64,000 nt of DNA. It comes from an uncultured Flaviramulus sp. (lineage in GTDB: Bacteria; Bacteroidota; Bacteroidia; Flavobacteriales; Flavobacteriaceae). The stretch lies in the NCBI GenBank assembly GCA_947501105.1, contig CANMUP010000001.1, positions 1 through 64,000 on the forward strand. The letters are read 5' to 3'. The position numbers and the translations under genes were made by a program. This document shows, piece after piece, positions 1 to 64,000 of the stretch (the stretch's first letter is position 1; each line of letters begins with the position of its first letter). Under the pieces are notes generated by a model. It did not search any database and had not been told where the DNA came from. It worked only from the letters and a program-made list of their open reading frames with translations.

Positions 1-118
1 ACGTAGAACTACGTATTTTTTTTATCGATTCTATACTATACTTTTACAGTGCTATTAATTAGTTCTTAGGGAGAATTATTGGAGGCTCTAAATTGTAATG
101 ATTTAGAGCTTTCTTTGT
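1..118 (+). ncRNA. Probable small RNA unit, copy 1 of a tandem pair
   Basis: Bases 1-77 are identical to 148-224. The unit opens with a palindrome (ACGTAG-AA-CTACGTA, cut by the window edge). It is followed by a T-run and a -7-like box TACTTTTA at 39-46, then about 30 conserved bases ending CTTAGGGAGAATT. A hairpin GCTCTAAAT/ATTTAGAGC and a T-rich tail follow at about 84-118. Seen directly: identity of the two units and the hairpin. Inferred: an activator-dependent promoter making an RNA of roughly 65 nt with its own terminator. No reading frame of note lies inside. It could instead be a repeated leader of an upstream gene outside the window. Confidence 0.5.
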
Positions 119-146
119 TTAATAAGAATATTGATTTTGATAAAAA

Positions 147-262
147 TACGTAGAACTACGTATTTTTTTTATCGATTCTATACTATACTTTTACAGTGCT
201 ATTAATTAGTTCTTAGGGAGAATTTTATTAAGGCTCTGTATTTTCATAATGCAGAGTCTTTA
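147..262 (+). ncRNA. Probable small RNA unit, copy 2 of a tandem pair
   Basis: Second unit. The full palindrome TACGTAGAACTACGTA lies at 147-162, the -7-like TACTTTTA at 186-193, and the conserved stretch runs to 224. The terminal hairpin has a different sequence from copy 1 (CTCTGTATT pairing AATGCAGAG, one G-U pair) but the same position and size. A stem kept while its sequence changes next to a perfectly kept body argues for RNA function. The palindrome centre lies 38.5 bases before the end of the -7 box, a usual place for an activator. Function unknown. Confidence 0.5.
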
Positions 263-309
263 ATTAAAAGAGAATTAATTTACCCCAAACCTGTCTTTAT
301 ATATACAAA

Positions 310-408
310 ATGGAAAGAAACAATACTCTTGAAAAATTTTTTGCAATAGGATTAATAATATTGGTCTTAATTGTAATTTCAATTAATATTCTTGTTACTT
401 TTTTTTAG
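310..408 (+). CDS. Small single-pass membrane peptide (32 aa)
   Basis: An ATG frame of 32 codons ends in TAG just before a strong terminator. The peptide starts with a short polar head (MERNNTLEKFF) and continues as one unbroken hydrophobic helix rich in Ile, Leu and Val, ending in TFF. This is the profile of a small one-helix membrane protein. It lies directly downstream of the two RNA-like units and could be regulated with them. No strong Shine-Dalgarno sequence is seen, which is normal for Bacteroidota. I do not recognise the family. A chance frame in AT-rich DNA cannot be excluded, but the amphipathic start plus clean helix makes coding plausible. Confidence 0.45.
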   Translation: MERNNTLEKFFAIGLIILVLIVISINILVTFF

Positions 409-442
409 TTTTAGTTAGTCTTTAAAAAAGAATTAATTGAAA

Positions 443-475
443 AAAAAAGCCACCTAAGAAGGTGGCTTTTTTTAT
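443..475. terminator. Bidirectional rho-independent terminator
   Basis: AAGCCACC (447-454) pairs with GGTGGCTT (461-468), with a run of A before and a run of T after. It can end transcription of the small peptide gene from the left and of sucB from the right. Confidence 0.85.
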
Positions 476-491
476 ATAGAAACTAAAGGCA

Positions 492-1709
492 TTAAAGCTC
501 TAATGCTTTTTTAATATCGTTGTTCATTAATAATTCTGTAGGGTTTTCTAATGCTTCCTTAACAGCTACTAAAAACCCAACACTTTCTTTACCATCAATA
601 ATTCTATGATCATAAGATAGCGCTACATACATAATAGGTCGAATTTCAACTTTTCCGTCGATAGCTACTGGTCGTTCAACAATATTATGCATCCCTAAAA
701 TACCACTTTGTGGTGGATTAATTATTGGTGTAGATAACATGCTTCCAAAAACACCTCCGTTAGAAATGGTGAATGTTCCTCCTGTCATTTCATCAACAGT
801 AATTTGCCCATCGCGTGCACGTATAGCTAATCTTTTCACTTCAGATTCAACACCTCTGAAACTTAAATTTTCAACATTTCTCATTACAGGAACCATAAGT
901 CCTTTTGGTCCAGAAACGGCAATACTAATATCGCAAAAATCATAAGAAATCATTTCTTTTCCATCAATCATAGAATTTACTGCCGGATACATTTTTAAAG
1001 CTCTAACAATCGCCAAAGTAAAGAAACTCATAAACCCTAAACCAACGCCGTGCTTTGCTTTAAAGGTTTCTTTATATTCACTTCGTAATGCAAAAATTGG
1101 CGACATATCAACCTCATTAAATGTGGTTAACATAGCTGTTGTATTTTTAGCTTCAACTAACCGTTCTGCCACTTTACGACGCAACATAGACATTTTACTT
1201 CTTGAAGTTCCTCTGTTTCCACCTGTTGGTGTTCCCATACTAGGCACAGCATTTACAGCATCTTCTTTAGTAATACGACCATCTTTTCCTGTTCCAGAAA
1301 CTGATGCTACATCTATTCCTTTTTCGGCCAAAACTTTTTTAGCGGCAGGACTTGCTGTTCCCGTAGCATATGTTTTGTTTTCATTTGTACTTGAACTAGC
1401 ACTTTTATTTTCAGCTTTTGGCGCTTCTTTCTTTTTTTCTTCTTTTACTGCATCGCCACCTTCTGGTTTTTCTGCACTAGTGTCAATTAAACAAACTACT
1501 GCTCCAACAGCAACTGCATCGCCTTCTTCCGCTTTAAGCGTAATTGTTCCGCTAGCCTCAGCAGGTAATTCAAGGGTTGCTTTATCACTATCTACCTCGG
1601 CAATAGCTTGGTCTTTTTCTACATAATCTCCATCTTCAACTAACCATGTTGCTATTTCCACTTCTGTAATAGATTCCCCTGGTGATGGTACTTTCATTTC
1701 TAAAATCAT
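492..1709 (-). CDS. sucB: 2-oxoglutarate dehydrogenase E2, dihydrolipoyl succinyltransferase
   Basis: This is the E2 core of the TCA-cycle 2-oxoglutarate dehydrogenase complex. It transfers succinyl from the lipoyl arm to CoA in the cytoplasm. The 405-residue length is normal. The N-terminal lipoyl domain (1-77) carries the lipoylated lysine in the DSDKA motif (K43). An Ala/Lys/Glu-rich linker follows, then a peripheral-subunit-binding domain (about 119-155, [14 protein letters not shown]...). The C-terminal catalytic domain ends with the signature YDHRIIDGK, with catalytic His368 and Asp372. The start [13 protein letters not shown] is chosen because the lipoyl domain begins there; Met5 is also possible. 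It lies 44 bases downstream of sucA on the same strand, so the two are probably one transcript, ended by the hairpin at 443-475. No E3 gene lies in this window. Confidence 0.96.
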
Positions 1710-1753
1710 GCTCTATAATTTGAATTGTATATGAATTTTATAAATATCACTTT

Positions 1754-4498
1754 TTAATTTTCGCTATTGAAAACAGCATTTATAACACGCTGTTGTCTTC
1801 TCTTATCTCTTGTACTAGATCCTGGTGCTGGTACAGAACTGTATGGTCTTGCGCAAACATCTAATTTAACCAAATCTATACGTTGCATAATATGGCTCCA
1901 AGCGCCCATGTTTTTTGGTTCTTCTTGTGCCCAAACATAATTTTCAACATTTGGATAACGATCTATCACTTGTTGAATTCTATCTAAATGTAACGGGAAT
2001 AATTGTTCTATTCTTACCAATGCTACATCATCATTATTCAATTTTTCTCTTTCAGCTAATAAATCGTAATAGAATTTTCCTGTACAGAATACTAATTTTT
2101 TTATGTTTTTTGGGTTTACTATATCGTCTATAACTTCTTCAAAAGTATTTGTTGCCAATTCTTTTATTGATGAAACCGCTTTAGGGTGACGTAACAAGCT
2201 TTTTGGTGTAAATACGATTAAAGGCTTTCTGAAATCGCGTTTCATTTGACGACGTAATAAATGGAACAAGTTTGCAGGTGTTGTACAATCTGCTACAATC
2301 ATATTGTCTTCTGCACACAATTGTAAATAACGTTCCATTCTTGCAGATGAATGCTCAGACCCTTGCCCTTCATATCCATGTGGCAATAATACAACAATAC
2401 CGTTTTGTGCTTTCCATTTATCTTCTGCTGCCGATAAATATTGATCGAAAATAATTTGAGCTCCATTACTAAAATCTCCAAACTGGGCTTCCCAAATAGT
2501 TAGAGTATTAGGATTGGCCATAGCATACCCATAATCGAACCCTAACACGCCATATTCTGATAAAAAGGAATTATAAATGTCCATTTTACCCTTGTTTTCT
2601 GGGTTTGTATTTAGCAGATTTATACGTTCTTCTGAAATCTCATCTCTTAAAATAGCATGACGATGACTAAAAGTACCTCGTTCTACATCTTGCCCAGAAA
2701 TACGGATATTAAAACCTTCTTCCATCAAACTACCATAAGCCAAGGTTTCTGCCATTCCCCAATCAAGCATATCTGTTTCAAAAACCATTTTTGCCCGACC
2801 ATCTAAAATGCGTTCTGCTTTACGTAAAAACTTAACACCTTTTGGTACGGTTGAAACCACTTTTGATATATGCTCTAATTTATCTTTAGGATAACTTGTA
2901 TTAACCGTTTCTAGCATCGTATCAATTCCTTTACGCTCAAACGCAGTCCATCGTTCTTGCATAAACTCTCTAACTTTAGATGACTCGGCTTCTTTTGATT
3001 TTGAATATTCTCGTTCTAAAGTATCCTTAAAGTTTGATACTATGTTGTCTAAGTATGTTTTATCAATAGTATTTTCCTCTATAAGTTTATCTGAATAGAT
3101 TTTAAAAGGATTTGAATGCTTTGATATATTTTTGTATAATTTTGGTTGTGTAAACCTAGGCTCATCACCTTCATTATGACCGTACTTTCTATATCCTAAT
3201 AAATCAATATACACATCTTTTTTGTAGCGCATTCTGTATTCTAAAGCCATTTCTATTGCATGCACAACAGCTTCTGCATCATCAGCATTTACGTGTAAAA
3301 CTGGTGATAGCGTTACTTTTGCAACATCGGTACAGTAAGTACTAGAACGGGCATCTAAATAATTGGTTGTAAACCCTATTTGATTGTTTACAACAATATG
3401 GATTGTTCCTCCTGTTTTATACCCACTAAGTTGACTCATTTGTGCCACTTCGTAAACAATACCTTGCCCAGCAATAGCCGCGTCACCATGTACAATTATT
3501 GGAATTATTTTTGAATCATCTCCTGCATAATCAGAATCTATTTTTGCTCTAGTAATTCCTTCAGCTACTGAGGCAACAGTTTCTAAATGTGATGGATTTG
3601 GAACCAAATTCATCTTGATATTCTTTCCGTTTTGGTAGGTTTTATCAAGCGTTAGTCCTAAATGATATTTTACATCTCCATCAATGTTTTCGTCTTCAAA
3701 ATCTTTACCATCAAACTCGCTAAAGAGTTCTCTTAATGGTTTTCTAAAAATATTTACGAGTGTACTTAATCGCCCTCTATGTGCCATTCCTAAAACACAT
3801 TCTTTTACGCCATATTTTTCGACAGCGTAATAAAGCACATTACTTAAGGCTGGGATTAATGATTCGCCACCTTCTAATGAAAAACGCTTTTGACCAACAT
3901 ATTTAGTTTGTAAAAAGCTTTCAAAAGTAACAGCTTGGTTTAATTTTGAAAGAATATATTTTTTTGTATCAACCGAGTAGTTAGGTTGATTATCGTTTTC
4001 GTTTAACTGATTTTGCCACCACTTTATAACTTCTGGATTACGCAAATACATGTATTCTATACCGATAGAGCTGCAATAAATGTCCTCTAAATGCACAACT
4101 ATTTCACGCAAAGTTTTTGCTCCAATGCCTAAAATGTCGCCAGCACTAAATACGGTATCTAAATCCCCTTCAGTTAGTCCAAAATTACTAATATCTAAAG
4201 TAGGCGTATATGCTCTACGTTCTCTTACAGGGTTTGTTTTTGTAAATAAATGCCCGCGCATTCTATAACCGTCAATAAGTTTTACTACTTGAAACTCTTT
4301 TTGAACATGTTCTGGAATTTGAGCAGAAACCCCCTCAACAATTTCTCCTTCTAATCCGTAATTCTCAGAACCAAAATCATAACCTTGGAAAAAGGCTCTC
4401 CAACTTGGTTCTACTGCATCAGGATTTTGTAAATATTGCTCGTATAAATCAGCAAAATATGCTGTGTGTGCTGCGTTTAAAAATGAAAATTTATCCAT
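1754..4498 (-). CDS. sucA: 2-oxoglutarate dehydrogenase E1
   Basis: Thiamine-diphosphate-dependent E1, which decarboxylates 2-oxoglutarate and succinylates the E2 lipoyl arm. At 914 residues it is full length. The N-terminal segment (MDKFSFLNAAHTAYFADLYE) is the usual E2-binding tail of OdhA/SucA. The middle carries the ThDP-binding region (HGDAAIAGQGIVYE) and AHRGRLSTLVNI. The C-terminal transketolase-like part contains LPHGYEGQGSEHSSAR and ends with the EEPKNMGAW motif. A TAnnTTTG box on this strand (CAAAAATA read on the plus strand at 4539-4546) gives an expected start site about 36 bases before the ATG. It is cotranscribed with sucB. Confidence 0.97.
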   Translation of the reverse strand: MDKFSFLNAAHTAYFADLYEQYLQNPDAVEPSWRAFFQGYDFGSENYGLEGEIVEGVSAQIPEHVQKEFQVVKLIDGYRMRGHLFTKTNPVRERRAYTPTLDISNFGLTEGDLDTVFSAGDILGIGAKTLREIVVHLEDIYCSSIGIEYMYLRNPEVIKWWQNQLNENDNQPNYSVDTKKYILSKLNQAVTFESFLQTKYVGQKRFSLEGGESLIPALSNVLYYAVEKYGVKECVLGMAHRGRLSTLVNIFRKPLRELFSEFDGKDFEDENIDGDVKYHLGLTLDKTYQNGKNIKMNLVPNPSHLETVASVAEGITRAKIDSDYAGDDSKIIPIIVHGDAAIAGQGIVYEVAQMSQLSGYKTGGTIHIVVNNQIGFTTNYLDARSSTYCTDVAKVTLSPVLHVNADDAEAVVHAIEMALEYRMRYKKDVYIDLLGYRKYGHNEGDEPRFTQPKLYKNISKHSNPFKIYSDKLIEENTIDKTYLDNIVSNFKDTLEREYSKSKEAESSKVREFMQERWTAFERKGIDTMLETVNTSYPKDKLEHISKVVSTVPKGVKFLRKAERILDGRAKMVFETDMLDWGMAETLAYGSLMEEGFNIRISGQDVERGTFSHRHAILRDEISEERINLLNTNPENKGKMDIYNSFLSEYGVLGFDYGYAMANPNTLTIWEAQFGDFSNGAQIIFDQYLSAAEDKWKAQNGIVVLLPHGYEGQGSEHSSARMERYLQLCAEDNMIVADCTTPANLFHLLRRQMKRDFRKPLIVFTPKSLLRHPKAVSSIKELATNTFEEVIDDIVNPKNIKKLVFCTGKFYYDLLAEREKLNNDDVALVRIEQLFPLHLDRIQQVIDRYPNVENYVWAQEEPKNMGAWSHIMQRIDLVKLDVCARPYSSVPAPGSSTRDKRRQQRVINAVFNSEN

Positions 4499-4538
4499 TA
4501 TTATTTTTAATACCGTAAAGGTTAGTCAAAATATTTTT

Positions 4539-4546
4539 CAAAAATA
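4539..4546 (-). promoter_or_regulatory. -7 box of the sucAB promoter
   Basis: On the minus strand this reads TATTTTTG, a perfect TAnnTTTG. No well-spaced -33 TTG was found, so only the -7 element is supported. Confidence 0.5.
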
Positions 4547-4656
4547 CAACTTTTACTAAAATTAGATGTTTCTTTTATTATATTTATAAGAATTATCAAC
4601 TGATTAAAAAATAAACAGTTAATCTGTATTAAATTTTTGATTATTTCTCATTTTAT

Positions 4657-5187
4657 ATGGTTACCTATTCATTTATAAGTAAAAAAACTAGACTTGTTTT
4701 TTTAACGCTTTTTATAAGTTCAAATATTTTAATTGCTCAACAGCAAAGCAGTGAGTTCTGGGACCATGTTAGATTTGGTGGAGGTATTGGATTAAGCTTT
4801 GGTGACGGATATTTTAGTGGTACCATTGCCCCTAGTTCTATTTATGAATTTGATGATAATTTAGCACTTGGTTTTGGGCTTAATGCTACGTTTAACAAAC
4901 AGACAAATGTTTATAAATCTACCATTTTAGGCGGTAGCTTAATTGGGTTATTTAGTGTTATACCTGAATTACAACTTTCTGCAGAGTTTGAAGAACTTAA
5001 TGTTAACAGAACCTACGACGTTAATTTAAACTTAGATAAAGAAAATTATTGGGTTCCTGCTTTATTTGTTGGGGCAGGCTATAGAAATGGCAATGTAACT
5101 TTTGGTGTTAGATATGATATTTTATATGATGCTGATAAAAGTATTTATGCTGATCCGTGGGCTCCTTTTGTTCGGTTTTATTTTTAG
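4657..5187 (+). CDS. Small exported barrel-like protein next to sucA
   Basis: A 176-residue protein. The first 27 residues form a signal peptide (basic stretch SKKTR, then VFLTLFISSNILIA, cut before QQQ). The mature part alternates Gly and aromatic residues (FGGGIGLSFGDGYF, YRNGNVTFGVRYDILYD) and ends in FVRFYF, an aromatic C-terminus typical of outer-membrane beta-barrels. In other Flavobacteriaceae a homologous small protein beside the E1 gene is often labelled alpha-ketoglutarate decarboxylase. Nothing in this sequence (no ThDP motif, far too short) supports that. It is divergent from sucA, with about 158 bases between. Role unknown. Confidence 0.75.
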   Translation: MVTYSFISKKTRLVFLTLFISSNILIAQQQSSEFWDHVRFGGGIGLSFGDGYFSGTIAPSSIYEFDDNLALGFGLNATFNKQTNVYKSTILGGSLIGLFSVIPELQLSAEFEELNVNRTYDVNLNLDKENYWVPALFVGAGYRNGNVTFGVRYDILYDADKSIYADPWAPFVRFYF

Positions 5188-5202
5188 CAAATGAAAATTA
5201 AA

Positions 5203-5227
5203 CCTCTGATTTAAAAACAACCAGAGG
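5203..5227. terminator. Weak convergent terminator
   Basis: CCTCTG (5203-5208) pairs with CAGAGG (5222-5227) between two convergent genes. The A-run to its right would serve the leftward gene poorly, so it is a weak candidate. Confidence 0.35.
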
Positions 5228-5260
5228 CATAATGAAAAAAAACTAACTCAAATAAAAATA

Positions 5261-7084
5261 CTATTTAGTGTACGCCATAATTTCTGCAATTGCTGCATTA
5301 TTGGTACCGTCGTGGGATGCTTTCACTATAATTTTTAAGTATCTAAAAGTTTTAGCTTCTGCTAAATCTATATCTTGCTCTGTAGCTATATTTTGTAATG
5401 TAAAATCACCCATACTTTCCCAGGTAGCATTATCGGTACTTATCTGTATTTCAATATCCTTTACGGCTCTAGACAATGTTTGTCTTTGAACAAATCTTAT
5501 TCCTTCTACTTCTGTTTCTGCTCCCATATCTATAACAATATGATGTGGTGCCGTAGCAGTACAACCACTCCAACAAGAATGCCAGTAAGTATCTAGATTT
5601 TCATCTAAAATATCAGCAGCTCTACCTGTATCTCCTTCACCTCCTTTATCTTCTTGAGTACTAAAATCTGAAACTGTCCAAGCACTTCTGCCTAACAATG
5701 TTACTGGTGTAGATGGCTCAGGAAGTTTAGGTACTTCTAATGAAGAAAAATCAATATTTGGTAAAACCCCTGACGCCGTTCTTGCAAAAGATGTATTAGG
5801 TTGCACATTGGCGTTAAAAAATCCACAATTCTTTAAAAAGAATTTATTCCCATTTGTACCTCCTTCAAAGTCTAACCTATCTCCATTAGTAGCTGTTGCG
5901 TCCGCAGTAAATGTACCGTTTGTCATTTCTACCCATGTATTATCGGTAGTATATGCCCATTGATTTCCGTAATTTACTTTTCTGGAAAGATACCCAGTAC
6001 TCGGATTAAAATTTTCCAAGAACGAATGTAATCTTGATAAATAAGTATCAGTTTTAGGTCTTCTCAAGCTAGCAATTAATTGCCAATCATTAACTTCTGG
6101 ATCATAAAAATATCCTGTATAATCTGTTGATCCAGAAACACTAGAAGGTTCTCCTTTTAGTAAAAACTTGTATGTTACACCAGCTTTCCAATCTACATCA
6201 ATAAAAGATTGTATCCCAGAACCTTCATTACCAAAATCCTGAACAGTTACACCTGTTCCGTTTCCTAAATTAGTAACCTTATAATCTTCAGGAATTTGAT
6301 TAGGATCATCGGTACTAAAGGCACTCCATATTGAAAATAGAACTCGCCTTTCTGTAGCTGAATTAACTTGCATTCCAAAATAACCTTGAGCATGGCCATT
6401 AGCCATAAAGAATGTACCTAACTGATCTTCTCCTTCAGGAACTGTAACCTCGTTGTAAAACCACTGTACGTCTTTCCCTTCTGGTTCATCGTATCCCATG
6501 TGTACAGATGGCCCTCTTCTTCCAAAGTAAAAATTGTTTGTAGGAACAAATGTAATTCCAGCGCTTATTGCAGATCCTCCAAAAAGAATCTCATTAATAT
6601 CACCAAAATAGTCTCCAGATTTTTCTAATCCCTTAATTTCAATATAATTATATCCTTCAGGCACTGTAAACGCTCCAACCTCTTCAGTTTTATAAGTACT
6701 ATTGGAAACAGTTATTTCTTTTGAAACGTTACCCACAGTAACCTTTATTTTAGATGTCTCTGGTGATTTAATTTTTAATCCTATATTTAATTTCCCAGCG
6801 CCTGTTTTAACATAAGTATGAATAACATCATCTAAAGATGTCCAATTATGTATCCCAGAATCGGATACAACACTATTGTCTTGAGCTAGATTATTTATTA
6901 CCCAACTGTTTGATCCTATAGGAATTGATTTCGTTAACTCTAATGCTTCTGTTACTTCTTCTAATTCCGATTCTGTAGGGTTGTCGTGTTGAGAACATGA
7001 GTTACAAGAAATTAAAATATTAATTAAGAATATTAAAAGGAGATTAGAACTCCATAAGTTCATTCGCTTTTTTACTATATACAT
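5261..7084 (-). CDS. Lipoprotein with DUF5077, DUF3472 and discoidin (F5/8 C) domains
   Basis: 607 residues. The signal peptide ends in a lipobox, ILISC with Cys27, so a lipid-anchored envelope protein is predicted. About 50-165 resembles DUF5077, about 165-450 resembles DUF3472 (GRRGPSVHMGYD, SLRRPKTDTYLSRLHSFLENF, KNCGFFNAN). About 467-606 is an F5/8 type C (discoidin, CBM32-like) domain with WTVSDFSTQE and TYWHSCWSG. The discoidin domain is closely similar to the C-terminus of the metallopeptidase at 20941-22530, so both probably bind the same glycan. It is last gene of the leftward SusCD operon, one base from the FG-GAP gene. DUF3472 proteins are common in such loci; the enzymatic role is not established here. 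Confidence 0.82.
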   Translation of the reverse strand: MYIVKKRMNLWSSNLLLIFLINILISCNSCSQHDNPTESELEEVTEALELTKSIPIGSNSWVINNLAQDNSVVSDSGIHNWTSLDDVIHTYVKTGAGKLNIGLKIKSPETSKIKVTVGNVSKEITVSNSTYKTEEVGAFTVPEGYNYIEIKGLEKSGDYFGDINEILFGGSAISAGITFVPTNNFYFGRRGPSVHMGYDEPEGKDVQWFYNEVTVPEGEDQLGTFFMANGHAQGYFGMQVNSATERRVLFSIWSAFSTDDPNQIPEDYKVTNLGNGTGVTVQDFGNEGSGIQSFIDVDWKAGVTYKFLLKGEPSSVSGSTDYTGYFYDPEVNDWQLIASLRRPKTDTYLSRLHSFLENFNPSTGYLSRKVNYGNQWAYTTDNTWVEMTNGTFTADATATNGDRLDFEGGTNGNKFFLKNCGFFNANVQPNTSFARTASGVLPNIDFSSLEVPKLPEPSTPVTLLGRSAWTVSDFSTQEDKGGEGDTGRAADILDENLDTYWHSCWSGCTATAPHHIVIDMGAETEVEGIRFVQRQTLSRAVKDIEIQISTDNATWESMGDFTLQNIATEQDIDLAEAKTFRYLKIIVKASHDGTNNAAIAEIMAYTK

Positions 7085-7085
7085 G

Positions 7086-10000
7086 TTATAAATTATTAGA
7101 AACTTTATATAATTGATGTTTATCGTTATTGTTAGAAATCAGTACAAGATTACCTTCTGCTGTTTTTAGATAGGTTAGAGCTCTAACATCAAAATCGGCA
7201 TAGAAGCCTATTTGTTTATTTGACACATGTTTGAAACCCTCAGTTGCAGTTCCATTTAAAAACACACCTATTCCTGCATCAGCACGTGTTGTTTCAACCT
7301 CAGAATGATAATTATTTCCTGCCATTAAAAGGTCTTTAATATTATCTCCATCAAAGTCTTTATAAATAATACTGTTAATAGGGGCTGTTTGTGCTTCAAT
7401 TGGAAATGCAGAAAAGCTAAATTGATTATTCCCTTCATTTAAAAAAATACCCGATTGAAATTCTGTAGCTTCATAATGCAATGACGAATTAATATCCTCT
7501 CCTAGAATGCCTTCCAAATCTGAGTTTGCAAAATCAGTATATGTTTTAATCTTTTCTTTTAAAAATGGCATTTGTTGTGAGGTACAAGATTTGCCTCTTA
7601 CAGGAACTTGTTTTGAATTGTAATATTTAGCCAGCACAATATCTTCTATTCCGTTATTATCAAAATCATTTGTATATACGTGAAATGGTTTTTCTTTTGA
7701 AGCATGAAATTTATAATTAAGCCCTAAGTTACCAGCAATAATATCTTTGTCTCCATCACCATCAATATCTTCGATTAGAATTTTATTCCACCACCCTTTT
7801 ACTAATGCTAAATCAGAAAAATTATAATCTCTGGAAAGATGTCCACTGTTATTTACAAAAACTTCGATTCCCATCCACTCTCCAGTTATAATTAAATCTA
7901 AATCATTGTCATTATCTATATCATTCCATTGGGCATCTGTTACCATTCCTACTTTTTCAACATCCTGAGCATATTGTTTTGTGCCATCACTAAAAGTTCC
8001 TTTTTTATTAATAAGAAGATAACTAAAGGGCGCATATGGGTATTTTCCAGGAATAACACGACTGCCTACAAAAAGATCTATGTCACCATCATTATCATAA
8101 TCTGAAGCTCTTACAATAGAACCTGATGATTTTAATATTGGTAGCTTTGAGTTGGAACGTTTAAAATTGTAATTACCATGATTAATATAAAGTCTGTCTT
8201 CAAGTAAATCTGAATCTTCTTCAAATTCATAACTTCCGCTTACTACATATAAATCGTTGTCACCATCATTGTCAGCATCAAAAAAACAGGCAGAAACATC
8301 TTCGTATTTGCTGTCTTTTATAAAATCTGACACAGATATTGCTTTAAAATCCCCTTCTCTATTCCCTATTAATAATTGAGCAGATTGCTGGCGTGCCCCG
8401 CCTATAAAGATATCATCTATTCCATCTCCATTTAAATCTGTGGATGCAACTGCGGGACCTGTTTGTGATAGCTTATGAGGTAACAATAATTGTTTATCAT
8501 AATCTTTAAAAGATATTTCTTGGTGTGAAAAATCAAAGTCGTATTCAGCAAATAATTTTTCTTTTTTAGCAGGACTTGTATTTTCTGCAAGCTTAATACT
8601 TTCAGAATGGCTAACTGTTAAGGTTTGATTAGTCTTAACATCATTTAAAGTTTGCGTTTTGCCATCATTCCAAATAATTTCCACTCTTGGAATTGTAGTA
8701 TCTAGTCCCAAACCAAAGTGCAGCGTGTTTGACACTGAAGACAAATAACCTCTGGCGTTTACTAATTCTCTTGTTAATACCTGCCCATTATTTTGATGTA
8801 TTTTGACTATCGTACCTATTCCAAATTTATTTTTTGTTGTTCCTTTAAACTTAAATTTTAAATATCTGTTTTGTGTTAAAGTTGTAGCGTTGTTGCGTAG
8901 TATAGTAGCGTTTTCATCTAAATTATTTGTAACAATATCTAAATCGCCATCATTATCTAAATCTACATATACAGCACCATTTGAAAAACTAGGAGGTTCA
9001 TCTGCCCAATCATCTGTTTTATTATCAAACTGTAAATTACCTTTGTTTTTAAACAAATAGTTAGTAAGCTTTTGCTGTGGTAATTTTTGGGTAAAATCAA
9101 AAAAATCTTTTTCTGTTAAAGTTGATTTGTTGGCATCAATATATTTGTTAATCTCTATATTAGTGTCTCTATCTACAACATCTCTGTAAATACCATTTGT
9201 TATATAAATATCGTTTAATCCATCTAAATCAAAATCTGCCATAAGCGATGCCCAGCTCCAATCGGTTTTTGCAACCCCAGACATATTTGCTACTTCACTA
9301 AAAGTACCATTACCATTGTTTATCTGCATAACATTATGCATGTATTGGTGATGATAATCTTTATCGACCATGTCTTGAAATCGATCAATAGACATCATAG
9401 ACATAGTAGTTTTTGATCGGATATAATCATCTGGACTCATATCCAATACCAATAAATCTGACAGACCATCATTATTAATATCAGCTATATCACTACCCAT
9501 ACTATAATAAGAGATGTGTTTAAATAAATGGTTTCGACCATCTTTAAAAGTACCATCACCATTATTTATATAAGCGAAATCTGGTCCAATAAAATCGTTA
9601 GACACATAAATATCTGGCCAACCATCATTATTAAGATCTCCAACTTGTGCATTTAGCCCAAATCCTAAATCTGGCATGATTCCAGCTTTTAAAGAAACAT
9701 CTGTAAAATGTCCGTTACCATCATTATTATACAACTTATCGCTACCCTTAAATGTTTTGGTTTCTTCGCTTTGTTGAATTTTTTCTAGATCAACTAATTT
9801 TCCTGACAATGCAAATCCTGAAGGTGCATTGGCTATGTAAACATCTAAATCACCATCTTTATCATAATCAAAAAATGTTGATGCTATAGATCTATTAATT
9901 TCGGCTAAACCATATGCGTTAGCCTGCTCTGAGAATGTAAGATCTCCATTATTTATATAAAGCATATTGGCTAATCTTTCGTCTCCTTTGTACCACCCTG

Positions 10001-10418
10001 CTCTATTAATATAAATATCTAAAAAACCATCATTATTAACATCAGCTACAGATACGCCAACATCAAAACCCACTCTTTTTTTAATCCCTGCTTTTAAGGT
10101 AATATCTTCAAACTCAAAGTTTCCTTTATTTAAGAAGAGCTTATTGTGATATATATTGGATGTAAAAAACAGATCTTCTAATCCGTCATTATTAAAATCG
10201 GCAGCAGCAACACCTCCTCCAATATAAATGTATAGGTATTTATAATAATGTATTTTTTCTGATTCTAAAATTTTATTTTCAAAAGTGACACCAGTAATTT
10301 CGGTTGGCACTTTTGTAAATAATTTTTCTGCTTGTAATGTATCAATTGATTTTTGACACGAAAGCATTAGAAAAAAAAATATTAAAATTATTCCATATTT
10401 ATATTGTATATATCTCAT
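7086..10418 (-). CDS. FG-GAP/VCBS repeat lipoprotein with ASPIC/UnbV domain
   Basis: 1110 residues. A short signal peptide with lipobox MLSC (Cys21) predicts a surface or periplasmic lipoprotein. More than a dozen repeats carry calcium-binding-type signatures such as DFNNDGLEDLFF, DVNNDGFLDIYI, DYDKDGDLDVYI and DIDGDGDKDIIAG; these build beta-propellers. Between the two repeat blocks (about 525-610) lies an ASPIC/UnbV segment (NKFGIGTIVKI, SVSNTLHFGLG, VEIIWNDG). This CRTAC1-like architecture is frequent beside SusC/SusD pairs in marine Bacteroidota and is thought to take part in glycan or protein binding. A terminator lies between it and susD, so it may be expressed at a lower level than the transporter genes. 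Confidence 0.85.
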   Translation of the reverse strand: MRYIQYKYGIILIFFFLMLSCQKSIDTLQAEKLFTKVPTEITGVTFENKILESEKIHYYKYLYIYIGGGVAAADFNNDGLEDLFFTSNIYHNKLFLNKGNFEFEDITLKAGIKKRVGFDVGVSVADVNNDGFLDIYINRAGWYKGDERLANMLYINNGDLTFSEQANAYGLAEINRSIASTFFDYDKDGDLDVYIANAPSGFALSGKLVDLEKIQQSEETKTFKGSDKLYNNDGNGHFTDVSLKAGIMPDLGFGLNAQVGDLNNDGWPDIYVSNDFIGPDFAYINNGDGTFKDGRNHLFKHISYYSMGSDIADINNDGLSDLLVLDMSPDDYIRSKTTMSMMSIDRFQDMVDKDYHHQYMHNVMQINNGNGTFSEVANMSGVAKTDWSWASLMADFDLDGLNDIYITNGIYRDVVDRDTNIEINKYIDANKSTLTEKDFFDFTQKLPQQKLTNYLFKNKGNLQFDNKTDDWADEPPSFSNGAVYVDLDNDGDLDIVTNNLDENATILRNNATTLTQNRYLKFKFKGTTKNKFGIGTIVKIHQNNGQVLTRELVNARGYLSSVSNTLHFGLGLDTTIPRVEIIWNDGKTQTLNDVKTNQTLTVSHSESIKLAENTSPAKKEKLFAEYDFDFSHQEISFKDYDKQLLLPHKLSQTGPAVASTDLNGDGIDDIFIGGARQQSAQLLIGNREGDFKAISVSDFIKDSKYEDVSACFFDADNDGDNDLYVVSGSYEFEEDSDLLEDRLYINHGNYNFKRSNSKLPILKSSGSIVRASDYDNDGDIDLFVGSRVIPGKYPYAPFSYLLINKKGTFSDGTKQYAQDVEKVGMVTDAQWNDIDNDNDLDLIITGEWMGIEVFVNNSGHLSRDYNFSDLALVKGWWNKILIEDIDGDGDKDIIAGNLGLNYKFHASKEKPFHVYTNDFDNNGIEDIVLAKYYNSKQVPVRGKSCTSQQMPFLKEKIKTYTDFANSDLEGILGEDINSSLHYEATEFQSGIFLNEGNNQFSFSAFPIEAQTAPINSIIYKDFDGDNIKDLLMAGNNYHSEVETTRADAGIGVFLNGTATEGFKHVSNKQIGFYADFDVRALTYLKTAEGNLVLISNNNDKHQLYKVSNNL

Positions 10419-10436
10419 AAACTATAACATAATAAA

Positions 10437-10458
10437 AAAGCCCCCCGAAAGGGGCTTT
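10437..10458 (-). terminator. Terminator after susD
   Basis: AAAGCCCC (10437-10444) pairs with GGGGCTTT (10451-10458). Read leftward the hairpin is followed by a run of T (plus-strand A-run). It lies inside a same-strand gene series, so it probably reduces rather than stops expression of the two downstream lipoprotein genes. Confidence 0.8.
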
Positions 10459-10470
10459 ACTATTAATTAT

Positions 10471-12126
10471 TTAATCATTTTGAATTAAACTTGGTTGCAA
10501 AATAATTTGCTGCTCTGGAATAAATTCAATGATTCTATTATTATTTGCTGGAATCTCGAAAAATGGATTAGAACCATTTAAATGAGTTCCAGGATAACGA
10601 CGGTCCATAGTGCGGCCGTTTCTATATACATCGTAACGCCTATGCCCTTCATAAGCCAATTCTAATCTACGTTCTTCTAAAACAACATCTAGTATCGTTT
10701 TTCCAGATGGAACAGTTGCTAAAGTATATTCTGGAATACCAGCTCGATCTCTTAAAACATTAATTTCATCTAAGGCCGCTTGATCTTGACCTCGTTTAGC
10801 TAACGATTCTGCTTTATTAAGATACATTTCTGCTAAACGCGACACCATTGGAGACCACATATGCACATCGTCTTCTTGTAATGATGCTTTAAGAATAAAG
10901 AATTTTGGATGACCGTTTCTTTTTTGAAAATCAAAATCTTTTACAACATCCTGTCTTCCATTGGGTCCATTAAAATAATATATTGTTTTCCCGCCAGCAA
11001 CTTCAGATTCTACGGTATATGTTGTACCACCTTCTGTAAAGGTGGTTATACCACCTGCCTCTGTTGTGTTTCTGAATTCGTATTTATATTCATCATTTAC
11101 CCAATATACCGCAGGAACTTTTCCTCCATTACCATCATCTGTATACTGAGGTGCAATAAAAGCTTTTCTAGCATCAGCAGGGTTTTGTTCAATTAAATCT
11201 AAATACGATCTAGAAGCATACATTTCTCCCCAACCAGAACCTTCAATACTTGCATAAAATGATCCAATTGTAAACCAATCATCCCATTGCCCTAAAAGAT
11301 CTGAAGCACTACTCAAAGTAACTGCAAAAATAGCTTCTGCATTATTGTTTGGTATCAATTTGTTCATTTCTTGGAATTCGCTATTAGACAATAAACTATA
11401 CTGTCCAGAACCAATAACTTTATTAGCATATTCTTCTGCCTTTACATCATCCCCCATATATAAATACACTCTCGATAATAAGGCTTGTGCTGCCTCTTTT
11501 GAAGCATAAGATGCTCCTTTATTGATAGTCATTAAACTTTCTGCTTTCAGCAAATCACTAATAACCTGATCGTAAACGTCTTGTACCGTATGTCTATCTG
11601 GTCTATCTTCTGTATCAGAAGTTAATTTTAGCGGTACCGACAAGTTCGAGCCTCCTTGGTTATATGGTTTTCCAAAAACATTTCCCATTTGAAAATACAC
11701 TAGGCCTCTTAGATAATAATTCTCACCTAATAGTTGGTCTTTATCGTCTGATTCTCCTTCTGGAATTTTTTCAATCATTACATTAGTTCCTACTGCAATT
11801 TTATAAGAATTACTCCAAAACCTTGCAACTCTTGAATTTGTGGGTATAGATTGATAATTATACAAGAAAAATAAATGATCGGTTGTCCCTCCACTAAGTG
11901 TTACATTATCTCCAGCATATTCAGATATTCTATGTAAATCGTCTACCCAACCATCATATCCTACATTTCCTTTTAGTAAGGCATAATTACCAACAGTAGC
12001 TGTCTCAATAGATCCTGGATCTGATAATAAATCATCTACAGCTATTTGATCGTAAGGGTTTCTTTCCAATTCGCATGACACTAATAGCAATGCAATAATT
12101 GGTAATAATATTATAATTTTTTTCAT
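10471..12126 (-). CDS. SusD/RagB-family glycan-binding lipoprotein
   Basis: This is the surface lipoprotein that captures glycan for the adjacent SusC transporter. I place the start at MKKIIILLPIIALLLVSC (551 residues) rather than a longer in-frame start 42 bases upstream. The shorter start gives a clean signal peptide with lipobox LLVSC (Cys18) and does not overlap susC. SusD features are present: a helical TPR-like N-terminal part with YYLRGLVYFQMGNVFGKPY, ALLSRVYLYMGD, and the C-terminal RagB/SusD segment (RLAEMYLNKAES, INVLRDRAGI, VLEERRLELAYEGHRRYDVYR). Thirteen bases separate it from susC. Confidence 0.93.
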   Translation of the reverse strand: MKKIIILLPIIALLLVSCELERNPYDQIAVDDLLSDPGSIETATVGNYALLKGNVGYDGWVDDLHRISEYAGDNVTLSGGTTDHLFFLYNYQSIPTNSRVARFWSNSYKIAVGTNVMIEKIPEGESDDKDQLLGENYYLRGLVYFQMGNVFGKPYNQGGSNLSVPLKLTSDTEDRPDRHTVQDVYDQVISDLLKAESLMTINKGASYASKEAAQALLSRVYLYMGDDVKAEEYANKVIGSGQYSLLSNSEFQEMNKLIPNNNAEAIFAVTLSSASDLLGQWDDWFTIGSFYASIEGSGWGEMYASRSYLDLIEQNPADARKAFIAPQYTDDGNGGKVPAVYWVNDEYKYEFRNTTEAGGITTFTEGGTTYTVESEVAGGKTIYYFNGPNGRQDVVKDFDFQKRNGHPKFFILKASLQEDDVHMWSPMVSRLAEMYLNKAESLAKRGQDQAALDEINVLRDRAGIPEYTLATVPSGKTILDVVLEERRLELAYEGHRRYDVYRNGRTMDRRYPGTHLNGSNPFFEIPANNNRIIEFIPEQQIILQPSLIQND

Positions 12127-12139
12127 CTTTCTTTTTTTA

Positions 12140-15067
12140 TTAAAATGATACATTAACACCAAAAACATAACGTTTTGGTATTGGATAACTTAAGCTGGCG
12201 CTTCCGCCTAGACCACCTACGCTTGGGTCAACCCCACTATATTTAGTAAATGTAAATAAGTTGTCTCCAGAGACATATACATTAACATTACTCACTCCTA
12301 ATTTGTTAAGCACGAGCTGAGGCAAATTATAAGATAATGTAACATTCCGCATTCTTAAATAACTACCATCTTCTAAATAACGTGATGATGGTTTGTTAGA
12401 ATTATTGTTACCGCCTTCTATAGCTTGAGGATGTGTTGCTATATCTCCAGGGTTTTGCCATCTAGTCCAACCATCTTTTAATACTTGTTGATTAAATGTT
12501 GAATAAAACCCATCTGAATCAAATAATTCTCTTGATGAATTGTAAATCTCTCCCCCTTTAGAAAAGTCAAAATTAGCAGTTAAAGATATCCCTTTATAAG
12601 ATAAGCTAGTATTAAAACCACCGATGAAATCTGGTGACGATTTACTCCCTAAAAACTGTGGTGTTGCACTTGCATAATCACTTGTTTCTGAACGTGCTCC
12701 TGTATCTGGATCTACAACTTCCCAAAGTGGTTGCCCGTTAGCTGGGTCAACACCTAGCCATTTTCTCATAAACCAAGAGTCAGCATCTTCTCCTACTTTC
12801 CATATTTTACTTCCTTGAGGTAATTCATCAGCTTCAAATAATTCAGTAACTTCATTTGTATTAAAACCTATATTAAAGCCTAGGTTCCAATTAAAATTAT
12901 CATTTCGAATAATATCAGCTGAAACTACAGCCTCAAAGCCACTGTTTTTAACACCACCTATATTCTCCCAAAAACCACTAAATGCTGTAATATCTGGTAG
13001 ACTAACAAAATATAAAAGATCTGAAGTATCTTTATTATAATATTCAATTGTGGCATCAACTCTATCAAACAACCTAGTATCTATAGCGATGTTCGTTTCA
13101 TATGATTTTTCCCAACCCAAATCTGGATTTGCAAATTGATTAAGAACAGCTCCAGGAATTCCAATATATTGAGTATTTACTCTGTAAGTTCCTTGATATG
13201 GATATAATGATGACGGTCTGTTTCCAACAGAACCATAACTAGCTCGCAATTTTAATTCGTTAATAGTATTACTGTTAAAAAAGTCTTCATTATGGATTAG
13301 CCACCCTCCACCAATAGAAAAGAAGTTACCATATTGATTATCTAAACCAAAGTTTGATGCTCCATCTCGACGTATTGAGGCCTTAGCAAAATAACGGTTT
13401 CCAAAACCATATTCCGTAGATAAAAAATACGATTGTAAAGCATAGTCATTTTTAAATCCATTAATTGAACCTGGTTCACTTGTTGCATTCAAAATTTCTC
13501 CTCCAGGAATGATTCCGTTTCCTGTAGCTCCAAAATCCTCATATACATAATCGTTATATTCATAACCAGCCAGAGCTGTTACTGAATGCTCGCCAAATGT
13601 ATTATTGTATCTAAGCATTTGTGTTGTAAGTCTTGTCATTCTATTGGCTGTAAAATCATTTACACTTCCTCCAGATGATAAACCTCCGTTTGATCTTGGG
13701 TCGGTATAAGATTTAGATAAAGAACGATAAAGCGTGAAATTGTTAATCGATTTAAAAGTTAGATGAGGTACAATTTGATAATCAAAATCAAAGTTAGCAC
13801 TCATGTTAAAGATATTACTCGAAGAATAATTCCATTGTTGATCGAAAAAATAGTTACGCTTATCTCTACCCAACCAATCTTGAGATTGATCTGCATTTAT
13901 TGGAGTTCCATCTACATCAAAAGGTATATCCCAAGGCAAATTCAAATACAGCTCGTATAAAGGTGCTTCTGCAACACGTTCTCTATCATCAAAACTAAAT
14001 GATATTTTCGGCATAATTTTTAATTGCTCTGATATATCATAATCTAGATTCATACGAAACGTATAACGATCTAATTCATTACCACGTAAAGTACCAGATT
14101 CATTATAATAACCTGCATTGATAAATAAATTTAACTTATCAGTTCCTGAAGTAAATGATACATTAGCATCTCTAACTGTACCCGTTTGAGTGCCTAAGTT
14201 AAGCCAATCCGTATCACGTGTTAATAAATCTGGAGTAAACCATGGATTAGTATTCCCAAACTGCGTATGATAGTCATATAACTGTTGTGAATTCATAACT
14301 TCGAATTCTCCAGTATTAAATTCATTCATCGCTATTTTTGTGCTTACTTTTATCTCTGACTTCCCAGGCTTACCCCTTTTCGTATTCACAATAACAACCC
14401 CATTTGCACCTCTTGAACCGTATAAAGCCGTAGCCGATGCATCTTTAAGTACAGAAATAGACTCTACATCGTTTGGATTTACAATAGGTGTACTATGCTG
14501 TATCACGCCGTCAACAACCCATAAAGGTGTAACGCGCCCGCCCAAAGATGCTCTACCACGTATTAAAATATTTGGTGTAGCTCCAGGAGCTCCACTAGAT
14601 GCTGCCACTTGAACTCCAGCTGCTTTACCTTGTAACATAGAAGACACATCTGGTGTTGTAATATCCTTTAAATCATCAGATTTAATACTCACAACTGAAG
14701 ATGTAATAGCCTCCTTTTTTTGTGTTCCATAAGCTACAACAACAACCTCATCTAAAGTGGAAGTATCCGTTTCTAGGGTTACATTAATTGTTGTTTGGTT
14801 ACTAATAACAATCGTTTGAGTTTTAAATCCTAAAAAGGAAAATGTAAGTGCGGTTCCTCCATCTGGTATTTTAATAGAATAATTTCCATCAAAATCAGTT
14901 GTTGCTCCTGTAGAAGTTCCTTCTACAACAATGTTTACACCTATTGCTGGTGTATTGCTATCATCAAACACGGTTCCTGTTATTGTTTTGCCGCTACTTT
15001 GTGCATGCGTCTCAAAACAAAAACAAACTGTAGATAATAACACTAAAAAAGTAAATAGTTTTTTCAT
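12140..15067 (-). CDS. SusC/RagA-family TonB-dependent receptor
   Basis: 975-residue outer-membrane transporter that imports oligosaccharide with TonB energy and SusD as lid. After a signal peptide (MKKLFTFLVLLSTVCFCFETHAQ), residues about 28-105 are a carboxypeptidase-D-regulatory-like domain (ITGTVFDDSNTPAIGVNI, DFDGNYSI). A TonB-box-like segment follows (TLDEVVVVAYGTQKKE). The plug holds the SusC signatures VSSMLQGKAAGVQV and LKDASATALYGSRGANGVVIV. The rest is a 22-strand-type barrel ending in VFGVNVSF. It sits between the GH109 gene (43 bases upstream) and susD, with no visible promoter, so it is probably transcribed from the promoter before the GH109 gene. Confidence 0.95.
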   Translation of the reverse strand: MKKLFTFLVLLSTVCFCFETHAQSSGKTITGTVFDDSNTPAIGVNIVVEGTSTGATTDFDGNYSIKIPDGGTALTFSFLGFKTQTIVISNQTTINVTLETDTSTLDEVVVVAYGTQKKEAITSSVVSIKSDDLKDITTPDVSSMLQGKAAGVQVAASSGAPGATPNILIRGRASLGGRVTPLWVVDGVIQHSTPIVNPNDVESISVLKDASATALYGSRGANGVVIVNTKRGKPGKSEIKVSTKIAMNEFNTGEFEVMNSQQLYDYHTQFGNTNPWFTPDLLTRDTDWLNLGTQTGTVRDANVSFTSGTDKLNLFINAGYYNESGTLRGNELDRYTFRMNLDYDISEQLKIMPKISFSFDDRERVAEAPLYELYLNLPWDIPFDVDGTPINADQSQDWLGRDKRNYFFDQQWNYSSSNIFNMSANFDFDYQIVPHLTFKSINNFTLYRSLSKSYTDPRSNGGLSSGGSVNDFTANRMTRLTTQMLRYNNTFGEHSVTALAGYEYNDYVYEDFGATGNGIIPGGEILNATSEPGSINGFKNDYALQSYFLSTEYGFGNRYFAKASIRRDGASNFGLDNQYGNFFSIGGGWLIHNEDFFNSNTINELKLRASYGSVGNRPSSLYPYQGTYRVNTQYIGIPGAVLNQFANPDLGWEKSYETNIAIDTRLFDRVDATIEYYNKDTSDLLYFVSLPDITAFSGFWENIGGVKNSGFEAVVSADIIRNDNFNWNLGFNIGFNTNEVTELFEADELPQGSKIWKVGEDADSWFMRKWLGVDPANGQPLWEVVDPDTGARSETSDYASATPQFLGSKSSPDFIGGFNTSLSYKGISLTANFDFSKGGEIYNSSRELFDSDGFYSTFNQQVLKDGWTRWQNPGDIATHPQAIEGGNNNSNKPSSRYLEDGSYLRMRNVTLSYNLPQLVLNKLGVSNVNVYVSGDNLFTFTKYSGVDPSVGGLGGSASLSYPIPKRYVFGVNVSF

Positions 15068-15110
15068 AAAATAGTTTTTAGTTTTAGTTATATTTAGTTG
15101 TTGATTAGTT

Positions 15111-16469
15111 TTAGTATGTTTCTTTTATCCAGTTGTAAGGTTTACGTTTTACCCACATTCCTCTTGTGAAATCTGGAAAATCTTGTGGTGCACCATTGTT
15201 TTCAATAGATAGTTCTGATAATGGTGTAACTGCACTCCAAGCCGCTGCATCATACGCATCCATTGGTGGTGCTATGTTTTCTTTTGCTGATTCTACAAAG
15301 GCATTTAATACGAAGAAATCTATACCTCCGTGACCAGCTTTTGTTGCGTTGGCTCCGTACTTCTTCCATAATGGATGATCATATTTTTCAAACCAAGCAT
15401 CCATAGTTTCCCATCCATGGCCTTTGGTGGTACCTTCTATGTGTATACGCTGGGTGTGGTAATCAAAATCTGTAAGTCCTTGAACTCCCTGTACTTTAAA
15501 CCCTAGTGAGTATGGATGTGGTGTATTTACATTATGGGTAACAATAATGGTTTCTCCATTTGAGGTTTCTATAGTTGAGGTTATTATATCACCTTGCTTC
15601 CATTTCAACTTGGCATTCGGGTGGTCTTTCCCCCCATTGTCAACTATATATTTATTTAACCCAATGGCTTTAGTAGCATGAGATGTTAAAGAAACAAAAC
15701 GATTCCCTCTATTCACATCTGCCATTGTTGCAACCGGCCCCAAACCATGTGTTGGGTATACATCAGCATTTCTTAAAAGCGAGTGTTGGGTTCTCCATGC
15801 AGATTCTGAAATCCCTTTTTCACCAAACTCTACGCCTTTACCATATGCTGTCTTTCCATCATTAAGTTTTACATGTCTAAGATCGTGCTGATAACCACAA
15901 GTAAAATGTAATAACTCACCAAAAACATTTTGTTTCACCATGTTTAATACAGCTAGCACATCTCTACGGTAATTTACATTCTCCAAAATCATTAAATGAG
16001 ACCCTGTTTCTTCATGGGTATTTACCAAATCCCAACATTCTTCTAAAGTATTTGCTGCAGAAACCTCCAATCCAGTATATTTACCAGCTTTCATGGAATC
16101 TACTGCCATTTTTGTATGCCATAACCATGGCGTTGATATTATAACAGCATCTACTTCTTTTAATTCAAGTAAGTTTCTATAATCGTAATCTGAATTTCCA
16201 AAAACCTGTGGTTTTTTCTTTCCTGCTTTATCTATTTTACCTAAAGCAATTTTTATACGATTTGGGTCGATATCACAAATAGCAGTAATCTCTAAATCCT
16301 TTCTTCTTAAAGCATTCTCTAAATGGTTAGTTCCTCTTAAACCGACTCCTATAAAAGCTATTTTTAATTTATCCTTTGATGTAACACTACCAAAAGACAT
16401 GCTTGGAAGCACAGATAGTCCTGCACCAGCAATTGCAGTTTTTTTTACAAAACTTCGTCTTGAATTCAT
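15111..16469 (-). CDS. GH109-like NAD-dependent alpha-N-acetylgalactosaminidase (Gfo/Idh/MocA fold)
   Basis: 452 residues. The N-terminus is a twin-arginine signal (SRRSFVKK, then AIAGAGLSVLPSMSFG), so it is exported folded, as expected for an enzyme that keeps bound NAD. The Rossmann motif is IAFIGVGLRGTNH. Segments I know from the GH109 prototype are present in order: SGA/SAANTLEECWD, ENVNYRRDVLAVLNMV, GYQHDLR, YPTHGLGPV, KYIVDNGGKDHPNAK, HNG/NGETIIVTH, YDHPLWKKYG and AGHGGIDFFV. GH109 enzymes remove terminal alpha-GalNAc by a redox mechanism. Other Gfo/Idh/MocA activities remain possible. It is first gene of the leftward operon and divergent from the hybrid regulator. Confidence 0.85.
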   Translation of the reverse strand: MNSRRSFVKKTAIAGAGLSVLPSMSFGSVTSKDKLKIAFIGVGLRGTNHLENALRRKDLEITAICDIDPNRIKIALGKIDKAGKKKPQVFGNSDYDYRNLLELKEVDAVIISTPWLWHTKMAVDSMKAGKYTGLEVSAANTLEECWDLVNTHEETGSHLMILENVNYRRDVLAVLNMVKQNVFGELLHFTCGYQHDLRHVKLNDGKTAYGKGVEFGEKGISESAWRTQHSLLRNADVYPTHGLGPVATMADVNRGNRFVSLTSHATKAIGLNKYIVDNGGKDHPNAKLKWKQGDIITSTIETSNGETIIVTHNVNTPHPYSLGFKVQGVQGLTDFDYHTQRIHIEGTTKGHGWETMDAWFEKYDHPLWKKYGANATKAGHGGIDFFVLNAFVESAKENIAPPMDAYDAAAWSAVTPLSELSIENNGAPQDFPDFTRGMWVKRKPYNWIKETY

Positions 16470-16592
16470 ATATTTCTTAAGTAAACGTTAATTAAAGGTC
16501 AAATTAACATATCGAACAGGACAGTTACCTGTGTCATTTTATGCATTTTAGAGTGTTTTCTATGTCAATACCATGGTTTTGAATAAATAATA
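16470..16592 (-). promoter_or_regulatory. Upstream region of the SusCD/GH109 operon
   Basis: This is the gene-free stretch before the GH109 start. It holds a small inverted repeat ACAGG-N7-CCTGT at 16516-16532 and a near-match to the -7 box on the minus strand (TTAATTTG, plus-strand 16500-16507). Neither is decisive. The operon promoter must lie here because the genes inside the operon are closely spaced. Confidence 0.35.
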
Positions 16593-16634
16593 CCCCTTTT
16601 TGACGAATTACGCATACGTCCCGAAAATAGTTTG
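16593..16634 (+). promoter_or_regulatory. Promoter/operator motif of the hybrid regulator gene
   Basis: CCCCTTTTTGAC (16593-16604) is followed by a short AATTA and, 30 bases after GAC, by TTTG (16631-16634). The same arrangement occurs before the metallopeptidase gene (20869-20911), with nearly the same spacing. It is a candidate binding site for the AraC-type domain of the regulator itself. Confidence 0.5.
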
Positions 16635-16754
16635 AATGCGTGGGCAAAATGAGATGATTTTTATTAATATATTTACATTTCACGTATAAGAAATAGTCTT
16701 GTATAAAACCATTTTTTCTAAGGCATACTCAATTTAAAAAATTATGCATTGGTT

Positions 16755-19700
16755 ATGAATAAATTGAAGTTTCATATTTTATTTGGACTTGTTTTAAGTT
16801 TCTCGTTTGTTTTAAACGGGCAAAACCATACTGTTTTCAAGCATCTATCTCCAATGCTCGACAACAAGCCTGTTGCTATTGCCAGCACAACTCAAGACCA
16901 TTTAGGTAATATATGGATGGTAGGCGGTGGTGGCGTATTAATTTATGATGGCTATGGTTACAAATTTATTAAGAGTACAACTATTTTTTCAACCCTTAAA
17001 AAAAATGATGGTATTGAGAAAATTATTACTGATAGCAATAAAAACATTTGGCTCATCTCTATGTTTGGTTTAGTAACCAAATACAATGCTAAAAACTCAA
17101 CATTTGAAAATATTACACCATTACTTAAAAAAGATGATGGTATAATTGATATAATTATAAAAAAAGAAAATGTTTGGCTAGCCTCCAAAAAAGGAAACAT
17201 ATACCAATACAAAAATTCTAAAATACACAGCACTTATTCGATCTCTAATATAAATACTCCTTTCAATAATATTTATGATTTTGAAATTGGTACTGATGAA
17301 TTCTATTTAAGCACAAATAATGGTAAAATTTTTAGTTATGATATCAATTCAAAACAAGTTGTAGAAATTATTGGTCCATTTACGGATTACCCTGAAAGTC
17401 TTACATTATTAATAGACTCTAACAACAAGCTTTGGGTTGGTACAGAAACCTTTGGCCTTTTTGTTTATGATATAAAGAGCAAACAATTTATTCAAGAAAC
17501 ATTTTTTAAAGAAAAAAAATTCAATATCAATAAAGAAATGTTCCTTAATTTATTTTATAGTAGTAATGGCTATATTTATGGAGGAACCGATGGTGGTGGT
17601 TTATATAAAATAAATGTAAATACTGGCACAATTGACTTGTATACTAGGCAAGCATCCAATGAGTCTTCTATTAATAGCAATACTATTAGGAACATTAGTG
17701 AAGATAATCATAAAAACTTGTGGATTTCCACAAAAAATGGCAACCTTAATATCATCCCCAACTCAAACAACAATATAGGATATCATCAAGGTTCCGAGAA
17801 CAACGCACCACTACGTATACTATCTATTTACAAAAGCACTAATGGTGCTTTATGGGCCGGAACAGATGGGTCTGGCTTAACAAAAATCACTTACAATAAT
17901 GATGGCACAACCAATGAAACGCAATATTTCAACAACACTAATTTAAACAAAGGTTTTTATGTACAATCTATAATCGAAGACAATAAAGCAAATATTTGGT
18001 TTGGTACATACAGAAATGGTTTATGGCATTACAATACTAAGAAAAATACTTTCAAAAAAATTAATGTAATTAATTCAAAAAAACAAGAAGCTACAGATGT
18101 TAGAACCGTTTTTAAAGATTCAAAAGGTAGAATTTGGGTGGGTTCAAATGTTTCATTAAGTATATATAATTCAGATTTAGCACTTTTGGCCTCTTTTAAC
18201 AATAGTTCAAACGGGTTAAAAGGGTTTATTTTGGAAAGTATGACAGAAGATGATAATGGGACTTTATGGTTAGGAATTTATCAGGGTGGGTTATTTGAAT
18301 TTAATGAAAACCAAGAAAACCTAAGTTTATCAACATTTACCTCTTACCTTTATTCAAATAAAAAAAATGAAAATGAAATTTATGCTTCCAGAAACTTATG
18401 CTCAGTTTCATTAAATGAGCTATGGTTAACTAATAACGATTGGGAAATATTAAAGTTTAATACTAAAACTAAAACTTACAGTAACCTAAATTATATAGAA
18501 GCCGTAAATGGAAAAACGTTTGCTACAATCATTAAAGAAGATGATGATAATTATTGGTTAAGTTCCAGTAATGGAATAAATCATTTAAATATTAAGGATG
18601 AAACTTTAAAAACATATTATACATCTGATGGTCTTCAAGACAATATGTTTTTATCCAGAAGTGCTTTCAAGGATAAAAAAGGTATTATTTACTTTGGAGG
18701 GATTAAGGGTTTAAATTATTTCGATCCAAAAAAATTAGAAAAAAGCTCTTCAAATGCAAAATTGTTTATTAATACTATTAAAGTGTTAAATCAACCCGCT
18801 AACTCGTTAATAGCATCACAAGTTACTTCTGGTATACACAACATAAAAACATTAAATTTAGATTACAATCAATCTTCTTTTTCATTTAGGTTTTCAGCTA
18901 TAGACAATTTACTTAGCCCAAAATATTATTATGCATACCGTTTAAAAGGTTTTGATAAAGAATGGATTACAAGCCCTGAACGTATTGCTAGCTATACCAA
19001 TATTCCATCTGGTAATTATACATTTGAAGTAAAAGCAGGCACTAAAAAAAATGTTTGGGATATACCAGTAAAACACGTAGAAATTAAAATTGAACAACCC
19101 TTGTGGAATAAACCCATTGCTTACATAGTTTATTTATTAGTTATTGGAGCTATTATTTATGGGATACGTCGTTGGTATGGACTAAGAAAAAAATTGTTTT
19201 TAGAAAAAGTAAGTCATAAAAAGGAAAATGAAATTCATAAAGCAAAAATGAATTTCTTCGCTAAAATGTCTCATGAAATTCAAACGCCTATTACCTTAAT
19301 TTTAGGGCCTATTGATGATATGCTTAAACGCTCTGAACAAAACGGAAACCTATTGTTAAAGCAACGTCTAAATATTATTTCCCAAAACACAAAACGGCTT
19401 TCTAAAATTGCCCGAGAACTAACATTGGTTAGGAATAAAGAGCTAGACAAATTACGCTTAATTATTACTAAAAACAATTTACATCAAGACGTCGAAAATA
19501 TTGCTCTATCTTTTAAAGAATTAGCCAGAAAAAAACAAATTGATTTTGCAGTAAACTGTCCGAAAAACTTATCAGAAGCTTGGTACGACAAAGAAAAATT
19601 AGAACATATTGTATACAATCTCCTTTCTAACGCTTTTAAATTTACACCTAAGGAAGGTAATGTTCAATTAAATGTTATTCCAATCGACTCAAAGAGAACC

Positions 19701-20858
19701 ATTAAATTATCGGTAATAGATTCTGGTCCTGGAATTCCCAAAAATGAGCTAGAAACTATTTTCGAGCTATTCTACCAGTCTAACATAGGCAAAAAGAATA
19801 AAGGATCTGGAATAGGATTAGCACTTACTAAAGATTTAGTGGATTTACACAAAGGAGAAATTAAAGTTAACTCAAAAGCATCAGAGGGTACTACATTTAC
19901 TATCACGCTCCCAATTAAAGAGGATGATTATAATGAAAATGAAAGAATTACAACTAGCGATAGCAATGAATTTGAGACCAAAACAATTACAACTACTAAT
20001 GATATAGAAACAATTGAACAAAACGATTTAGATCTCTCCAAGAAAACCATCCTTATAGTAGAAGACAATTATGATTTACAAAATTTTTTAAAGGACCTTT
20101 TAATTGACAAATACAATATTTTATTAGCTGAAAATGGGGAAGAAGGTTATCTGTATGCAAAAAATAATTATCCCGATCTTATTTTAAGTGATATCATGAT
20201 GCCAAAAGTTGATGGTATAGAGATGTGCCGTAAACTTCAAATTAATCAATTAACAAAGCATATTCCAATTATTTTACTTACAGCTAAAAACTCAACCAGT
20301 TCCAAAATTCATGGGCTTAAATCTGGCGCTATAGAGTATATCAACAAACCTTTTAACACCAATGAGCTATTATTGAAAGTTAAAAATATAATGGTTTCGA
20401 AAGAGCATATCATTTCTAAATACAGAAAAGAGGTTATTAGTCACCCCGAAGTTACACAGCAAAAAACTCATGATGAAATTTTTCTGGAAAACATGATGTC
20501 TTATATAAATTTAAGACTGGATGACCCTAATTTTAAAATGGAAGAGTTGGCAGATGCACTTAACTTAAGTTACTCTAGTTTATACAGGAAATGTATGGCA
20601 TTAACAGGACAAAGTATTGTTGATTTCGTTAGGTTATTACGCCTTAAAAAGGCTGCTATTTTAATTACCAAATACGGATATACTATATCAGAAACGGCAT
20701 ATATGGTAGGCTTTAACGATCCAAAATATTTTTCAAAAAGTTTTAAAAATCAGTTCAATAAAACACCCAAAGATTTTAAAAACAGGGCCTTATCTTCTGA
20801 GGACGTTGAAAGTTTTTTAAAACAAAACAAAATAGATTCTGCAACTTTTAGCAATTAA
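16755..20858 (+). CDS. Hybrid two-component system regulator (HTCS)
   Basis: A one-protein sensor and transcription factor, 1367 residues from ATG 16755. A TTG six bases upstream is in frame but less likely. In order: a signal peptide ending near NGQ; a periplasmic domain of Reg_prop propeller repeats (LWVGTETFGLFVYD, LWISTKNGNL, IWVGSNVSLSIY); a Y_Y_Y domain (YYAYRLKGFDKEW...NYTFEVKAG); one membrane segment near 786-805; a HisKA domain with phospho-His about 840 (MSHEIQTPITLI); a HATPase (NLLSNAFKF, DSGPGIP, GSGIGLAL); a receiver with Asp 1146 (DLILSDIMMPKVDG) and Lys in NKPF; and a C-terminal AraC helix-turn-helix (VGFNDPKYFSKSFK). It would sense a glycan fragment and switch on the neighbouring operons. 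Confidence 0.95.
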   Translation: MNKLKFHILFGLVLSFSFVLNGQNHTVFKHLSPMLDNKPVAIASTTQDHLGNIWMVGGGGVLIYDGYGYKFIKSTTIFSTLKKNDGIEKIITDSNKNIWLISMFGLVTKYNAKNSTFENITPLLKKDDGIIDIIIKKENVWLASKKGNIYQYKNSKIHSTYSISNINTPFNNIYDFEIGTDEFYLSTNNGKIFSYDINSKQVVEIIGPFTDYPESLTLLIDSNNKLWVGTETFGLFVYDIKSKQFIQETFFKEKKFNINKEMFLNLFYSSNGYIYGGTDGGGLYKINVNTGTIDLYTRQASNESSINSNTIRNISEDNHKNLWISTKNGNLNIIPNSNNNIGYHQGSENNAPLRILSIYKSTNGALWAGTDGSGLTKITYNNDGTTNETQYFNNTNLNKGFYVQSIIEDNKANIWFGTYRNGLWHYNTKKNTFKKINVINSKKQEATDVRTVFKDSKGRIWVGSNVSLSIYNSDLALLASFNNSSNGLKGFILESMTEDDNGTLWLGIYQGGLFEFNENQENLSLSTFTSYLYSNKKNENEIYASRNLCSVSLNELWLTNNDWEILKFNTKTKTYSNLNYIEAVNGKTFATIIKEDDDNYWLSSSNGINHLNIKDETLKTYYTSDGLQDNMFLSRSAFKDKKGIIYFGGIKGLNYFDPKKLEKSSSNAKLFINTIKVLNQPANSLIASQVTSGIHNIKTLNLDYNQSSFSFRFSAIDNLLSPKYYYAYRLKGFDKEWITSPERIASYTNIPSGNYTFEVKAGTKKNVWDIPVKHVEIKIEQPLWNKPIAYIVYLLVIGAIIYGIRRWYGLRKKLFLEKVSHKKENEIHKAKMNFFAKMSHEIQTPITLILGPIDDMLKRSEQNGNLLLKQRLNIISQNTKRLSKIARELTLVRNKELDKLRLIITKNNLHQDVENIALSFKELARKKQIDFAVNCPKNLSEAWYDKEKLEHIVYNLLSNAFKFTPKEGNVQLNVIPIDSKRTIKLSVIDSGPGIPKNELETIFELFYQSNIGKKNKGSGIGLALTKDLVDLHKGEIKVNSKASEGTTFTITLPIKEDDYNENERITTSDSNEFETKTITTTNDIETIEQNDLDLSKKTILIVEDNYDLQNFLKDLLIDKYNILLAENGEEGYLYAKNNYPDLILSDIMMPKVDGIEMCRKLQINQLTKHIPIILLTAKNSTSSKIHGLKSGAIEYINKPFNTNELLLKVKNIMVSKEHIISKYRKEVISHPEVTQQKTHDEIFLENMMSYINLRLDDPNFKMEELADALNLSYSSLYRKCMALTGQSIVDFVRLLRLKKAAILITKYGYTISETAYMVGFNDPKYFSKSFKNQFNKTPKDFKNRALSSEDVESFLKQNKIDSATFSN

Positions 20859-20868
20859 CCAAAATCTG

Positions 20869-20911
20869 CCCTTTTTTGACAAAATTATACCCTTGTTCCT
20901 ATTTATATTTG
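20869..20911 (+). promoter_or_regulatory. Promoter/operator motif of the metallopeptidase gene
   Basis: CCCTTTTTTGAC at 20869-20880, then AATTA, then a perfect -7 box TATATTTG at 20904-20911, 30 bases before the ATG. A second half-like copy, TACCCTTGTTC, begins 21 bases after TGCCCTTTTTT, a two-turn direct repeat as AraC-type proteins prefer. It shares motif and spacing with 16593-16634. Confidence 0.55.
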
Positions 20912-20940
20912 AAACGGCAATTGACAAATCTATTTAAAAA

Positions 20941-22530
20941 ATGAAACACTATTTTTTTACTATAATAAGCATTATTACTCTTACTTTTTTTTACAACTGT
21001 TCTAAAAGTGATAATGGATTAAATAATGAAGATAATTCAATACCAAAAGAAGAACCTGAAGAAACATTTAATTATACATCATCTGCTAAATATAATTTGA
21101 ACATTATTTATTTTGTTCCAAAAGGTTCAAAAAGCCGAAAGGATTCACATAGAAGACTTAGCGAAATTCTATTACAGGGTCAAGAATTTTATAAAAAAAA
21201 TATGAATGATTATGGTTTTGGAAACAAAACTTTCAATTTACTTGTTGATGCTCAAAAAAAGCGTATTAAAATAACTTATATTGATGGAAATCTTAGTGCT
21301 TCAGGCTACCCTTACGAAGGTGGTGGAAATAAAATGATTCCAGAAATAGAAGCCTATTACAATACAAATCCTAATGAAAAAAATAGCGATCACTATTTAG
21401 TTTTATCACCTGTAAGCGATCCTACAACTTCCGATGTGCCTTACTATGGATTAGGAAAGTGGTGTTTTGCATCAGACTTTGATGACATGGATATTAAACA
21501 CTTAGGAACTGGCACTAGTTTAGGCACAAGAGCGACAACTTACATTGGTGGATTATTGCACGAATTAGGGCATGGATTAAACTTACCACACAACAAAGAA
21601 AAAGTATCAGATTTTTCTAATTCAAATAAAGGCACTTGCTTGATGGGTAGCGGAAATTACACCTATGGAAGTGCACCTACATTTTTATCGGAAGCTAGTT
21701 GCTCCATACTAAATAACAACCAAGTTTTTAATAATTCTAGTGGTACATTTTATACTGGAGCAACCGCAAGTATTAAAAACCTACAGGCTTCTTTTGAAAA
21801 CAATAACATTAATATTTCTGGCACTGTTGAAACGGATGTAACTGTTAACAGTATAAGCATTTACAATGATCCTGCTGATGATAATGCCGATTACGATGCA
21901 GTAACATGGGCTACAAAATTAGAGGCTGATAATACATTCAGCATTAATATGCCAATAAGCGAACTTCATAAAAAAGAGAACACAGAATATGTTTTGAGGC
22001 TATTACTAAATCATACTTCAGGAGATATTACTAGACTTTCCTATGCTTACAAGTTCGTTAACGGCATACCTATAATCGATTTTGGAGAAAAAGACTATTT
22101 GAATAAATCTAAATGGGTTATAGAATCTTTTAGCACTGAAGAAAGTAGCGGGCAAGAAAATACTGGATTAGCTTCGGCTATTTTAGACAATAACAACGAA
22201 ACCTATTGGCATTCTTGCTGGAACGGTTCTTGTGCTAGTGCAAATTATCCTCACTCCATTACCGTTGATACAGGTGAAACTATAGCTGTTGAAGGATTTG
22301 CCTTTACTCAAAGAAAAACATTATCTAGAACCATAAAGGATATTGAAATTTTTATTAGTGATGATAATGCAACTTGGATAAGTTTGGGCAATTACATATT
22401 AAAAAATGTAAATACTATACAAAATATTCGATTAGATAATCAAGCTACTTTTAGATATTTTAGAATAGAAGCTAAATCATCATATGATGGAGATCGATTT
22501 GCAGCACTTGCTGAAGTGTATTGCTTCTAA
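20941..22530 (+). CDS. Zinc metallopeptidase (metzincin-like) lipoprotein with C-terminal discoidin domain
   Basis: 529 residues. The N-terminal signal has a probable lipobox FYNC (Cys20). The zinc-binding signature HELGHGLNLPH lies at 207-217, matching HExxHxxxxxH of metzincins. A Met-turn-like CLMGSG follows about 25 residues later. A spacer region comes next, then an F5/8 type C domain at about 390-529 (TYWHSCWNG, RTIKDIEIFISDDNATW). This is closely related to the discoidin domain of the protein at 5261-7084. I do not recognise the exact peptidase family. Linked to a GH109 enzyme that removes alpha-GalNAc, the host of substrates may be O-glycosylated protein; that is inference. It has its own promoter and follows the HTCS gene by 82 bases. 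Confidence 0.8.
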   Translation: MKHYFFTIISIITLTFFYNCSKSDNGLNNEDNSIPKEEPEETFNYTSSAKYNLNIIYFVPKGSKSRKDSHRRLSEILLQGQEFYKKNMNDYGFGNKTFNLLVDAQKKRIKITYIDGNLSASGYPYEGGGNKMIPEIEAYYNTNPNEKNSDHYLVLSPVSDPTTSDVPYYGLGKWCFASDFDDMDIKHLGTGTSLGTRATTYIGGLLHELGHGLNLPHNKEKVSDFSNSNKGTCLMGSGNYTYGSAPTFLSEASCSILNNNQVFNNSSGTFYTGATASIKNLQASFENNNINISGTVETDVTVNSISIYNDPADDNADYDAVTWATKLEADNTFSINMPISELHKKENTEYVLRLLLNHTSGDITRLSYAYKFVNGIPIIDFGEKDYLNKSKWVIESFSTEESSGQENTGLASAILDNNNETYWHSCWNGSCASANYPHSITVDTGETIAVEGFAFTQRKTLSRTIKDIEIFISDDNATWISLGNYILKNVNTIQNIRLDNQATFRYFRIEAKSSYDGDRFAALAEVYCF

Positions 22531-22750
22531 TAAATCCTAAACATAAACTTTTTTATTTTTTTAATTATCTGAAAATCAATTATTTAAAACGATTGATCTT
22601 CAACATATAATCAAGAAATAATTAATAATCTTGCCATATTTCTTAAACTTAGTTTTATCTAAAATTAATTCTGCTAAAATAAATACTTACTAGGTTTTTG
22701 CTGTACCAAAAGCTGGTTAAATACAAATTAAGACCATTTTATCTTAAATA
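22531..22750. other. Gene-free stretch before the nos cluster
   Basis: No reading frame of note. It is AT-rich with a small inverted repeat (ATCAAT / ATTGAT near 22576-22600) that might end the metallopeptidase transcript. The regulatory part starts at 22751. Confidence 0.4.
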
Positions 22751-22793
22751 TGATAAATATCATGTTTTATCTCTTAGTTTGATTATAATTTTG
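22751..22793 (+). promoter_or_regulatory. Crp/Fnr-type site and -7 box of the nosZ operon
   Basis: The palindrome TGATAAATATCA (22751-22762) is followed by TGTTTT, and TAATTTTG (22786-22793) is a perfect -7 box. The palindrome centre is 36.5 bases from the last base of the box, that is about -41.5 from the expected start site near 22798. The same layout recurs at 29839 and 33480. Confidence 0.8.
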
Positions 22794-22813
22794 TGGCTTA
22801 AACAAAGTTATTT

Positions 22814-23314
22814 ATGAAAACAACACTAAAACTATTGACGGCAATATTTGTAACCCTACTTATAAGTTGTGGAGGCAAAGAAGAAAAGAAAAAAGAAGGA
22901 TTTTCTTATGAAAAGAAAGCTCCAACTGAGCAAACAACAACAAAAGCTGAAAAAGTTCCAGCATCAAAAAAAATAGATTTAACCAATAAAGGTATTGGCC
23001 CAATTAAGTCGTTAACATTAGATGCTGAGGTAGATCAAAAAATGGTAGCTCACGGAGCAGATGTATTTAAAAAATTGTGTACAGCTTGTCACAGGTCTGA
23101 TAAAAAATTTATTGGTCCAGCTCCAAAAAATATTTTAGATCGTAGAACTCCAGAATGGGTTATGAACATGATTTTAAATCCTGATGAAATGACTCAAAAA
23201 GATCCTTTAGCTAAAGAATTGTTAATTGAATTTAATGGTTCTCCAATGGCAAATCAAAACTTATCCGAAGAAGATGCCAGAGCTGTATTAGAATACTTTA
23301 GAACACTAAAATAA
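22814..23314 (+). CDS. Lipid-anchored monohaem cytochrome c of the nos cluster
   Basis: 166 residues with lipobox LLISC (Cys19), then a charged Lys/Glu/Thr linker and a class I cytochrome c domain. The haem motif is CTACH (Cys89, Cys92, His93), and a likely axial Met lies in GSPMANQNL. Being first in the nosZ transcript, it is the likely electron donor to nitrous oxide reductase, held at the membrane by its lipid. Six bases separate it from the fasciclin gene. The upstream Crp/Fnr-type box suggests anaerobic or nitrogen-oxide induction. Confidence 0.88.
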   Translation: MKTTLKLLTAIFVTLLISCGGKEEKKKEGFSYEKKAPTEQTTTKAEKVPASKKIDLTNKGIGPIKSLTLDAEVDQKMVAHGADVFKKLCTACHRSDKKFIGPAPKNILDRRTPEWVMNMILNPDEMTQKDPLAKELLIEFNGSPMANQNLSEEDARAVLEYFRTLK

Positions 23315-23320
23315 TAGAAT

Positions 23321-23902
23321 ATGTATATGAAACTAATTAAACAACTATTTTTTGTTTTTGCTTTTTTAGCATTAGCTTTTTCATGCAAAAATGAAAATAA
23401 AGAAGCCTCAACGACCTCTACAGTAGAAAATACTGAAAACACATCAGCTGAAAAAACTGGTCAAGCTTTTATTCAAGATGATGAAGGAACTCCAAATTGC
23501 TTACAAATTGCAATAGGTTCTCCAGACCATAAAACTTTGGTTGCTGCTGTTCAAGCTGCACAAGTTGAAAATGCGCTTGTAAATGTTGGTCCATTAACCG
23601 TTTTTGCACCAACAGATGCTGCTTTTAATGCTTTACCAGAAGGTACAGTAGAGAATTTAGTTAAACCAGAAAACAAAGCTGCATTAGCTAATATTTTAAA
23701 ATACCATGTTACACCTGGTAATTTAAATGAAAACATATTAACAAAGCTTAAAAAATTAGGACAAGCAAATAATCAATATGTTCAAATTGAAATAAAAGAC
23801 GGCAAGCCAGTTATCGGTGGAGCTAATATTATAGCTAGTGTGAAAGCTGGAAATGGTATTGTACATGTAATTGATAAAGTATTACTACCTCCATCTGAAT
23901 AA
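23321..23902 (+). CDS. Fasciclin-domain lipoprotein in the nos cluster
   Basis: 193 residues, lipobox LAFSC (Cys22). A second Met two codons later is an alternative start. After a Thr/Glu-rich linker, residues about 60-190 form a fasciclin (FAS1) domain with the two typical boxes, LTVFAPTDAAFNALP and ANGIVHVIDKVLLP. FAS1 proteins mediate protein-protein contacts. Between a cytochrome c and NosZ it may hold the electron-transfer partners together; that is inference. No metal motif is visible. Confidence 0.85.
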   Translation: MYMKLIKQLFFVFAFLALAFSCKNENKEASTTSTVENTENTSAEKTGQAFIQDDEGTPNCLQIAIGSPDHKTLVAAVQAAQVENALVNVGPLTVFAPTDAAFNALPEGTVENLVKPENKAALANILKYHVTPGNLNENILTKLKKLGQANNQYVQIEIKDGKPVIGGANIIASVKAGNGIVHVIDKVLLPPSE

Positions 23903-23932
23903 AAAGCAAACTAATCAAAACTTATATAAACA

Positions 23933-25903
23933 ATGAAAAATATTATAAAATCAACTGTTGCAATTTTAAGTGTTCTTATAGCATTTACAAGTTGTAATAA
24001 TACATCAAAATCAGATAGTAAGTCTGGCGCTTTAGCTGGAAATGTTGCAGAAAAAGTATATGTAGCTCCAGGTGAGCACGATGAATTTTATGCTTTTATT
24101 TCTGGTGGATTTAGTGGACAACTTTCTGTTTACGGACTACCTTCAGGTCGTTTGTTTAAAGTTATTCCTGTTTTTTCTCAAGATGCAGAAAAAGCTTATG
24201 GATATAACGAAGAAACAAAACCTATGCTAAATACGTCTCACGGTTTTGTACCATGGGATGATTCGCATCACCCAGACATTTCTCAAACTAATGGTGAAAT
24301 AGATGGACGTTGGATATTTATCAATGGTAACAATACACCACGTATTGCAAAAATAGATTTATCCACTTTTGAAACTACCGAAATTATCGAAATTCCAAAT
24401 AGTGCTGGTAACCACAGTTCTTCATTTGTAACCGAAAATTCAGAGTATGTTGTAGCTGGAACACGTTTTTCTGTTCCAATTCCGCAAAAAGATATGCCAA
24501 TAAAAGATTATAAAGGTAATTTTAAAGGTTCATTATCTTTTATCTCTATAGATCCAGAACATGGGCATATGGATATTAAATTTCAATTAATCATGCCTGG
24601 TTTCGACTATGATTTATCACATCCAGGGCGTGGAAAATCTCATGGTTGGTTTTTCTTTACAACCTATAACACCGAAGAAGCAAGCACCTTAATGGAGGTA
24701 AATGCTTCTCAAAACGATAAAGATTTTATTGCTGCAGTTAATTGGAAGAAAATAGAAGAATATGTAAACAACGGTGGAGGAACTATGATGCCTGCAAAAT
24801 ATGCCCACAATGTTTACGATGAATCAACACATTCTGCAACTTCAACAATGAAAAAAGAAGTGCTTACTGTTAATCCTTTAGATGTTCCAGGTGCCGTTTA
24901 TTTTTTACCAACACCTAAATCACCTCATGGGTGTGACGTAGATCCAACAGGAGAATATATTGTAGGTAATGGTAAACTTTCAGCTAACTTAACTGTGCAC
25001 TCGTTTACTAAAATGTTAGATGCCATTGAGAATGAAAAATTTGCTGGAGACGCTTACGGAATTCCAATTATAAACTTCGAAGATGTTTTAGCAGGAGTTG
25101 TTGAACAACCAGGATTAGGGCCTTTGCATACAGAGTTTGATGGTAAAGGAAATGCTTATACCACATTCTTTATTTCTTCTGAAGTTGTAAAATGGAAGAT
25201 AGGTACTTGGGAGGTTTTAGACAGACAGCCATGTTATTATTCTGTAGGTCACTTAATGATTCCTGGTGGTAACTCGCAAAAACCATTTGGTAAGTATGTA
25301 GTAGCTATGAATAAAATTACTAAAGACCGTTACTTACCAACAGGTCCTGAGGTAACACAATCTGCTCAACTTTATGATATTTCGGGTGATAAAATGGAAT
25401 TGTTATTAGATTTTCCAACAATTGGCGAGCCACATTATGCCGCTGGCTGTCCTGCGGATTTAATAAAGCCTAGGTCTAAAAAACTATTTAAATTAGAAGA
25501 AAACAAACATCCATATGCTGCTTTAAGTGAAGCAGATACTAAAGTTGTTAGAGAAGGTAAAACAGTACATGTTTATATGACCACTATACGTAGTCACTTT
25601 GCGCCAGATAATATTGAAGGCATAAAAGTTGGCGACAAGGTATATTTCCATGTTACTAATTTAGAACAAGATTATGATGTACCCCATGGTATAAGTATTA
25701 TTGGAGCTAATACTTCAGAATTACTTATTATGCCTGGGCAAACAGAAACATTCCTTTGGGAACCAAAAGAAGTTGGTGTATGGCCATTCTATTGTACAGA
25801 TTTCTGTTCTGCATTGCATCAAGAAATGCAAGGGTATGTGCGTGTATCTCCTGCAAATTCTAACACACCATTAAGATGGTCTTTAGGTGAAGATATAGAA
25901 TAA
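23933..25903 (+). CDS. nosZ: Nitrous oxide reductase, clade II, predicted lipoprotein
   Basis: Reduces N2O to N2. 656 residues: a seven-bladed propeller that carries the CuZ cluster, followed by a cupredoxin domain with CuA. CuA ligands are in FYCTDFCSALHQEMQGY (Cys621, Cys625, His629, Met632). CuZ histidine motifs include DDSHHPD, GNHSSS, SHGWFFF, SPHGCDVDP and EPHYAAGCP. The signal is Sec type, not Tat, as in clade II enzymes. It ends in AFTSC (Cys21), a lipobox, so the enzyme is probably lipid-anchored. It follows the cytochrome c and fasciclin genes in one transcript that ends at the hairpin at 25946. Confidence 0.97.
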   Translation: MKNIIKSTVAILSVLIAFTSCNNTSKSDSKSGALAGNVAEKVYVAPGEHDEFYAFISGGFSGQLSVYGLPSGRLFKVIPVFSQDAEKAYGYNEETKPMLNTSHGFVPWDDSHHPDISQTNGEIDGRWIFINGNNTPRIAKIDLSTFETTEIIEIPNSAGNHSSSFVTENSEYVVAGTRFSVPIPQKDMPIKDYKGNFKGSLSFISIDPEHGHMDIKFQLIMPGFDYDLSHPGRGKSHGWFFFTTYNTEEASTLMEVNASQNDKDFIAAVNWKKIEEYVNNGGGTMMPAKYAHNVYDESTHSATSTMKKEVLTVNPLDVPGAVYFLPTPKSPHGCDVDPTGEYIVGNGKLSANLTVHSFTKMLDAIENEKFAGDAYGIPIINFEDVLAGVVEQPGLGPLHTEFDGKGNAYTTFFISSEVVKWKIGTWEVLDRQPCYYSVGHLMIPGGNSQKPFGKYVVAMNKITKDRYLPTGPEVTQSAQLYDISGDKMELLLDFPTIGEPHYAAGCPADLIKPRSKKLFKLEENKHPYAALSEADTKVVREGKTVHVYMTTIRSHFAPDNIEGIKVGDKVYFHVTNLEQDYDVPHGISIIGANTSELLIMPGQTETFLWEPKEVGVWPFYCTDFCSALHQEMQGYVRVSPANSNTPLRWSLGEDIE

Positions 25904-25945
25904 AACAAATTAGGGAAATTTTGTTTTAGTGTTTATTTTCCTATA

Positions 25946-25982
25946 AAAGGCGAGAGCTCTCTTTTCGCTCTCGCCTTTCTTT
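25946..25982 (+). terminator. Strong terminator after nosZ
   Basis: AAAGGCGAGAG (25946-25956) pairs perfectly with CTCTCGCCTTT (25968-25978), followed by CTTTT. It lies between nosZ and the accessory nos genes and would lower their expression relative to nosZ. Confidence 0.9.
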
Positions 25983-26038
25983 TAAAAACACTAATATTTA
26001 TACAAAAAAAGAATCTTAAACCATTAAAATATTTTAAG

Positions 26039-26629
26039 ATGAAAAAGTCTAACATTATCATGCTAATAGCGGCTTTATTGCCACTAGGGTTGTTTTTATT
26101 CCCTTTATGGAGAATAACATTAGAAGCTCCACAATACCCAACCCCTTTAGCAATGAACATTCATATCAATGATTTCTCAGATGTACATCCTCATGATATA
26201 AAAAACATCAATTTAATGAATCATTATGTTGGTATGAAATATATTCCTGAAGCCATTCCTGAGTTTAAAATATTCCCTATTGGCATTATTGCTACTTCAA
26301 TATTAGGGCTTTTAATAGCTTTTAAAGGCAATTACAAATGGTTCATGTTTTGGTTTATACTTATGATTGTTTTAAGCAGCGCAGGGCTATATGACTTTTA
26401 TATATGGGAACATGATTATGGGCATGACCTAGATCCAAAAGCCATTATGAAATTTACAAATCCTGATGGCTCAGTAATGGGTTTTCAGCCTCCTCTATTT
26501 GGCAGTAAAGATATTTTAAACTTCAAGGCGCACTCATATCCAAGATTAGGAGCATTGTTTTTAGGGCTTGGTATCGCAGCCTCATTATTTGCCTATCTTG
26601 TAGGGAAAAAGAAAAGTAAAAAACCCTAA
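26039..26629 (+). CDS. nosB-like integral membrane protein of clade II nos clusters
   Basis: 196 residues with about four membrane segments: N-terminal IIMLIAALLPLGLFLFPLW, IFPIGIIATSILGLLIAF, FMFWFILMIVLSSAGLY and C-terminal LGALFLGLGIAASLFAYLV. The loops are rich in His, Asp and Pro (NDFSDVHPHDIKN, EHDYGHDLDP). A membrane protein in this place, between nosZ and nosL/nosD, is typical of clade II clusters, where it is called NosB. Its exact job is not known. The assignment rests on position and topology rather than on a diagnostic motif. Confidence 0.65.
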   Translation: MKKSNIIMLIAALLPLGLFLFPLWRITLEAPQYPTPLAMNIHINDFSDVHPHDIKNINLMNHYVGMKYIPEAIPEFKIFPIGIIATSILGLLIAFKGNYKWFMFWFILMIVLSSAGLYDFYIWEHDYGHDLDPKAIMKFTNPDGSVMGFQPPLFGSKDILNFKAHSYPRLGALFLGLGIAASLFAYLVGKKKSKKP

Positions 26630-26668
26630 GATTATGTAGAAAAGATATCACACTAAAACACTAAAATC

Positions 26669-27106
26669 ATGCAAACACTAAAACACTATCCTATACTGGG
26701 CTTATTCATATTGCTTTTAAGTTGCAATGTATCCCCTAAAAAAATTGATTATGGAAATGATGGTTGTCATTTTTGTAAAATGACCATTGTAGATAAGCTT
26801 CATGCTGCAGAGATTGTTACAAAAAAAGGGAAAGTTTATAAATTTGATGCTACTGAATGTATGATCAATTTTATGGATGAATTTGATACAACTCAAGTTA
26901 AGCTTTATTTATCTAACAATTACTCTGAACCAGAAGTATTAATTGATGCAACCCAAGCCACTTTTTTAATAAGCGAAAACATTCCAAGTCCAATGGGAGC
27001 TTTTTTATCTGCTTTTAAAAATAAAGTTGATGCTGAAAATAAGCAAACTGAAAAAGGAGGTAATTTATATACTTGGCCAGAATTACTAGCACATATAAAA
27101 GACTAG
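26669..27106 (+). CDS. nosL: NosL copper-binding lipoprotein
   Basis: 145 residues, lipobox LLLSC (Cys19). The NosL signature CHFCKM follows an acidic turn (DDG/NDGCHFCKMTI). FDATECMINFM and SPMGAFLSAF are also family-typical. NosL delivers Cu(I) to the NosDFY machinery for building the CuZ cluster of NosZ. It is 4 bases upstream of nosD, in the same transcript. Confidence 0.93.
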   Translation: MQTLKHYPILGLFILLLSCNVSPKKIDYGNDGCHFCKMTIVDKLHAAEIVTKKGKVYKFDATECMINFMDEFDTTQVKLYLSNNYSEPEVLIDATQATFLISENIPSPMGAFLSAFKNKVDAENKQTEKGGNLYTWPELLAHIKD

Positions 27107-27110
27107 TAGC

Positions 27111-28346
27111 ATGAAAAATTTAATCATTTTTTTATCAGCCATTTTAATGGCTAACACAACTGTTTCTCAAACTATTGAAGTTTGTAATTCGTGTCCTATT
27201 TCTACTATAAAAAAGGCGATTATTCAAGCTAAAGATTTTGATACTATTGTTATAAAAAAAGGTACTTATAAAGAGCACAATATACTTATAGATAAACCTC
27301 TAGTACTTATTGGAGATAGTTATCCTGTTATAGATGGTGAATTAAAAGGTGAAGTCATTACTATAACTTCTGATAATGTTACAGTAGACGGATTGTTTGT
27401 TATTAATGTAGGTACGAGTTATACGGAAGATTATGCAGCAATTCGTGTTAGAAAAAGTAAAAATTTTGTAATTCAGAATGTCGTGTTAGAAAAATTGTTT
27501 TTTGGTATTTATATTGAAAAATCTAGCTATGGAAAAGTATATCATAACAAAATAATTGGTGATGCTGTTGAGGAATATAATTCTGGTAATGGTATACAAT
27601 TATGGTATAGTAATCATATTGAAATTGAACATAATTATGTTGAGCATGTACGCGATGGTATTTATTTAGAGTTTTCAGATGATTGCATCATTAAAAATAA
27701 TGTGAGCGCTGAAAACTTGCGTTATGGATTACATTTTATGTTTTCCAACAATGACTTGTACCAAGATAACATCTTCGAAAACAATGGTGCTGGAGTAGCA
27801 GTCATGTTTTCAAAGAAAATAAAAATGCTTAACAATACTTTTAGAGAAAATTGGGGTACAGCTTCATACGGGATGCTTTTAAAAGAAATTAATGATGCTG
27901 AAATTATAGGTAATACTTTTGAAGAAAACACAATAGGTATTAACATTGAAGGCTCTAACCGAATCACTTATAAACACAATAATTTCAAAAACAATGGTTG
28001 GGCAATTAAAGTACGTGGTGCATGCTATACCAATCATTTTTTAGAAAATAACTTTCTATATAATTCTTTTGACATAGCTTATAATAGCAAGGTTAATGAT
28101 AATGTTTTTGATAGAAATTATTGGAGTAATTATACAGGTTATGATCTTGATAAAAACGGCATTGGTGACGTGCCGTACAGACCAGTTAAACTCTTTTCAT
28201 ACATCGTAAATCGTACTCCAGAAACAATTATTTTATTGCGCAGCATGTTTATAGATATTATAGATTTTTCAGAAAAAATATCTCCAGTCTTTACTCCAGA
28301 TAATTTATTAGATAATAATCCATTAATTAAAAAAATCTCATGGTAA
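27111..28346 (+). CDS. nosD: NosD periplasmic copper-cluster assembly protein
   Basis: 411 residues. The Sec signal peptide ends near TVSQ. The body is a right-handed parallel beta-helix of CASH/NosD repeats (IEIEHNYVEHVRDGIYLEFSDDCIIKNN, GLHFMFSNNDLYQDNIFENNGAGVAVMFS). It ends with the NosD-typical YWSNYTGYDLDKNGIGDVPYRP segment. NosD docks on NosFY and hands copper or sulfur to NosZ. The stop overlaps the nosF start by 7 bases. Confidence 0.94.
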   Translation: MKNLIIFLSAILMANTTVSQTIEVCNSCPISTIKKAIIQAKDFDTIVIKKGTYKEHNILIDKPLVLIGDSYPVIDGELKGEVITITSDNVTVDGLFVINVGTSYTEDYAAIRVRKSKNFVIQNVVLEKLFFGIYIEKSSYGKVYHNKIIGDAVEEYNSGNGIQLWYSNHIEIEHNYVEHVRDGIYLEFSDDCIIKNNVSAENLRYGLHFMFSNNDLYQDNIFENNGAGVAVMFSKKIKMLNNTFRENWGTASYGMLLKEINDAEIIGNTFEENTIGINIEGSNRITYKHNNFKNNGWAIKVRGACYTNHFLENNFLYNSFDIAYNSKVNDNVFDRNYWSNYTGYDLDKNGIGDVPYRPVKLFSYIVNRTPETIILLRSMFIDIIDFSEKISPVFTPDNLLDNNPLIKKISW

Positions 28347-29047
28347 TCATTCAAAATCTACATAAAAAATTTGGCAAAAACAAAGTACTTAAAGGCGTTG
28401 ACTTAAGTATTAAAGGTGGCGGAATATTTGCTATTCTTGGGCCAAATGGTTCTGGTAAAACAACGCTTATCAAATCTGTTTTAGGAATGGTTATACCAAA
28501 TAAAGGAGATATTTCTGTATTGGGAGAAAACATCAATAAAAACTCAGATTACAGACATAAAATTGATTATTTGCCACAAATAGCCAATTTCCCTAGCAAC
28601 TTAAAAGTGAAGGAGCTAATCCGCATGATAAAAGATTTGCGTAAAAACACTAATGAAGATGAACGCTTAATAGAACTGTTTAAAATACAACCCTTTTTAG
28701 ATAAAAAATTGGGAACCCTATCCGGTGGTACCAAGCAAAAAGTAAATATCTTATTAACCTTTATGTTTGATAGTCCGTTAATTATTTTAGACGAACCTAC
28801 TACAGGATTAGATCCCATTTCGTTAATTCGATTAAAAGAACTTATCCAAGAAGAAAAAGCTAAAGGAAAAACAATTCTTATCACATCTCATATTATGAGC
28901 TTTGTTGAAGAAGTATCAGATGAAATTGTATTTATACTTGAAGGCAAAATTTATTTTAGAGGATCAATTTCAGAATTAAAAACCAAGACCAGTCAACCAG
29001 ATTTCGAACATGCAATAGCATCAATACTTACAGAAAATCATGCTTAA
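28340..29047 (+). CDS. nosF: NosF ABC-transporter ATPase
   Basis: 235 residues, single nucleotide-binding domain. Walker A is GPNGSGKTT, the signature is LSGGTKQKV, Walker B is LIILDEPTTGLDP, and the switch His is in TSHIMS. With NosY and NosD it forms the complex that matures NosZ. It overlaps both neighbours (7 and 8 bases), which indicates translational coupling. Confidence 0.94.
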   Translation: MVIIQNLHKKFGKNKVLKGVDLSIKGGGIFAILGPNGSGKTTLIKSVLGMVIPNKGDISVLGENINKNSDYRHKIDYLPQIANFPSNLKVKELIRMIKDLRKNTNEDERLIELFKIQPFLDKKLGTLSGGTKQKVNILLTFMFDSPLIILDEPTTGLDPISLIRLKELIQEEKAKGKTILITSHIMSFVEEVSDEIVFILEGKIYFRGSISELKTKTSQPDFEHAIASILTENHA

Positions 29048-29822
29048 AATATTAAAATATAGTTTTTTCGATTTAATGCGTAGTCGCTGGAGTTATGTAT
29101 ACTTTGCATTTTATTTATTGCTTGGTATTATTCTTTTGTTTTTAAACAACGATTTATCAAAAGCAGTTATCACTTTAATGAATGTTATTATCGTTTTAGT
29201 GCCTTTAATAGGCACCATTTTTGGTGTCATGTATTATTATAACTCCAAAGAATTCACAGAGTTGTTATTAGCACAGCCATTAAAACGGTCGTCTATCTTT
29301 TTGGGGCAGTATTTAGGCGTAGCATTATCATTATCAATGAGTCTAATTCTTGGTTTAGGCATCCCATTTGTGCTTTATGGTTTGTTTAAAAGCGATGCTA
29401 TTTGGGATTTTTCTTTATTATTAATTACAGGTACTTTTTTAACTTTAATATTTACGGCTTTAGCTTTTAATATTGCCCTATCCAATGAAAATAAAATTAA
29501 AGGGTTTGGTTACGCTATTTTATTATGGTTGTTTTTAGCTATTATTTATGATGGCATTTTTTTAATGACCTTAATCATGTTTGATGACTATCCCCTGGAT
29601 AAATTATCACTAGTAGGAACCATGCTAAACCCTATAGATTTATCAAGAACACTCATCCTATTAAAATTAGATATTTCGGCATTATTGGGCTATACAGGAG
29701 CTGTTTTTAAACAATTTTTCGGCACTAGTTTCGGGTTAATCGTATCCTTTATAATGCTAACTGTTTGGGTGATTTTGCCTGTTCTTAGAATCGTATTTAA
29801 ATCAAAAAAGAAAGATTTTTAA
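29040..29822 (+). CDS. nosY: NosY ABC-transporter permease
   Basis: 260 residues with about six membrane helices, starting MLKILKYSFFDLMRSRWSYVY, an ABC-2 permease type N-terminus. The sequence QPLKRSSIFLGQYLGVALSL is the usual coupling region of NosY. It forms the membrane part of the NosDFY complex. It is last gene of the accessory nos transcript; the next gene has its own promoter. Confidence 0.92.
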   Translation: MLKILKYSFFDLMRSRWSYVYFAFYLLLGIILLFLNNDLSKAVITLMNVIIVLVPLIGTIFGVMYYYNSKEFTELLLAQPLKRSSIFLGQYLGVALSLSMSLILGLGIPFVLYGLFKSDAIWDFSLLLITGTFLTLIFTALAFNIALSNENKIKGFGYAILLWLFLAIIYDGIFLMTLIMFDDYPLDKLSLVGTMLNPIDLSRTLILLKLDISALLGYTGAVFKQFFGTSFGLIVSFIMLTVWVILPVLRIVFKSKKKDF

Positions 29823-29838
29823 AACCGTAAATTATTAA

Positions 29839-29881
29839 TGACTTTAATCATGTTTTGTCTCTATAATTTTATCTAGATTTG
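29839..29881 (+). promoter_or_regulatory. Crp/Fnr-type site and -7 box before the copper-uptake genes
   Basis: TGACTTTAATCA (29839-29850) is followed by TGTTTT, and TAGATTTG (29874-29881) is a perfect -7 box. The centre-to-box distance of 36.5 bases is the same as at 22751 and 33480. The expected start of transcription coincides with the ATG at 29886. Confidence 0.75.
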
Positions 29882-29885
29882 TCGC

Positions 29886-30284
29886 ATGTTATCAACAATA
29901 ACACGTAAAATAACAATATTTATTCTAGTGCTTATATTATTTGCCCATAATATAAATACACTTGTTATTATAGGTGATTTTATTGTTAATCAAGATTTTA
30001 TTGCTAAGACCTTGTGTATTCAAAAAGAAGAACAGAAAGGTTGTAATGGTAAATGTCAATTACGTAAAGAGCTTTCTGAAAGTAATCCAGATTCTAATAA
30101 TCCTGATAATCCATTACAAGAAAGTAAACGCATTTCTTTAGATGCGTTTTGCTTATCAACAATAAGTAAAGTTGAAAACGCATTTGTTTCTTTAAATACC
30201 TTGAAGCTAAAAACAACTTTTAAAACCCCGAAAATTAACAAAATGTATCTGGATATAGATACACCTCCACCAAATTTTAGCTAG
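29886..30284 (+). CDS. Membrane-anchored Cys-containing small protein, possibly metal-related
   Basis: 132 residues. The N-terminal hydrophobic segment (ITIFILVLILFAHNINTLVII) acts as signal or anchor. The exported part has a cysteine cluster, LCIQKEEQKGCNGKCQLRKEL, of the CNGKC type. I recognise it as a recurrent small Bacteroidota protein family often found beside TonB receptors. The C-terminus is polar and ends in DTPPPNFS. A role in copper handling is inferred from the shared promoter type and from the following lipoprotein and OprC-like receptor. The ATG is placed exactly where transcription should begin, so the mRNA may be leaderless. Confidence 0.65.
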   Translation: MLSTITRKITIFILVLILFAHNINTLVIIGDFIVNQDFIAKTLCIQKEEQKGCNGKCQLRKELSESNPDSNNPDNPLQESKRISLDAFCLSTISKVENAFVSLNTLKLKTTFKTPKINKMYLDIDTPPPNFS

Positions 30285-30388
30285 TTTTTTCGATTTATAA
30301 AATCACTTAGATTTTACTTCTATGCCTTGCTTATTTCTTTAAGTGAGTAGGAGGTTTTCAGACATATTTTAAACAAAAAACTAACAAA

Positions 30389-30461
30389 AATGAAACATCC
30401 ATGACTAAAAAATTTAGTCACATAATGGCAATGGTTATTATGGATGTTACATCTGATCAGT
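30389..30461 (+). other. Structured repeat element, copy 1
   Basis: AACATCCAT pairs with ATGGATGTT to form a 9-bp closing stem, extended by two more pairs beyond an A-A mismatch. Inside lies a hairpin GACTAAA-AAA-TTTAGTC. The same element occurs at 61180-61243. Both copies end about 25 bases before a start codon, and the AT-rich spacers after them also resemble each other. It may be a leader RNA or a small mobile palindromic repeat. Confidence 0.6.
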
Positions 30462-30484
30462 GAAAAACAATAAACATAAAACAG

Positions 30485-31330
30485 ATGAAATTTAAATATA
30501 TATTACCTATCCTACTTATTACATTATTCACCGTATCATGTTCAACAGATGACAATGATGCTCCAATAATAAATGAAATTGAAAACCTTATAAAAATTCA
30601 AGATATTGCTAACGCAACACATACCATCGAGTTGTTTAATAATACAGGAGATTTTAAAACAGGGTATAATAATGTAAGTATTAGAATAAAAGAAAAAGCA
30701 TCAAGTATTTATATAAAAAACGCAATGCTTTCTTGGATGCCCATGATGCAAATGCCTACAATGCAGCACTCCTGCCCTAAATCTGAAATTACAAAATCAG
30801 TAGGTAAAGAAACTGTTTACGAAGGGTTTGTTATTTATCAAATGACAAATGCAGATGGTTCTGGCTGGTCTTTAACAGTAAATTACTCCATTGATGGAAC
30901 AGATTATACAGCGTCAAGTGACATTGTGGTTTTACAATCAGAAAAACAAAATACAACCAGTTTTATGGGGAGTGATGATAGTCGATATATTATCGCTTTA
31001 ATCGAACCTAATGAACCGAAAATTACAATTAACGATCTTAAGGTTGGGCTTTTTAAAATGAAAAACATGATGACTTTTCCTGTGGTTGAAGATTATACCA
31101 TAGCACTCGATCCTAGAATGCCAGGAATGGGCAATCACAGTTCTCCTAACAATACCGATTTAAGTTATAATGCTGAAGACCATATGTATCATGGCGATTT
31201 ATCTTTAACAATGACAGGTTATTGGGTACTTAATTTAAAATTAATTAACAATCACGGTGATGTTTTAAAAGGTGAAGATGTAACCGAAGAACATACTAAA
31301 AGCTCATTGTATTTAGAGTTAGAATTCTAA
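30485..31330 (+). CDS. Methionine-rich lipoprotein, probable copper-binding
   Basis: 281 residues, lipobox FTVSC (Cys19). Two immunoglobulin-like halves are suggested by the beta-rich sequence. A striking Met/His/Cys patch, SWMPMMQMPTMQHSCPKSE (about 91-110), and a second one, MKNMMTFP with PRMPGMGNHSS, are of the kind that bind Cu(I). It precedes the OprC-like receptor, separated by a terminator hairpin, so it may capture copper for import. I do not recognise a named family with certainty; YtkA-like domains are the nearest idea. Confidence 0.65.
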   Translation: MKFKYILPILLITLFTVSCSTDDNDAPIINEIENLIKIQDIANATHTIELFNNTGDFKTGYNNVSIRIKEKASSIYIKNAMLSWMPMMQMPTMQHSCPKSEITKSVGKETVYEGFVIYQMTNADGSGWSLTVNYSIDGTDYTASSDIVVLQSEKQNTTSFMGSDDSRYIIALIEPNEPKITINDLKVGLFKMKNMMTFPVVEDYTIALDPRMPGMGNHSSPNNTDLSYNAEDHMYHGDLSLTMTGYWVLNLKLINNHGDVLKGEDVTEEHTKSSLYLELEF

Positions 31331-31348
31331 GAATTTCTTTAAAAAAAT

Positions 31349-31380
31349 CAGGCGCATTGCAAATTATAATGCGCCTGTTT
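31349..31380 (+). terminator. Hairpin between the Met-rich lipoprotein and the TonB receptor
   Basis: CAGGCGCATT (31349-31358) pairs perfectly with AATGCGCCTG (31368-31377), followed by TTT. It has a short T-tail, so termination is likely to be partial. Confidence 0.75.
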
Positions 31381-31394
31381 AAAACACTAAAAGC

Positions 31395-33392
31395 ATGAAA
31401 AAGCTCATCATATACAGTATTATCTTTCTTTTCAGCGGATTTACATTTGCCCAAGAAGATGTTACCATTAAAAAAGACACGACAAAATTAGACGAAATTA
31501 TTGTTTTAGGTCGACGCAAACTAAGTAACTATAGACAAGAAAAAACCTTATCTAGTATAGATGAATATTTAGAAAAAGCCAATAAAGTTACTATGATAAA
31601 ACGTGGTAATTATGCTTGGGAACCAACAATAAATAACATGAATAGCGATCGATTAAACGTAACTATTGATGGTATGCAAATTTTTGGCGCCTGTACAGAC
31701 AAAATGGATCCCATTACATCTTATGTAGATGTTTCTAATTTAGAAAAAGTAAGTGTTGGTTCTGGGCAGACGGGTACAGAAAATGGGCATTGCGTTGGTG
31801 GCGGAATAGATTTAAAACTACCCGCAAGCAAATATTTTGAATCTGGCTTAAAAACAAGTATAGATTTAGGTTATGAAACCAATGGAAATTACAAAACTGG
31901 AGGTTTAGATATGGAATATTCTAGTAGCAATTTTTATATTAATACTGATGGTATTTTTAGAAAATCTGATAATTATGAGGCAGGAAACAGTCAAGAAATC
32001 TTGTATTCTCAATTTCTAAAATATAACATATCATTACAAACAGGTTTTAAAATAAACGAAAATCACTCCATTGATGCAAATGTAATTTACGATAAAGCTA
32101 CAGATGTTGGTTACCCTGCATTACCAATGGATGTTTCACTTGCCGAAGCTTTAATTACGTCTGTTACTCATAATTACAGCAACGATTCAACATTTATAAA
32201 AACCTTAGAAACTAAACTGTACTTTAATACCATTACCCATATCATGGATGATTCTAAGCGTCCAGATGTACCAATTCGTATGGATATGCCTGGGTGGAGC
32301 GATACTTACGGGTTTTATAGTAAAGCCACAACAAATATTAATAAACATAAGCTAGCCTTAAATTTTAATGGGTTTTACAATCGTTCGTTAGCAGAAATGA
32401 CCATGTATCCAAACGACTCTAATCAACCTGCCATGTTTATGTACACATGGCCAGATATAAGAACGTTTTACACAGGAGTTTTTGCAAAAGATGATTTTTC
32501 TTTAAATGATAATGAAACCCTTTCAACCTCCATTCGGCTAGGTTATCATAACAATATAATTGCTAAAGATGTTGGGTTAGAAAGTCTTCAAATTTTTTAT
32601 CCTGAAATTGATGATACTAAAAGTAGATTTTTAACCAGTATAGCATCAGATTACACTTTTAAAAAGAAAAGTTACGATGTTAGTTTTGGTCTTGGTTATG
32701 GAGAAAGAGCACCTTCTGTTAGTGAAGGTTATGGGTTTTTCCTCTTTAACAGTTTTGATAGCTATGATTACATAGGGAACCCAACCTTAAAAAACGAAAA
32801 AGCGATTGAAGTAAATGCAAAAGCCAATTTTCATAATAGCAAATTTCATATAGGAGTTGAAGCTTCTTATTTTCATATTATGGATTATATTATTGGAGAT
32901 ATTGATGCATCACTCAGCCCTATGACTATTGGTGCTAATGGTGTTAGAGTATATAAAGCTTTATCTAACGCCTCAATTTTTGATGTGTATTTAAATTCAT
33001 CTTATAAATTTTCAAAGTCCTTTTCAGTTAACGGAACCCTTGGTTATAATTACGGAACAGGCAGCAACAATGAAAATTTACCATTAATAAAACCTATATC
33101 CTATTTAGCCGAATTTAGTTATAGCACCACAACGTTTAATTCGGCTATTCAATTAGAAGGTAATGGAAACCAAAGTAATTACAGTAGTTTTTATGGTGAA
33201 GACGAAACGCCTGCGTATGGTGTTTTAAATTTTAATTTAGGAAATGTTTTCTATACCAATACTAACAAATGGATTTTAAAATATGGTGTTGAAAATATTT
33301 TAGATGCTAATTATTCAACCTACGCAGATTGGAATAATATACCAAGACAAGGGCGTAATTTTTATATGAATGTGTCTTTTGTAATCCATTAA
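31395..33392 (+). CDS. OprC/NosA-type TonB-dependent copper receptor
   Basis: 665 residues. A signal peptide is followed by a TonB-box region (KLDEIIVLGRR), a plug and a barrel ending in MNVSFVIH. The plug motif DGMQIFGACTDKMDPITSYVD matches the OprC/NosA family and contains CxxxM (Cys-Thr-Asp-Lys-Met), the copper ligand pair of OprC. Further Met/His-rich loops occur (RMDMPGWSD, MTMYPNDSNQPAMFMYTW). In Pseudomonas stutzeri NosA is needed to supply copper to nitrous oxide reductase, which fits the location between nosY and nirK. It lacks the N-terminal carboxypeptidase-like domain seen in the other receptors here. Confidence 0.88.
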   Translation: MKKLIIYSIIFLFSGFTFAQEDVTIKKDTTKLDEIIVLGRRKLSNYRQEKTLSSIDEYLEKANKVTMIKRGNYAWEPTINNMNSDRLNVTIDGMQIFGACTDKMDPITSYVDVSNLEKVSVGSGQTGTENGHCVGGGIDLKLPASKYFESGLKTSIDLGYETNGNYKTGGLDMEYSSSNFYINTDGIFRKSDNYEAGNSQEILYSQFLKYNISLQTGFKINENHSIDANVIYDKATDVGYPALPMDVSLAEALITSVTHNYSNDSTFIKTLETKLYFNTITHIMDDSKRPDVPIRMDMPGWSDTYGFYSKATTNINKHKLALNFNGFYNRSLAEMTMYPNDSNQPAMFMYTWPDIRTFYTGVFAKDDFSLNDNETLSTSIRLGYHNNIIAKDVGLESLQIFYPEIDDTKSRFLTSIASDYTFKKKSYDVSFGLGYGERAPSVSEGYGFFLFNSFDSYDYIGNPTLKNEKAIEVNAKANFHNSKFHIGVEASYFHIMDYIIGDIDASLSPMTIGANGVRVYKALSNASIFDVYLNSSYKFSKSFSVNGTLGYNYGTGSNNENLPLIKPISYLAEFSYSTTTFNSAIQLEGNGNQSNYSSFYGEDETPAYGVLNFNLGNVFYTNTNKWILKYGVENILDANYSTYADWNNIPRQGRNFYMNVSFVIH

Positions 33393-33479
33393 ATATAGTT
33401 GTTATCATGCTTTAATTTATAAATTACGGTTCTTTTTTTTAGTTTTTATTGCTTTTTAGATATCTACAAAACAATCACA

Positions 33480-33522
33480 TGACAAATGTCATGTTTTAAG
33501 AAAGTCTTAACAATTAATTTTG
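33480..33522 (+). promoter_or_regulatory. Crp/Fnr-type site and -7 box of the nirK-nor operon
   Basis: TGACAAATGTCA (33480-33491), inside the longer palindrome CATGACAAATGTCATG, is followed by TGTTTT, then TAATTTTG (33515-33522). The centre is 36.5 bases before the last base of the box, as in the two other denitrification promoters. Confidence 0.8.
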
Positions 33523-33537
33523 ACTATCCTTAAAAAG

Positions 33538-33549
33538 GACAAAAAAGTC
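33538..33549 (+). promoter_or_regulatory. Candidate Rrf2-type site in the nirK leader
   Basis: GACAAAAAAGTC has the same GAC-N6-GTC arrangement as the perfect palindrome GACAAATTTGTC in front of the Rrf2 gene (43633-43644). It lies just after the expected start site, a position suited to repression. The half-sites are less complete, so it could be only a small stem. Confidence 0.35.
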
Positions 33550-33583
33550 TTTTTTAAAAAAACCATTAACTAAATTAAAGATT

Positions 33584-35050
33584 ATGAAGGTAACCCAAAA
33601 ACAAATGATGATGCCATTTGCATTATTAATTGCAATGTTAATACTGTTATTTACAGCCTGTGTTGACAATGAAAAAAAAGAATATGCTGATACTGCAGAT
33701 ATTCCAGTTAGTAAAGAAATGATTGCTGAACTAACATCACCTCCAAACGTACCAACTCCTGTTGGAAGGCGTAAAGCAAAAAAACTGATAGTAAACATGG
33801 AAATTCTTGAACAAGAAGGCACTATGACTGACGGTACTACGTATAACTATTGGACTTTTGGTGGATCTGTTCCTGGAAGCTTTATTAGAACACGCGTTGG
33901 TGATGAAGTAGAATTTACTTTATCAAACCATCCTGATAATAAATTACCTCATAACATTGATTTACATGCAGTTACTGGTCCAGGTGGTGGTGCAACTTCT
34001 TCTTTCGTAGCTCCTGGGCATGAGAAAAAATTCAATTTTAAAACATTAAACCCTGGCTTGTATGTGTATCACTGTGCTACAGCACCTGTTGGCATGCATA
34101 TCGCTAATGGAATGTACGGTTTAATTTTAGTTGAACCAGAAGGAGGCTTACCTCCAGTTGATAAAGAATATTATGTTATGCAAGGTGATTTCTACACTAA
34201 AGGTGAAAATGGAGATCCAGGGTTGCAAGCATTCGATATGCAAAAAGCAGTAGATGAAGATGCCGATTATGTTGTGTTTAATGGCAAGGTTGGTTCTTTA
34301 ACAGGAGATAATGCCATTACTGCAAGTGTAGGCGAAACAGTTCGTTTGTACGTTGGCAACGGTGGTCCTAACTTAGTCTCTTCTTTTCATGTTATTGGTG
34401 AAATTTTCGATAAAGTTATGGTTGAAGGTGGAGACTTTATAAACGAAAATGTCCAAACCACTTTAGTTCCTGCTGGTGGTGCTGCCATTGTTGAGTTTAG
34501 AGTCGATGTTCCTGGTACATTTATTTTAGTCGACCACTCTATATTCAGAGCCTTTAACAAAGGAGCTTTAGGTATGTTAAAAGTTGAAGGGGAAGAAAAC
34601 AAAAAAGTTTATTCTGGTGTAGTTCAAGAAGGTATTTATCATCCAGAAGGTGGTGGTATACAAGAGATGCCAGACGATGGAAAAGCTAAAACTCCAGTAG
34701 CAACTTCAGAAAAAACTTTAGCAGAAAAAATGGAGTCTGGAAAACAAATTTATATGAAAACCTGTTTCGCTTGTCATCAAGCAGAAGGCCAAGGTATTCC
34801 TAATGCATTTCCTCCTTTAGCAAACTCAGATTATTTAAATGCTGATGTAAGAAGATCGATAGAAATTGTTGTAAAAGGAAAAACAGGAGAAATTACTGTT
34901 AATGGAGAGAAGTACAATAGTGTCATGACAAGACAAGCAATAAGTAATTCTGAGGTAGCAGATGTACTAACCTATGTTTATAATTCATGGGGGAATAACA
35001 AAACTAACGTTACAAAAGCACAAGTTGATGCTGTAAAAAATGGTCACTAA
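33584..35050 (+). CDS. nirK: Copper nitrite reductase with C-terminal cytochrome c domain, lipoprotein
   Basis: Reduces nitrite to nitric oxide in the periplasm. 488 residues, lipobox LFTAC (Cys26). Two cupredoxin domains follow. Type 1 and type 2 copper ligands are visible: HNIDLH (His123, His128), YHCATAPVGM (His163, Cys164, Met171), SSFHVIG and VDHSIF in the second domain. A Pro/Lys/Thr linker leads to a cytochrome c domain at about 380-475 with CFACH (Cys394, Cys397, His398) and an axial Met in VMTRQ. The fused cytochrome probably receives electrons directly. It is the first gene of a unit with nirV, a SCO protein, norC and norB. Confidence 0.96.
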   Translation: MKVTQKQMMMPFALLIAMLILLFTACVDNEKKEYADTADIPVSKEMIAELTSPPNVPTPVGRRKAKKLIVNMEILEQEGTMTDGTTYNYWTFGGSVPGSFIRTRVGDEVEFTLSNHPDNKLPHNIDLHAVTGPGGGATSSFVAPGHEKKFNFKTLNPGLYVYHCATAPVGMHIANGMYGLILVEPEGGLPPVDKEYYVMQGDFYTKGENGDPGLQAFDMQKAVDEDADYVVFNGKVGSLTGDNAITASVGETVRLYVGNGGPNLVSSFHVIGEIFDKVMVEGGDFINENVQTTLVPAGGAAIVEFRVDVPGTFILVDHSIFRAFNKGALGMLKVEGEENKKVYSGVVQEGIYHPEGGGIQEMPDDGKAKTPVATSEKTLAEKMESGKQIYMKTCFACHQAEGQGIPNAFPPLANSDYLNADVRRSIEIVVKGKTGEITVNGEKYNSVMTRQAISNSEVADVLTYVYNSWGNNKTNVTKAQVDAVKNGH

Positions 35051-35072
35051 TAAGAATTAATTAATAGCGAAG

Positions 35073-35843
35073 ATGAAATCTATTTTAAGATTGATAATTT
35101 GTTTGATGTTACTTTGGTTTACTAAAGCAAATTGTCAATCTGAAATGGTTTTAATAAAAGGAGGAACCTATACTCCTCTTTATGGCCGAGACTCTTTACA
35201 GGTTACTATTTCAGACTTTCAAATGGACGTTTATCCAGTAACTAATGAAGCCTTTTTAGAGTTTATTAAAAAGAATCCAAAGTGGCAACGCTCTAAAATC
35301 AAAAAAATATTTGCTGACGCTAATTACCTCATCAATTGGAAATCGGATATAGAGTTAAATAAAAACCAATCTTTAAAAGCACCTATTACAAATATTTCTT
35401 GGTTTGTAGCTAATGATTATTGCGAATGCCAAGGCAAACGTTTACCAACAATTGATGAATGGGAATACGTAGCTATGGCCAATAAAACCTTAGCAGATGC
35501 CAGAACTTTAGAAAGCTATAACAAATACATTTTAGGTTGGTACGAAAAACCCAAAACCTTTAATAACAATATTGGCTCAACCTTTAAAAACTATTGGGGT
35601 GTTTATGATTTGCATGGTTTGGTTTGGGAATGGACATCAGACTTTAACTCTGTTTTAGTATCAGGTGAATCTAGAAAAGATGTTGATAACGATAGTAATT
35701 TATTTTGTGGAAGCGCCGCTATTGGCGCCACAGATTTAATGAATTATGCCGCCTTTATGCGTTATGCCATTCGTGGTAGTGTGAAAGCAAAATACGGCTT
35801 AAAAAACTTAGGCTTTAGATGTGTTAAAGATATAATTGAATAA
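35073..35843 (+). CDS. nirV: NirV, formylglycine-generating-enzyme-like protein
   Basis: 256 residues, signal peptide ending near KANCQ. It has an FGE-sulfatase (SUMF1-like) fold: EMVLIKGGTYTPL, VYPVTNEAFLEFI, PITNISWFVANDYCECQGKRLPTIDEWEYVA, and C-terminal NLGFRCVKD. Such proteins are known as NirV when they follow nirK; a precise role is not established. It lies 22 bases after nirK and 2 bases before the SCO gene. Confidence 0.9.
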   Translation: MKSILRLIICLMLLWFTKANCQSEMVLIKGGTYTPLYGRDSLQVTISDFQMDVYPVTNEAFLEFIKKNPKWQRSKIKKIFADANYLINWKSDIELNKNQSLKAPITNISWFVANDYCECQGKRLPTIDEWEYVAMANKTLADARTLESYNKYILGWYEKPKTFNNNIGSTFKNYWGVYDLHGLVWEWTSDFNSVLVSGESRKDVDNDSNLFCGSAAIGATDLMNYAAFMRYAIRGSVKAKYGLKNLGFRCVKDIIE

Positions 35844-35845
35844 AA

Positions 35846-36571
35846 ATGAAGTACCTAAAAACAATACTTGTTCTGTTATTTATTACATTATTATTTGCTT
35901 CGTGTAAAAATGATAAATCAAATTCAAAGCATGATGATTTAACTGTTTACCAATGTCCAATGAAGTGTGAAGATGGGAAAACATATGATGCTTTTGGAAG
36001 TTGCCCAATATGCAAAATGGATTTGAAAGCAATTCCATCTATATCATCAAAAACAGTGAATGCCGATGAAATTTCAGATGAATCGATTTTCAACTTAACC
36101 TCAAAATGGAACACTGAAGAGGGCAAAACTATTCAGCTAGAAGATTTAAAAGGAAAAACGCTAGTCATGGTAATGATTTACACAACTTGTAAAGCCGCAT
36201 GCCCAAGATTAGTAGCAGATATGCGAAATATTGAAGCACAAATTCCAAATGAAAATTTAAAAGATCTCAACTTTATTTTAGTAAGTATAGATCCAGAAAC
36301 GGACACCCCAGAACGACTAAAAGCTTTCGCTATAGAAAATTTTATGGACGACGAGCAATGGACATTTTTACAAGGTACCAAAAATAGTGTACGTGAATTT
36401 GCTAATGTCTTAGCTGTAAAATACAAACAAATTACACCTATGGATTTTTCACATTCAAACATTATAAGTGTGTTTAATTCAGGCGGAGAATTAATACATC
36501 AACAAGAAGGGTTAGGGGTTGATAATAAAGAAACCATTCAAACAATTCTTGATTTAACTAATAAAAAATAA
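35846..36571 (+). CDS. SCO1/SenC-family copper chaperone with N-terminal heavy-metal-binding domain
   Basis: 241 residues, lipobox LFASC (Cys20). Residues about 34-65 form a small metal-binding domain (YQCPMKCEDG...GSCPICKMDL). The main domain is a thioredoxin-fold SCO protein with CxxxC in TTCKAACPRL and the conserved histidine in DFSHSNIISVF; SIDPETDTPERL is also family-typical. SCO proteins insert copper into copper enzymes. Between nirV and norC, the likely client is NirK, or NosZ (CuA). One transcript with nirK is suggested by the short spacing. Confidence 0.9.
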   Translation: MKYLKTILVLLFITLLFASCKNDKSNSKHDDLTVYQCPMKCEDGKTYDAFGSCPICKMDLKAIPSISSKTVNADEISDESIFNLTSKWNTEEGKTIQLEDLKGKTLVMVMIYTTCKAACPRLVADMRNIEAQIPNENLKDLNFILVSIDPETDTPERLKAFAIENFMDDEQWTFLQGTKNSVREFANVLAVKYKQITPMDFSHSNIISVFNSGGELIHQQEGLGVDNKETIQTILDLTNKK

Positions 36572-36592
36572 TACTAATCAAAACTAAATAAT

Positions 36593-37027
36593 ATGTTATC
36601 AAAAAAACAAGCACGAGCCTTTTTTCTTGGAGGGACAGTCGTTACTTTTTTAATATTTATTGGGCTCACCATTTACTCATTTAGTAAAGCTCAAGATCAG
36701 TCAAATGATGAAAATATTACCGAAGCTGTCGTAAGAGGAAAGCAAATTTGGGAAGATAATAATTGCATGGGATGCCATACAATTTTAGGCGAAGGCGCTT
36801 ATTACGCTCCAGAATTAACAAAAGTAATTGATCGACGAGGTGAAGGCTATATTAAAGCGGTATTAATGACCCCAGTAGATTGGGCACCAAATGGAAGAAA
36901 AATGGTGGCTTACGGCTTTTCGGCAGAAGAGGCGGCAGATTTAATTGCCTTTTTTGACTGGATAGATGATATTGATTTAAACGGGTTCGATACTGTGGTA
37001 TCCCCATTAGCAAAAGACGAAAACTAA
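36593..37027 (+). CDS. norC: Nitric oxide reductase subunit C (cytochrome c)
   Basis: 144 residues. One N-terminal membrane anchor (FFLGGTVVTFLIFIGLTIYSF) precedes a periplasmic cytochrome c. The haem motif is CMGCH (Cys58, Cys61, His62) within the classic NorC stretch CMGCHTILGEGAYYAPELT. The axial Met is in GRKMVAYGFS. It passes electrons to NorB. Eighteen bases separate it from norB. Confidence 0.96.
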   Translation: MLSKKQARAFFLGGTVVTFLIFIGLTIYSFSKAQDQSNDENITEAVVRGKQIWEDNNCMGCHTILGEGAYYAPELTKVIDRRGEGYIKAVLMTPVDWAPNGRKMVAYGFSAEEAADLIAFFDWIDDIDLNGFDTVVSPLAKDEN

Positions 37028-37044
37028 ACTAAAAAATAAAACAA

Positions 37045-38385
37045 ATGAAATATAAATCACAAAAAGTAGCGTATTGGTTTTTTGCCTTATCCATGTTATT
37101 GTTTGGTTTACAAATAATATATGGCTTTATAATGGGATTTGCTCATGCCGGATACGATGGATTGCATAGTGTTATTCCTTTCAACACAGCCAGAGCTGTA
37201 CATACTAATTTATTAGTTGTTTGGCTGTTATCTGGTTTTATGGGAGCCGCTTATTATATAATACCAGAAGAAGCGCAACGCGAATTAGTAAGCGTAAAAC
37301 TGGCCTATGTACAATTAATTAGTTTGGCTATTGTTGGTGTTACAGCTATTGTAGGATATCATTTTAATTATTGGGAAGGGCGTAAATTTTTAGAAATCCC
37401 AAGGCCTTTAGACTATTTAGTTGTTGCAAATGTATTGTTGTTTTTAGGACTCATTTTAACAACCCTATTTAAAGGAAAACGAAGAACAACGACGGCATTA
37501 GTGCTCTCCATGGGGCTTCTTTTTGCTGCCTTATTATATCTACCTGGAATGCTTCCTTTTGATAGTCAAGTAAAAGATTCTTTCTTTAGATGGTGGGTTG
37601 TTCACCTTTGGGTTGAAGGTGTTTGGGAATTAATCATGGGAGGTATTTTATCTTTCCTATTAATTAAACTTACTGGAGTTGATAGAGAAGTTATCGAAAA
37701 ATGGCTATATGTTATTGTTGGGTTAACATTCCTGTCTGGTGTTTTAGGAACTGGACATCACTACTACTATATTGGTGTTAATAAAATTTGGCTAATTGTT
37801 GGTGGAATTTTCTCAGCTTTAGAGCCTTTAGCGTTCTTAGCAATGGCATTATTCGCAGTAAACATGTACCGAAAAGGAGAAAAGAAACATCCAAATAAAT
37901 TAGCTTTATATTGGACACTTGGCGCTGCCATTATATCATTTATAGGAGCTGGACTCTTAGGATTTGCTCATACGCTACCGCAAACAAACTTATACACACA
38001 CGGAACCTTAGTAACTGCCATGCATGGCCACCTTGCTTTTTGGGGAGCTTACGCTATGATTGTTTTAGCTATTATTAGCTATAGTTTACCAAATATAACA
38101 GGTAGAAAATTATACGAAAGTACTAGAGGCAGAATGGCTTTTTGGATGTCTAATATTGGTATGATAGGCATGACGGTTGCCTTTGGAGTTGCTGGTGTTG
38201 TTCAAGTATATCTTGAGCGTAAATTGAAAATGGAATTTATGGAAGTTCAAAAACAAACTGAAATCCATTTCGTAGTACTTATTATTTGCGCTACGCTATT
38301 TCTAACTGGTATAACTCTTTACATGATAGACTTTTATAAACATGGTAAACCAACGGATGAAGCTTTAGAAGTTGTACCTAATTAA
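37045..38385 (+). CDS. norB: Nitric oxide reductase subunit B
   Basis: Catalytic subunit of cNOR, reducing 2 NO to N2O. 446 residues with 12 predicted membrane helices. Haem and non-haem iron ligands are recognisable: RAVHTNLLVVW (low-spin haem), VVHLWVEGVWE (FeB His and the conserved Glu), GTGHHYYYIG (FeB His pair), and MHGHLAFWG (proximal and low-spin haem His). It is the last gene before a terminator. Confidence 0.96.
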   Translation: MKYKSQKVAYWFFALSMLLFGLQIIYGFIMGFAHAGYDGLHSVIPFNTARAVHTNLLVVWLLSGFMGAAYYIIPEEAQRELVSVKLAYVQLISLAIVGVTAIVGYHFNYWEGRKFLEIPRPLDYLVVANVLLFLGLILTTLFKGKRRTTTALVLSMGLLFAALLYLPGMLPFDSQVKDSFFRWWVVHLWVEGVWELIMGGILSFLLIKLTGVDREVIEKWLYVIVGLTFLSGVLGTGHHYYYIGVNKIWLIVGGIFSALEPLAFLAMALFAVNMYRKGEKKHPNKLALYWTLGAAIISFIGAGLLGFAHTLPQTNLYTHGTLVTAMHGHLAFWGAYAMIVLAIISYSLPNITGRKLYESTRGRMAFWMSNIGMIGMTVAFGVAGVVQVYLERKLKMEFMEVQKQTEIHFVVLIICATLFLTGITLYMIDFYKHGKPTDEALEVVPN

Positions 38386-38428
38386 CATATGAATACAACA
38401 AATTAGAAGACTAACTCTAATTTTTTCT

Positions 38429-38466
38429 CCCGCATTATGAAGTTATAATGCATAATGCGGGTTTAT
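38429..38466 (+). terminator. Terminator after norB
   Basis: CCCGCATTATG (38429-38439) pairs perfectly with CATAATGCGGG (38451-38461), followed by TTTATTTA. It separates norCB from the activation genes norQD. Confidence 0.85.
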
Positions 38467-38487
38467 TTACTTTAAACACTAAATACA

Positions 38488-39261
38488 ATGAGTATTCCTT
38501 ACTATCATACTATTGGTAAAGAAGTTCAAGTTTTTGAACATGCCTATAACTGTAAAATTCCGTTTCTACTAAAAGGCCCTACAGGAACGGGTAAATCTAG
38601 GTTTATTGAGCATATGGCTCATAAATTAAATACAGAATTAATTACCATATCGTGCCACGAAGAAACGTCTTCTACAGATTTAATAGGGCGTTTTATTATT
38701 AAAGGAGCCGAAACTGTTTGGTTAGATGGTCCTTTAACTACAGCGGTAAAAGAAGGCCATATTTTATATTTAGATGAAATTGCCGAAGCAAGGCCAGATG
38801 TTATCGTTGCCATTCATTCTTTAACAGATCATAGGCGTGAATTATTTATTGATAAATTAGGAGAAACAATAAAAGCACATAAAGATTTTATGCTAGTGGC
38901 GTCCTTTAATCCAGGTTATCAGCGCGGATTTAAAGAGTTAAAGCCATCGACAAGGCAACGTTTTGTTGCCACATCTTTTGCATATCCCGAAGCTAAAGTA
39001 GAAGCAGAAATTTTAGAATCTGAAACTAAAATAGAATCAGACATTGCAAAAAAACTAGTAAATATTGGCACTAAAATTAGAAATCTAACCGAGCTAGGTT
39101 TAACCGAAACAGTATCAACAAGATTATTGGTAGATGCTGCTAAATTAATTCATACAGGGTTACCCAAACGACTCGCCGTTCATGTAGCCGTTATAGAACC
39201 GTTAACAGATGATTTAGAAGTTATTCAAGCGCTTAAAGACTTAAGTGATTTAATGATATAG
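38488..39261 (+). CDS. norQ: NorQ, MoxR-type AAA+ ATPase
   Basis: 257 residues. Walker A is GPTGTGKSR, Walker B is ILYLDEIAEA, and the sensor is VASFNPGYQ. NorQ works with NorD to load the FeB iron into NorB after assembly. The sequence ELKPSTRQRFVA is typical of the CbbQ/NirQ/NorQ group. The gene is 18 bases upstream of norD. Confidence 0.94.
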   Translation: MSIPYYHTIGKEVQVFEHAYNCKIPFLLKGPTGTGKSRFIEHMAHKLNTELITISCHEETSSTDLIGRFIIKGAETVWLDGPLTTAVKEGHILYLDEIAEARPDVIVAIHSLTDHRRELFIDKLGETIKAHKDFMLVASFNPGYQRGFKELKPSTRQRFVATSFAYPEAKVEAEILESETKIESDIAKKLVNIGTKIRNLTELGLTETVSTRLLVDAAKLIHTGLPKRLAVHVAVIEPLTDDLEVIQALKDLSDLMI

Positions 39262-39279
39262 TGAATAAACACTAAAGAT

Positions 39280-41055
39280 ATGTTTGAGTTCGAGCCAGAT
39301 GAGTACATTTTTACCAAGTTTGCTTTTTTCTTTAAAAAACGAAAAAACAAGAAAGAAGCTGGTTTTGAACATGCTGTAAATTTAAACGATATAAAACCTA
39401 GACTCACCATTTTTGCTAGAGCCATTACAGGACAATCTATCGAAATTTATGATGCCGAACGAGAAGGCGGTTATAGAAATAACAACTTTTTTTTACCCCA
39501 AAAGTTTTATGAATTTCAAACTGTAGAAGAAAATATCTCATTTTATTTATTCAGAATCTTATACCTATCAACTCAAAAAAATTTGGATTTGAATTGGAAT
39601 GATAATCAAGAACACGAAATCCTTGATTCCCAACAATTAGCTTTTAGTTCATCTGATAAAGTACTGAAAGAGTTGTTTTCTCAATTCCCTATAACCAAAG
39701 CATATCACGAAAAATTCGTAGCGTATTATAAGCCTAAGGCAACTTCCAAACAATCTCCAGATTACACATTCATTTATGGGAAATGGATGCGGAATTCACC
39801 TCATGACGATTCAGAAAAAACATTAGAAAACTTTACAGATAAAGTAAAAGAAGCAAATCAAGAACAACCAAAAACGCTTATTAAATCGAAGGCTGTAGAA
39901 GAAATTATATCCGTTCAAGTAGATCAAAAACAACTAGATGATGCCGTATTGCAACACCAATTTGAAAAGGTAGAAACTGCTGAAGAATTTGGTGGAAACT
40001 TTAGAGATATGGACGGTGATGACGATTTAGAAGATCATTCTAATGCACTTGATGAAGTAAATATGAAATATACAGTTCGGGTAGATGATACTGCACACTC
40101 TGTATATCAAGCCGATTTTATTGAAAACACTACCGTACAAGAAAGTGCAGAAAATGAAAGTACTGGGCATTTTATTTTATATGATGAATGGAACTATGCA
40201 AACAGAGCATACAAAGAAGACTTTTGTAAAGTGTATCCTAAAACACAATTAAAAACAGCTGTTTCTTACTATAAAAAAACGCTTAACGAAAACCGATCAA
40301 CCTTAGTTGGCTTACGTAAAATGCTAACCACCGTAAATAATAAATACCAGCAACAACAAAGACAAACGCAGGGAGAAGAATTTGATATAGATGCCATTAC
40401 AGATTTGTTTATTGACGTAAAATCGGGGCATACACCTTCAGAAAAAATATACCTATCAAAACGAAAAAAAGAGAAAGATCTATCTATTTTACTTTTACTA
40501 GATATTAGTCTTTCAAGCGATGGTTATGCCGCAGGAAATAGGGTTATTGATGTTGAGAAACAAGTCTCTATTTTGTTTGGCGAAATTTTAGATGAGTTTA
40601 ATATCGATTTTTCTATTGATTGTTTTTACTCCAAAACACGTAATCATTCCAGTTACCTTACTCTTAAAGGGTTTGATGAAGATTGGAATACAGCAAAATA
40701 TAAAGTTGGTGCCATTGAGCCAAGTGGTTATACACGCATTGGTTCTGCTCTACGACATTCGGGTACGTTATTAGATAAACGAGATACTAAAAATAAATGG
40801 GTGATTTTAATATCGGACGGCAAACCAAACGACTATGATAAGTATGAGGGTAAATATGGTATAAATGATGTTAAACAAGCATTACGAGAATTAAACGAAC
40901 GCCAAATAAACTCCTATGCCTTGGCCATAGAAGCCCAAGCTAAATATTATTTACCGCAAATGTTTGGGCAAAACCATTATCAAATTCTTACTAATCCAAA
41001 TGAGCTACTCCAATCTTTAGTGAAGCTTTACGAAAAGATAAAGCATCAATCTTAA
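39280..41055 (+). CDS. norD: NorD, von Willebrand factor A domain protein
   Basis: 591 residues. The C-terminal VWA domain (about 395-590) has the metal-ion-dependent adhesion site DISLS, with further ligands in GYTRIGSAL and SDGKPNDYD. The N-terminal half is charged and without membrane segments, as in other NorD proteins. It partners NorQ in activating NorCB. Its end is convergent with the next gene, 10 bases away. Confidence 0.93.
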   Translation: MFEFEPDEYIFTKFAFFFKKRKNKKEAGFEHAVNLNDIKPRLTIFARAITGQSIEIYDAEREGGYRNNNFFLPQKFYEFQTVEENISFYLFRILYLSTQKNLDLNWNDNQEHEILDSQQLAFSSSDKVLKELFSQFPITKAYHEKFVAYYKPKATSKQSPDYTFIYGKWMRNSPHDDSEKTLENFTDKVKEANQEQPKTLIKSKAVEEIISVQVDQKQLDDAVLQHQFEKVETAEEFGGNFRDMDGDDDLEDHSNALDEVNMKYTVRVDDTAHSVYQADFIENTTVQESAENESTGHFILYDEWNYANRAYKEDFCKVYPKTQLKTAVSYYKKTLNENRSTLVGLRKMLTTVNNKYQQQQRQTQGEEFDIDAITDLFIDVKSGHTPSEKIYLSKRKKEKDLSILLLLDISLSSDGYAAGNRVIDVEKQVSILFGEILDEFNIDFSIDCFYSKTRNHSSYLTLKGFDEDWNTAKYKVGAIEPSGYTRIGSALRHSGTLLDKRDTKNKWVILISDGKPNDYDKYEGKYGINDVKQALRELNERQINSYALAIEAQAKYYLPQMFGQNHYQILTNPNELLQSLVKLYEKIKHQS

Positions 41056-41065
41056 AAATATAAAA

Positions 41066-42280
41066 TTATAGTACTCTAGTTTTTTGAGGCGTCATATAAA
41101 CATTGAATAAAATGCAGAGTATTCCTAAAGGCAGAAGTATACTAGCAATAAATAACAAAAAGTGGTAATTAGGTAGAAATCTACTCTCTAAAATTAAAAG
41201 CACTCCTTGAATACCCAACAACGCTTCTAGAATAACAAAGCCAATAATAAAAATAGCAACCCCAAAAGTTAGCATTTTGTTGTAAGTTACTAGTTTAACA
41301 TCCAGAATAAATGCAAACAAAAAACCAGTAATCATCCCTAGCATAATAAGATGTATAAAACCAATTACAAGATTTCGGTGTGTATAATCAACATTAGAAA
41401 ACTCTGGAATAAAAGTAGCTAGTTGTATTAATATTTTAAGAGTAAAGCAAAAAATAGAAAAGGAATAAAGATAAATTTGAAGTTTAGATTTTTGTTTTAA
41501 GACTTCACTAAGTTTTGGCTTTATTAGTTTTAAAAAGCAGTACAGACTTAAAAGTTGTATTATTATTCCTGTTTGATTTAATACTGATAATGCTTTAATT
41601 GTTGTAAACCAATATATTGGTAGAGCTACTGTAAGTACTGTTCCTGTTATTAGTGCATATACAAAGAGCCTAAACAATTTGGAATCTTCAATTTTAATAA
41701 GATGAAAAAAAATGGCTAGAGTAGCTATTAAAAACCAACCATTAAATTGAAAGTGTAAAAAGAACTGAATTGCTATTTGATAAAAGGCTGATGCCTTACC
41801 TGCCATAGTTACAGCCGGTCCTAAACACCAAACGCCAATGGTAGATAATACCATAAATACCAACGCTGATTTAAGCAAGCATCGCAACACAAAAGATTCT
41901 ATTTTATTATGTTTCCAAACCAAATACACAAAATAATAACTGCATAAAATGTGTAGTGTTGAAAATGTAATTGAAACTCCTGCGTAGCCTTGAAAAGGGA
42001 AACTTAGCATCATCCCAACAACAGCAAGTTCGGTAACCCAAAATAACTTATTAAAAAGTGCTTTTTTTTCAGGAATAAAATAATGAACAATTAGTACAAA
42101 CAGCACTAAATAGACCCAACCCAACATAGCAACATGCGAATGTGCGTGTGTTAAAAAGCGATAATTTACACCTATATCACCTAAAACTGAATAACGCAAG
42201 GCCAAACCCATTAAGGCCGCAATTAAAAAATTAATTAAGCAAATAATAGTAAACTTTTTAGGCATCTTATTTATTTTCAA
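41066..42280 (-). CDS. NorB/CcoN-like membrane protein lacking the catalytic metal ligands
   Basis: 404 residues, about 12 membrane helices. Its helix-II-like segment FLTHAHSHVAMLGWVYLV...HYFIPE (His45-His49) resembles norB of this window (RAVHTNLLVVW...YYIIPE). HFQFNGW resembles HLWVEGVWE, and GFIHLIMLG resembles MHGHLAFWG. The low-spin haem histidines are kept (about His45/47/49 and His310). The His pair for FeB/CuB is absent, and Phe308 stands where the proximal haem His should be. A haem-binding but not NO-reducing protein is suggested; an NnrS-like or sensor/maturation role is speculation. It follows ric on the same strand. Confidence 0.6.
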   Translation of the reverse strand: MKINKMPKKFTIICLINFLIAALMGLALRYSVLGDIGVNYRFLTHAHSHVAMLGWVYLVLFVLIVHYFIPEKKALFNKLFWVTELAVVGMMLSFPFQGYAGVSITFSTLHILCSYYFVYLVWKHNKIESFVLRCLLKSALVFMVLSTIGVWCLGPAVTMAGKASAFYQIAIQFFLHFQFNGWFLIATLAIFFHLIKIEDSKLFRLFVYALITGTVLTVALPIYWFTTIKALSVLNQTGIIIQLLSLYCFLKLIKPKLSEVLKQKSKLQIYLYSFSIFCFTLKILIQLATFIPEFSNVDYTHRNLVIGFIHLIMLGMITGFLFAFILDVKLVTYNKMLTFGVAIFIIGFVILEALLGIQGVLLILESRFLPNYHFLLFIASILLPLGILCILFNVYMTPQKTRVL

Positions 42281-42303
42281 CTTTCAAAGTAACTATTTTA
42301 AAA

Positions 42304-42346
42304 AAATAATTCTAGATGATTTTTAATTAATCTTCTAGAATTATTT
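42304..42346 (-). terminator. Hairpin after ric
   Basis: AAATAATTCTAGA (42304-42316) pairs perfectly with TCTAGAATTATTT (42334-42346). It is a long AT-rich stem directly downstream of ric and probably ends that transcript, though the following gene lies only 20 bases on. Confidence 0.65.
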
Positions 42347-42371
42347 AAACAACCATTAAAATAAGCAAAGT

Positions 42372-43103
42372 TTAACCAAATTGTTGCTCAAGCTTTATAG
42401 CCTTAGGAAATAAGATATTATTTTCTAAGTGTATGTGTAGATGTAAATCTTTTTCAAATTCTTCCAACATAGCAAATGTTACTCTATATGTATTGCAGGC
42501 ATCAGCTGGAGGGTTATAATTATTTGTAAGTTCTGCTATTTGTCTGAAACGCTCACCTTCATTATCATGTTCATGCATCATCATTTCAATTGGGTTTTCT
42601 ACCGTTCTAAACTGTGGAGATTGTATGGCGCTCTGTTGCAATTTAGCATTTACCATTTTCTTCACAAAAGGAAACAATATAAGTTCTTCCTTTTTCATAT
42701 GTGAGGCCAATTCTCCTGCTGAGGCTGTAAATAATTCATTTATTTTAAATAATTCTGGGTGGCGCTCACCATGAACACGACATAGTTTATCTAAAAACTG
42801 TCGCAATACTGGAATTTTCTCTTCAACGTACCGGTGGTGTTTTTTTTCTATGTAATCAATTAGTAAATCTAATGGCCACGATTTATAATCTATAGACTCT
42901 CCTCCTTTTTTATTTAAAACATGGCTAAGTTCATCTAATAAAACATTACTATTTATTCCTTTTTTTTCGCAAGCTTCATCAATTGTTCTATTACCATTGC
43001 AACAAAAATCTATTTTATATTTTGAAAAAATAGCTGCGGTTCTATAGTCTTCGGCTACAAAGTGCCCGATTTGTTTTTGTGAATCTTTTTGTAGTGTTTC
43101 CAT
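42372..43103 (-). CDS. ric: Ric (YtfE/ScdA) di-iron repair protein for iron-sulfur clusters
   Basis: 243 residues. The N-terminal ScdA_N/DUF542 domain (about 5-60) carries FCCNGNRTIDEAC. The rest is a hemerythrin-like domain with His and Glu iron ligands (HHRYVEEKIP, HGERHPELF, HMKKEELILFP, MMHEHDNEGE, HLHIHLENNILFPKA). Ric releases or donates iron to repair clusters damaged by nitric oxide. It is placed after the Rrf2 regulator (48 bases) beside the denitrification genes. Confidence 0.93.
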   Translation of the reverse strand: METLQKDSQKQIGHFVAEDYRTAAIFSKYKIDFCCNGNRTIDEACEKKGINSNVLLDELSHVLNKKGGESIDYKSWPLDLLIDYIEKKHHRYVEEKIPVLRQFLDKLCRVHGERHPELFKINELFTASAGELASHMKKEELILFPFVKKMVNAKLQQSAIQSPQFRTVENPIEMMMHEHDNEGERFRQIAELTNNYNPPADACNTYRVTFAMLEEFEKDLHLHIHLENNILFPKAIKLEQQFG

Positions 43104-43151
43104 AATAATTATTTATTTCGGATATTTTTATCCTATTTATATTCAAATTTT

Positions 43152-43586
43152 TTAAATCTTTAAAAAAGATGTTCCAGATTTAATATTCAGTGCCAATTCT
43201 TCTAAACTTGTTTCTTCTAACATGTGCTTTAACCCTTCTCTTATGGCTTTAAATTTATCGTGTACTGGACAAGGATGGGCTTCATCACACTTATGCAACC
43301 CTAAACCACATCCATTATAAATAGAATTGCCATCAATTGCATTTACTATATGAGCTAATTTTACAGTTTGTATTTTATTTCTATCTATTTCAAAACCACC
43401 ATAAGCTCCTTTTACAGAATTAATAACATTATTTTTAACTAAGGCTTGTAAAATTTTTGCTGTAAAAGCTTCAGGAGAGTCAATTTCTTTGGCTATTTCT
43501 TTAGGACTTACACGTTTACCTTCATAAGAATTTATAGCAATAAAAATTGATGCTTTAATACCATATTCACAAGCTTTAGAAAACAT
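43152..43586 (-). CDS. Rrf2-family transcription regulator with Fe-S cysteines
   Basis: 144 residues. A winged helix-turn-helix at the N-terminus (MFSKACEYGIKASIFIA, SPKEIAKEIDSPEAFTAKILQALVKNNVI) is followed by the cysteine triad CGLGLHKCDEAHPC (Cys-x6-Cys-x5-Cys) of iron-sulfur-binding Rrf2 members such as NsrR and IscR. Next to ric and the nor genes, an NsrR-like nitric oxide sensor is most likely. Cysteine spacing alone cannot separate NsrR from IscR/RsrR types. A perfect palindrome overlaps its own promoter. Confidence 0.88.
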   Translation of the reverse strand: MFSKACEYGIKASIFIAINSYEGKRVSPKEIAKEIDSPEAFTAKILQALVKNNVINSVKGAYGGFEIDRNKIQTVKLAHIVNAIDGNSIYNGCGLGLHKCDEAHPCPVHDKFKAIREGLKHMLEETSLEELALNIKSGTSFLKI

Positions 43587-43606
43587 ATAGTGTCGTTAAT
43601 TTAATG

Positions 43607-43644
43607 CAAATGTATAACAATATTTTAATTAGGACAAATTTGTC
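43607..43644 (-). promoter_or_regulatory. Promoter and overlapping operator of the Rrf2-ric operon
   Basis: On the minus strand, TTG, a 20-base spacer and TACATTTG (plus-strand 43607-43614) form a textbook Bacteroidota promoter. The -33 TTG is part of the palindrome GACAAATTTGTC (43633-43644), extended by TTA/TAA on both sides. A dimeric repressor there would block RNA polymerase, so autoregulation by the Rrf2 protein is likely. Confidence 0.75.
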
Positions 43645-43648
43645 TTAA

Positions 43649-43996
43649 TTAAAATTTATTTTTATACCATACTTTTTGCCATTCACGTCTTAAAATTAAA
43701 AACGAGACCTCTTCAGATAATTTTAATGTATCATTTCCGTCCAAGGCTTTAACTTGTTTTTCAGAGACATCAATAATATAAAGTAAATTAAGATACTCTG
43801 TGAATTTTTCTTGAATGAGTTTATAAACAGTTTCGTGAAGTAGTAATTTTAAACTTGTTGGTAAAACATCTTCATGAAAATCTAAATCAATGTTTGCCAA
43901 TAAAAAATCTTTATTGAGTTGTTTGACCAATTTCCTATACAAATTGAATTGATTAGCTTCTTCAATTAATGTTTCAAAAGTAGTTGGTAAATGCAT
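43649..43996 (-). CDS. Conserved small cytoplasmic protein, unknown
   Basis: 115 residues, no signal or membrane segment, mostly helical by composition. It has no motif I recognise. Its ATG overlaps the stop of the polyprenyl synthetase gene as TAATG, so the two are translationally coupled and probably functionally linked or simply co-regulated. The C-terminus (LILRREWQKVWYKNKF) is basic and aromatic. Confidence 0.75.
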   Translation of the reverse strand: MHLPTTFETLIEEANQFNLYRKLVKQLNKDFLLANIDLDFHEDVLPTSLKLLLHETVYKLIQEKFTEYLNLLYIIDVSEKQVKALDGNDTLKLSEEVSFLILRREWQKVWYKNKF

Positions 43997-44970
43997 TATA
44001 CGTTTCTATTCATTAAACCAGTTCCAAAGTTTTTTAAAAGCGTTTTTTTATCATCAGAAATATTCAATGATTTTAAAACCATAAATGCCTTATTTGTATA
44101 ATCCTCGATAGCTTTTTTTGTGGCTTCAGCAGAACCAGATATTTTAAAAATATGCTTTACAACTTCAACTTTATTTTCCGTAACGTTTACATTATTACTA
44201 AACAATTGTTGCAACTTTAATTTGTTCTCTTCTTCAGAAAACTCAAGAGCTTTTATATACAAATAGGTTTTTTTGTTTTCAATAATATCACCACCAACTT
44301 GCTTTCCAAAAGTTTCAGGATTACCAAAAGCATCTAAATAATCGTCTTGTAACTGAAAAGCAATTCCTAAATTTTTACCAAACTCATATATATTATTTTG
44401 ATCTTCTTTAGAAGCTCCAGCTACAATAGCACCCATTTTCATTGCTGCACCAACTAAAACGGCAGTTTTGTATTCAATCATTTTTAAATACTCTTGTACA
44501 GTTACATCGTCACTAGTTTCAAAATCTATATCATACTGTTGTCCTTCGCAAACTTCTAAAGCCGTTTTACTAAATAATTTTGCTAAAGCCTGAAATGTAT
44601 TAGCCTCATAATTTTCAAACAATTGATAAGCCATGATTAACATGGCATCACCTGAGAGAATGCCTGTATTTACATCCCATTTCTCATGCACCGTTTTTTG
44701 TCCGCGACGCAATGGTGCATCATCCATAATATCGTCATGCACTAAAGAAAAATTATGAAATACTTCTATACTTAACGCTGCATTTAATGCCTTTTGATAA
44801 TCATTATTAAAAATATCAGCAGTCATTAACGTTAAAACTGGTCGCAACCTTTTTCCTCCCAAATTTAGGATATACTGAATAGGATTATATAATGTTTGAG
44901 GTTCTTTTACAGTTGAATAGTTATTTAAAAACTCAACAAACTCTTCTTGGTATTCTTCTATTGAAAGCAT
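43996..44970 (-). CDS. Polyprenyl (farnesyl/geranylgeranyl) diphosphate synthase
   Basis: About 324 residues from ATG 44970; an in-frame TTG just upstream is not needed. It condenses isopentenyl diphosphate with an allylic primer. GGKRLRP lies near the N-terminus, the first Asp-rich motif is DDIMDD near 79-84 followed by APLRRGQKTVH, and the second Asp-rich motif is QLQDDYLDAFG. Chain length (C15, C20 or longer) cannot be read reliably from the sequence. A perfect -7 box TATTTTTG (plus-strand 44975-44982) ends 5 bases before the ATG, so the mRNA may be leaderless. Confidence 0.92.
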   Translation of the reverse strand: MLSIEEYQEEFVEFLNNYSTVKEPQTLYNPIQYILNLGGKRLRPVLTLMTADIFNNDYQKALNAALSIEVFHNFSLVHDDIMDDAPLRRGQKTVHEKWDVNTGILSGDAMLIMAYQLFENYEANTFQALAKLFSKTALEVCEGQQYDIDFETSDDVTVQEYLKMIEYKTAVLVGAAMKMGAIVAGASKEDQNNIYEFGKNLGIAFQLQDDYLDAFGNPETFGKQVGGDIIENKKTYLYIKALEFSEEENKLKLQQLFSNNVNVTENKVEVVKHIFKISGSAEATKKAIEDYTNKAFMVLKSLNISDDKKTLLKNFGTGLMNRNV

Positions 44971-44974
44971 CAAA

Positions 44975-44982
44975 CAAAAATA
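44975..44982 (-). promoter_or_regulatory. -7 box of the polyprenyl synthase gene
   Basis: Reads TATTTTTG on the minus strand, ending 5 bases before the ATG at 44970. Confidence 0.55.
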
Positions 44983-45045
44983 GAGTAATTCATCATAATT
45001 AAAAACTCCAATGTAAAGGATATGTTAAAAAATTATTAAAACTAT

Positions 45046-45086
45046 GGAAACTTTTTAGGTTTTTAAAGTTTCCTGTTGTAGTTTTG
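45046..45086 (+). promoter_or_regulatory. TetR operator and -7 box of the RND efflux operon
   Basis: Inverted repeat GGAAACTTT (45046-45054) and AAAGTTTCC (45065-45073), spacer 10, perfect arms, covers the expected -33 region. TAGTTTTG at 45079-45086 is the -7 box. This is the natural operator of the TetR protein encoded directly downstream. Confidence 0.75.
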
Positions 45087-45095
45087 TGCTCGATT

Positions 45096-45701
45096 ATGAG
45101 AGATAAAATATTATTAGGCGCAACAGATTTGTTTTTAAACTACGGGTTTAAAAGCGTGACAATGGACGATATTGCTAGCGCTTTGGGTGTTTCAAAAAAA
45201 ACCATTTACCAGCATTTTGATAACAAAACAAAGCTAGTAGAAGCTACTACGCTTAGCTTATTTGAATCTATTTCTTGTGGGATAGATCATATTTGTTCGT
45301 TAGAAAAAAACCCAATTGAAGAAATATATAGTATCAAGCAGTTTGTTATGGAGCATTTAAAAGATGAAAAATCTTCGCCTCAATATCAACTACAAAAATA
45401 TTACCCTAAAATATTTAATACTTTAAAGAGTAAACAGTTTGAAGTTATGCAAACCTGTGTTACCGATAATTTAAATAGAGGCATAGAACAAGGTTTATAT
45501 AGAGATTCAATTAGTGTGGAATTTATTGCAAGAATATATTTTAATTCGATGCTTGCAATAAAAGATAAAGATTTGTTTCCTCTTAAAAAGTTTTCAATGA
45601 ATATGCTAATGAGTAATTATTTAGAATATCACTTACGTGGTATTTGCACCCCAAAAGGACTTGACATATTAAATCAATTTATAACATCAAATCAATCATA
45701 A
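45096..45701 (+). CDS. TetR/AcrR-family repressor of the RND operon
   Basis: 201 residues from ATG 45096. The in-frame TTG 12 bases upstream is part of the -7 box and cannot be the start. The N-terminal TetR helix-turn-helix is typical: MRDKILLGATDLFLNYGFKSVTMDDIASALGVSKKTIYQHF. The ligand-binding half is unlike families I can name. It is first gene of a four-gene unit, 2 bases from the TolC-like gene, so it represses itself together with the pump. Confidence 0.93.
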   Translation: MRDKILLGATDLFLNYGFKSVTMDDIASALGVSKKTIYQHFDNKTKLVEATTLSLFESISCGIDHICSLEKNPIEEIYSIKQFVMEHLKDEKSSPQYQLQKYYPKIFNTLKSKQFEVMQTCVTDNLNRGIEQGLYRDSISVEFIARIYFNSMLAIKDKDLFPLKKFSMNMLMSNYLEYHLRGICTPKGLDILNQFITSNQS

Positions 45702-45703
45702 AA

Positions 45704-47071
45704 ATGAAAAACAAACTAATATTAATTTTTAGTTTACTATGTGCTTTTGCGTCATTTTCGCAAGAGAATACTCAAAGTTTCACATTACAAGAAGCTATAG
45801 ATTATGCTATAGAAAATAACCGAACATCTAAAATAGCAGCACTCGATATTGAAGCAGCAGAAAAACAAAAATGGGAAACCACAACAATTGGGTTACCTCA
45901 AATTAATGCAAGTATAGATTACAATAATTGGTTAAAGCAACAAGTGTCTTTGCTACCAGCTTCCATTTTATCAGATGCTGCTAGAGCCGATTTAGGCCTT
46001 GGAATTAATGATCAATTCCCTGCTACTTTTGGAACTAAGCAAACCATGAATGGCACTGTAACATTAGAGCAACTAATTTTTGATGGTTCTTATCTTGTTG
46101 GATTACAATCAGCAAAAGTGTTTTTAGAAATATCAAAAAACGCCAAAGAAAAAACGAATTTAGAAGTTAGGAAAGCTGTAATTAATGCTTACGGAAATGT
46201 ACTCCTTGCAGAAGAAAGTGTGAAAATTTTAGAAAGAAACATTGAAGTTTTAAAGAAGAACCTTAATGAAACAACTAAAATTTACGAAAACGGATTAGGA
46301 GACGAAGAAAGTGTGGAACAGTTACAAATTACACTCTCTGGAGTTGAAAGTAATTTAAACAATACATCGCGTTTAAAAACTTTGGCTTATCAAATGCTAA
46401 ATATTACGTTAGGTGCCGATTTAAATACTAACATTTTGCTAGCTGACAATTTAGAAAGTTTAACTGCCCAAAACATTGTTTTAAATCTACTTAATTCTGA
46501 AGAAAATGTTGAAAATACTATTGACTACAGGATTTCTCAAAACGATAAAAAGTCAAAAGAACTCCTTTTAAAACTAGAAAAAAGCAAAGCTTTACCAACT
46601 CTAAGAGGTTTTGTAAATGCTGGTTATTCTGGCAATAACAATAATTTCGATTTTTTAAAGAATAATCAAAAATGGTTTGGTTCATCATTGTTAGGTGTAA
46701 GCATGAACATTCCTATTTTTAGTTCTGGTCAAAGAAGTGCGTCTACACAACGTGCTAAAATAAACCTCGAAAAAGCTAAAGAATCTTTAACTGAAACTGA
46801 GCAAAAAATAAAGCTTCAAATGGCATCAGCAAAAAGTGATTATCAATTCGCTATTGAAGATTACGATAACAAAAAGCAAAATTTAAATCTTGCTGAGCGC
46901 ATCGAGAAAAAAAATCAAACAAAATTTTTTGAAGGTATTGCTACTAGTTTTGAGTTAAGACAAGCGCAAACACAATTGTACAGTTCTCAACAAGAATTTT
47001 TACAAGCTATGCTTGATGTAATAAATAAAAAAGCAGAACTAGAAACGGTATTAAACACTATAAACAACTAA
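45704..47071 (+). CDS. TolC-family outer-membrane efflux channel
   Basis: 455 residues. The signal peptide ends near CAFASFSQ. Two OEP repeats of long helices and short barrel segments are present (FTLQEAIDYAIENNRTSKIAALDIEAAEKQKWETT at the start, LRQAQTQLYSSQQEFLQAMLDVINKKAELE at the end). It forms the outer-membrane exit duct of the RND pump encoded next. Nineteen bases from the adaptor gene. Confidence 0.93.
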   Translation: MKNKLILIFSLLCAFASFSQENTQSFTLQEAIDYAIENNRTSKIAALDIEAAEKQKWETTTIGLPQINASIDYNNWLKQQVSLLPASILSDAARADLGLGINDQFPATFGTKQTMNGTVTLEQLIFDGSYLVGLQSAKVFLEISKNAKEKTNLEVRKAVINAYGNVLLAEESVKILERNIEVLKKNLNETTKIYENGLGDEESVEQLQITLSGVESNLNNTSRLKTLAYQMLNITLGADLNTNILLADNLESLTAQNIVLNLLNSEENVENTIDYRISQNDKKSKELLLKLEKSKALPTLRGFVNAGYSGNNNNFDFLKNNQKWFGSSLLGVSMNIPIFSSGQRSASTQRAKINLEKAKESLTETEQKIKLQMASAKSDYQFAIEDYDNKKQNLNLAERIEKKNQTKFFEGIATSFELRQAQTQLYSSQQEFLQAMLDVINKKAELETVLNTINN

Positions 47072-47089
47072 TAAAATATCAATCATAAA

Positions 47090-48259
47090 ATGAAAAAAAT
47101 ATATTCATTATTAATCGTAACAATTATATTGACTTCATGTGGAGGCGATAACAAAAAATCTGTTGAGGATATTATAGCTACTAATAATTTAGAACAAATC
47201 AGAAAAAGAAAAACGCAGTTAGATGGTGAACAACAAGCTATTGCGTCTCAACTTAAACAACTTGAAACAAAGATTAAAGAATTAGACCCTCAAGAAAGAG
47301 TCCCACTAATTACAACTTTTGATGCTAAAGAATCTGTGTTTAATCACTATGTTGAGCTTCAAGGAAATGTAAGTACTAAACAAAATTTGGTGATTTTTCC
47401 TGAGTACTCAGGAATCTTAACTCGCGTTTATGTAAAAGAAGGTCAAAAAGTTTCTAAAGGACAAACTTTGGCTAAAATTGATGATGGTGGTTTAAGTCAA
47501 CAAGTCGCTCAATTGCAAATACAAGCAGATTTAGCAAAAACTACTTTTGAGCGTCAAGAGCGTTTATGGAACCAAAAAATAGGTAGTGAAATTCAATACC
47601 TTCAAGCAAAATCTACTTACGAAGCACAACAAAAAGCGGTTAGTCAGTTACAGCAACAAATTGGTAAAACAATTGTTCGTGCTCCTTTTTCTGGGACTAT
47701 AGATGATGTAATTACAGAACAAGGTAGTGTTGTTGCTCCTGGTCAATCACAATTATTTAGAATTGTAAATCTAAAAGACATGTATATTGAAACTGATGTT
47801 CCAGAACGTTACGTTTCAAATATAACACCAGGAAAAGATGTACAAGTAGAATTTCCAATTCTTGGTAAATCTATGGATGCAAAAATTAGACAAGCTGGAA
47901 ACTTTATTAATCCTGCAAATAGAACTTTTAAGGTTGAAGTTGCTGTTCCAAATAACGACAACACTATAAAACCAAATCTTACAGCTAAGTTAAAAATAAA
48001 CGATTACACTAACGAAAAAGCGATTTTAATTCCTCAAAGTATTATTTCTGAAAATGCAGAAGGTCAACAATATGTATACACTGTAGCAGATAAAACAGGA
48101 AATAAGGCTAAAGCAAAGCGGGTTATTATAACAACAGGTAAAACACAAGGAGATTATATAGAAGTGCTATCTGGCCTAGAAAATGGTAATGAGATTATTG
48201 ATGAAGGTGCCAGAAGTGTTAAAGACGGACAGGATATAAAAATACTTGTAGTTGAATAA
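47090..48259 (+). CDS. RND efflux periplasmic adaptor (MFP), lipoprotein
   Basis: 389 residues, lipobox ILTSC (Cys17). A coiled-coil start (RKRKTQLDGEQQAIASQLKQLETKIKEL) is followed by the split lipoyl domain (VYVKEGQKVSKGQTLAKID ... IVRAPFSGTIDDVITEQGSVV), a beta-barrel domain and the membrane-proximal domain ending in NEIIDEGARSVKDGQDIKIL. It links the inner-membrane pump to the TolC-like channel. Confidence 0.94.
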   Translation: MKKIYSLLIVTIILTSCGGDNKKSVEDIIATNNLEQIRKRKTQLDGEQQAIASQLKQLETKIKELDPQERVPLITTFDAKESVFNHYVELQGNVSTKQNLVIFPEYSGILTRVYVKEGQKVSKGQTLAKIDDGGLSQQVAQLQIQADLAKTTFERQERLWNQKIGSEIQYLQAKSTYEAQQKAVSQLQQQIGKTIVRAPFSGTIDDVITEQGSVVAPGQSQLFRIVNLKDMYIETDVPERYVSNITPGKDVQVEFPILGKSMDAKIRQAGNFINPANRTFKVEVAVPNNDNTIKPNLTAKLKINDYTNEKAILIPQSIISENAEGQQYVYTVADKTGNKAKAKRVIITTGKTQGDYIEVLSGLENGNEIIDEGARSVKDGQDIKILVVE

Positions 48260-48280
48260 TCAAACTAATTCTGAATACTA

Positions 48281-51200
48281 ATGACTAAAGATAAAAAACA
48301 AAAGAAAGTAGATAAAGAATTTGGTTTATCATCATGGGCAATTAATAATAAAACAACTATGTATGTTTTAATTGCCTTAATACTTTTTCTAGGTGCAGGT
48401 GCTTATTTTAGTATGCCTCGAGAAAGTTTCCCGGAAATTAAAGAAACCAAAATTTATATTAGTTCTGTGTACCCTGGTAACACTGCCGAGGATATTGAAA
48501 AACTAATTACTGACCCCATTGAAGACAAGCTAAAAACAGTGAGTAATGTTGTTGAAATCACCTCAACATCTCAAGAAGATTATTCTATTATTATTGTAGA
48601 GTTTGACGAAAATATTTCTGTTGATGCTGCAAAGCAAAAAGTAAAAGACGAGGTAGATACTGAAACTTCTGGCGAAGATTGGCCAACATTTAATGGTGCC
48701 AAAGTTGAGCCTAATATTTTCGATTTAAGCATGTCTGAGGAAATTCCTATCCTCAATATTAATATCTCTGGAGATTATCCTGTGGATAAGTTAAAAGAAT
48801 ATGGAGAATATCTTGAAGATGAAATTGAAAGCCTACAAGAGATTAAGCAAGTTGATATTCGAGGCGCTCAAGAGAAAGAGGTTGAAGTTGCTGTAGATAT
48901 CTATAAAATGATGGCTGCTCAAGTTAGTTTTAATGATATTATTACTGCAATTAGCAATGAAAACATGACGATGTCGGCAGGTAATTTGATTACAAGTGGA
49001 CAACGACGTACTATTAGAATTATTGGTGAAATTGACACCCCTAGCGAACTTGAAAGCTTTGTAGTTAAATCTGAAAATAACAACCCTATATATTTAAAAG
49101 ATATAGCTATAGTTACTTTTAAAGATGAAGACAAAACAACTTATGCGAGAGAGTTTGGAGCTCCTGTAGTAATGCTTGACGTTAAAAAACGTGCTGGAAA
49201 AAATATGGTTGTTGCTGCAGAGCAAATTCAAGTAATTATTGAAGATGCTGTGGCTAATGTATTTCCGCCAGATTTAAAAATTACGGTAGCTAACGATCAA
49301 TCTTCAAAAACTATTGGTCAAGTTGATGATTTAGTTAATAATATCATATTTGGTATTATTCTCGTTGTTACCGTTTTAATGTTCTTCCTAGGGTTTAAAA
49401 ACGCCTTATTTGTTGGATTTGCAATACCCATGTCCATGTTTATGTCTCTCATGATTTTAAACATGTTGGGTTACACTATGAATACTATGATTCTTTTCGG
49501 ACTTATAATGGGTCTAGGAATGTTGGTAGATAATGGTATTGTTGTAGTTGAAAATGTATATAGGTTAATGTCTGAAGGAATGCCACGAATTGAAGCCGCA
49601 AAAAAAGGTATTGGTGAGATTGCATTTCCAATCATTATTTCAACCGCAACCACTGTAGCTGCATTTGTTCCATTAGGATTGTGGCCTGGTGTAATGGGAC
49701 AATTTATGATTTATTTTCCAATAACGTTATCTGTAGTGTTGGGGTCTTCTTTATTTGTTGCCATCTTCTTTAACTCAGTTATGGTATCACAATTTATGAC
49801 TACTGAAGATAAAGACATGCCCCTAAAAAGCATTATTAAAATCTCTGCAATTGTTGGAGGTATTGGCGTCCTTATTATGCTTATTGGTGGTAGTTATAGA
49901 GGTTTAGGAACCTTAATGTTAGTAACAGTTATATTGCTATGGGCATATCGTTTATTCTTAAGAGGTTGGGCGAATGGTTTTCAAAATAATATCTTACCTC
50001 GTTGGGAGCGTTTTTATGAAAAGACACTTCGTGCTGCATTAAGCGGAAGAAAACCCGTTCTTATAACAATTGGAACTGTTATTCTTTTAATCATTGCATT
50101 TATGGGCTTTGGTGCATCTGTGGGTAGCCAACGTACTAAAGTTGAATTTTTCCCAGATAATACACCAAATCAAATTATTGTATATGTAGAATATCCAGAA
50201 GGAACAGACATTAAAAAAACCAATGCTATCACAAAAGATATTGAAGAGCGTGTTTACAAAATTGTAAACGAAGAAGCGTATAAGCATGGTGATTTTAATT
50301 TCTTGACAGAAAGTGCTGTATCACAAGTTGGTGAAGGTGCTGGAAATCCACAAACCGATGGTGGTTCTGCTGCAGAAATGCCGCATCGTGGAAAAATTAC
50401 CGCCACCATGCGCGAATATAAATTTAGAGATGGTGCCGATAGTCAAGAGCTTCTTAAAAAAGTTCAAGAAGATTTAAAAGGTATTTATCCAGGTGTAGCT
50501 ATTTCTGTTGAAAAAGATGCGGTTGGTCCCCCAGTTGGTTATCCAATAAATGTAGAATTAGAAGGAGACAACTATTCTGAATTAATTGCAACAGCTGAAA
50601 AAATGCGCGATTTCATCAACTCTAAAAACATACAAGGTATTGATGAATTGAAAATTGATGTCAATAAATCAAAACCATCAATGCAAGTTGCTGTAGACAG
50701 AAAAAAGGCTGGAGAATTAGGAGTTACTTCTGGTCAAGTAGGTCAACAATTGCGTAATGCTATTTTTGGAGCAAAAGCAGGTATTTATAAAGAAGATGGT
50801 GAAGATTATGATATTTATGTACGCTTCAATGAAGAAAACCGATACAATACTAGTGCTATTTTCAATCAAAAAATAACATTTAGAGATATGGCATCAGGAC
50901 AAATTAAAGAAATCCCTGTTTCTGCTGTAGCTAAACAAAACAATACATCTGGATTTAGTGCTATTAAACATAAAGATGTTAAACGTGTTGTAACACTATA
51001 TTCTGCTCTTGCTCCTGGGTTTACAGATGCAGCGGCTATTGTTTCAAAAATTCAAAATGAAATGCAAAGCTTTGCAGAAAAACCGGCATCAGTTAAAGTT
51101 GATTATACAGGGCAAATTGAAGAACAAAAAAAACAAATGGCATTTTTAATGGGTGCTTTTTTTACAGGGCTAGGTCTAATTTTCTTTATTTTAATATTCC

Positions 51201-51808
51201 AATTTAACTCGGTTTCAAAACCAGGAATTATTATGCTGGCTATTTTCTTAAGTTTAATTGGTGTTTTTGGAGGTATTGTTGCCACAGGTAGTGCTTTTGT
51301 AATTATGATGACCATGATGGGTATTATTTCTCTAGCTGGTATTGTTGTAAATAACGGTGTGGTGCTCTTAGATTATACTCAACTTTTAATTGATAGAAAG
51401 AAAGTAGAACATGATTTGGAAGATGACCAATATTTAGAAACTTCAGATTTATTAGAAGCCATTGTAAAAGGAGGGAAAGCACGTTTACGTCCAGTATTAT
51501 TAACAGCTATTACAACTATTCTAGGGTTGATTCCGTTAGCAACTGGATTAAACATAAACTTCTTTACTTTATTTAGTGAGTTTGATGCCAATATTTACAT
51601 GGGAGGAGATAATGTAATTTTCTGGGGTCCTTTGGCTTGGACAGTAATTTATGGGTTGTTTATTGCTACGTTCTTAACACTAATAGTAGTTCCAATATTA
51701 TTCTATTTAGTGACTAAGTTTAAAATGTGGCTTTATAAAGATAGAGTTGCAAATAAAAAAGAAACTATCCCACAAGAAGTTTTTAATATGAGTAAACGAA
51801 TTGATTAA
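48281..51808 (+). CDS. RND-family efflux permease (AcrB-like)
   Basis: 1175 residues, somewhat longer than AcrB. Twelve membrane helices with two large periplasmic loops. Helix IV has GMLVDNGIVVVENV, where AcrB has an Asp pair, so the second Asp is Asn. Helix X has GIVVNNGVVLLDY in place of the AcrB Lys. This combination is usual in one RND subgroup. An extra hydrophobic stretch at about 515-560 (IIKISAIVGGIGVLIMLIGG ... LMLVTVILLWAYRLFL) accounts for part of the additional length. The substrate is unknown. Confidence 0.94.
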   Translation: MTKDKKQKKVDKEFGLSSWAINNKTTMYVLIALILFLGAGAYFSMPRESFPEIKETKIYISSVYPGNTAEDIEKLITDPIEDKLKTVSNVVEITSTSQEDYSIIIVEFDENISVDAAKQKVKDEVDTETSGEDWPTFNGAKVEPNIFDLSMSEEIPILNINISGDYPVDKLKEYGEYLEDEIESLQEIKQVDIRGAQEKEVEVAVDIYKMMAAQVSFNDIITAISNENMTMSAGNLITSGQRRTIRIIGEIDTPSELESFVVKSENNNPIYLKDIAIVTFKDEDKTTYAREFGAPVVMLDVKKRAGKNMVVAAEQIQVIIEDAVANVFPPDLKITVANDQSSKTIGQVDDLVNNIIFGIILVVTVLMFFLGFKNALFVGFAIPMSMFMSLMILNMLGYTMNTMILFGLIMGLGMLVDNGIVVVENVYRLMSEGMPRIEAAKKGIGEIAFPIIISTATTVAAFVPLGLWPGVMGQFMIYFPITLSVVLGSSLFVAIFFNSVMVSQFMTTEDKDMPLKSIIKISAIVGGIGVLIMLIGGSYRGLGTLMLVTVILLWAYRLFLRGWANGFQNNILPRWERFYEKTLRAALSGRKPVLITIGTVILLIIAFMGFGASVGSQRTKVEFFPDNTPNQIIVYVEYPEGTDIKKTNAITKDIEERVYKIVNEEAYKHGDFNFLTESAVSQVGEGAGNPQTDGGSAAEMPHRGKITATMREYKFRDGADSQELLKKVQEDLKGIYPGVAISVEKDAVGPPVGYPINVELEGDNYSELIATAEKMRDFINSKNIQGIDELKIDVNKSKPSMQVAVDRKKAGELGVTSGQVGQQLRNAIFGAKAGIYKEDGEDYDIYVRFNEENRYNTSAIFNQKITFRDMASGQIKEIPVSAVAKQNNTSGFSAIKHKDVKRVVTLYSALAPGFTDAAAIVSKIQNEMQSFAEKPASVKVDYTGQIEEQKKQMAFLMGAFFTGLGLIFFILIFQFNSVSKPGIIMLAIFLSLIGVFGGIVATGSAFVIMMTMMGIISLAGIVVNNGVVLLDYTQLLIDRKKVEHDLEDDQYLETSDLLEAIVKGGKARLRPVLLTAITTILGLIPLATGLNINFFTLFSEFDANIYMGGDNVIFWGPLAWTVIYGLFIATFLTLIVVPILFYLVTKFKMWLYKDRVANKKETIPQEVFNMSKRID

Positions 51809-51834
51809 TTGATGACTAATTCGATTAATAGCAG

Positions 51835-51870
51835 AACCCCAGACTTTCTTATTTGAAAATCTGGGGTTTC
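51835..51870 (+). terminator. Terminator after the RND operon
   Basis: AACCCCAGA (51835-51843) pairs with TCTGGGGTT (51860-51868), followed by TCTTATTTATTT. It lies between convergent genes. Confidence 0.85.
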
Positions 51871-51874
51871 TTAT

Positions 51875-54454
51875 TTATTTCCACTCAAAATCACCTGTTT
51901 CTACAGACCAATTATTACCAAAAAAACCGGCACACTTAACCGCAGGCATTCCATTTAAAAGCACCTCATCGTTAAAAAGCAAAACATCAGGAAAAGTAGT
52001 TCCGTTTACTAAATAATGGTTCATATATGCTGCTTTCATACCTTTCTCTCCAGTAGCCGTGACAATACCAACACTTGCTTTATTACTATCGTTTCTAGGT
52101 ACAATAAAATACATTCCCCATTGATTTCCTGATAGTAATTTTCCATTAAAATTTACCTGATTATTTTTCACTTGTATTGGACAATCTTTTAAAAGCAAAT
52201 TCCACGCCGCATTATTATCTTTATTTCCATAAACCACAACATTTCTATTTGCATATTCTTTCAAAGAAAAATCGACATCTTTTACAATTTCTATATGCCC
52301 GTTAGCACGATACCAAAATGTTTCAGCATCAAATCTTGCTCGATTATAGTACCATTCATTTTCAGCTTTAGTGCCTTTTGTAGCATAAACAAACACCACA
52401 TTATTATTAAAAGCATCTTTAAAACCTCCATTTCTGTGTGGTCCTTTTTCTTTTAAACTAGGTGATGATACTATTTGCCATTCCTCATTTACTTTCTTTA
52501 AAAACACTTTTTTATCATTTTGAATTTCTAATTGAGTATTGTCAATTTTGATAGATTTTTTTGAATCGTTTAAAGCCGAAAAATCAACCTCAATTAAAGC
52601 TACATTATCTGTTTTTAACTTGTAAGCGTCTTCTTTTGAAAACTTAAAAGAACTTGTGTTAAAAGGAATTTCTTGCTGATGAATTGTTATAAAATGTGAT
52701 GATGAAGAAACACCTGGTGAGCCTGTGAAAAATTCAAGCTTTTTTATATCGTTATCATCTTTAATTGTTCTCTGTCTAAAAAAATCGAAAATAGGATCCC
52801 AATCTACACTATGGTTCCCGTACCAGTGTGTCCCATCTGGATATTCGTAATACGTAAAATCTGAATGAAACTTTCCTAAACGCTCACGCATATCACGAGC
52901 TATACTAGTTGGCACCACATTATCAACTTCGCCATGTAAAACATAAACCCCATGATGCAAATAGTTGCGAATAAGCTCCAAAGTTCTACTTGGGGCCCCA
53001 GCTCTATGTATTATATTTTCTATAGCGGAAGGCACCCGTTTTGTTGTCATTAACTCTAGTATTTTAGGAGTAATTCCAAAACGTTTTAATTGTTCTTCTG
53101 GCATTTTTAGCATTCTATTTATAAAACCGTCTCTGTATAATAACAAATCTGGATAACCTGCACATGGTGCAATAGCCGCAAAATAATCTGGGTAAGTTGC
53201 GCCTAAATACCATGTACCATGACCACCCATGGAATGACCAGTTAAATATATTTTTTTACTATCTGGTTTGTAAATATCTTTAGCATCATCTAAAACTTCT
53301 AAGGCATCTAAACGTCCCCAATCTTCCCAGGCAAAACCAAACGGACGACGATTTGTTGGTGCTATTAAATTTCCCCAATCTTTTTTCTTATAAGCATTAG
53401 CCTGATTTACTGCTTCAACCGAAGCCCCGTGTACAGATAAAAACAATGCGCCTTCGTTTAACGTTTTATTACTAGATGGTGCAACACTATAATATTGAAT
53501 ACTACCATCTATATCACTTTTAAGTGTACGTTTATGATGTTTATGCTTAGATTTTATTTGAATTTGTATTGTATTAGAATCGATTAAGTCTCCTTTTTTA
53601 TTATTCAAAATTAATTGTAAATCGGCATTTCCAAGTTCTGCATTATCTATAACTGAAGCTATTTTAAATGGTACTTTTTGTACACTTAAAGGAGGGATAT
53701 TTGGAATTTCTTGTGTTGCCACTTTTCCATTAATCTCAGATGTAATAACATGATTTTTAATCCAGCTTTCAGAAGCATTTATAACTCGAATGGCTCCTAA
53801 ATAAGCTTTATTTTCTTCAACTAAAATATCTGGCAAAGTTAAATCTCTGGTTGTAAATTGTGTTTTAGCTTGTGGAGCTATTAATCGTGCTCTAATTCTT
53901 GGAAAACGCCCCACTTTTAAAACAAACTTATTCAAGCCTTTTTTTAGTTTTAACGGAATTAAATTCCATCCAAAATCGTAATGATCTCCTTCATGCGGCA
54001 AACCATTAATTAAAACAAGAGAATGACCTGAAGCCTCAAAAAGAACAGTTTGCTCATTGTTAGAATGATAACTTAAATACACATAACTCGATCTTAAATT
54101 TCTATCATTAAAACTATTGGTTGTATCTGTAGTAATAGTTTTCCATTTTAATTCGTTGCCTGAAAAATCAATATCAAACACATCATTTTTTTTAGGTTTA
54201 TAATCTGGTTGCATTAAAAACTTACTAAAAACAGGGTCTTTAGGAAATGATGATGAGTTAAATCTAAAGTTCTGAATTTTTAAGGCCAATCCAGTTTTAA
54301 AAACATGCAATAGCTTTCCTTCTTTAATATCATTAACTTTTTCTTTTCCAAAATACTCAACAATATTACCAGTTCTTTGCTGTGCTTGTAGGGCAGAAAA
54401 AGTAATTAGTAAAAATAATAGGATTCCTTTAATTTTAATTTTGGCTAAATGCAT
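51875..54454 (-). CDS. Large secreted alpha/beta-hydrolase (esterase/peptidase-like)
   Basis: 859 residues with signal peptide (LLFLLITFSALQAQ). The N-terminal half is beta-rich with carbohydrate-binding-like character (VLINGLPHEGDHYDFGWNLIPLKLKKGLNKFVLKVG). The hydrolase core carries the nucleophile elbow GHSMGGHGT, the acid probably in HGEVDNVVPTS, and the histidine in GTHWYGNHS. The arrangement resembles prolyl-oligopeptidase/PHB-depolymerase-type esterases often tied to glycan use. A C-terminal beta domain of about 250 residues follows. The TonB receptor upstream on the same strand is separated by a terminator. Substrate not known. Confidence 0.82.
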   Translation of the reverse strand: MHLAKIKIKGILLFLLITFSALQAQQRTGNIVEYFGKEKVNDIKEGKLLHVFKTGLALKIQNFRFNSSSFPKDPVFSKFLMQPDYKPKKNDVFDIDFSGNELKWKTITTDTTNSFNDRNLRSSYVYLSYHSNNEQTVLFEASGHSLVLINGLPHEGDHYDFGWNLIPLKLKKGLNKFVLKVGRFPRIRARLIAPQAKTQFTTRDLTLPDILVEENKAYLGAIRVINASESWIKNHVITSEINGKVATQEIPNIPPLSVQKVPFKIASVIDNAELGNADLQLILNNKKGDLIDSNTIQIQIKSKHKHHKRTLKSDIDGSIQYYSVAPSSNKTLNEGALFLSVHGASVEAVNQANAYKKKDWGNLIAPTNRRPFGFAWEDWGRLDALEVLDDAKDIYKPDSKKIYLTGHSMGGHGTWYLGATYPDYFAAIAPCAGYPDLLLYRDGFINRMLKMPEEQLKRFGITPKILELMTTKRVPSAIENIIHRAGAPSRTLELIRNYLHHGVYVLHGEVDNVVPTSIARDMRERLGKFHSDFTYYEYPDGTHWYGNHSVDWDPIFDFFRQRTIKDDNDIKKLEFFTGSPGVSSSSHFITIHQQEIPFNTSSFKFSKEDAYKLKTDNVALIEVDFSALNDSKKSIKIDNTQLEIQNDKKVFLKKVNEEWQIVSSPSLKEKGPHRNGGFKDAFNNNVVFVYATKGTKAENEWYYNRARFDAETFWYRANGHIEIVKDVDFSLKEYANRNVVVYGNKDNNAAWNLLLKDCPIQVKNNQVNFNGKLLSGNQWGMYFIVPRNDSNKASVGIVTATGEKGMKAAYMNHYLVNGTTFPDVLLFNDEVLLNGMPAVKCAGFFGNNWSVETGDFEWK

Positions 54455-54582
54455 TGTGACTAATTTTCATTTTTAATAAAATTAGGTATTTCAATTTATT
54501 ACAAAATATTTTTCGACCAACAACAGTAAGTCTTCTTTAAATAAATAGATAAATAGGCATAACACATAAAATAACAACATAA

Positions 54583-54611
54583 AAAACCCAGAGTGTGAAA
54601 CTCTGGGTTTT
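54583..54611 (-). terminator. Terminator after the TonB receptor
   Basis: AAAACCCAGAG (54583-54593) pairs perfectly with CTCTGGGTTTT (54601-54611). Read leftward it ends in a T-run, so it ends the receptor transcript before the esterase gene. Confidence 0.9.
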
Positions 54612-54642
54612 TAAAAATCATTAAATTAAGACTTATACCAAT

Positions 54643-57279
54643 TTAAAACTTATAGTTTAAACCAATGCTAAAGTTAGTTCCTAGTTGCCCTAATTGTTGT
54701 ACTTCAGATGAGTAAACAAACCTGCTTCCTGCTTGTGCTGTTCCTGTAGATGCTAACGTTACATCTGGATACACATCAAAAAGGTTATTAATTATACCAG
54801 TTAAACTCAACTTATCAGTAAAATTATAACTTAAGCTTAAATCTGTTGCCATTTTTGATGACAGCTCTTGATCATTTGCAGCCCCATTAGGAGAAGTAAT
54901 AGTAACTTTACCAAATAAAGTATTGTAAAGTCCAATATTAACTTTTTCAGACTCATAGTCTAAACCAAAAATAATTTTAGATTTTGGTCTAGCACTTGTA
55001 ATTAAGCCTTTTTCTATTCTTGCAAAAATATCATACCCTTCGGCTGCTAATGCCGCTGGCGTGTTAATTGCATCAATAGTTGTTTTATTAAAGTTAGCTG
55101 CTAAATTAGCATGTAACTTACCTGAACCCATATCTATATTTCTATAATTTAAAACAAAATCGGCTCCAGTGGTTTTCGTATCACCTGCATTAATAAATAC
55201 TTGAACCGCTACTACATTACTATTATCCAAAATTGTCTCAACAGGGTTTGTTGGCGCTCCTGGAGCTCCATTAGTATACCCGATTTGAGAAGAAAATAAT
55301 ATACGATCTTCAACTTTAATATTATAAAAATCTAAAGATGCAGAAAAATTTCTATCAATTTTATAAGTAATTCCTGCTGCGAAGTTTTTAGATGTTTCAT
55401 AAGTTAAACTAGGAACTCCTAAAGCTTGAACTGCTGGATCGTCATTTGCTAACGTTCCTTGTTTTAAAGGTTCTGGAGAACCAGCTACAATAATAAATTG
55501 GCTATTGGTTAAATGACGTTGATGTAATGTTGGTGCTCTAAACCCTGTACTATAAGATGCTCTTAAAGCCCCTTTGTCTCCTAGTTTTTGGCGTCCAAAA
55601 AGTTTCCATGAAAAATTAGAATCATCAACATCAGAAAAACTTTCATAACGTCCTGCCACTCCTAATAACAAAGCTTCAGATACATCAAAATCTAACCCTG
55701 CATAAGCAGCAAAGTTATTTCTATCCCATTCGCCTGCTTCATTAGGTTTAACTCCAGCAAAAGAATCTGATCCTGCTCCAAAGTATGATAATGGATCTCC
55801 TTCATTAGCATCAAAATATTCTACCTTATATTCTAAACCAAAAGAGGCACTTACCATCTCAGAAAATAAAGCTGAAAAATCTAAATTACCAATCACATTA
55901 CTTAAACTATATCCACCTGGATGAAAAGTTCTAGGTGATGTACCATTAAGTGCTAAGTAGTCTCTATTTACCGAATTATTCACTGTATAACTAACACTGT
56001 TTTTTCCATATGTAATACTGGCATCAGCATTCCAATCATTTCCTAAGTCCATTTTCAATCCAACTGCATTTAAGTGGTCTTTAATTCTAGCTTCAAATGT
56101 TGGTTGATATCCTTGAAAATCTTCAGGAGGTGTTATAAATCCTGCATCGGCTACATCTCTTCTCCAATAAGGAGCTCTGTAATATGCAAAACTTTTACCT
56201 GTACGCAATGTGTATCCATGGAATGAATAAAACTCTGAATTCTCACCTACTGGATGCGACATGTTAACAAAAACATCGCCTTTTTCTAAATCCGGCTGAC
56301 CAACATGCATTCCTAAATCTGGATTGTTTTGCGCCCAAGCTATCTCATTTGGTCTAGCATCTCCTGGTAAATCAGCAATTCCAGGAGTTCCTGCTCTATT
56401 TGTTAGTCCTTGGTTATAATACCCTAAAGTAAGATTTATAAATCCGCCATCTCCAAAACCTAATGTTGTATTAAAATCTGTCGCAAAATTAAATCCGTCT
56501 CCTTCAGAAGTAATACCAGTTTTTGCGCTAAATGTAGAAAATTGTGCATCTTTTTTAAGCACCATATTAATTACACCTGCAATTGCATCAGATCCATATT
56601 GTGCCGATGCTCCATCACGCAAAATCTCTACACGCTCTATGGCAGCAGTTGGTATACTTTTTAAGTCTACGCCAACTTCGCCTTTACCCGGTGTTCTATT
56701 TAAGTACACTTGAGCACTTTGATTTTTACGTTTACCATTAACTAATACCAACGTTCTACTTGGTCCTAAACCACGTAAATCTGCTGGATCGTAATGTGCA
56801 GTTGCATCAGAAATTGCTTGAGTCTGCGCATTAAATGATGGCACCTTAAAAGTTAACATTGCTTCAATTGTTGGTTGTCCACCACTTGTTAACTCTTCAA
56901 CACCAATATTATCAATTGGTACGGGAGAATCTAAAATGGTTCTAGGCTTTGCTCTATTACCTAAAAGAACAATTTCATCTAAAGCAACGCCAGCTTGCAT
57001 AGTAACATTTAAAACATTACCAGAAACTTCTATCTCTTGAGAATCATATCCCACATATGAAAACACAAGTATGTCACCCGTATTTGCCTCTAAGGAATAT
57101 TTTCCGTCAAAATCGGTTGTTGTTCCTGTTGACGAATCTTTAATGATTACAGAAACACCTGGTAATGGTTGAGATGAATCGTCCACCACCACTCCTGTAA
57201 CTTCCTGAGCAACAATACAGTTAGAGGCTCCGAAAAACATCAAAATAATAATTAATTTAATTTTTAAGAATTTACTCAT
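54643..57279 (-). CDS. TonB-dependent receptor without SusD partner
   Basis: 878 residues. After the signal peptide (LIIILMFFGASNCIVAQ), a carboxypeptidase-like domain occupies about 26-100 (VTGVVVDDSSQPLPGVSVIIKDSS, DFDGKYSLEA). A TonB-box-like ALDEIVLLGNRAKPR, a plug (LRGLGPSRTLVLVNGKR, VEILRDGASAQYGSDAIAGVINMVLK) and a barrel ending in GTNFSIGLNYKF follow. It belongs to the group with the LVLVNGKRR-type plug motif found in xanthomonad and bacteroidete receptors. No SusD gene is near and the cargo is unknown. Confidence 0.92.
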   Translation of the reverse strand: MSKFLKIKLIIILMFFGASNCIVAQEVTGVVVDDSSQPLPGVSVIIKDSSTGTTTDFDGKYSLEANTGDILVFSYVGYDSQEIEVSGNVLNVTMQAGVALDEIVLLGNRAKPRTILDSPVPIDNIGVEELTSGGQPTIEAMLTFKVPSFNAQTQAISDATAHYDPADLRGLGPSRTLVLVNGKRKNQSAQVYLNRTPGKGEVGVDLKSIPTAAIERVEILRDGASAQYGSDAIAGVINMVLKKDAQFSTFSAKTGITSEGDGFNFATDFNTTLGFGDGGFINLTLGYYNQGLTNRAGTPGIADLPGDARPNEIAWAQNNPDLGMHVGQPDLEKGDVFVNMSHPVGENSEFYSFHGYTLRTGKSFAYYRAPYWRRDVADAGFITPPEDFQGYQPTFEARIKDHLNAVGLKMDLGNDWNADASITYGKNSVSYTVNNSVNRDYLALNGTSPRTFHPGGYSLSNVIGNLDFSALFSEMVSASFGLEYKVEYFDANEGDPLSYFGAGSDSFAGVKPNEAGEWDRNNFAAYAGLDFDVSEALLLGVAGRYESFSDVDDSNFSWKLFGRQKLGDKGALRASYSTGFRAPTLHQRHLTNSQFIIVAGSPEPLKQGTLANDDPAVQALGVPSLTYETSKNFAAGITYKIDRNFSASLDFYNIKVEDRILFSSQIGYTNGAPGAPTNPVETILDNSNVVAVQVFINAGDTKTTGADFVLNYRNIDMGSGKLHANLAANFNKTTIDAINTPAALAAEGYDIFARIEKGLITSARPKSKIIFGLDYESEKVNIGLYNTLFGKVTITSPNGAANDQELSSKMATDLSLSYNFTDKLSLTGIINNLFDVYPDVTLASTGTAQAGSRFVYSSEVQQLGQLGTNFSIGLNYKF

Positions 57280-57573
57280 AATTTTAGTTTTTGAATTAGT
57301 TAAGGCTAATATATAGATATTGAGGGCGTTTTACAATGTAAATTCTAAAAATATTATGCTTGCATACTATTTATTTTTAAAAAAGTTGTTAAAAAAATGA
57401 ATATTCAGCAACTATAGCAGTCTTACAATACGATAATATCAATAAACAAAATAGCATACTCAATTAACACATAACATCAGTAATAAAAATACTACATTAG
57501 AGTTTGTTTGATACCTATTGACTAAGCGAGATAAAAAAACATACAAAAAAAATTATACTCAATTGTATTTCTT
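57280..57573. other. Divergent intergenic stretch
   Basis: About 290 gene-free bases between the TonB receptor and aspS, very AT-rich. It contains one perfect palindrome, TTTACA-A-TGTAAA (57330-57342), about 50 bases before the receptor ATG, possibly an operator. No reading frame or RNA-like structure otherwise. Confidence 0.4.
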
Positions 57574-57581
57574 TAAATTTG
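57574..57581 (+). promoter_or_regulatory. -7 box of aspS
   Basis: TAAATTTG, a perfect TAnnTTTG, 19 bases before the ATG. The TTG at its end is in frame with aspS and could be mistaken for a start. Confidence 0.65.
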
Positions 57582-57599
57582 CACTTCAATTTTACTACC

Positions 57600-59354
57600 A
57601 TGTATAGAAGTCATAATTGTGGCGAATTAAACGCCTCACATATAAATACAGAAGTAACCCTTGCAGGTTGGGTACAAAAATCTCGCGATAAAGGGTTTAT
57701 TGTTTGGGTAGATTTACGTGATCGTTACGGTATTACCCAATTAGTTTTTGATGAAGAAAGAACATCAAAAGCTATGCTTGAGCAGGCTCAAAACTTAGGT
57801 CGAGAATTTGTTATTCAAGTTACAGGTACGGTTATAGAACGTGCTTCAAAAAACCCAAATATGCCTACGGGAGATATTGAGATTTTAGTATCTGAATTAA
57901 ATATTTTAAATGAAGCAAAATTACCACCGTTTACTATTGAAGATAAAACCGATGGTGGTGAAGATTTACGAATGAAATACCGTTACTTAGATATTCGTCG
58001 TAATCCTGTAAAAAACAGCTTAATTTTTAGAGCAAAAGTAACTCAAGAGGTTCGTAACTATTTATCAAAGGAAGGTTTTATAGAAATAGAAACTCCTTAT
58101 TTAATTAAATCTACTCCAGAAGGTGCACGCGATTTTGTTGTGCCTTCTCGTATGAATGAAGGTCAGTTTTATGCGCTTCCACAATCGCCACAAACATTTA
58201 AGCAATTGCTTATGGTTGGTGGAATGGACAAATATTTTCAGATTGTAAAATGCTTTAGAGACGAAGATTTACGTGCCGATAGACAACCTGAGTTTACGCA
58301 AATAGACTGTGAAATGGCGTTTATTGAGCAAGAAGATATTTTAAATGCTTTTGAAGGGTTAACACGTCATTTATTAAAAGAAGTAAATGGGGTTGAAGTT
58401 GATAAATTTCCAAGAATACTTTACGATGATGCGATGCGTTTGTATGGAAATGATAAACCAGATATTCGTTTTGGGATGGAATTTGGCGAGCTAAACAACG
58501 TTGCTCAACATAAAGATTTTAATGTTTTTAATAATGCTGAATTAGTTGTTGGTATTGCTGTTCCTGGAGGAAATAGTTATACTAGAAAAGATATTGACAA
58601 ATTAATTGATTGGGTAAAGCGTCCACAAGTTGGAGCTTTAGGAATGGTATATTCACGTTGTAATGACGATGGGTCTTATAAATCTTCAGTCGATAAATTT
58701 TACGATCAAGACGATTTAGCAAAATGGGCAGAAGTAACTGGAGCAAAAGCTGGCGATTTAGTTTGTGTGCTTTCTGGTGAAACAAATAAAGTACGTGCAC
58801 AATTAAGTGCTTTACGTATGGAGTTGGCAGAACGTCTAGGATTAAGAGATCCCAAAGTTTTTGCACCACTTTGGGTAATTGATTTTCCATTATTAGAGTT
58901 GGATGAAGAAACAGGACATTATCACGCAATGCATCACCCATTTACATCGCCTAAGCCTGGGCAAATAGAATTACTAGACATTAATCCTGGAGAAGTAAAA
59001 GCTAATGCTTACGATTTAGTTTTAAACGGAAATGAAATTGGAGGTGGGTCTATTAGAATACACGATAAGGCAACTCAGGCTATCATGCTAAAGCATTTAG
59101 GGTTTTCTGAAGAAGAAGCCAATGCACAATTTGGGTTTTTAATGGATGCCTTCGAGTATGGCGCACCGCCTCATGGTGGGTTAGCTTTTGGTTTAGATAG
59201 ATTGGTTGCGATTTTAGGCGGACAAGAAACCATTAGAGACTTTATTGCTTTCCCTAAAAACAATTCAGGACGCGATGTGATGATAGATGCACCTGCTCCT
59301 ATTGATGATGAGCAACTAACAGAATTAAGTTTAAAACTCAATTTAAAATCATAA
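57600..59354 (+). CDS. aspS: Aspartyl-tRNA synthetase
   Basis: 584 residues from ATG 57600 ([11 protein letters not shown]). A longer TTG start would lie in the promoter. Class II synthetase. The N-terminal OB-fold binds the anticodon ([32 protein letters not shown]). The class II motifs follow ([28 protein letters not shown]), and the final motif is [16 protein letters not shown] bacterial-type insertion domain is present. A terminator follows directly. Confidence 0.97.
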
Positions 59355-59360
59355 AGAATT

Positions 59361-59387
59361 AAAATCCTGCAAATTGCAGGATTTTTT
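59361..59387 (+). terminator. Terminator after aspS
   Basis: AAAATCCTGC (59361-59370) pairs with GCAGGATTTT (59376-59385), followed by further T. Confidence 0.88.
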
Positions 59388-59400
59388 AGTAGCTTTAAAG

Positions 59401-61179
59401 ATGCCTAAACAACCTTTTATAAAACGTTTACTTATTTTGAGGTACAAATATATATCTCAAAAAAACTTCGTGTTTTTTCTAAGTATTTTAATTGGATTAT
59501 TATCAGGTTTAGTTTCGGTAACAATAAAGAATATAACATTTAGTATTGAGTGGGTTTTAGAAAAGGTTGCCATTTTAACTCAAAATAGCATCTATTTTAT
59601 ATTACCAATTTTAGGTCTGTGGTTAGTTTATCTATTCGTAAAACATGTGTCTAAAAAACCTATAGAACATGCTATCCCATCAATACTTTACTCTTTATCA
59701 AAAAAAAATGGCTTATTAAAACGAAGCAAGATATTTGTCCCATTAATTACTGCGCCATTAACCGCCGGTTTTGGTGGTTCGGTAGGATTACTTGGCCCAG
59801 CTATAGCTTCGGCTTCGGCAGTAAGCTCAAACATTGGGCAATTATTTCATGTTGATAGAAAAACAAAAAAATTACTTATTGGCTGTGCCGCAGCTGGTGC
59901 TATTGCCTCTATTTTTAAATCGCCAATTGCAGCTATTATTTTTGCTATAGAAGTATTTAGTTTAGATTTAACCTTCGCCTTATTACTTCCATTATTAATA
60001 GCATCAGTATCATCCGTTTTAACGTCATACTTTTTTTTAGGAGATGAAGTTCTATTCAACTTTACAATTTTAGATAAATTCACCATAAAGGATACGCTGT
60101 TTTATATTGTTTTAGGCATAGGAACTGGCATCGCATCTATCTATTTTTCAAAAATATATTTTGCTATTAATAAATTTTTTGAGCGATTTAAAACCAATGG
60201 GCAGAAACTCATTATTGGAGGCTTAACCATAGGTATTATGCTTTATTTTATTCCGCCACTATACGGTGAAGGTTTTGGATTTATTAATGATCTTTTTAGC
60301 GGTGAGCATTTAAAAGCTTTAGGAAAAACCCCTTTTGATGCTTATACCGAAAACATTTGGGTTGTTATAGCACTTTTATTTGGTGTCACCATTTTTAAAG
60401 CAGTAGCTATGACCACAACATTTGCAGCAGGTGGTGCTGGTGGAATTATTATTCCAACAATGGTTATGGGAAGTGCTTTAGGAAATGTGGTTGCAAAAAT
60501 AATTAATAACATTGGGCTTGGTTTTAATGTATCTGAAGCTAACTTTACTCTTATTGGTATGGCCGGCTTAATCGCTGGTGTGCTACACGCACCATTAACT
60601 GCCATTTTCTTAATTGCTGAAATTACTGGAGGCTATGAGTTATTTGTACCTTTAATGATAACAGTTTCCATGTCTTTCATCATTACAAAAAATGTAATTG
60701 AGCATACTATTTATACCAAAGAGCTTGCCGAAAAAGGCGCTTTATTAACTCACGATAAAGATAAAAGCGTACTCACGCTTATGAAATTGGATAGTGTTAT
60801 TGAAAAGAACTTTAGTATACTAAATCCAGAAATGTCATTAGGTGAAATGTTGCATAAAGGTGTTGCAAAATCGAGTAGAAACTTATTTCCTGTAGTAGAT
60901 AAGCAAAATAATTTGGTAGGCATTATTTTATTAGATGATATAAGAACCATTATGTTCGATCAATCATTATACGAATCTACATCTGTAGAAACTTTTATGC
61001 ATAACCCTCCAGATTATATTAATTACGAAGAAGACTCTATGCAAAAAGTTATGCGGAAATTTCAAGATTCTGGCGCCTGGAATTTACCTGTAATTAAAGA
61101 CGGATACTATTATGGGTTTGTTTCAAAATCAAAATTATTAACTGCGTACAGACGCGAATTAATTAACTACACTCGCTAA
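59401..61179 (+). CDS. CLC-family chloride channel/transporter with CBS domains, gating Glu replaced
   Basis: 592 residues from ATG 59401. An upstream in-frame TTG lies in the aspS terminator and is rejected. The CLC membrane domain (about 15-420) has HAIPSIL (selectivity region), GFGGSVGLLGPAIAS, where the usual G-x-E-G/A-P glutamate is Leu, and GGAGGIIIPTMVMGSALG. The C-terminus has two CBS domains (about 450-580: NLFPVVDKQNNLVGIILLDDIR, NLPVIKDGYYYGFVSKSKLL) that sense adenine nucleotides in relatives. Loss of the gating/proton Glu predicts uncoupled, channel-like anion flow. Confidence 0.88.
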   Translation: MPKQPFIKRLLILRYKYISQKNFVFFLSILIGLLSGLVSVTIKNITFSIEWVLEKVAILTQNSIYFILPILGLWLVYLFVKHVSKKPIEHAIPSILYSLSKKNGLLKRSKIFVPLITAPLTAGFGGSVGLLGPAIASASAVSSNIGQLFHVDRKTKKLLIGCAAAGAIASIFKSPIAAIIFAIEVFSLDLTFALLLPLLIASVSSVLTSYFFLGDEVLFNFTILDKFTIKDTLFYIVLGIGTGIASIYFSKIYFAINKFFERFKTNGQKLIIGGLTIGIMLYFIPPLYGEGFGFINDLFSGEHLKALGKTPFDAYTENIWVVIALLFGVTIFKAVAMTTTFAAGGAGGIIIPTMVMGSALGNVVAKIINNIGLGFNVSEANFTLIGMAGLIAGVLHAPLTAIFLIAEITGGYELFVPLMITVSMSFIITKNVIEHTIYTKELAEKGALLTHDKDKSVLTLMKLDSVIEKNFSILNPEMSLGEMLHKGVAKSSRNLFPVVDKQNNLVGIILLDDIRTIMFDQSLYESTSVETFMHNPPDYINYEEDSMQKVMRKFQDSGAWNLPVIKDGYYYGFVSKSKLLTAYRRELINYTR

Positions 61180-61243
61180 TGAAACATCCATGGCTAAGTA
61201 TTAGTCGCAAAGAAAAAATGTTTATTATGGATGTTACATGTGA
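61180..61243 (+). other. Structured repeat element, copy 2
   Basis: The same closing stem AACATCCAT/ATGGATGTT as at 30389-30461, with an inner hairpin GGCTAA-GTA-TTAGTC whose loop and arm length differ but which still pairs (one G-U). The start codon of the next gene follows 26 bases later. It carries a short open frame that copy 1 interrupts by a stop, so it is not coding. Confidence 0.6.
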
Positions 61244-61269
61244 CCATTAAAAACAATGAATATAAACCC

Positions 61270-61506
61270 ATGAAATATATAATAATTTTCTTTTTACTTG
61301 TATCTATCGGATTATTAACCTGTGGATACTTTATGGAAACCGAATACTCTCAAAAGTTAATTGGCTTTGGTGTTATTACTTTATTTTTTATTGTATTCCC
61401 TTTATTTTCTTATTACCGTTGGAAAGATAAGGATGTGAAAGATTATATGCTTACTAAAGAAAATCTTGATAAAATGCGTGAGCGCGAAGGCGATAAACGT
61501 AAATAA
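61270..61506 (+). CDS. Small two-helix membrane protein
   Basis: 78 residues from ATG 61270. A longer frame would begin inside the repeat element and is rejected. The first hydrophobic helix is YIIIFFLLVSIGLLTCGYF, then a short loop METEYSQK, the second helix LIGFGVITLFFIVFPLFSYY, and a highly charged cytoplasmic tail (RWKDKDVKDYMLTKENLDKMREREGDKRK). Family unknown. It follows the CLC gene and is preceded by the structured element. Confidence 0.75.
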   Translation: MKYIIIFFLLVSIGLLTCGYFMETEYSQKLIGFGVITLFFIVFPLFSYYRWKDKDVKDYMLTKENLDKMREREGDKRK

Positions 61507-61509
61507 TTT

Positions 61510-61640
61510 GGGCGTTCCTTTTCAGGTCGTGCTTTTATTCATGCATTTCTATTTTAAACTCTTGAATTCATGAACATAAATTTTTCGTTATATCTTTTTC
61601 TCGTACCTCAAAAAAAGATGACACTTCAATCACTAACGCG
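61510..61640. repeat. Degenerate interspersed repeat element
   Basis: It begins GGGCGTTCCTTTTCAGGTCG, contains a hairpin around ATCTTTTTCT...AAAAAAAGAT, and ends ACTAACGC. GGGCGTT and AACGC termini are the pattern I remember from a common intergenic repeat of Flavobacteriaceae. That recollection cannot be verified here, and only one copy is in the window. Confidence 0.4.
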
Positions 61641-61680
61641 AAAAAACACTCACTATTTTTAATATAAGCTAAACTTAAAC

Positions 61681-61711
61681 AGATTGCCACGTCGTGCCTC
61701 CTCGCAATGAC
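61681..61711. repeat. REP-like palindromic repeat
   Basis: The unit, AGATTGCCACGTCGTGCCTC at its left end and CTCGCAATGAC at its right, is an imperfect palindrome (ATTGC...GCAAT). It resembles widely scattered GTCATTGCGAGG-type repeats of Bacteroidota and other phyla. Only one copy is in this window. Confidence 0.5.
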
Positions 61712-61726
61712 ATGACAAATCATATA

Positions 61727-62176
61727 TTAATTCAAATTTCGTTTTTCAATAAAAAATCGTTTTAAAATCTCAGAAGCTTCATCGGATAAAACACCTCCTT
61801 TAATAGTAGTTTTTGGGTGTAATTTGGTTTTCATATTAATACAACCACGTTCGGTATCTCTAGCACCATAAACAATATTAGAAATCTGACTCCAATACAA
61901 AGCTCCTGCACACATTTGGCAAGGCTCCAACGTAACATACAATGTACATTTCTGCAGATATTTCCCTCCTAAAAAGTTAGCCGCAGCCGTTATGGCCTGC
62001 ATTTCTGCATGTGCTGTAACGTCGGTTAATGTTTCGGTTAAATTATGTCCGCGAGCAATAATTTTATTATCAATAACAATTACAGCACCAACAGGAATTT
62101 CGCCTTTTTCAAAAGCAGCTTCTGCCTCTTGAAGGGCGCGTTTCATAAAATAAGTATCGTCAAAAGGTTCTATCAT
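61727..62176 (-). CDS. tadA: tRNA-specific adenosine deaminase (A34 to inosine)
   Basis: 149 residues, cytidine-deaminase fold. Zinc ligands and catalytic Glu are in HAE (His56, Glu58) and PCQMC (Cys86, Cys89). VPVGAVIV-type IPVGAVIVIDNKIIARGHN and GALYWSQISNIVYGARD follow the TadA pattern. It edits the wobble adenosine of tRNA-Arg. A damaged copy of its first codons lies at 62687-62743. Confidence 0.94.
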   Translation of the reverse strand: MIEPFDDTYFMKRALQEAEAAFEKGEIPVGAVIVIDNKIIARGHNLTETLTDVTAHAEMQAITAAANFLGGKYLQKCTLYVTLEPCQMCAGALYWSQISNIVYGARDTERGCINMKTKLHPKTTIKGGVLSDEASEILKRFFIEKRNLN

Positions 62177-62212
62177 ATTGACAAAAATAAAAAAGATTTA
62201 AAAACCCTAACC

Positions 62213-62611
62213 TTATTGTCTCGAATAAGTTCCTATTTGATAAAAAGAGTCATCCCCTTCTTTTATTTTTAATGTTGTCGCGGTTAATTCAAGAATCTTT
62301 AACGATTCTTTTTCGCTACCAAGTTCAAAATTCATGGTATCTCCATTTAAAGTATATGAAAGAGGGTCCGATTCTACCGATAATTCACAATTTGTTCCAT
62401 AATATGTTTTACCTATTATGCTCGTCTCTGAAATTATTGTTTCATGAGGGCAAGCACCTTCATCTACAGGAATGTATTCCTCTCCGTCCTCATCTATACT
62501 TGAAACTAGTAACCAAACCCCAGCTAATCCAGTTTCTATATTAGGCGTTGAGTTATCACTACTGCAAGCTACAATTAAACATGTTAAAAGAAATAAGGTA
62601 ATCTTTTTCAT
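62213..62611 (-). CDS. Lipocalin-like small lipoprotein
   Basis: 132 residues, lipobox LIVAC (Cys16). LAGVWLLVSSIDEDGEEY at about 29 and the beta-rich rest with two later cysteines (GACPHET, TNCELSV) match the lipocalin-like lipoproteins common in Bacteroidota (a domain starting with GxW). Function unknown. It lies upstream of tadA on the same strand with 36 bases between. Confidence 0.8.
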   Translation of the reverse strand: MKKITLFLLTCLIVACSSDNSTPNIETGLAGVWLLVSSIDEDGEEYIPVDEGACPHETIISETSIIGKTYYGTNCELSVESDPLSYTLNGDTMNFELGSEKESLKILELTATTLKIKEGDDSFYQIGTYSRQ

Positions 62612-62686
62612 AAAATTCTAAATTAAGGTTGTTTCCACAATAATAAAATGAATTATACTACAAAACAAGTGATATGCTTTTTTTAA

Positions 62687-62743
62687 TTAAATTGCCTCCA
62701 ATACGCTATTTCCAAAATAAGTATCATCGAAAGGTTTAATCAT
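62687..62743 (-). pseudogene. Remnant of a second tadA 5' end
   Basis: The minus strand reads MIKPFDDTYF followed by GNSVLEAI and a stop. The first ten residues match tadA (MIEPFDDTYF) except Glu3 to Lys. The match is also clear in DNA (AAAATAAGTATC and AAAGGTT). Beyond codon 10 the similarity fades. This is a leftover of a duplication or recombination. Confidence 0.65.
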
Positions 62744-62976
62744 AATTTTTTTTAAGATTCCCATTATGAAAAACTACGACTCTATTTCTATCCCTAAACC
62801 TTGTCATGAAGATTAGAGTATTATGACCTCAAAAGAATAATGAGGGTTTGTAATTCTTGTTCAAAAACAGTTCTAGATTTTCTCTCAATTTATTTCTGCT
62901 AAATAAAGAAATAAGCCTACAAAAGCAGTTTACACATTACCTATTATTTTTCAAGTAGAGGAATAATAAATTCTTG
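62744..62976. other. Gene-free stretch before dxs
   Basis: AT-rich, no reading frame or clear hairpin seen; the dxs promoter lies at its right edge. Confidence 0.5.
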
Positions 62977-62984
62977 TACTTTTG
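62977..62984 (+). promoter_or_regulatory. -7 box of dxs
   Basis: TACTTTTG, a perfect TAnnTTTG. The GTG start codon begins 5 bases after it, exactly at the expected start of transcription. Confidence 0.6.
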
Positions 62985-62988
62985 CCCT

Positions 62989-64000
62989 GTGAAAAACAAT
63001 TTCTTAAACAATATTAATTCACCTAAAGAACTTCGTCTTTTAAAGCAAGATGAGTTACCTCAACTCGCTCAAGAGTTACGTGATTTTATTATAAATATTG
63101 TCGCCACAAAAGAAGGTCATTTGGGAGCAAGTTTAGGTGTTGTAGAGCTAACTATCGCTTTACATTACATATTTAACACACCCGAAGATCAACTTATTTG
63201 GGATGTTGGCCATCAAGCTTATGGGCATAAAATTTTAACCGAACGAAAAGCTGTTTTTCATACTAACAGACAGGTAGATGGTATTAGTGGTTTCCCTAAA
63301 CGTGGTGAAAGTGTTTATGATACTTTTGGAGTGGGGCATGCATCTACTTCTATATCAGCAGCATTAGGAATGGCGATTGCTTCGCAATTAAAAGGTGAAG
63401 ACAAACATCACATTGCTATTATAGGAGATGCAAGTATTGCCAGCGGTATGGCTTTTGAAGGCTTAAATCATGCTGGTGTGACCAATGCTAATTTGTTAGT
63501 TGTTTTAAATGATAATGCTATTGGTATAGACCCAAGTGTTGGCGCTTTAAAAATGTATTTAACCAACGTTAAAAAAGGGACACAAAAGCAAGACAATATT
63601 TTTGAAGCTTTAAATTTTGACTATTCTGGTCCTATTGACGGACATGATATTGACGCTGTAATTTCAGAACTAAAGCGACTAAAAACTGTTAAAGGCCCAA
63701 AGTTTTTACATATTATTACTACCAAAGGAAAAGGACTAAAACAAGCTGAAGCAGACCAAGTAAAATATCATGCACCAGGTAAATTTGATGCAAAAACTGG
63801 AGATTTAATTGTAAAATCTGAGACAATCCAACCTCCAAAATATCAAGATGTTTTTGGGCATACTATTTTAGAACTGGCTAGAGATAATAAAAGCATTGTT
63901 GGTATTACTCCTGCAATGCCGACTGGAAGCTCGTTAAAATATATGATGGATGAAATTCCAAATCGCGCTTTTGATGTTGGTATTGCTGAACAACATGCGG
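62989..64000 (+). CDS. dxs: 1-deoxy-D-xylulose-5-phosphate synthase (5' part)
   Basis: An open frame from GTG 62989 runs through the window end (337 codons seen of a usual 590-640). It catalyses the first step of the MEP isoprenoid pathway. Motifs: TKEGHLGASLGVVELTIALH, IWDVGHQAYGHKILTER, ThDP-binding GDASIASGMAFEGLNHAG ... LNDNAIGID, YSGPIDGHD, TKGKGLKQAE and AEQHA at the edge. The GTG start gives MKNNFLNNINSPKELR, in line with other flavobacterial Dxs proteins. No ATG is available nearby. It feeds the same pathway that the polyprenyl synthase at 43996 uses. Confidence 0.95.
   Translation, partial: MKNNFLNNINSPKELRLLKQDELPQLAQELRDFIINIVATKEGHLGASLGVVELTIALHYIFNTPEDQLIWDVGHQAYGHKILTERKAVFHTNRQVDGISGFPKRGESVYDTFGVGHASTSISAALGMAIASQLKGEDKHHIAIIGDASIASGMAFEGLNHAGVTNANLLVVLNDNAIGIDPSVGALKMYLTNVKKGTQKQDNIFEALNFDYSGPIDGHDIDAVISELKRLKTVKGPKFLHIITTKGKGLKQAEADQVKYHAPGKFDAKTGDLIVKSETIQPPKYQDVFGHTILELARDNKSIVGITPAMPTGSSLKYMMDEIPNRAFDVGIAEQHA

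Follow-up and report, generated by a model that had tools for sequence, protein, structure and literature searches.

A multicopy family of predicted small RNAs beside LuxR-type regulators in Flavobacteriaceae

The closest described systems lie in several groups of bacteria. The Gac/Rsm system of Pseudomonas combines the response regulator GacA, a conserved palindromic upstream activating site and tandem rsmX copies (PMC7911923). In streptococci, the csRNAs are very similar RNAs of 87-151 nt, some of them in tandem, that are driven by the response regulator CiaR and repress translation by pairing (PMC8186281). Within the Bacteroidota, FopS of Bacteroides thetaiotaomicron comprises multicopy paralogous sRNAs with a single-stranded 5' seed and a terminator, and the available part of its description does not mention linkage to a LuxR-type regulator (PMC11697453); Rfp18 of Flavobacterium psychrophilum is a conserved flavobacterial sRNA (PMC9723704).

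The locus described here lies at the start of the window (the whole stretch of 64,000 nt that was analysed, G000:C1:1-64000), which takes up the opening 64 kb of contig C1 in a genome of 4.19 Mb (G000). It shares a response regulator, an upstream palindrome and tandem short-RNA copies with Gac/Rsm (PMC7911923), and several very similar RNAs, a response regulator and tandem copies with the CiaR csRNAs (PMC8186281); with FopS it shares the multicopy paralogous organisation, a putative 5' seed and the predicted terminator (PMC11697453), and with Rfp18 the status of a conserved, here predicted, flavobacterial sRNA. Unlike Gac/Rsm, it stands among 40 genomes of which none has CsrA scoring above the cut-off, its predicted RNA has one variable purine-rich loop and no set of GGA loops, and several palindrome types and regulators accompany one RNA body. 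CiaR recognises a direct repeat (TTTAAG-N5-TTTAAG) and one regulator controls all csRNA copies in streptococci, whereas here we read inverted palindromes at a fixed place, in more than one type. Rfp18 is set apart by a third stem-loop that is predicted to pair with metalloprotease mRNAs (PMC9723704). The layout works like the Gac/Rsm or csRNA systems, but without their tested defining features.

Against Rfam 15 (4227 models, among which FopS may not be included), the window gave no match at the gathering score, and 10 further loci gave three tRNA matches only, none of them on the units. Membership in an Rfam family was rejected; in a permissive scan of window 1-500, the matches listed fell mostly at a terminator at 440-475, and the few that touched a unit had E values of 2.6 to 9. 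No description of this RNA was found in searches of an open-access full-text library, which lacks most subscription papers, and these searches brought up few papers on Flavobacteriaceae sRNAs in general. As the RNA is found clade-wide in multiple copies, with probable regulators alongside, activator, site, RNA and candidate target could be tested together, and the placing of one body behind several palindrome types, each beside its own regulator, would illustrate in nature how several inputs can feed a single RNA output.

Repeated units at a contig edge

Window positions 1-77 and 148-224 are 100% identical over 77 nt, with a start-to-start distance of 147 nt, so direct comparison bears out the pair of identical units that had been claimed, and an exact repeat of this length rules out chance as its origin. 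The original prediction of a tandem pair was right about the arrangement but not about the number: the end of contig C4 (512,422) carries one full, slightly diverged unit followed by 63 nt equal to window 1-63. Since C4 ends and C1 starts in the same array, the assembly must have broken at the repeat, and the array holds at least three units, the third on the end of C4. The palindrome expected at the head of each unit and the expected -7-like box are both present in both units, and the prediction that no protein is encoded agrees with the absence of any ORF of at least 50 aa overlapping window 1-262. The features of the array and its downstream side are:

1-15, no strand assigned: putative activator palindrome of unit 1, ACGTAGAACTACGTA, class A, its first T lost at the contig edge
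39-46, plus strand: -7 box of unit 1, TACTTTTA, of the TAnnTTTG type, from sequence reading
51-120, plus strand: predicted sRNA of unit 1, putative +1 at G51, 5' tail GCUAUUAAUUA, terminator at its end
60-78, plus strand: hairpin 1, UAGUUCUU-AGG-GAGAAUUA, from folding and covariation
81-120, plus strand: terminator hairpin of unit 1 with U-rich tail, hairpin proper 81-113, from folding and covariation
147-162, no strand assigned: putative activator palindrome of unit 2, TACGTAGAACTACGTA
186-193, plus strand: -7 box of unit 2, TACTTTTA, from sequence reading
198-264, plus strand: predicted sRNA of unit 2, putative +1 at G198, second terminator type
231-259, plus strand: terminator hairpin of unit 2, from folding
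310-408, plus strand: 32-aa single-span membrane ORF (MERNNTLEKFFAIGLIILVLIVISINILVTFF) after the array, without a Pfam match
492-1709, minus strand: odhB-like gene (probable E2 of 2-oxoglutarate dehydrogenase), a convergent neighbour conserved at class A loci

Each unit runs in the order palindrome, -7 box (TAnnTTTA), GCTATTAATTAGTTCTTAGGGAGAATT and terminator hairpin. The flavobacterial -7 box has the consensus TAnnTTTG and is placed at -12 to -5 (PMC9723704), and from that placement we infer that transcription would start at the G of GCTATT, at window 51 and 198. The predicted RNA would be ~65-70 nt long and would consist of a 5' tail (GCUAUUAAUU), a small hairpin and a terminator hairpin. 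The two window units fold better than their shuffles (z -3.89 and -3.67), and eight units of differing classes gave z values from -3.67 to -6.16; in the minimum-energy folds of those eight, the 5' tail as far as hairpin 1 was fully unpaired in five and partly paired in three. The units carry in their sequence the features of a trans-acting sRNA gene, namely a promoter and a terminator of their own and a conserved non-coding body. A terminator drifting freely between copies, as had been proposed, was not borne out; its pairing is kept, and in four of the five other genomes where at least two tandem units were read (G002, the congener G003, G019 and G021, but not G008), the two terminator types follow one another in the order seen here.

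An RNA family with two covarying hairpins

A pattern search of 40 related genomes found the core (up to two mismatches) together with the same surroundings in eight genomes from six genera, and the remaining core matches with two to three mismatches in those 40 genomes were, where read, coding sequence or unrelated. A covariance model (R1) was then available from 22 units, which included both window units, so that the matches of these two (G000:C1:38-115, 89.4 bits; and G000:C1:185-263, 88 bits) are not independent scores. Of 299 genomes sampled from the window's family, R1 matched 92, which represent 76 of 236 genera and gave 212 matches in total. In a sample of 296 genomes from across the phylum it matched three, each belonging to the window's family and one being the window's own genome; weak relatives may be missed in the latter count because that search used strict filters. 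At least 113 stretches in named genomes match the core pattern, the 80 matches listed including Algibacter, Hyunsoonleella, Flavivirga, Wocania, Tamlana, Formosa, Lacinutrix and Mangrovimonas, and conservation inside the pattern is biased since these stretches were picked by it.

Covariation was assessed in 147 matches from 90 stretches picked for variety. Every modelled pair, 6 of 6 in hairpin 1 and 13 of 13 in the terminator hairpin, showed changes on both sides; in this alignment, which was fitted to the structure, pairing occurred in 95.8% of cells, none of 500 shuffles reached the observed measures, and slid versions gave at most 60.7%. The sequence GCTATTAA is exact in 139 of the 147 units, the TTT and the A/G of the -7 box are kept in most of them, and the 5' tail hardly varies. 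The units form an RNA family in which both hairpins covary, and the covariance-model search thus yielded the many copies, conserved CTTAGGGAGAATT and covarying hairpins that the original prediction had named as its support.

These data bear on two other explanations. That the array is merely a recent duplication or a functionless mobile repeat would fit the identical 77-nt copies, the contig break at the array and the existence of one array with eight model matches (L136), but we regard it as highly improbable: its position between a response regulator and odhB is kept in many genera, the palindromes keep a fixed spacing and the hairpins covary. A duplication without conservation, which had been named as a possible undoing of the prediction, does not apply to units kept across so many genera.

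The RNA might also sequester a protein, its loop or tail binding an RNA-binding protein that the several copies titrate, as Rsm RNAs do with RsmA/CsrA. The response regulator, palindrome and tandem copies do resemble Gac/Rsm (PMC7911923), and the loop is AGG in 97 of 147 units (TGAG, TAAGGG and others elsewhere). Against this, each RNA offers one possible GGA, and it is the loop that varies. CsrA (PF02599) gave a single sub-threshold match among the 40 genomes, in a genome of another family, and its failure to pass the cut-off in any of them led us to reject a CsrA sponge and makes an Rsm-like one unlikely; we consider protein sequestration in general, which could involve a different RNA-binding protein, an unlikely account.

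Palindrome classes and neighbouring regulators

Palindrome spacing was determined for 141 units found by the core pattern in 113 of these stretches, 140 of them with enough upstream sequence. The best palindrome was centred 43.0 nt before the G of the predicted start in 105 units and 42.5 nt before it in 26 (131 of 140). The pattern class of each palindrome was compared with the nearest upstream regulator within 2.2 kb, as judged by similarity to three reference proteins. Class A palindromes (TACGTA...TACGTA type, a loose pattern) had a response regulator in 101 units, a PAS-LuxR protein in 0 and none found in 6, while class B (TACTCAAWTTGAGTA) had a PAS-LuxR protein in 26 units and other regulators in 0, so that no unit of these two classes showed a crossed palindrome-regulator pairing. 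Class D (TACC...GGTA) had a distant response-regulator match in one unit and none in three, and the remaining units comprised another class (PAS in one, no regulator in two) and one that was cut; some of the units without a regulator (six of class A, three of class D and two others) are cut by the end of the stretch.

Further loci add to this picture. In 40 further stretches, class C palindromes (twice at L220, once at L204) follow a regulator gene placed after a kinase-like gene, and this regulator has no Pfam domain over the cut-off, with DUF5932 sub-threshold only. Two class D units (L208 and L212) adjoin gene pairs that are 24-27% like the PAS-LuxR protein. Copies with neither palindrome nor regulator occur at L194 (2770-2856), L198 (2491-2575) and L231 (2579-2663), between comM-like and moeA-like genes, and, by eye, hairpin 1 of these copies seems to keep its pairing despite changed bases. 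Another such copy, at L201, has a different location, and no regulator lies near a single unit at L206 (5900-5977) or near the L227 unit, which has a class A palindrome. At L136 (2239-4374), the eight model matches (E up to 0.05) come after a response regulator, and some are diverged.

The exact class B palindrome occurs once per genome in 5 of 40 genomes; it sits at a unit in G000, G002, G011 (where the hairpin is diverged) and G019, and away from any unit in the fifth, which belongs to another family. In G000 the exact class A palindrome (ACGTAGNNCTACGT) has no copy outside this array, which spans the ends of C1 and C4, and sites with one mismatch number 7 elsewhere in the genome vs. 4 for a control pattern. 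Upstream, on C4, lie an aspartyl-protease-like gene and, directly ahead of the array, a gene for a 208-aa response regulator with a receiver (PF00072) and a LuxR-type DNA-binding domain (PF00196). GacA is of the same NarL/LuxR type. This response regulator is the likely activator of the window array, and the claim of a regulatory RNA pair under a dedicated palindrome-binding activator is thereby supported at the sequence level. More broadly, we read the pairing of classes and regulators as dedicated copies that would serve dedicated activators, with exceptions.

We consider it quite probable, and hold with good confidence, that these are tandem genes of a multicopy trans-acting sRNA, switched on by the adjacent LuxR-type regulator and pairing with mRNAs through a seed. 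The response regulator encoded beside the array would bind the palindrome centred at about -43 and switch on transcription of the units, an activation to which the fixed palindrome spacing and the linkage both point. The resulting ~70-nt RNA would present its 5' tail (GCUAUUAAUU) as a pairing seed, ahead of the small hairpin and the terminator hairpin. One body is seen beside several regulators, which suggests that, at other loci and behind other palindromes, several signals may each raise one common RNA. Its seed would most likely pair with the translation-start regions of mRNAs and block them.

A different possibility is that the conserved 5' part acts as an element of the promoter or of the initially transcribed region, and that the short transcripts lack a trans function, serving for example as decoys for the regulator or as leaders of the small membrane ORF downstream. 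In 63 of 72 class A arrays, an ORF accepted by a loose filter for small membrane products lies after the last unit, no more than 700 nt from it (a count with no chance control), and the last unit could for that reason be the leader of such an ORF. The same body type, however, is found with other palindromes and neighbours, hairpin 1 covaries, and the units that were read each have a terminator hairpin of their own, so we judge decoys or leaders to be improbable. The concern that the units are part of a longer mRNA leader does not apply to odhB, which runs the opposite way. Between the small ORF and odhB, window 442-473 contains a perfect 14-bp inverted repeat, likely a bidirectional terminator.

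Candidate targets

Returning to the predicted trans-acting sRNA, the near invariance of its 5' end suggests a role in pairing. Target sites were sought in an 864-kb sample of G000 with 668 ORFs, using 25 shuffles. Near the ORF starts, shuffles paired as strongly in the top 5 in 3 of 25 cases for the 5' tail, 7 of 25 for the first 32 nt and 16 of 25 for the loop, and no clear excess of pairing energy over shuffles was seen near these 668 starts. No convincing outlier emerged from k-mer counts in the same sample, where the largest skew between sense and antisense (AACTAATT, 11 to 1) lay inside the range of permuted 8-mers. A long antisense target was rejected: allowing up to three mismatches, the 21-nt core occurs in G000 in four units and at one three-mismatch site (C2:872406). 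Across 299 genomes, the seed complement before ATG, as a ratio to control, was higher in sRNA-positive than in sRNA-negative genomes (3.98 vs. 2.51), and the former value fell to 3.12 after removal of the 212 sRNA copies; this gap is modest and open to composition and kinship.

Within the window, one site stands out:

35052-35068, plus strand: candidate lineage-specific target site, 17 contiguous nt complementary to the 5' end of the sRNA, with one G-U pair

The site lies 4 nt ahead of the start of a nirV-like gene, which has an FGE-sulfatase domain; the preceding gene combines multicopper oxidase and cytochrome c domains. The nirV gene was found in 54 of 299 genomes, and 30 loci were taken, 28 of which yielded the ORF. 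As a general target nirV was rejected, since among eight sRNA-positive genomes with the ORF the site is kept only in G000 (17 nt) and G008 (11 nt); the sRNA-negative G148 has TTAATAGC further upstream of nirV. The surrounding region, window 31395-41055, is a probable denitrification cluster, in which we assign TonB receptor-like, nirK-like (with fused cytochrome c), nirV-like, SCO-like, norC, norB and norQ/D-like genes, two of them examined with Pfam.

The best conserved target candidate that we infer from sequence comparison is a fatty-acid desaturase (PF00487), directly before whose start AATTAATAGC lies in G000 and two congeners. Leaders were taken from 90 of at least 253 matching genomes (the 30 best matches, the next 20, then 20 sRNA-positive and 20 sRNA-negative genomes in list order, with G148 and G293 skipped). 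In sRNA-positive genomes, no other 8-mer is as common as the seed complement TTAATAGC within 40 nt upstream of the desaturase start, and this sequence is present in the leader in 20 of 55 sRNA-positive vs. 1 of 35 sRNA-negative genomes (Fisher P 0.0002, which ignores relatedness), the single sRNA-negative genome being a congener; the exact sequence is absent from the other 35 of the 55. The significance is to be discounted in that the desaturase was picked after seeing 41 pattern matches (three congeners) and the contexts of 25 of 30 fetched loci. Among the 20 sites, 16 abut the start codon and two miss it by one base; of the other two, one starts at -14 and that of G083 lies ~30 nt upstream.

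Repression of the desaturase by the sRNA is plausible, albeit unproved, and falls somewhat short of probable. More tentative is the possibility of a common-output RNA, in which different signals, each with a regulator, palindrome and copy of its own, would converge on one base-pairing RNA that holds down the membrane desaturase, along with lineage-specific targets such as nirV; if true, a large clade of Flavobacteriaceae would share this RNA as a regulator of membrane fluidity or respiration. By eye, four desaturase leaders (L342, L347, L359 and L400) carry an imperfect inverted repeat, GTATGATC...ATCATATT, before the sRNA-complementary site.
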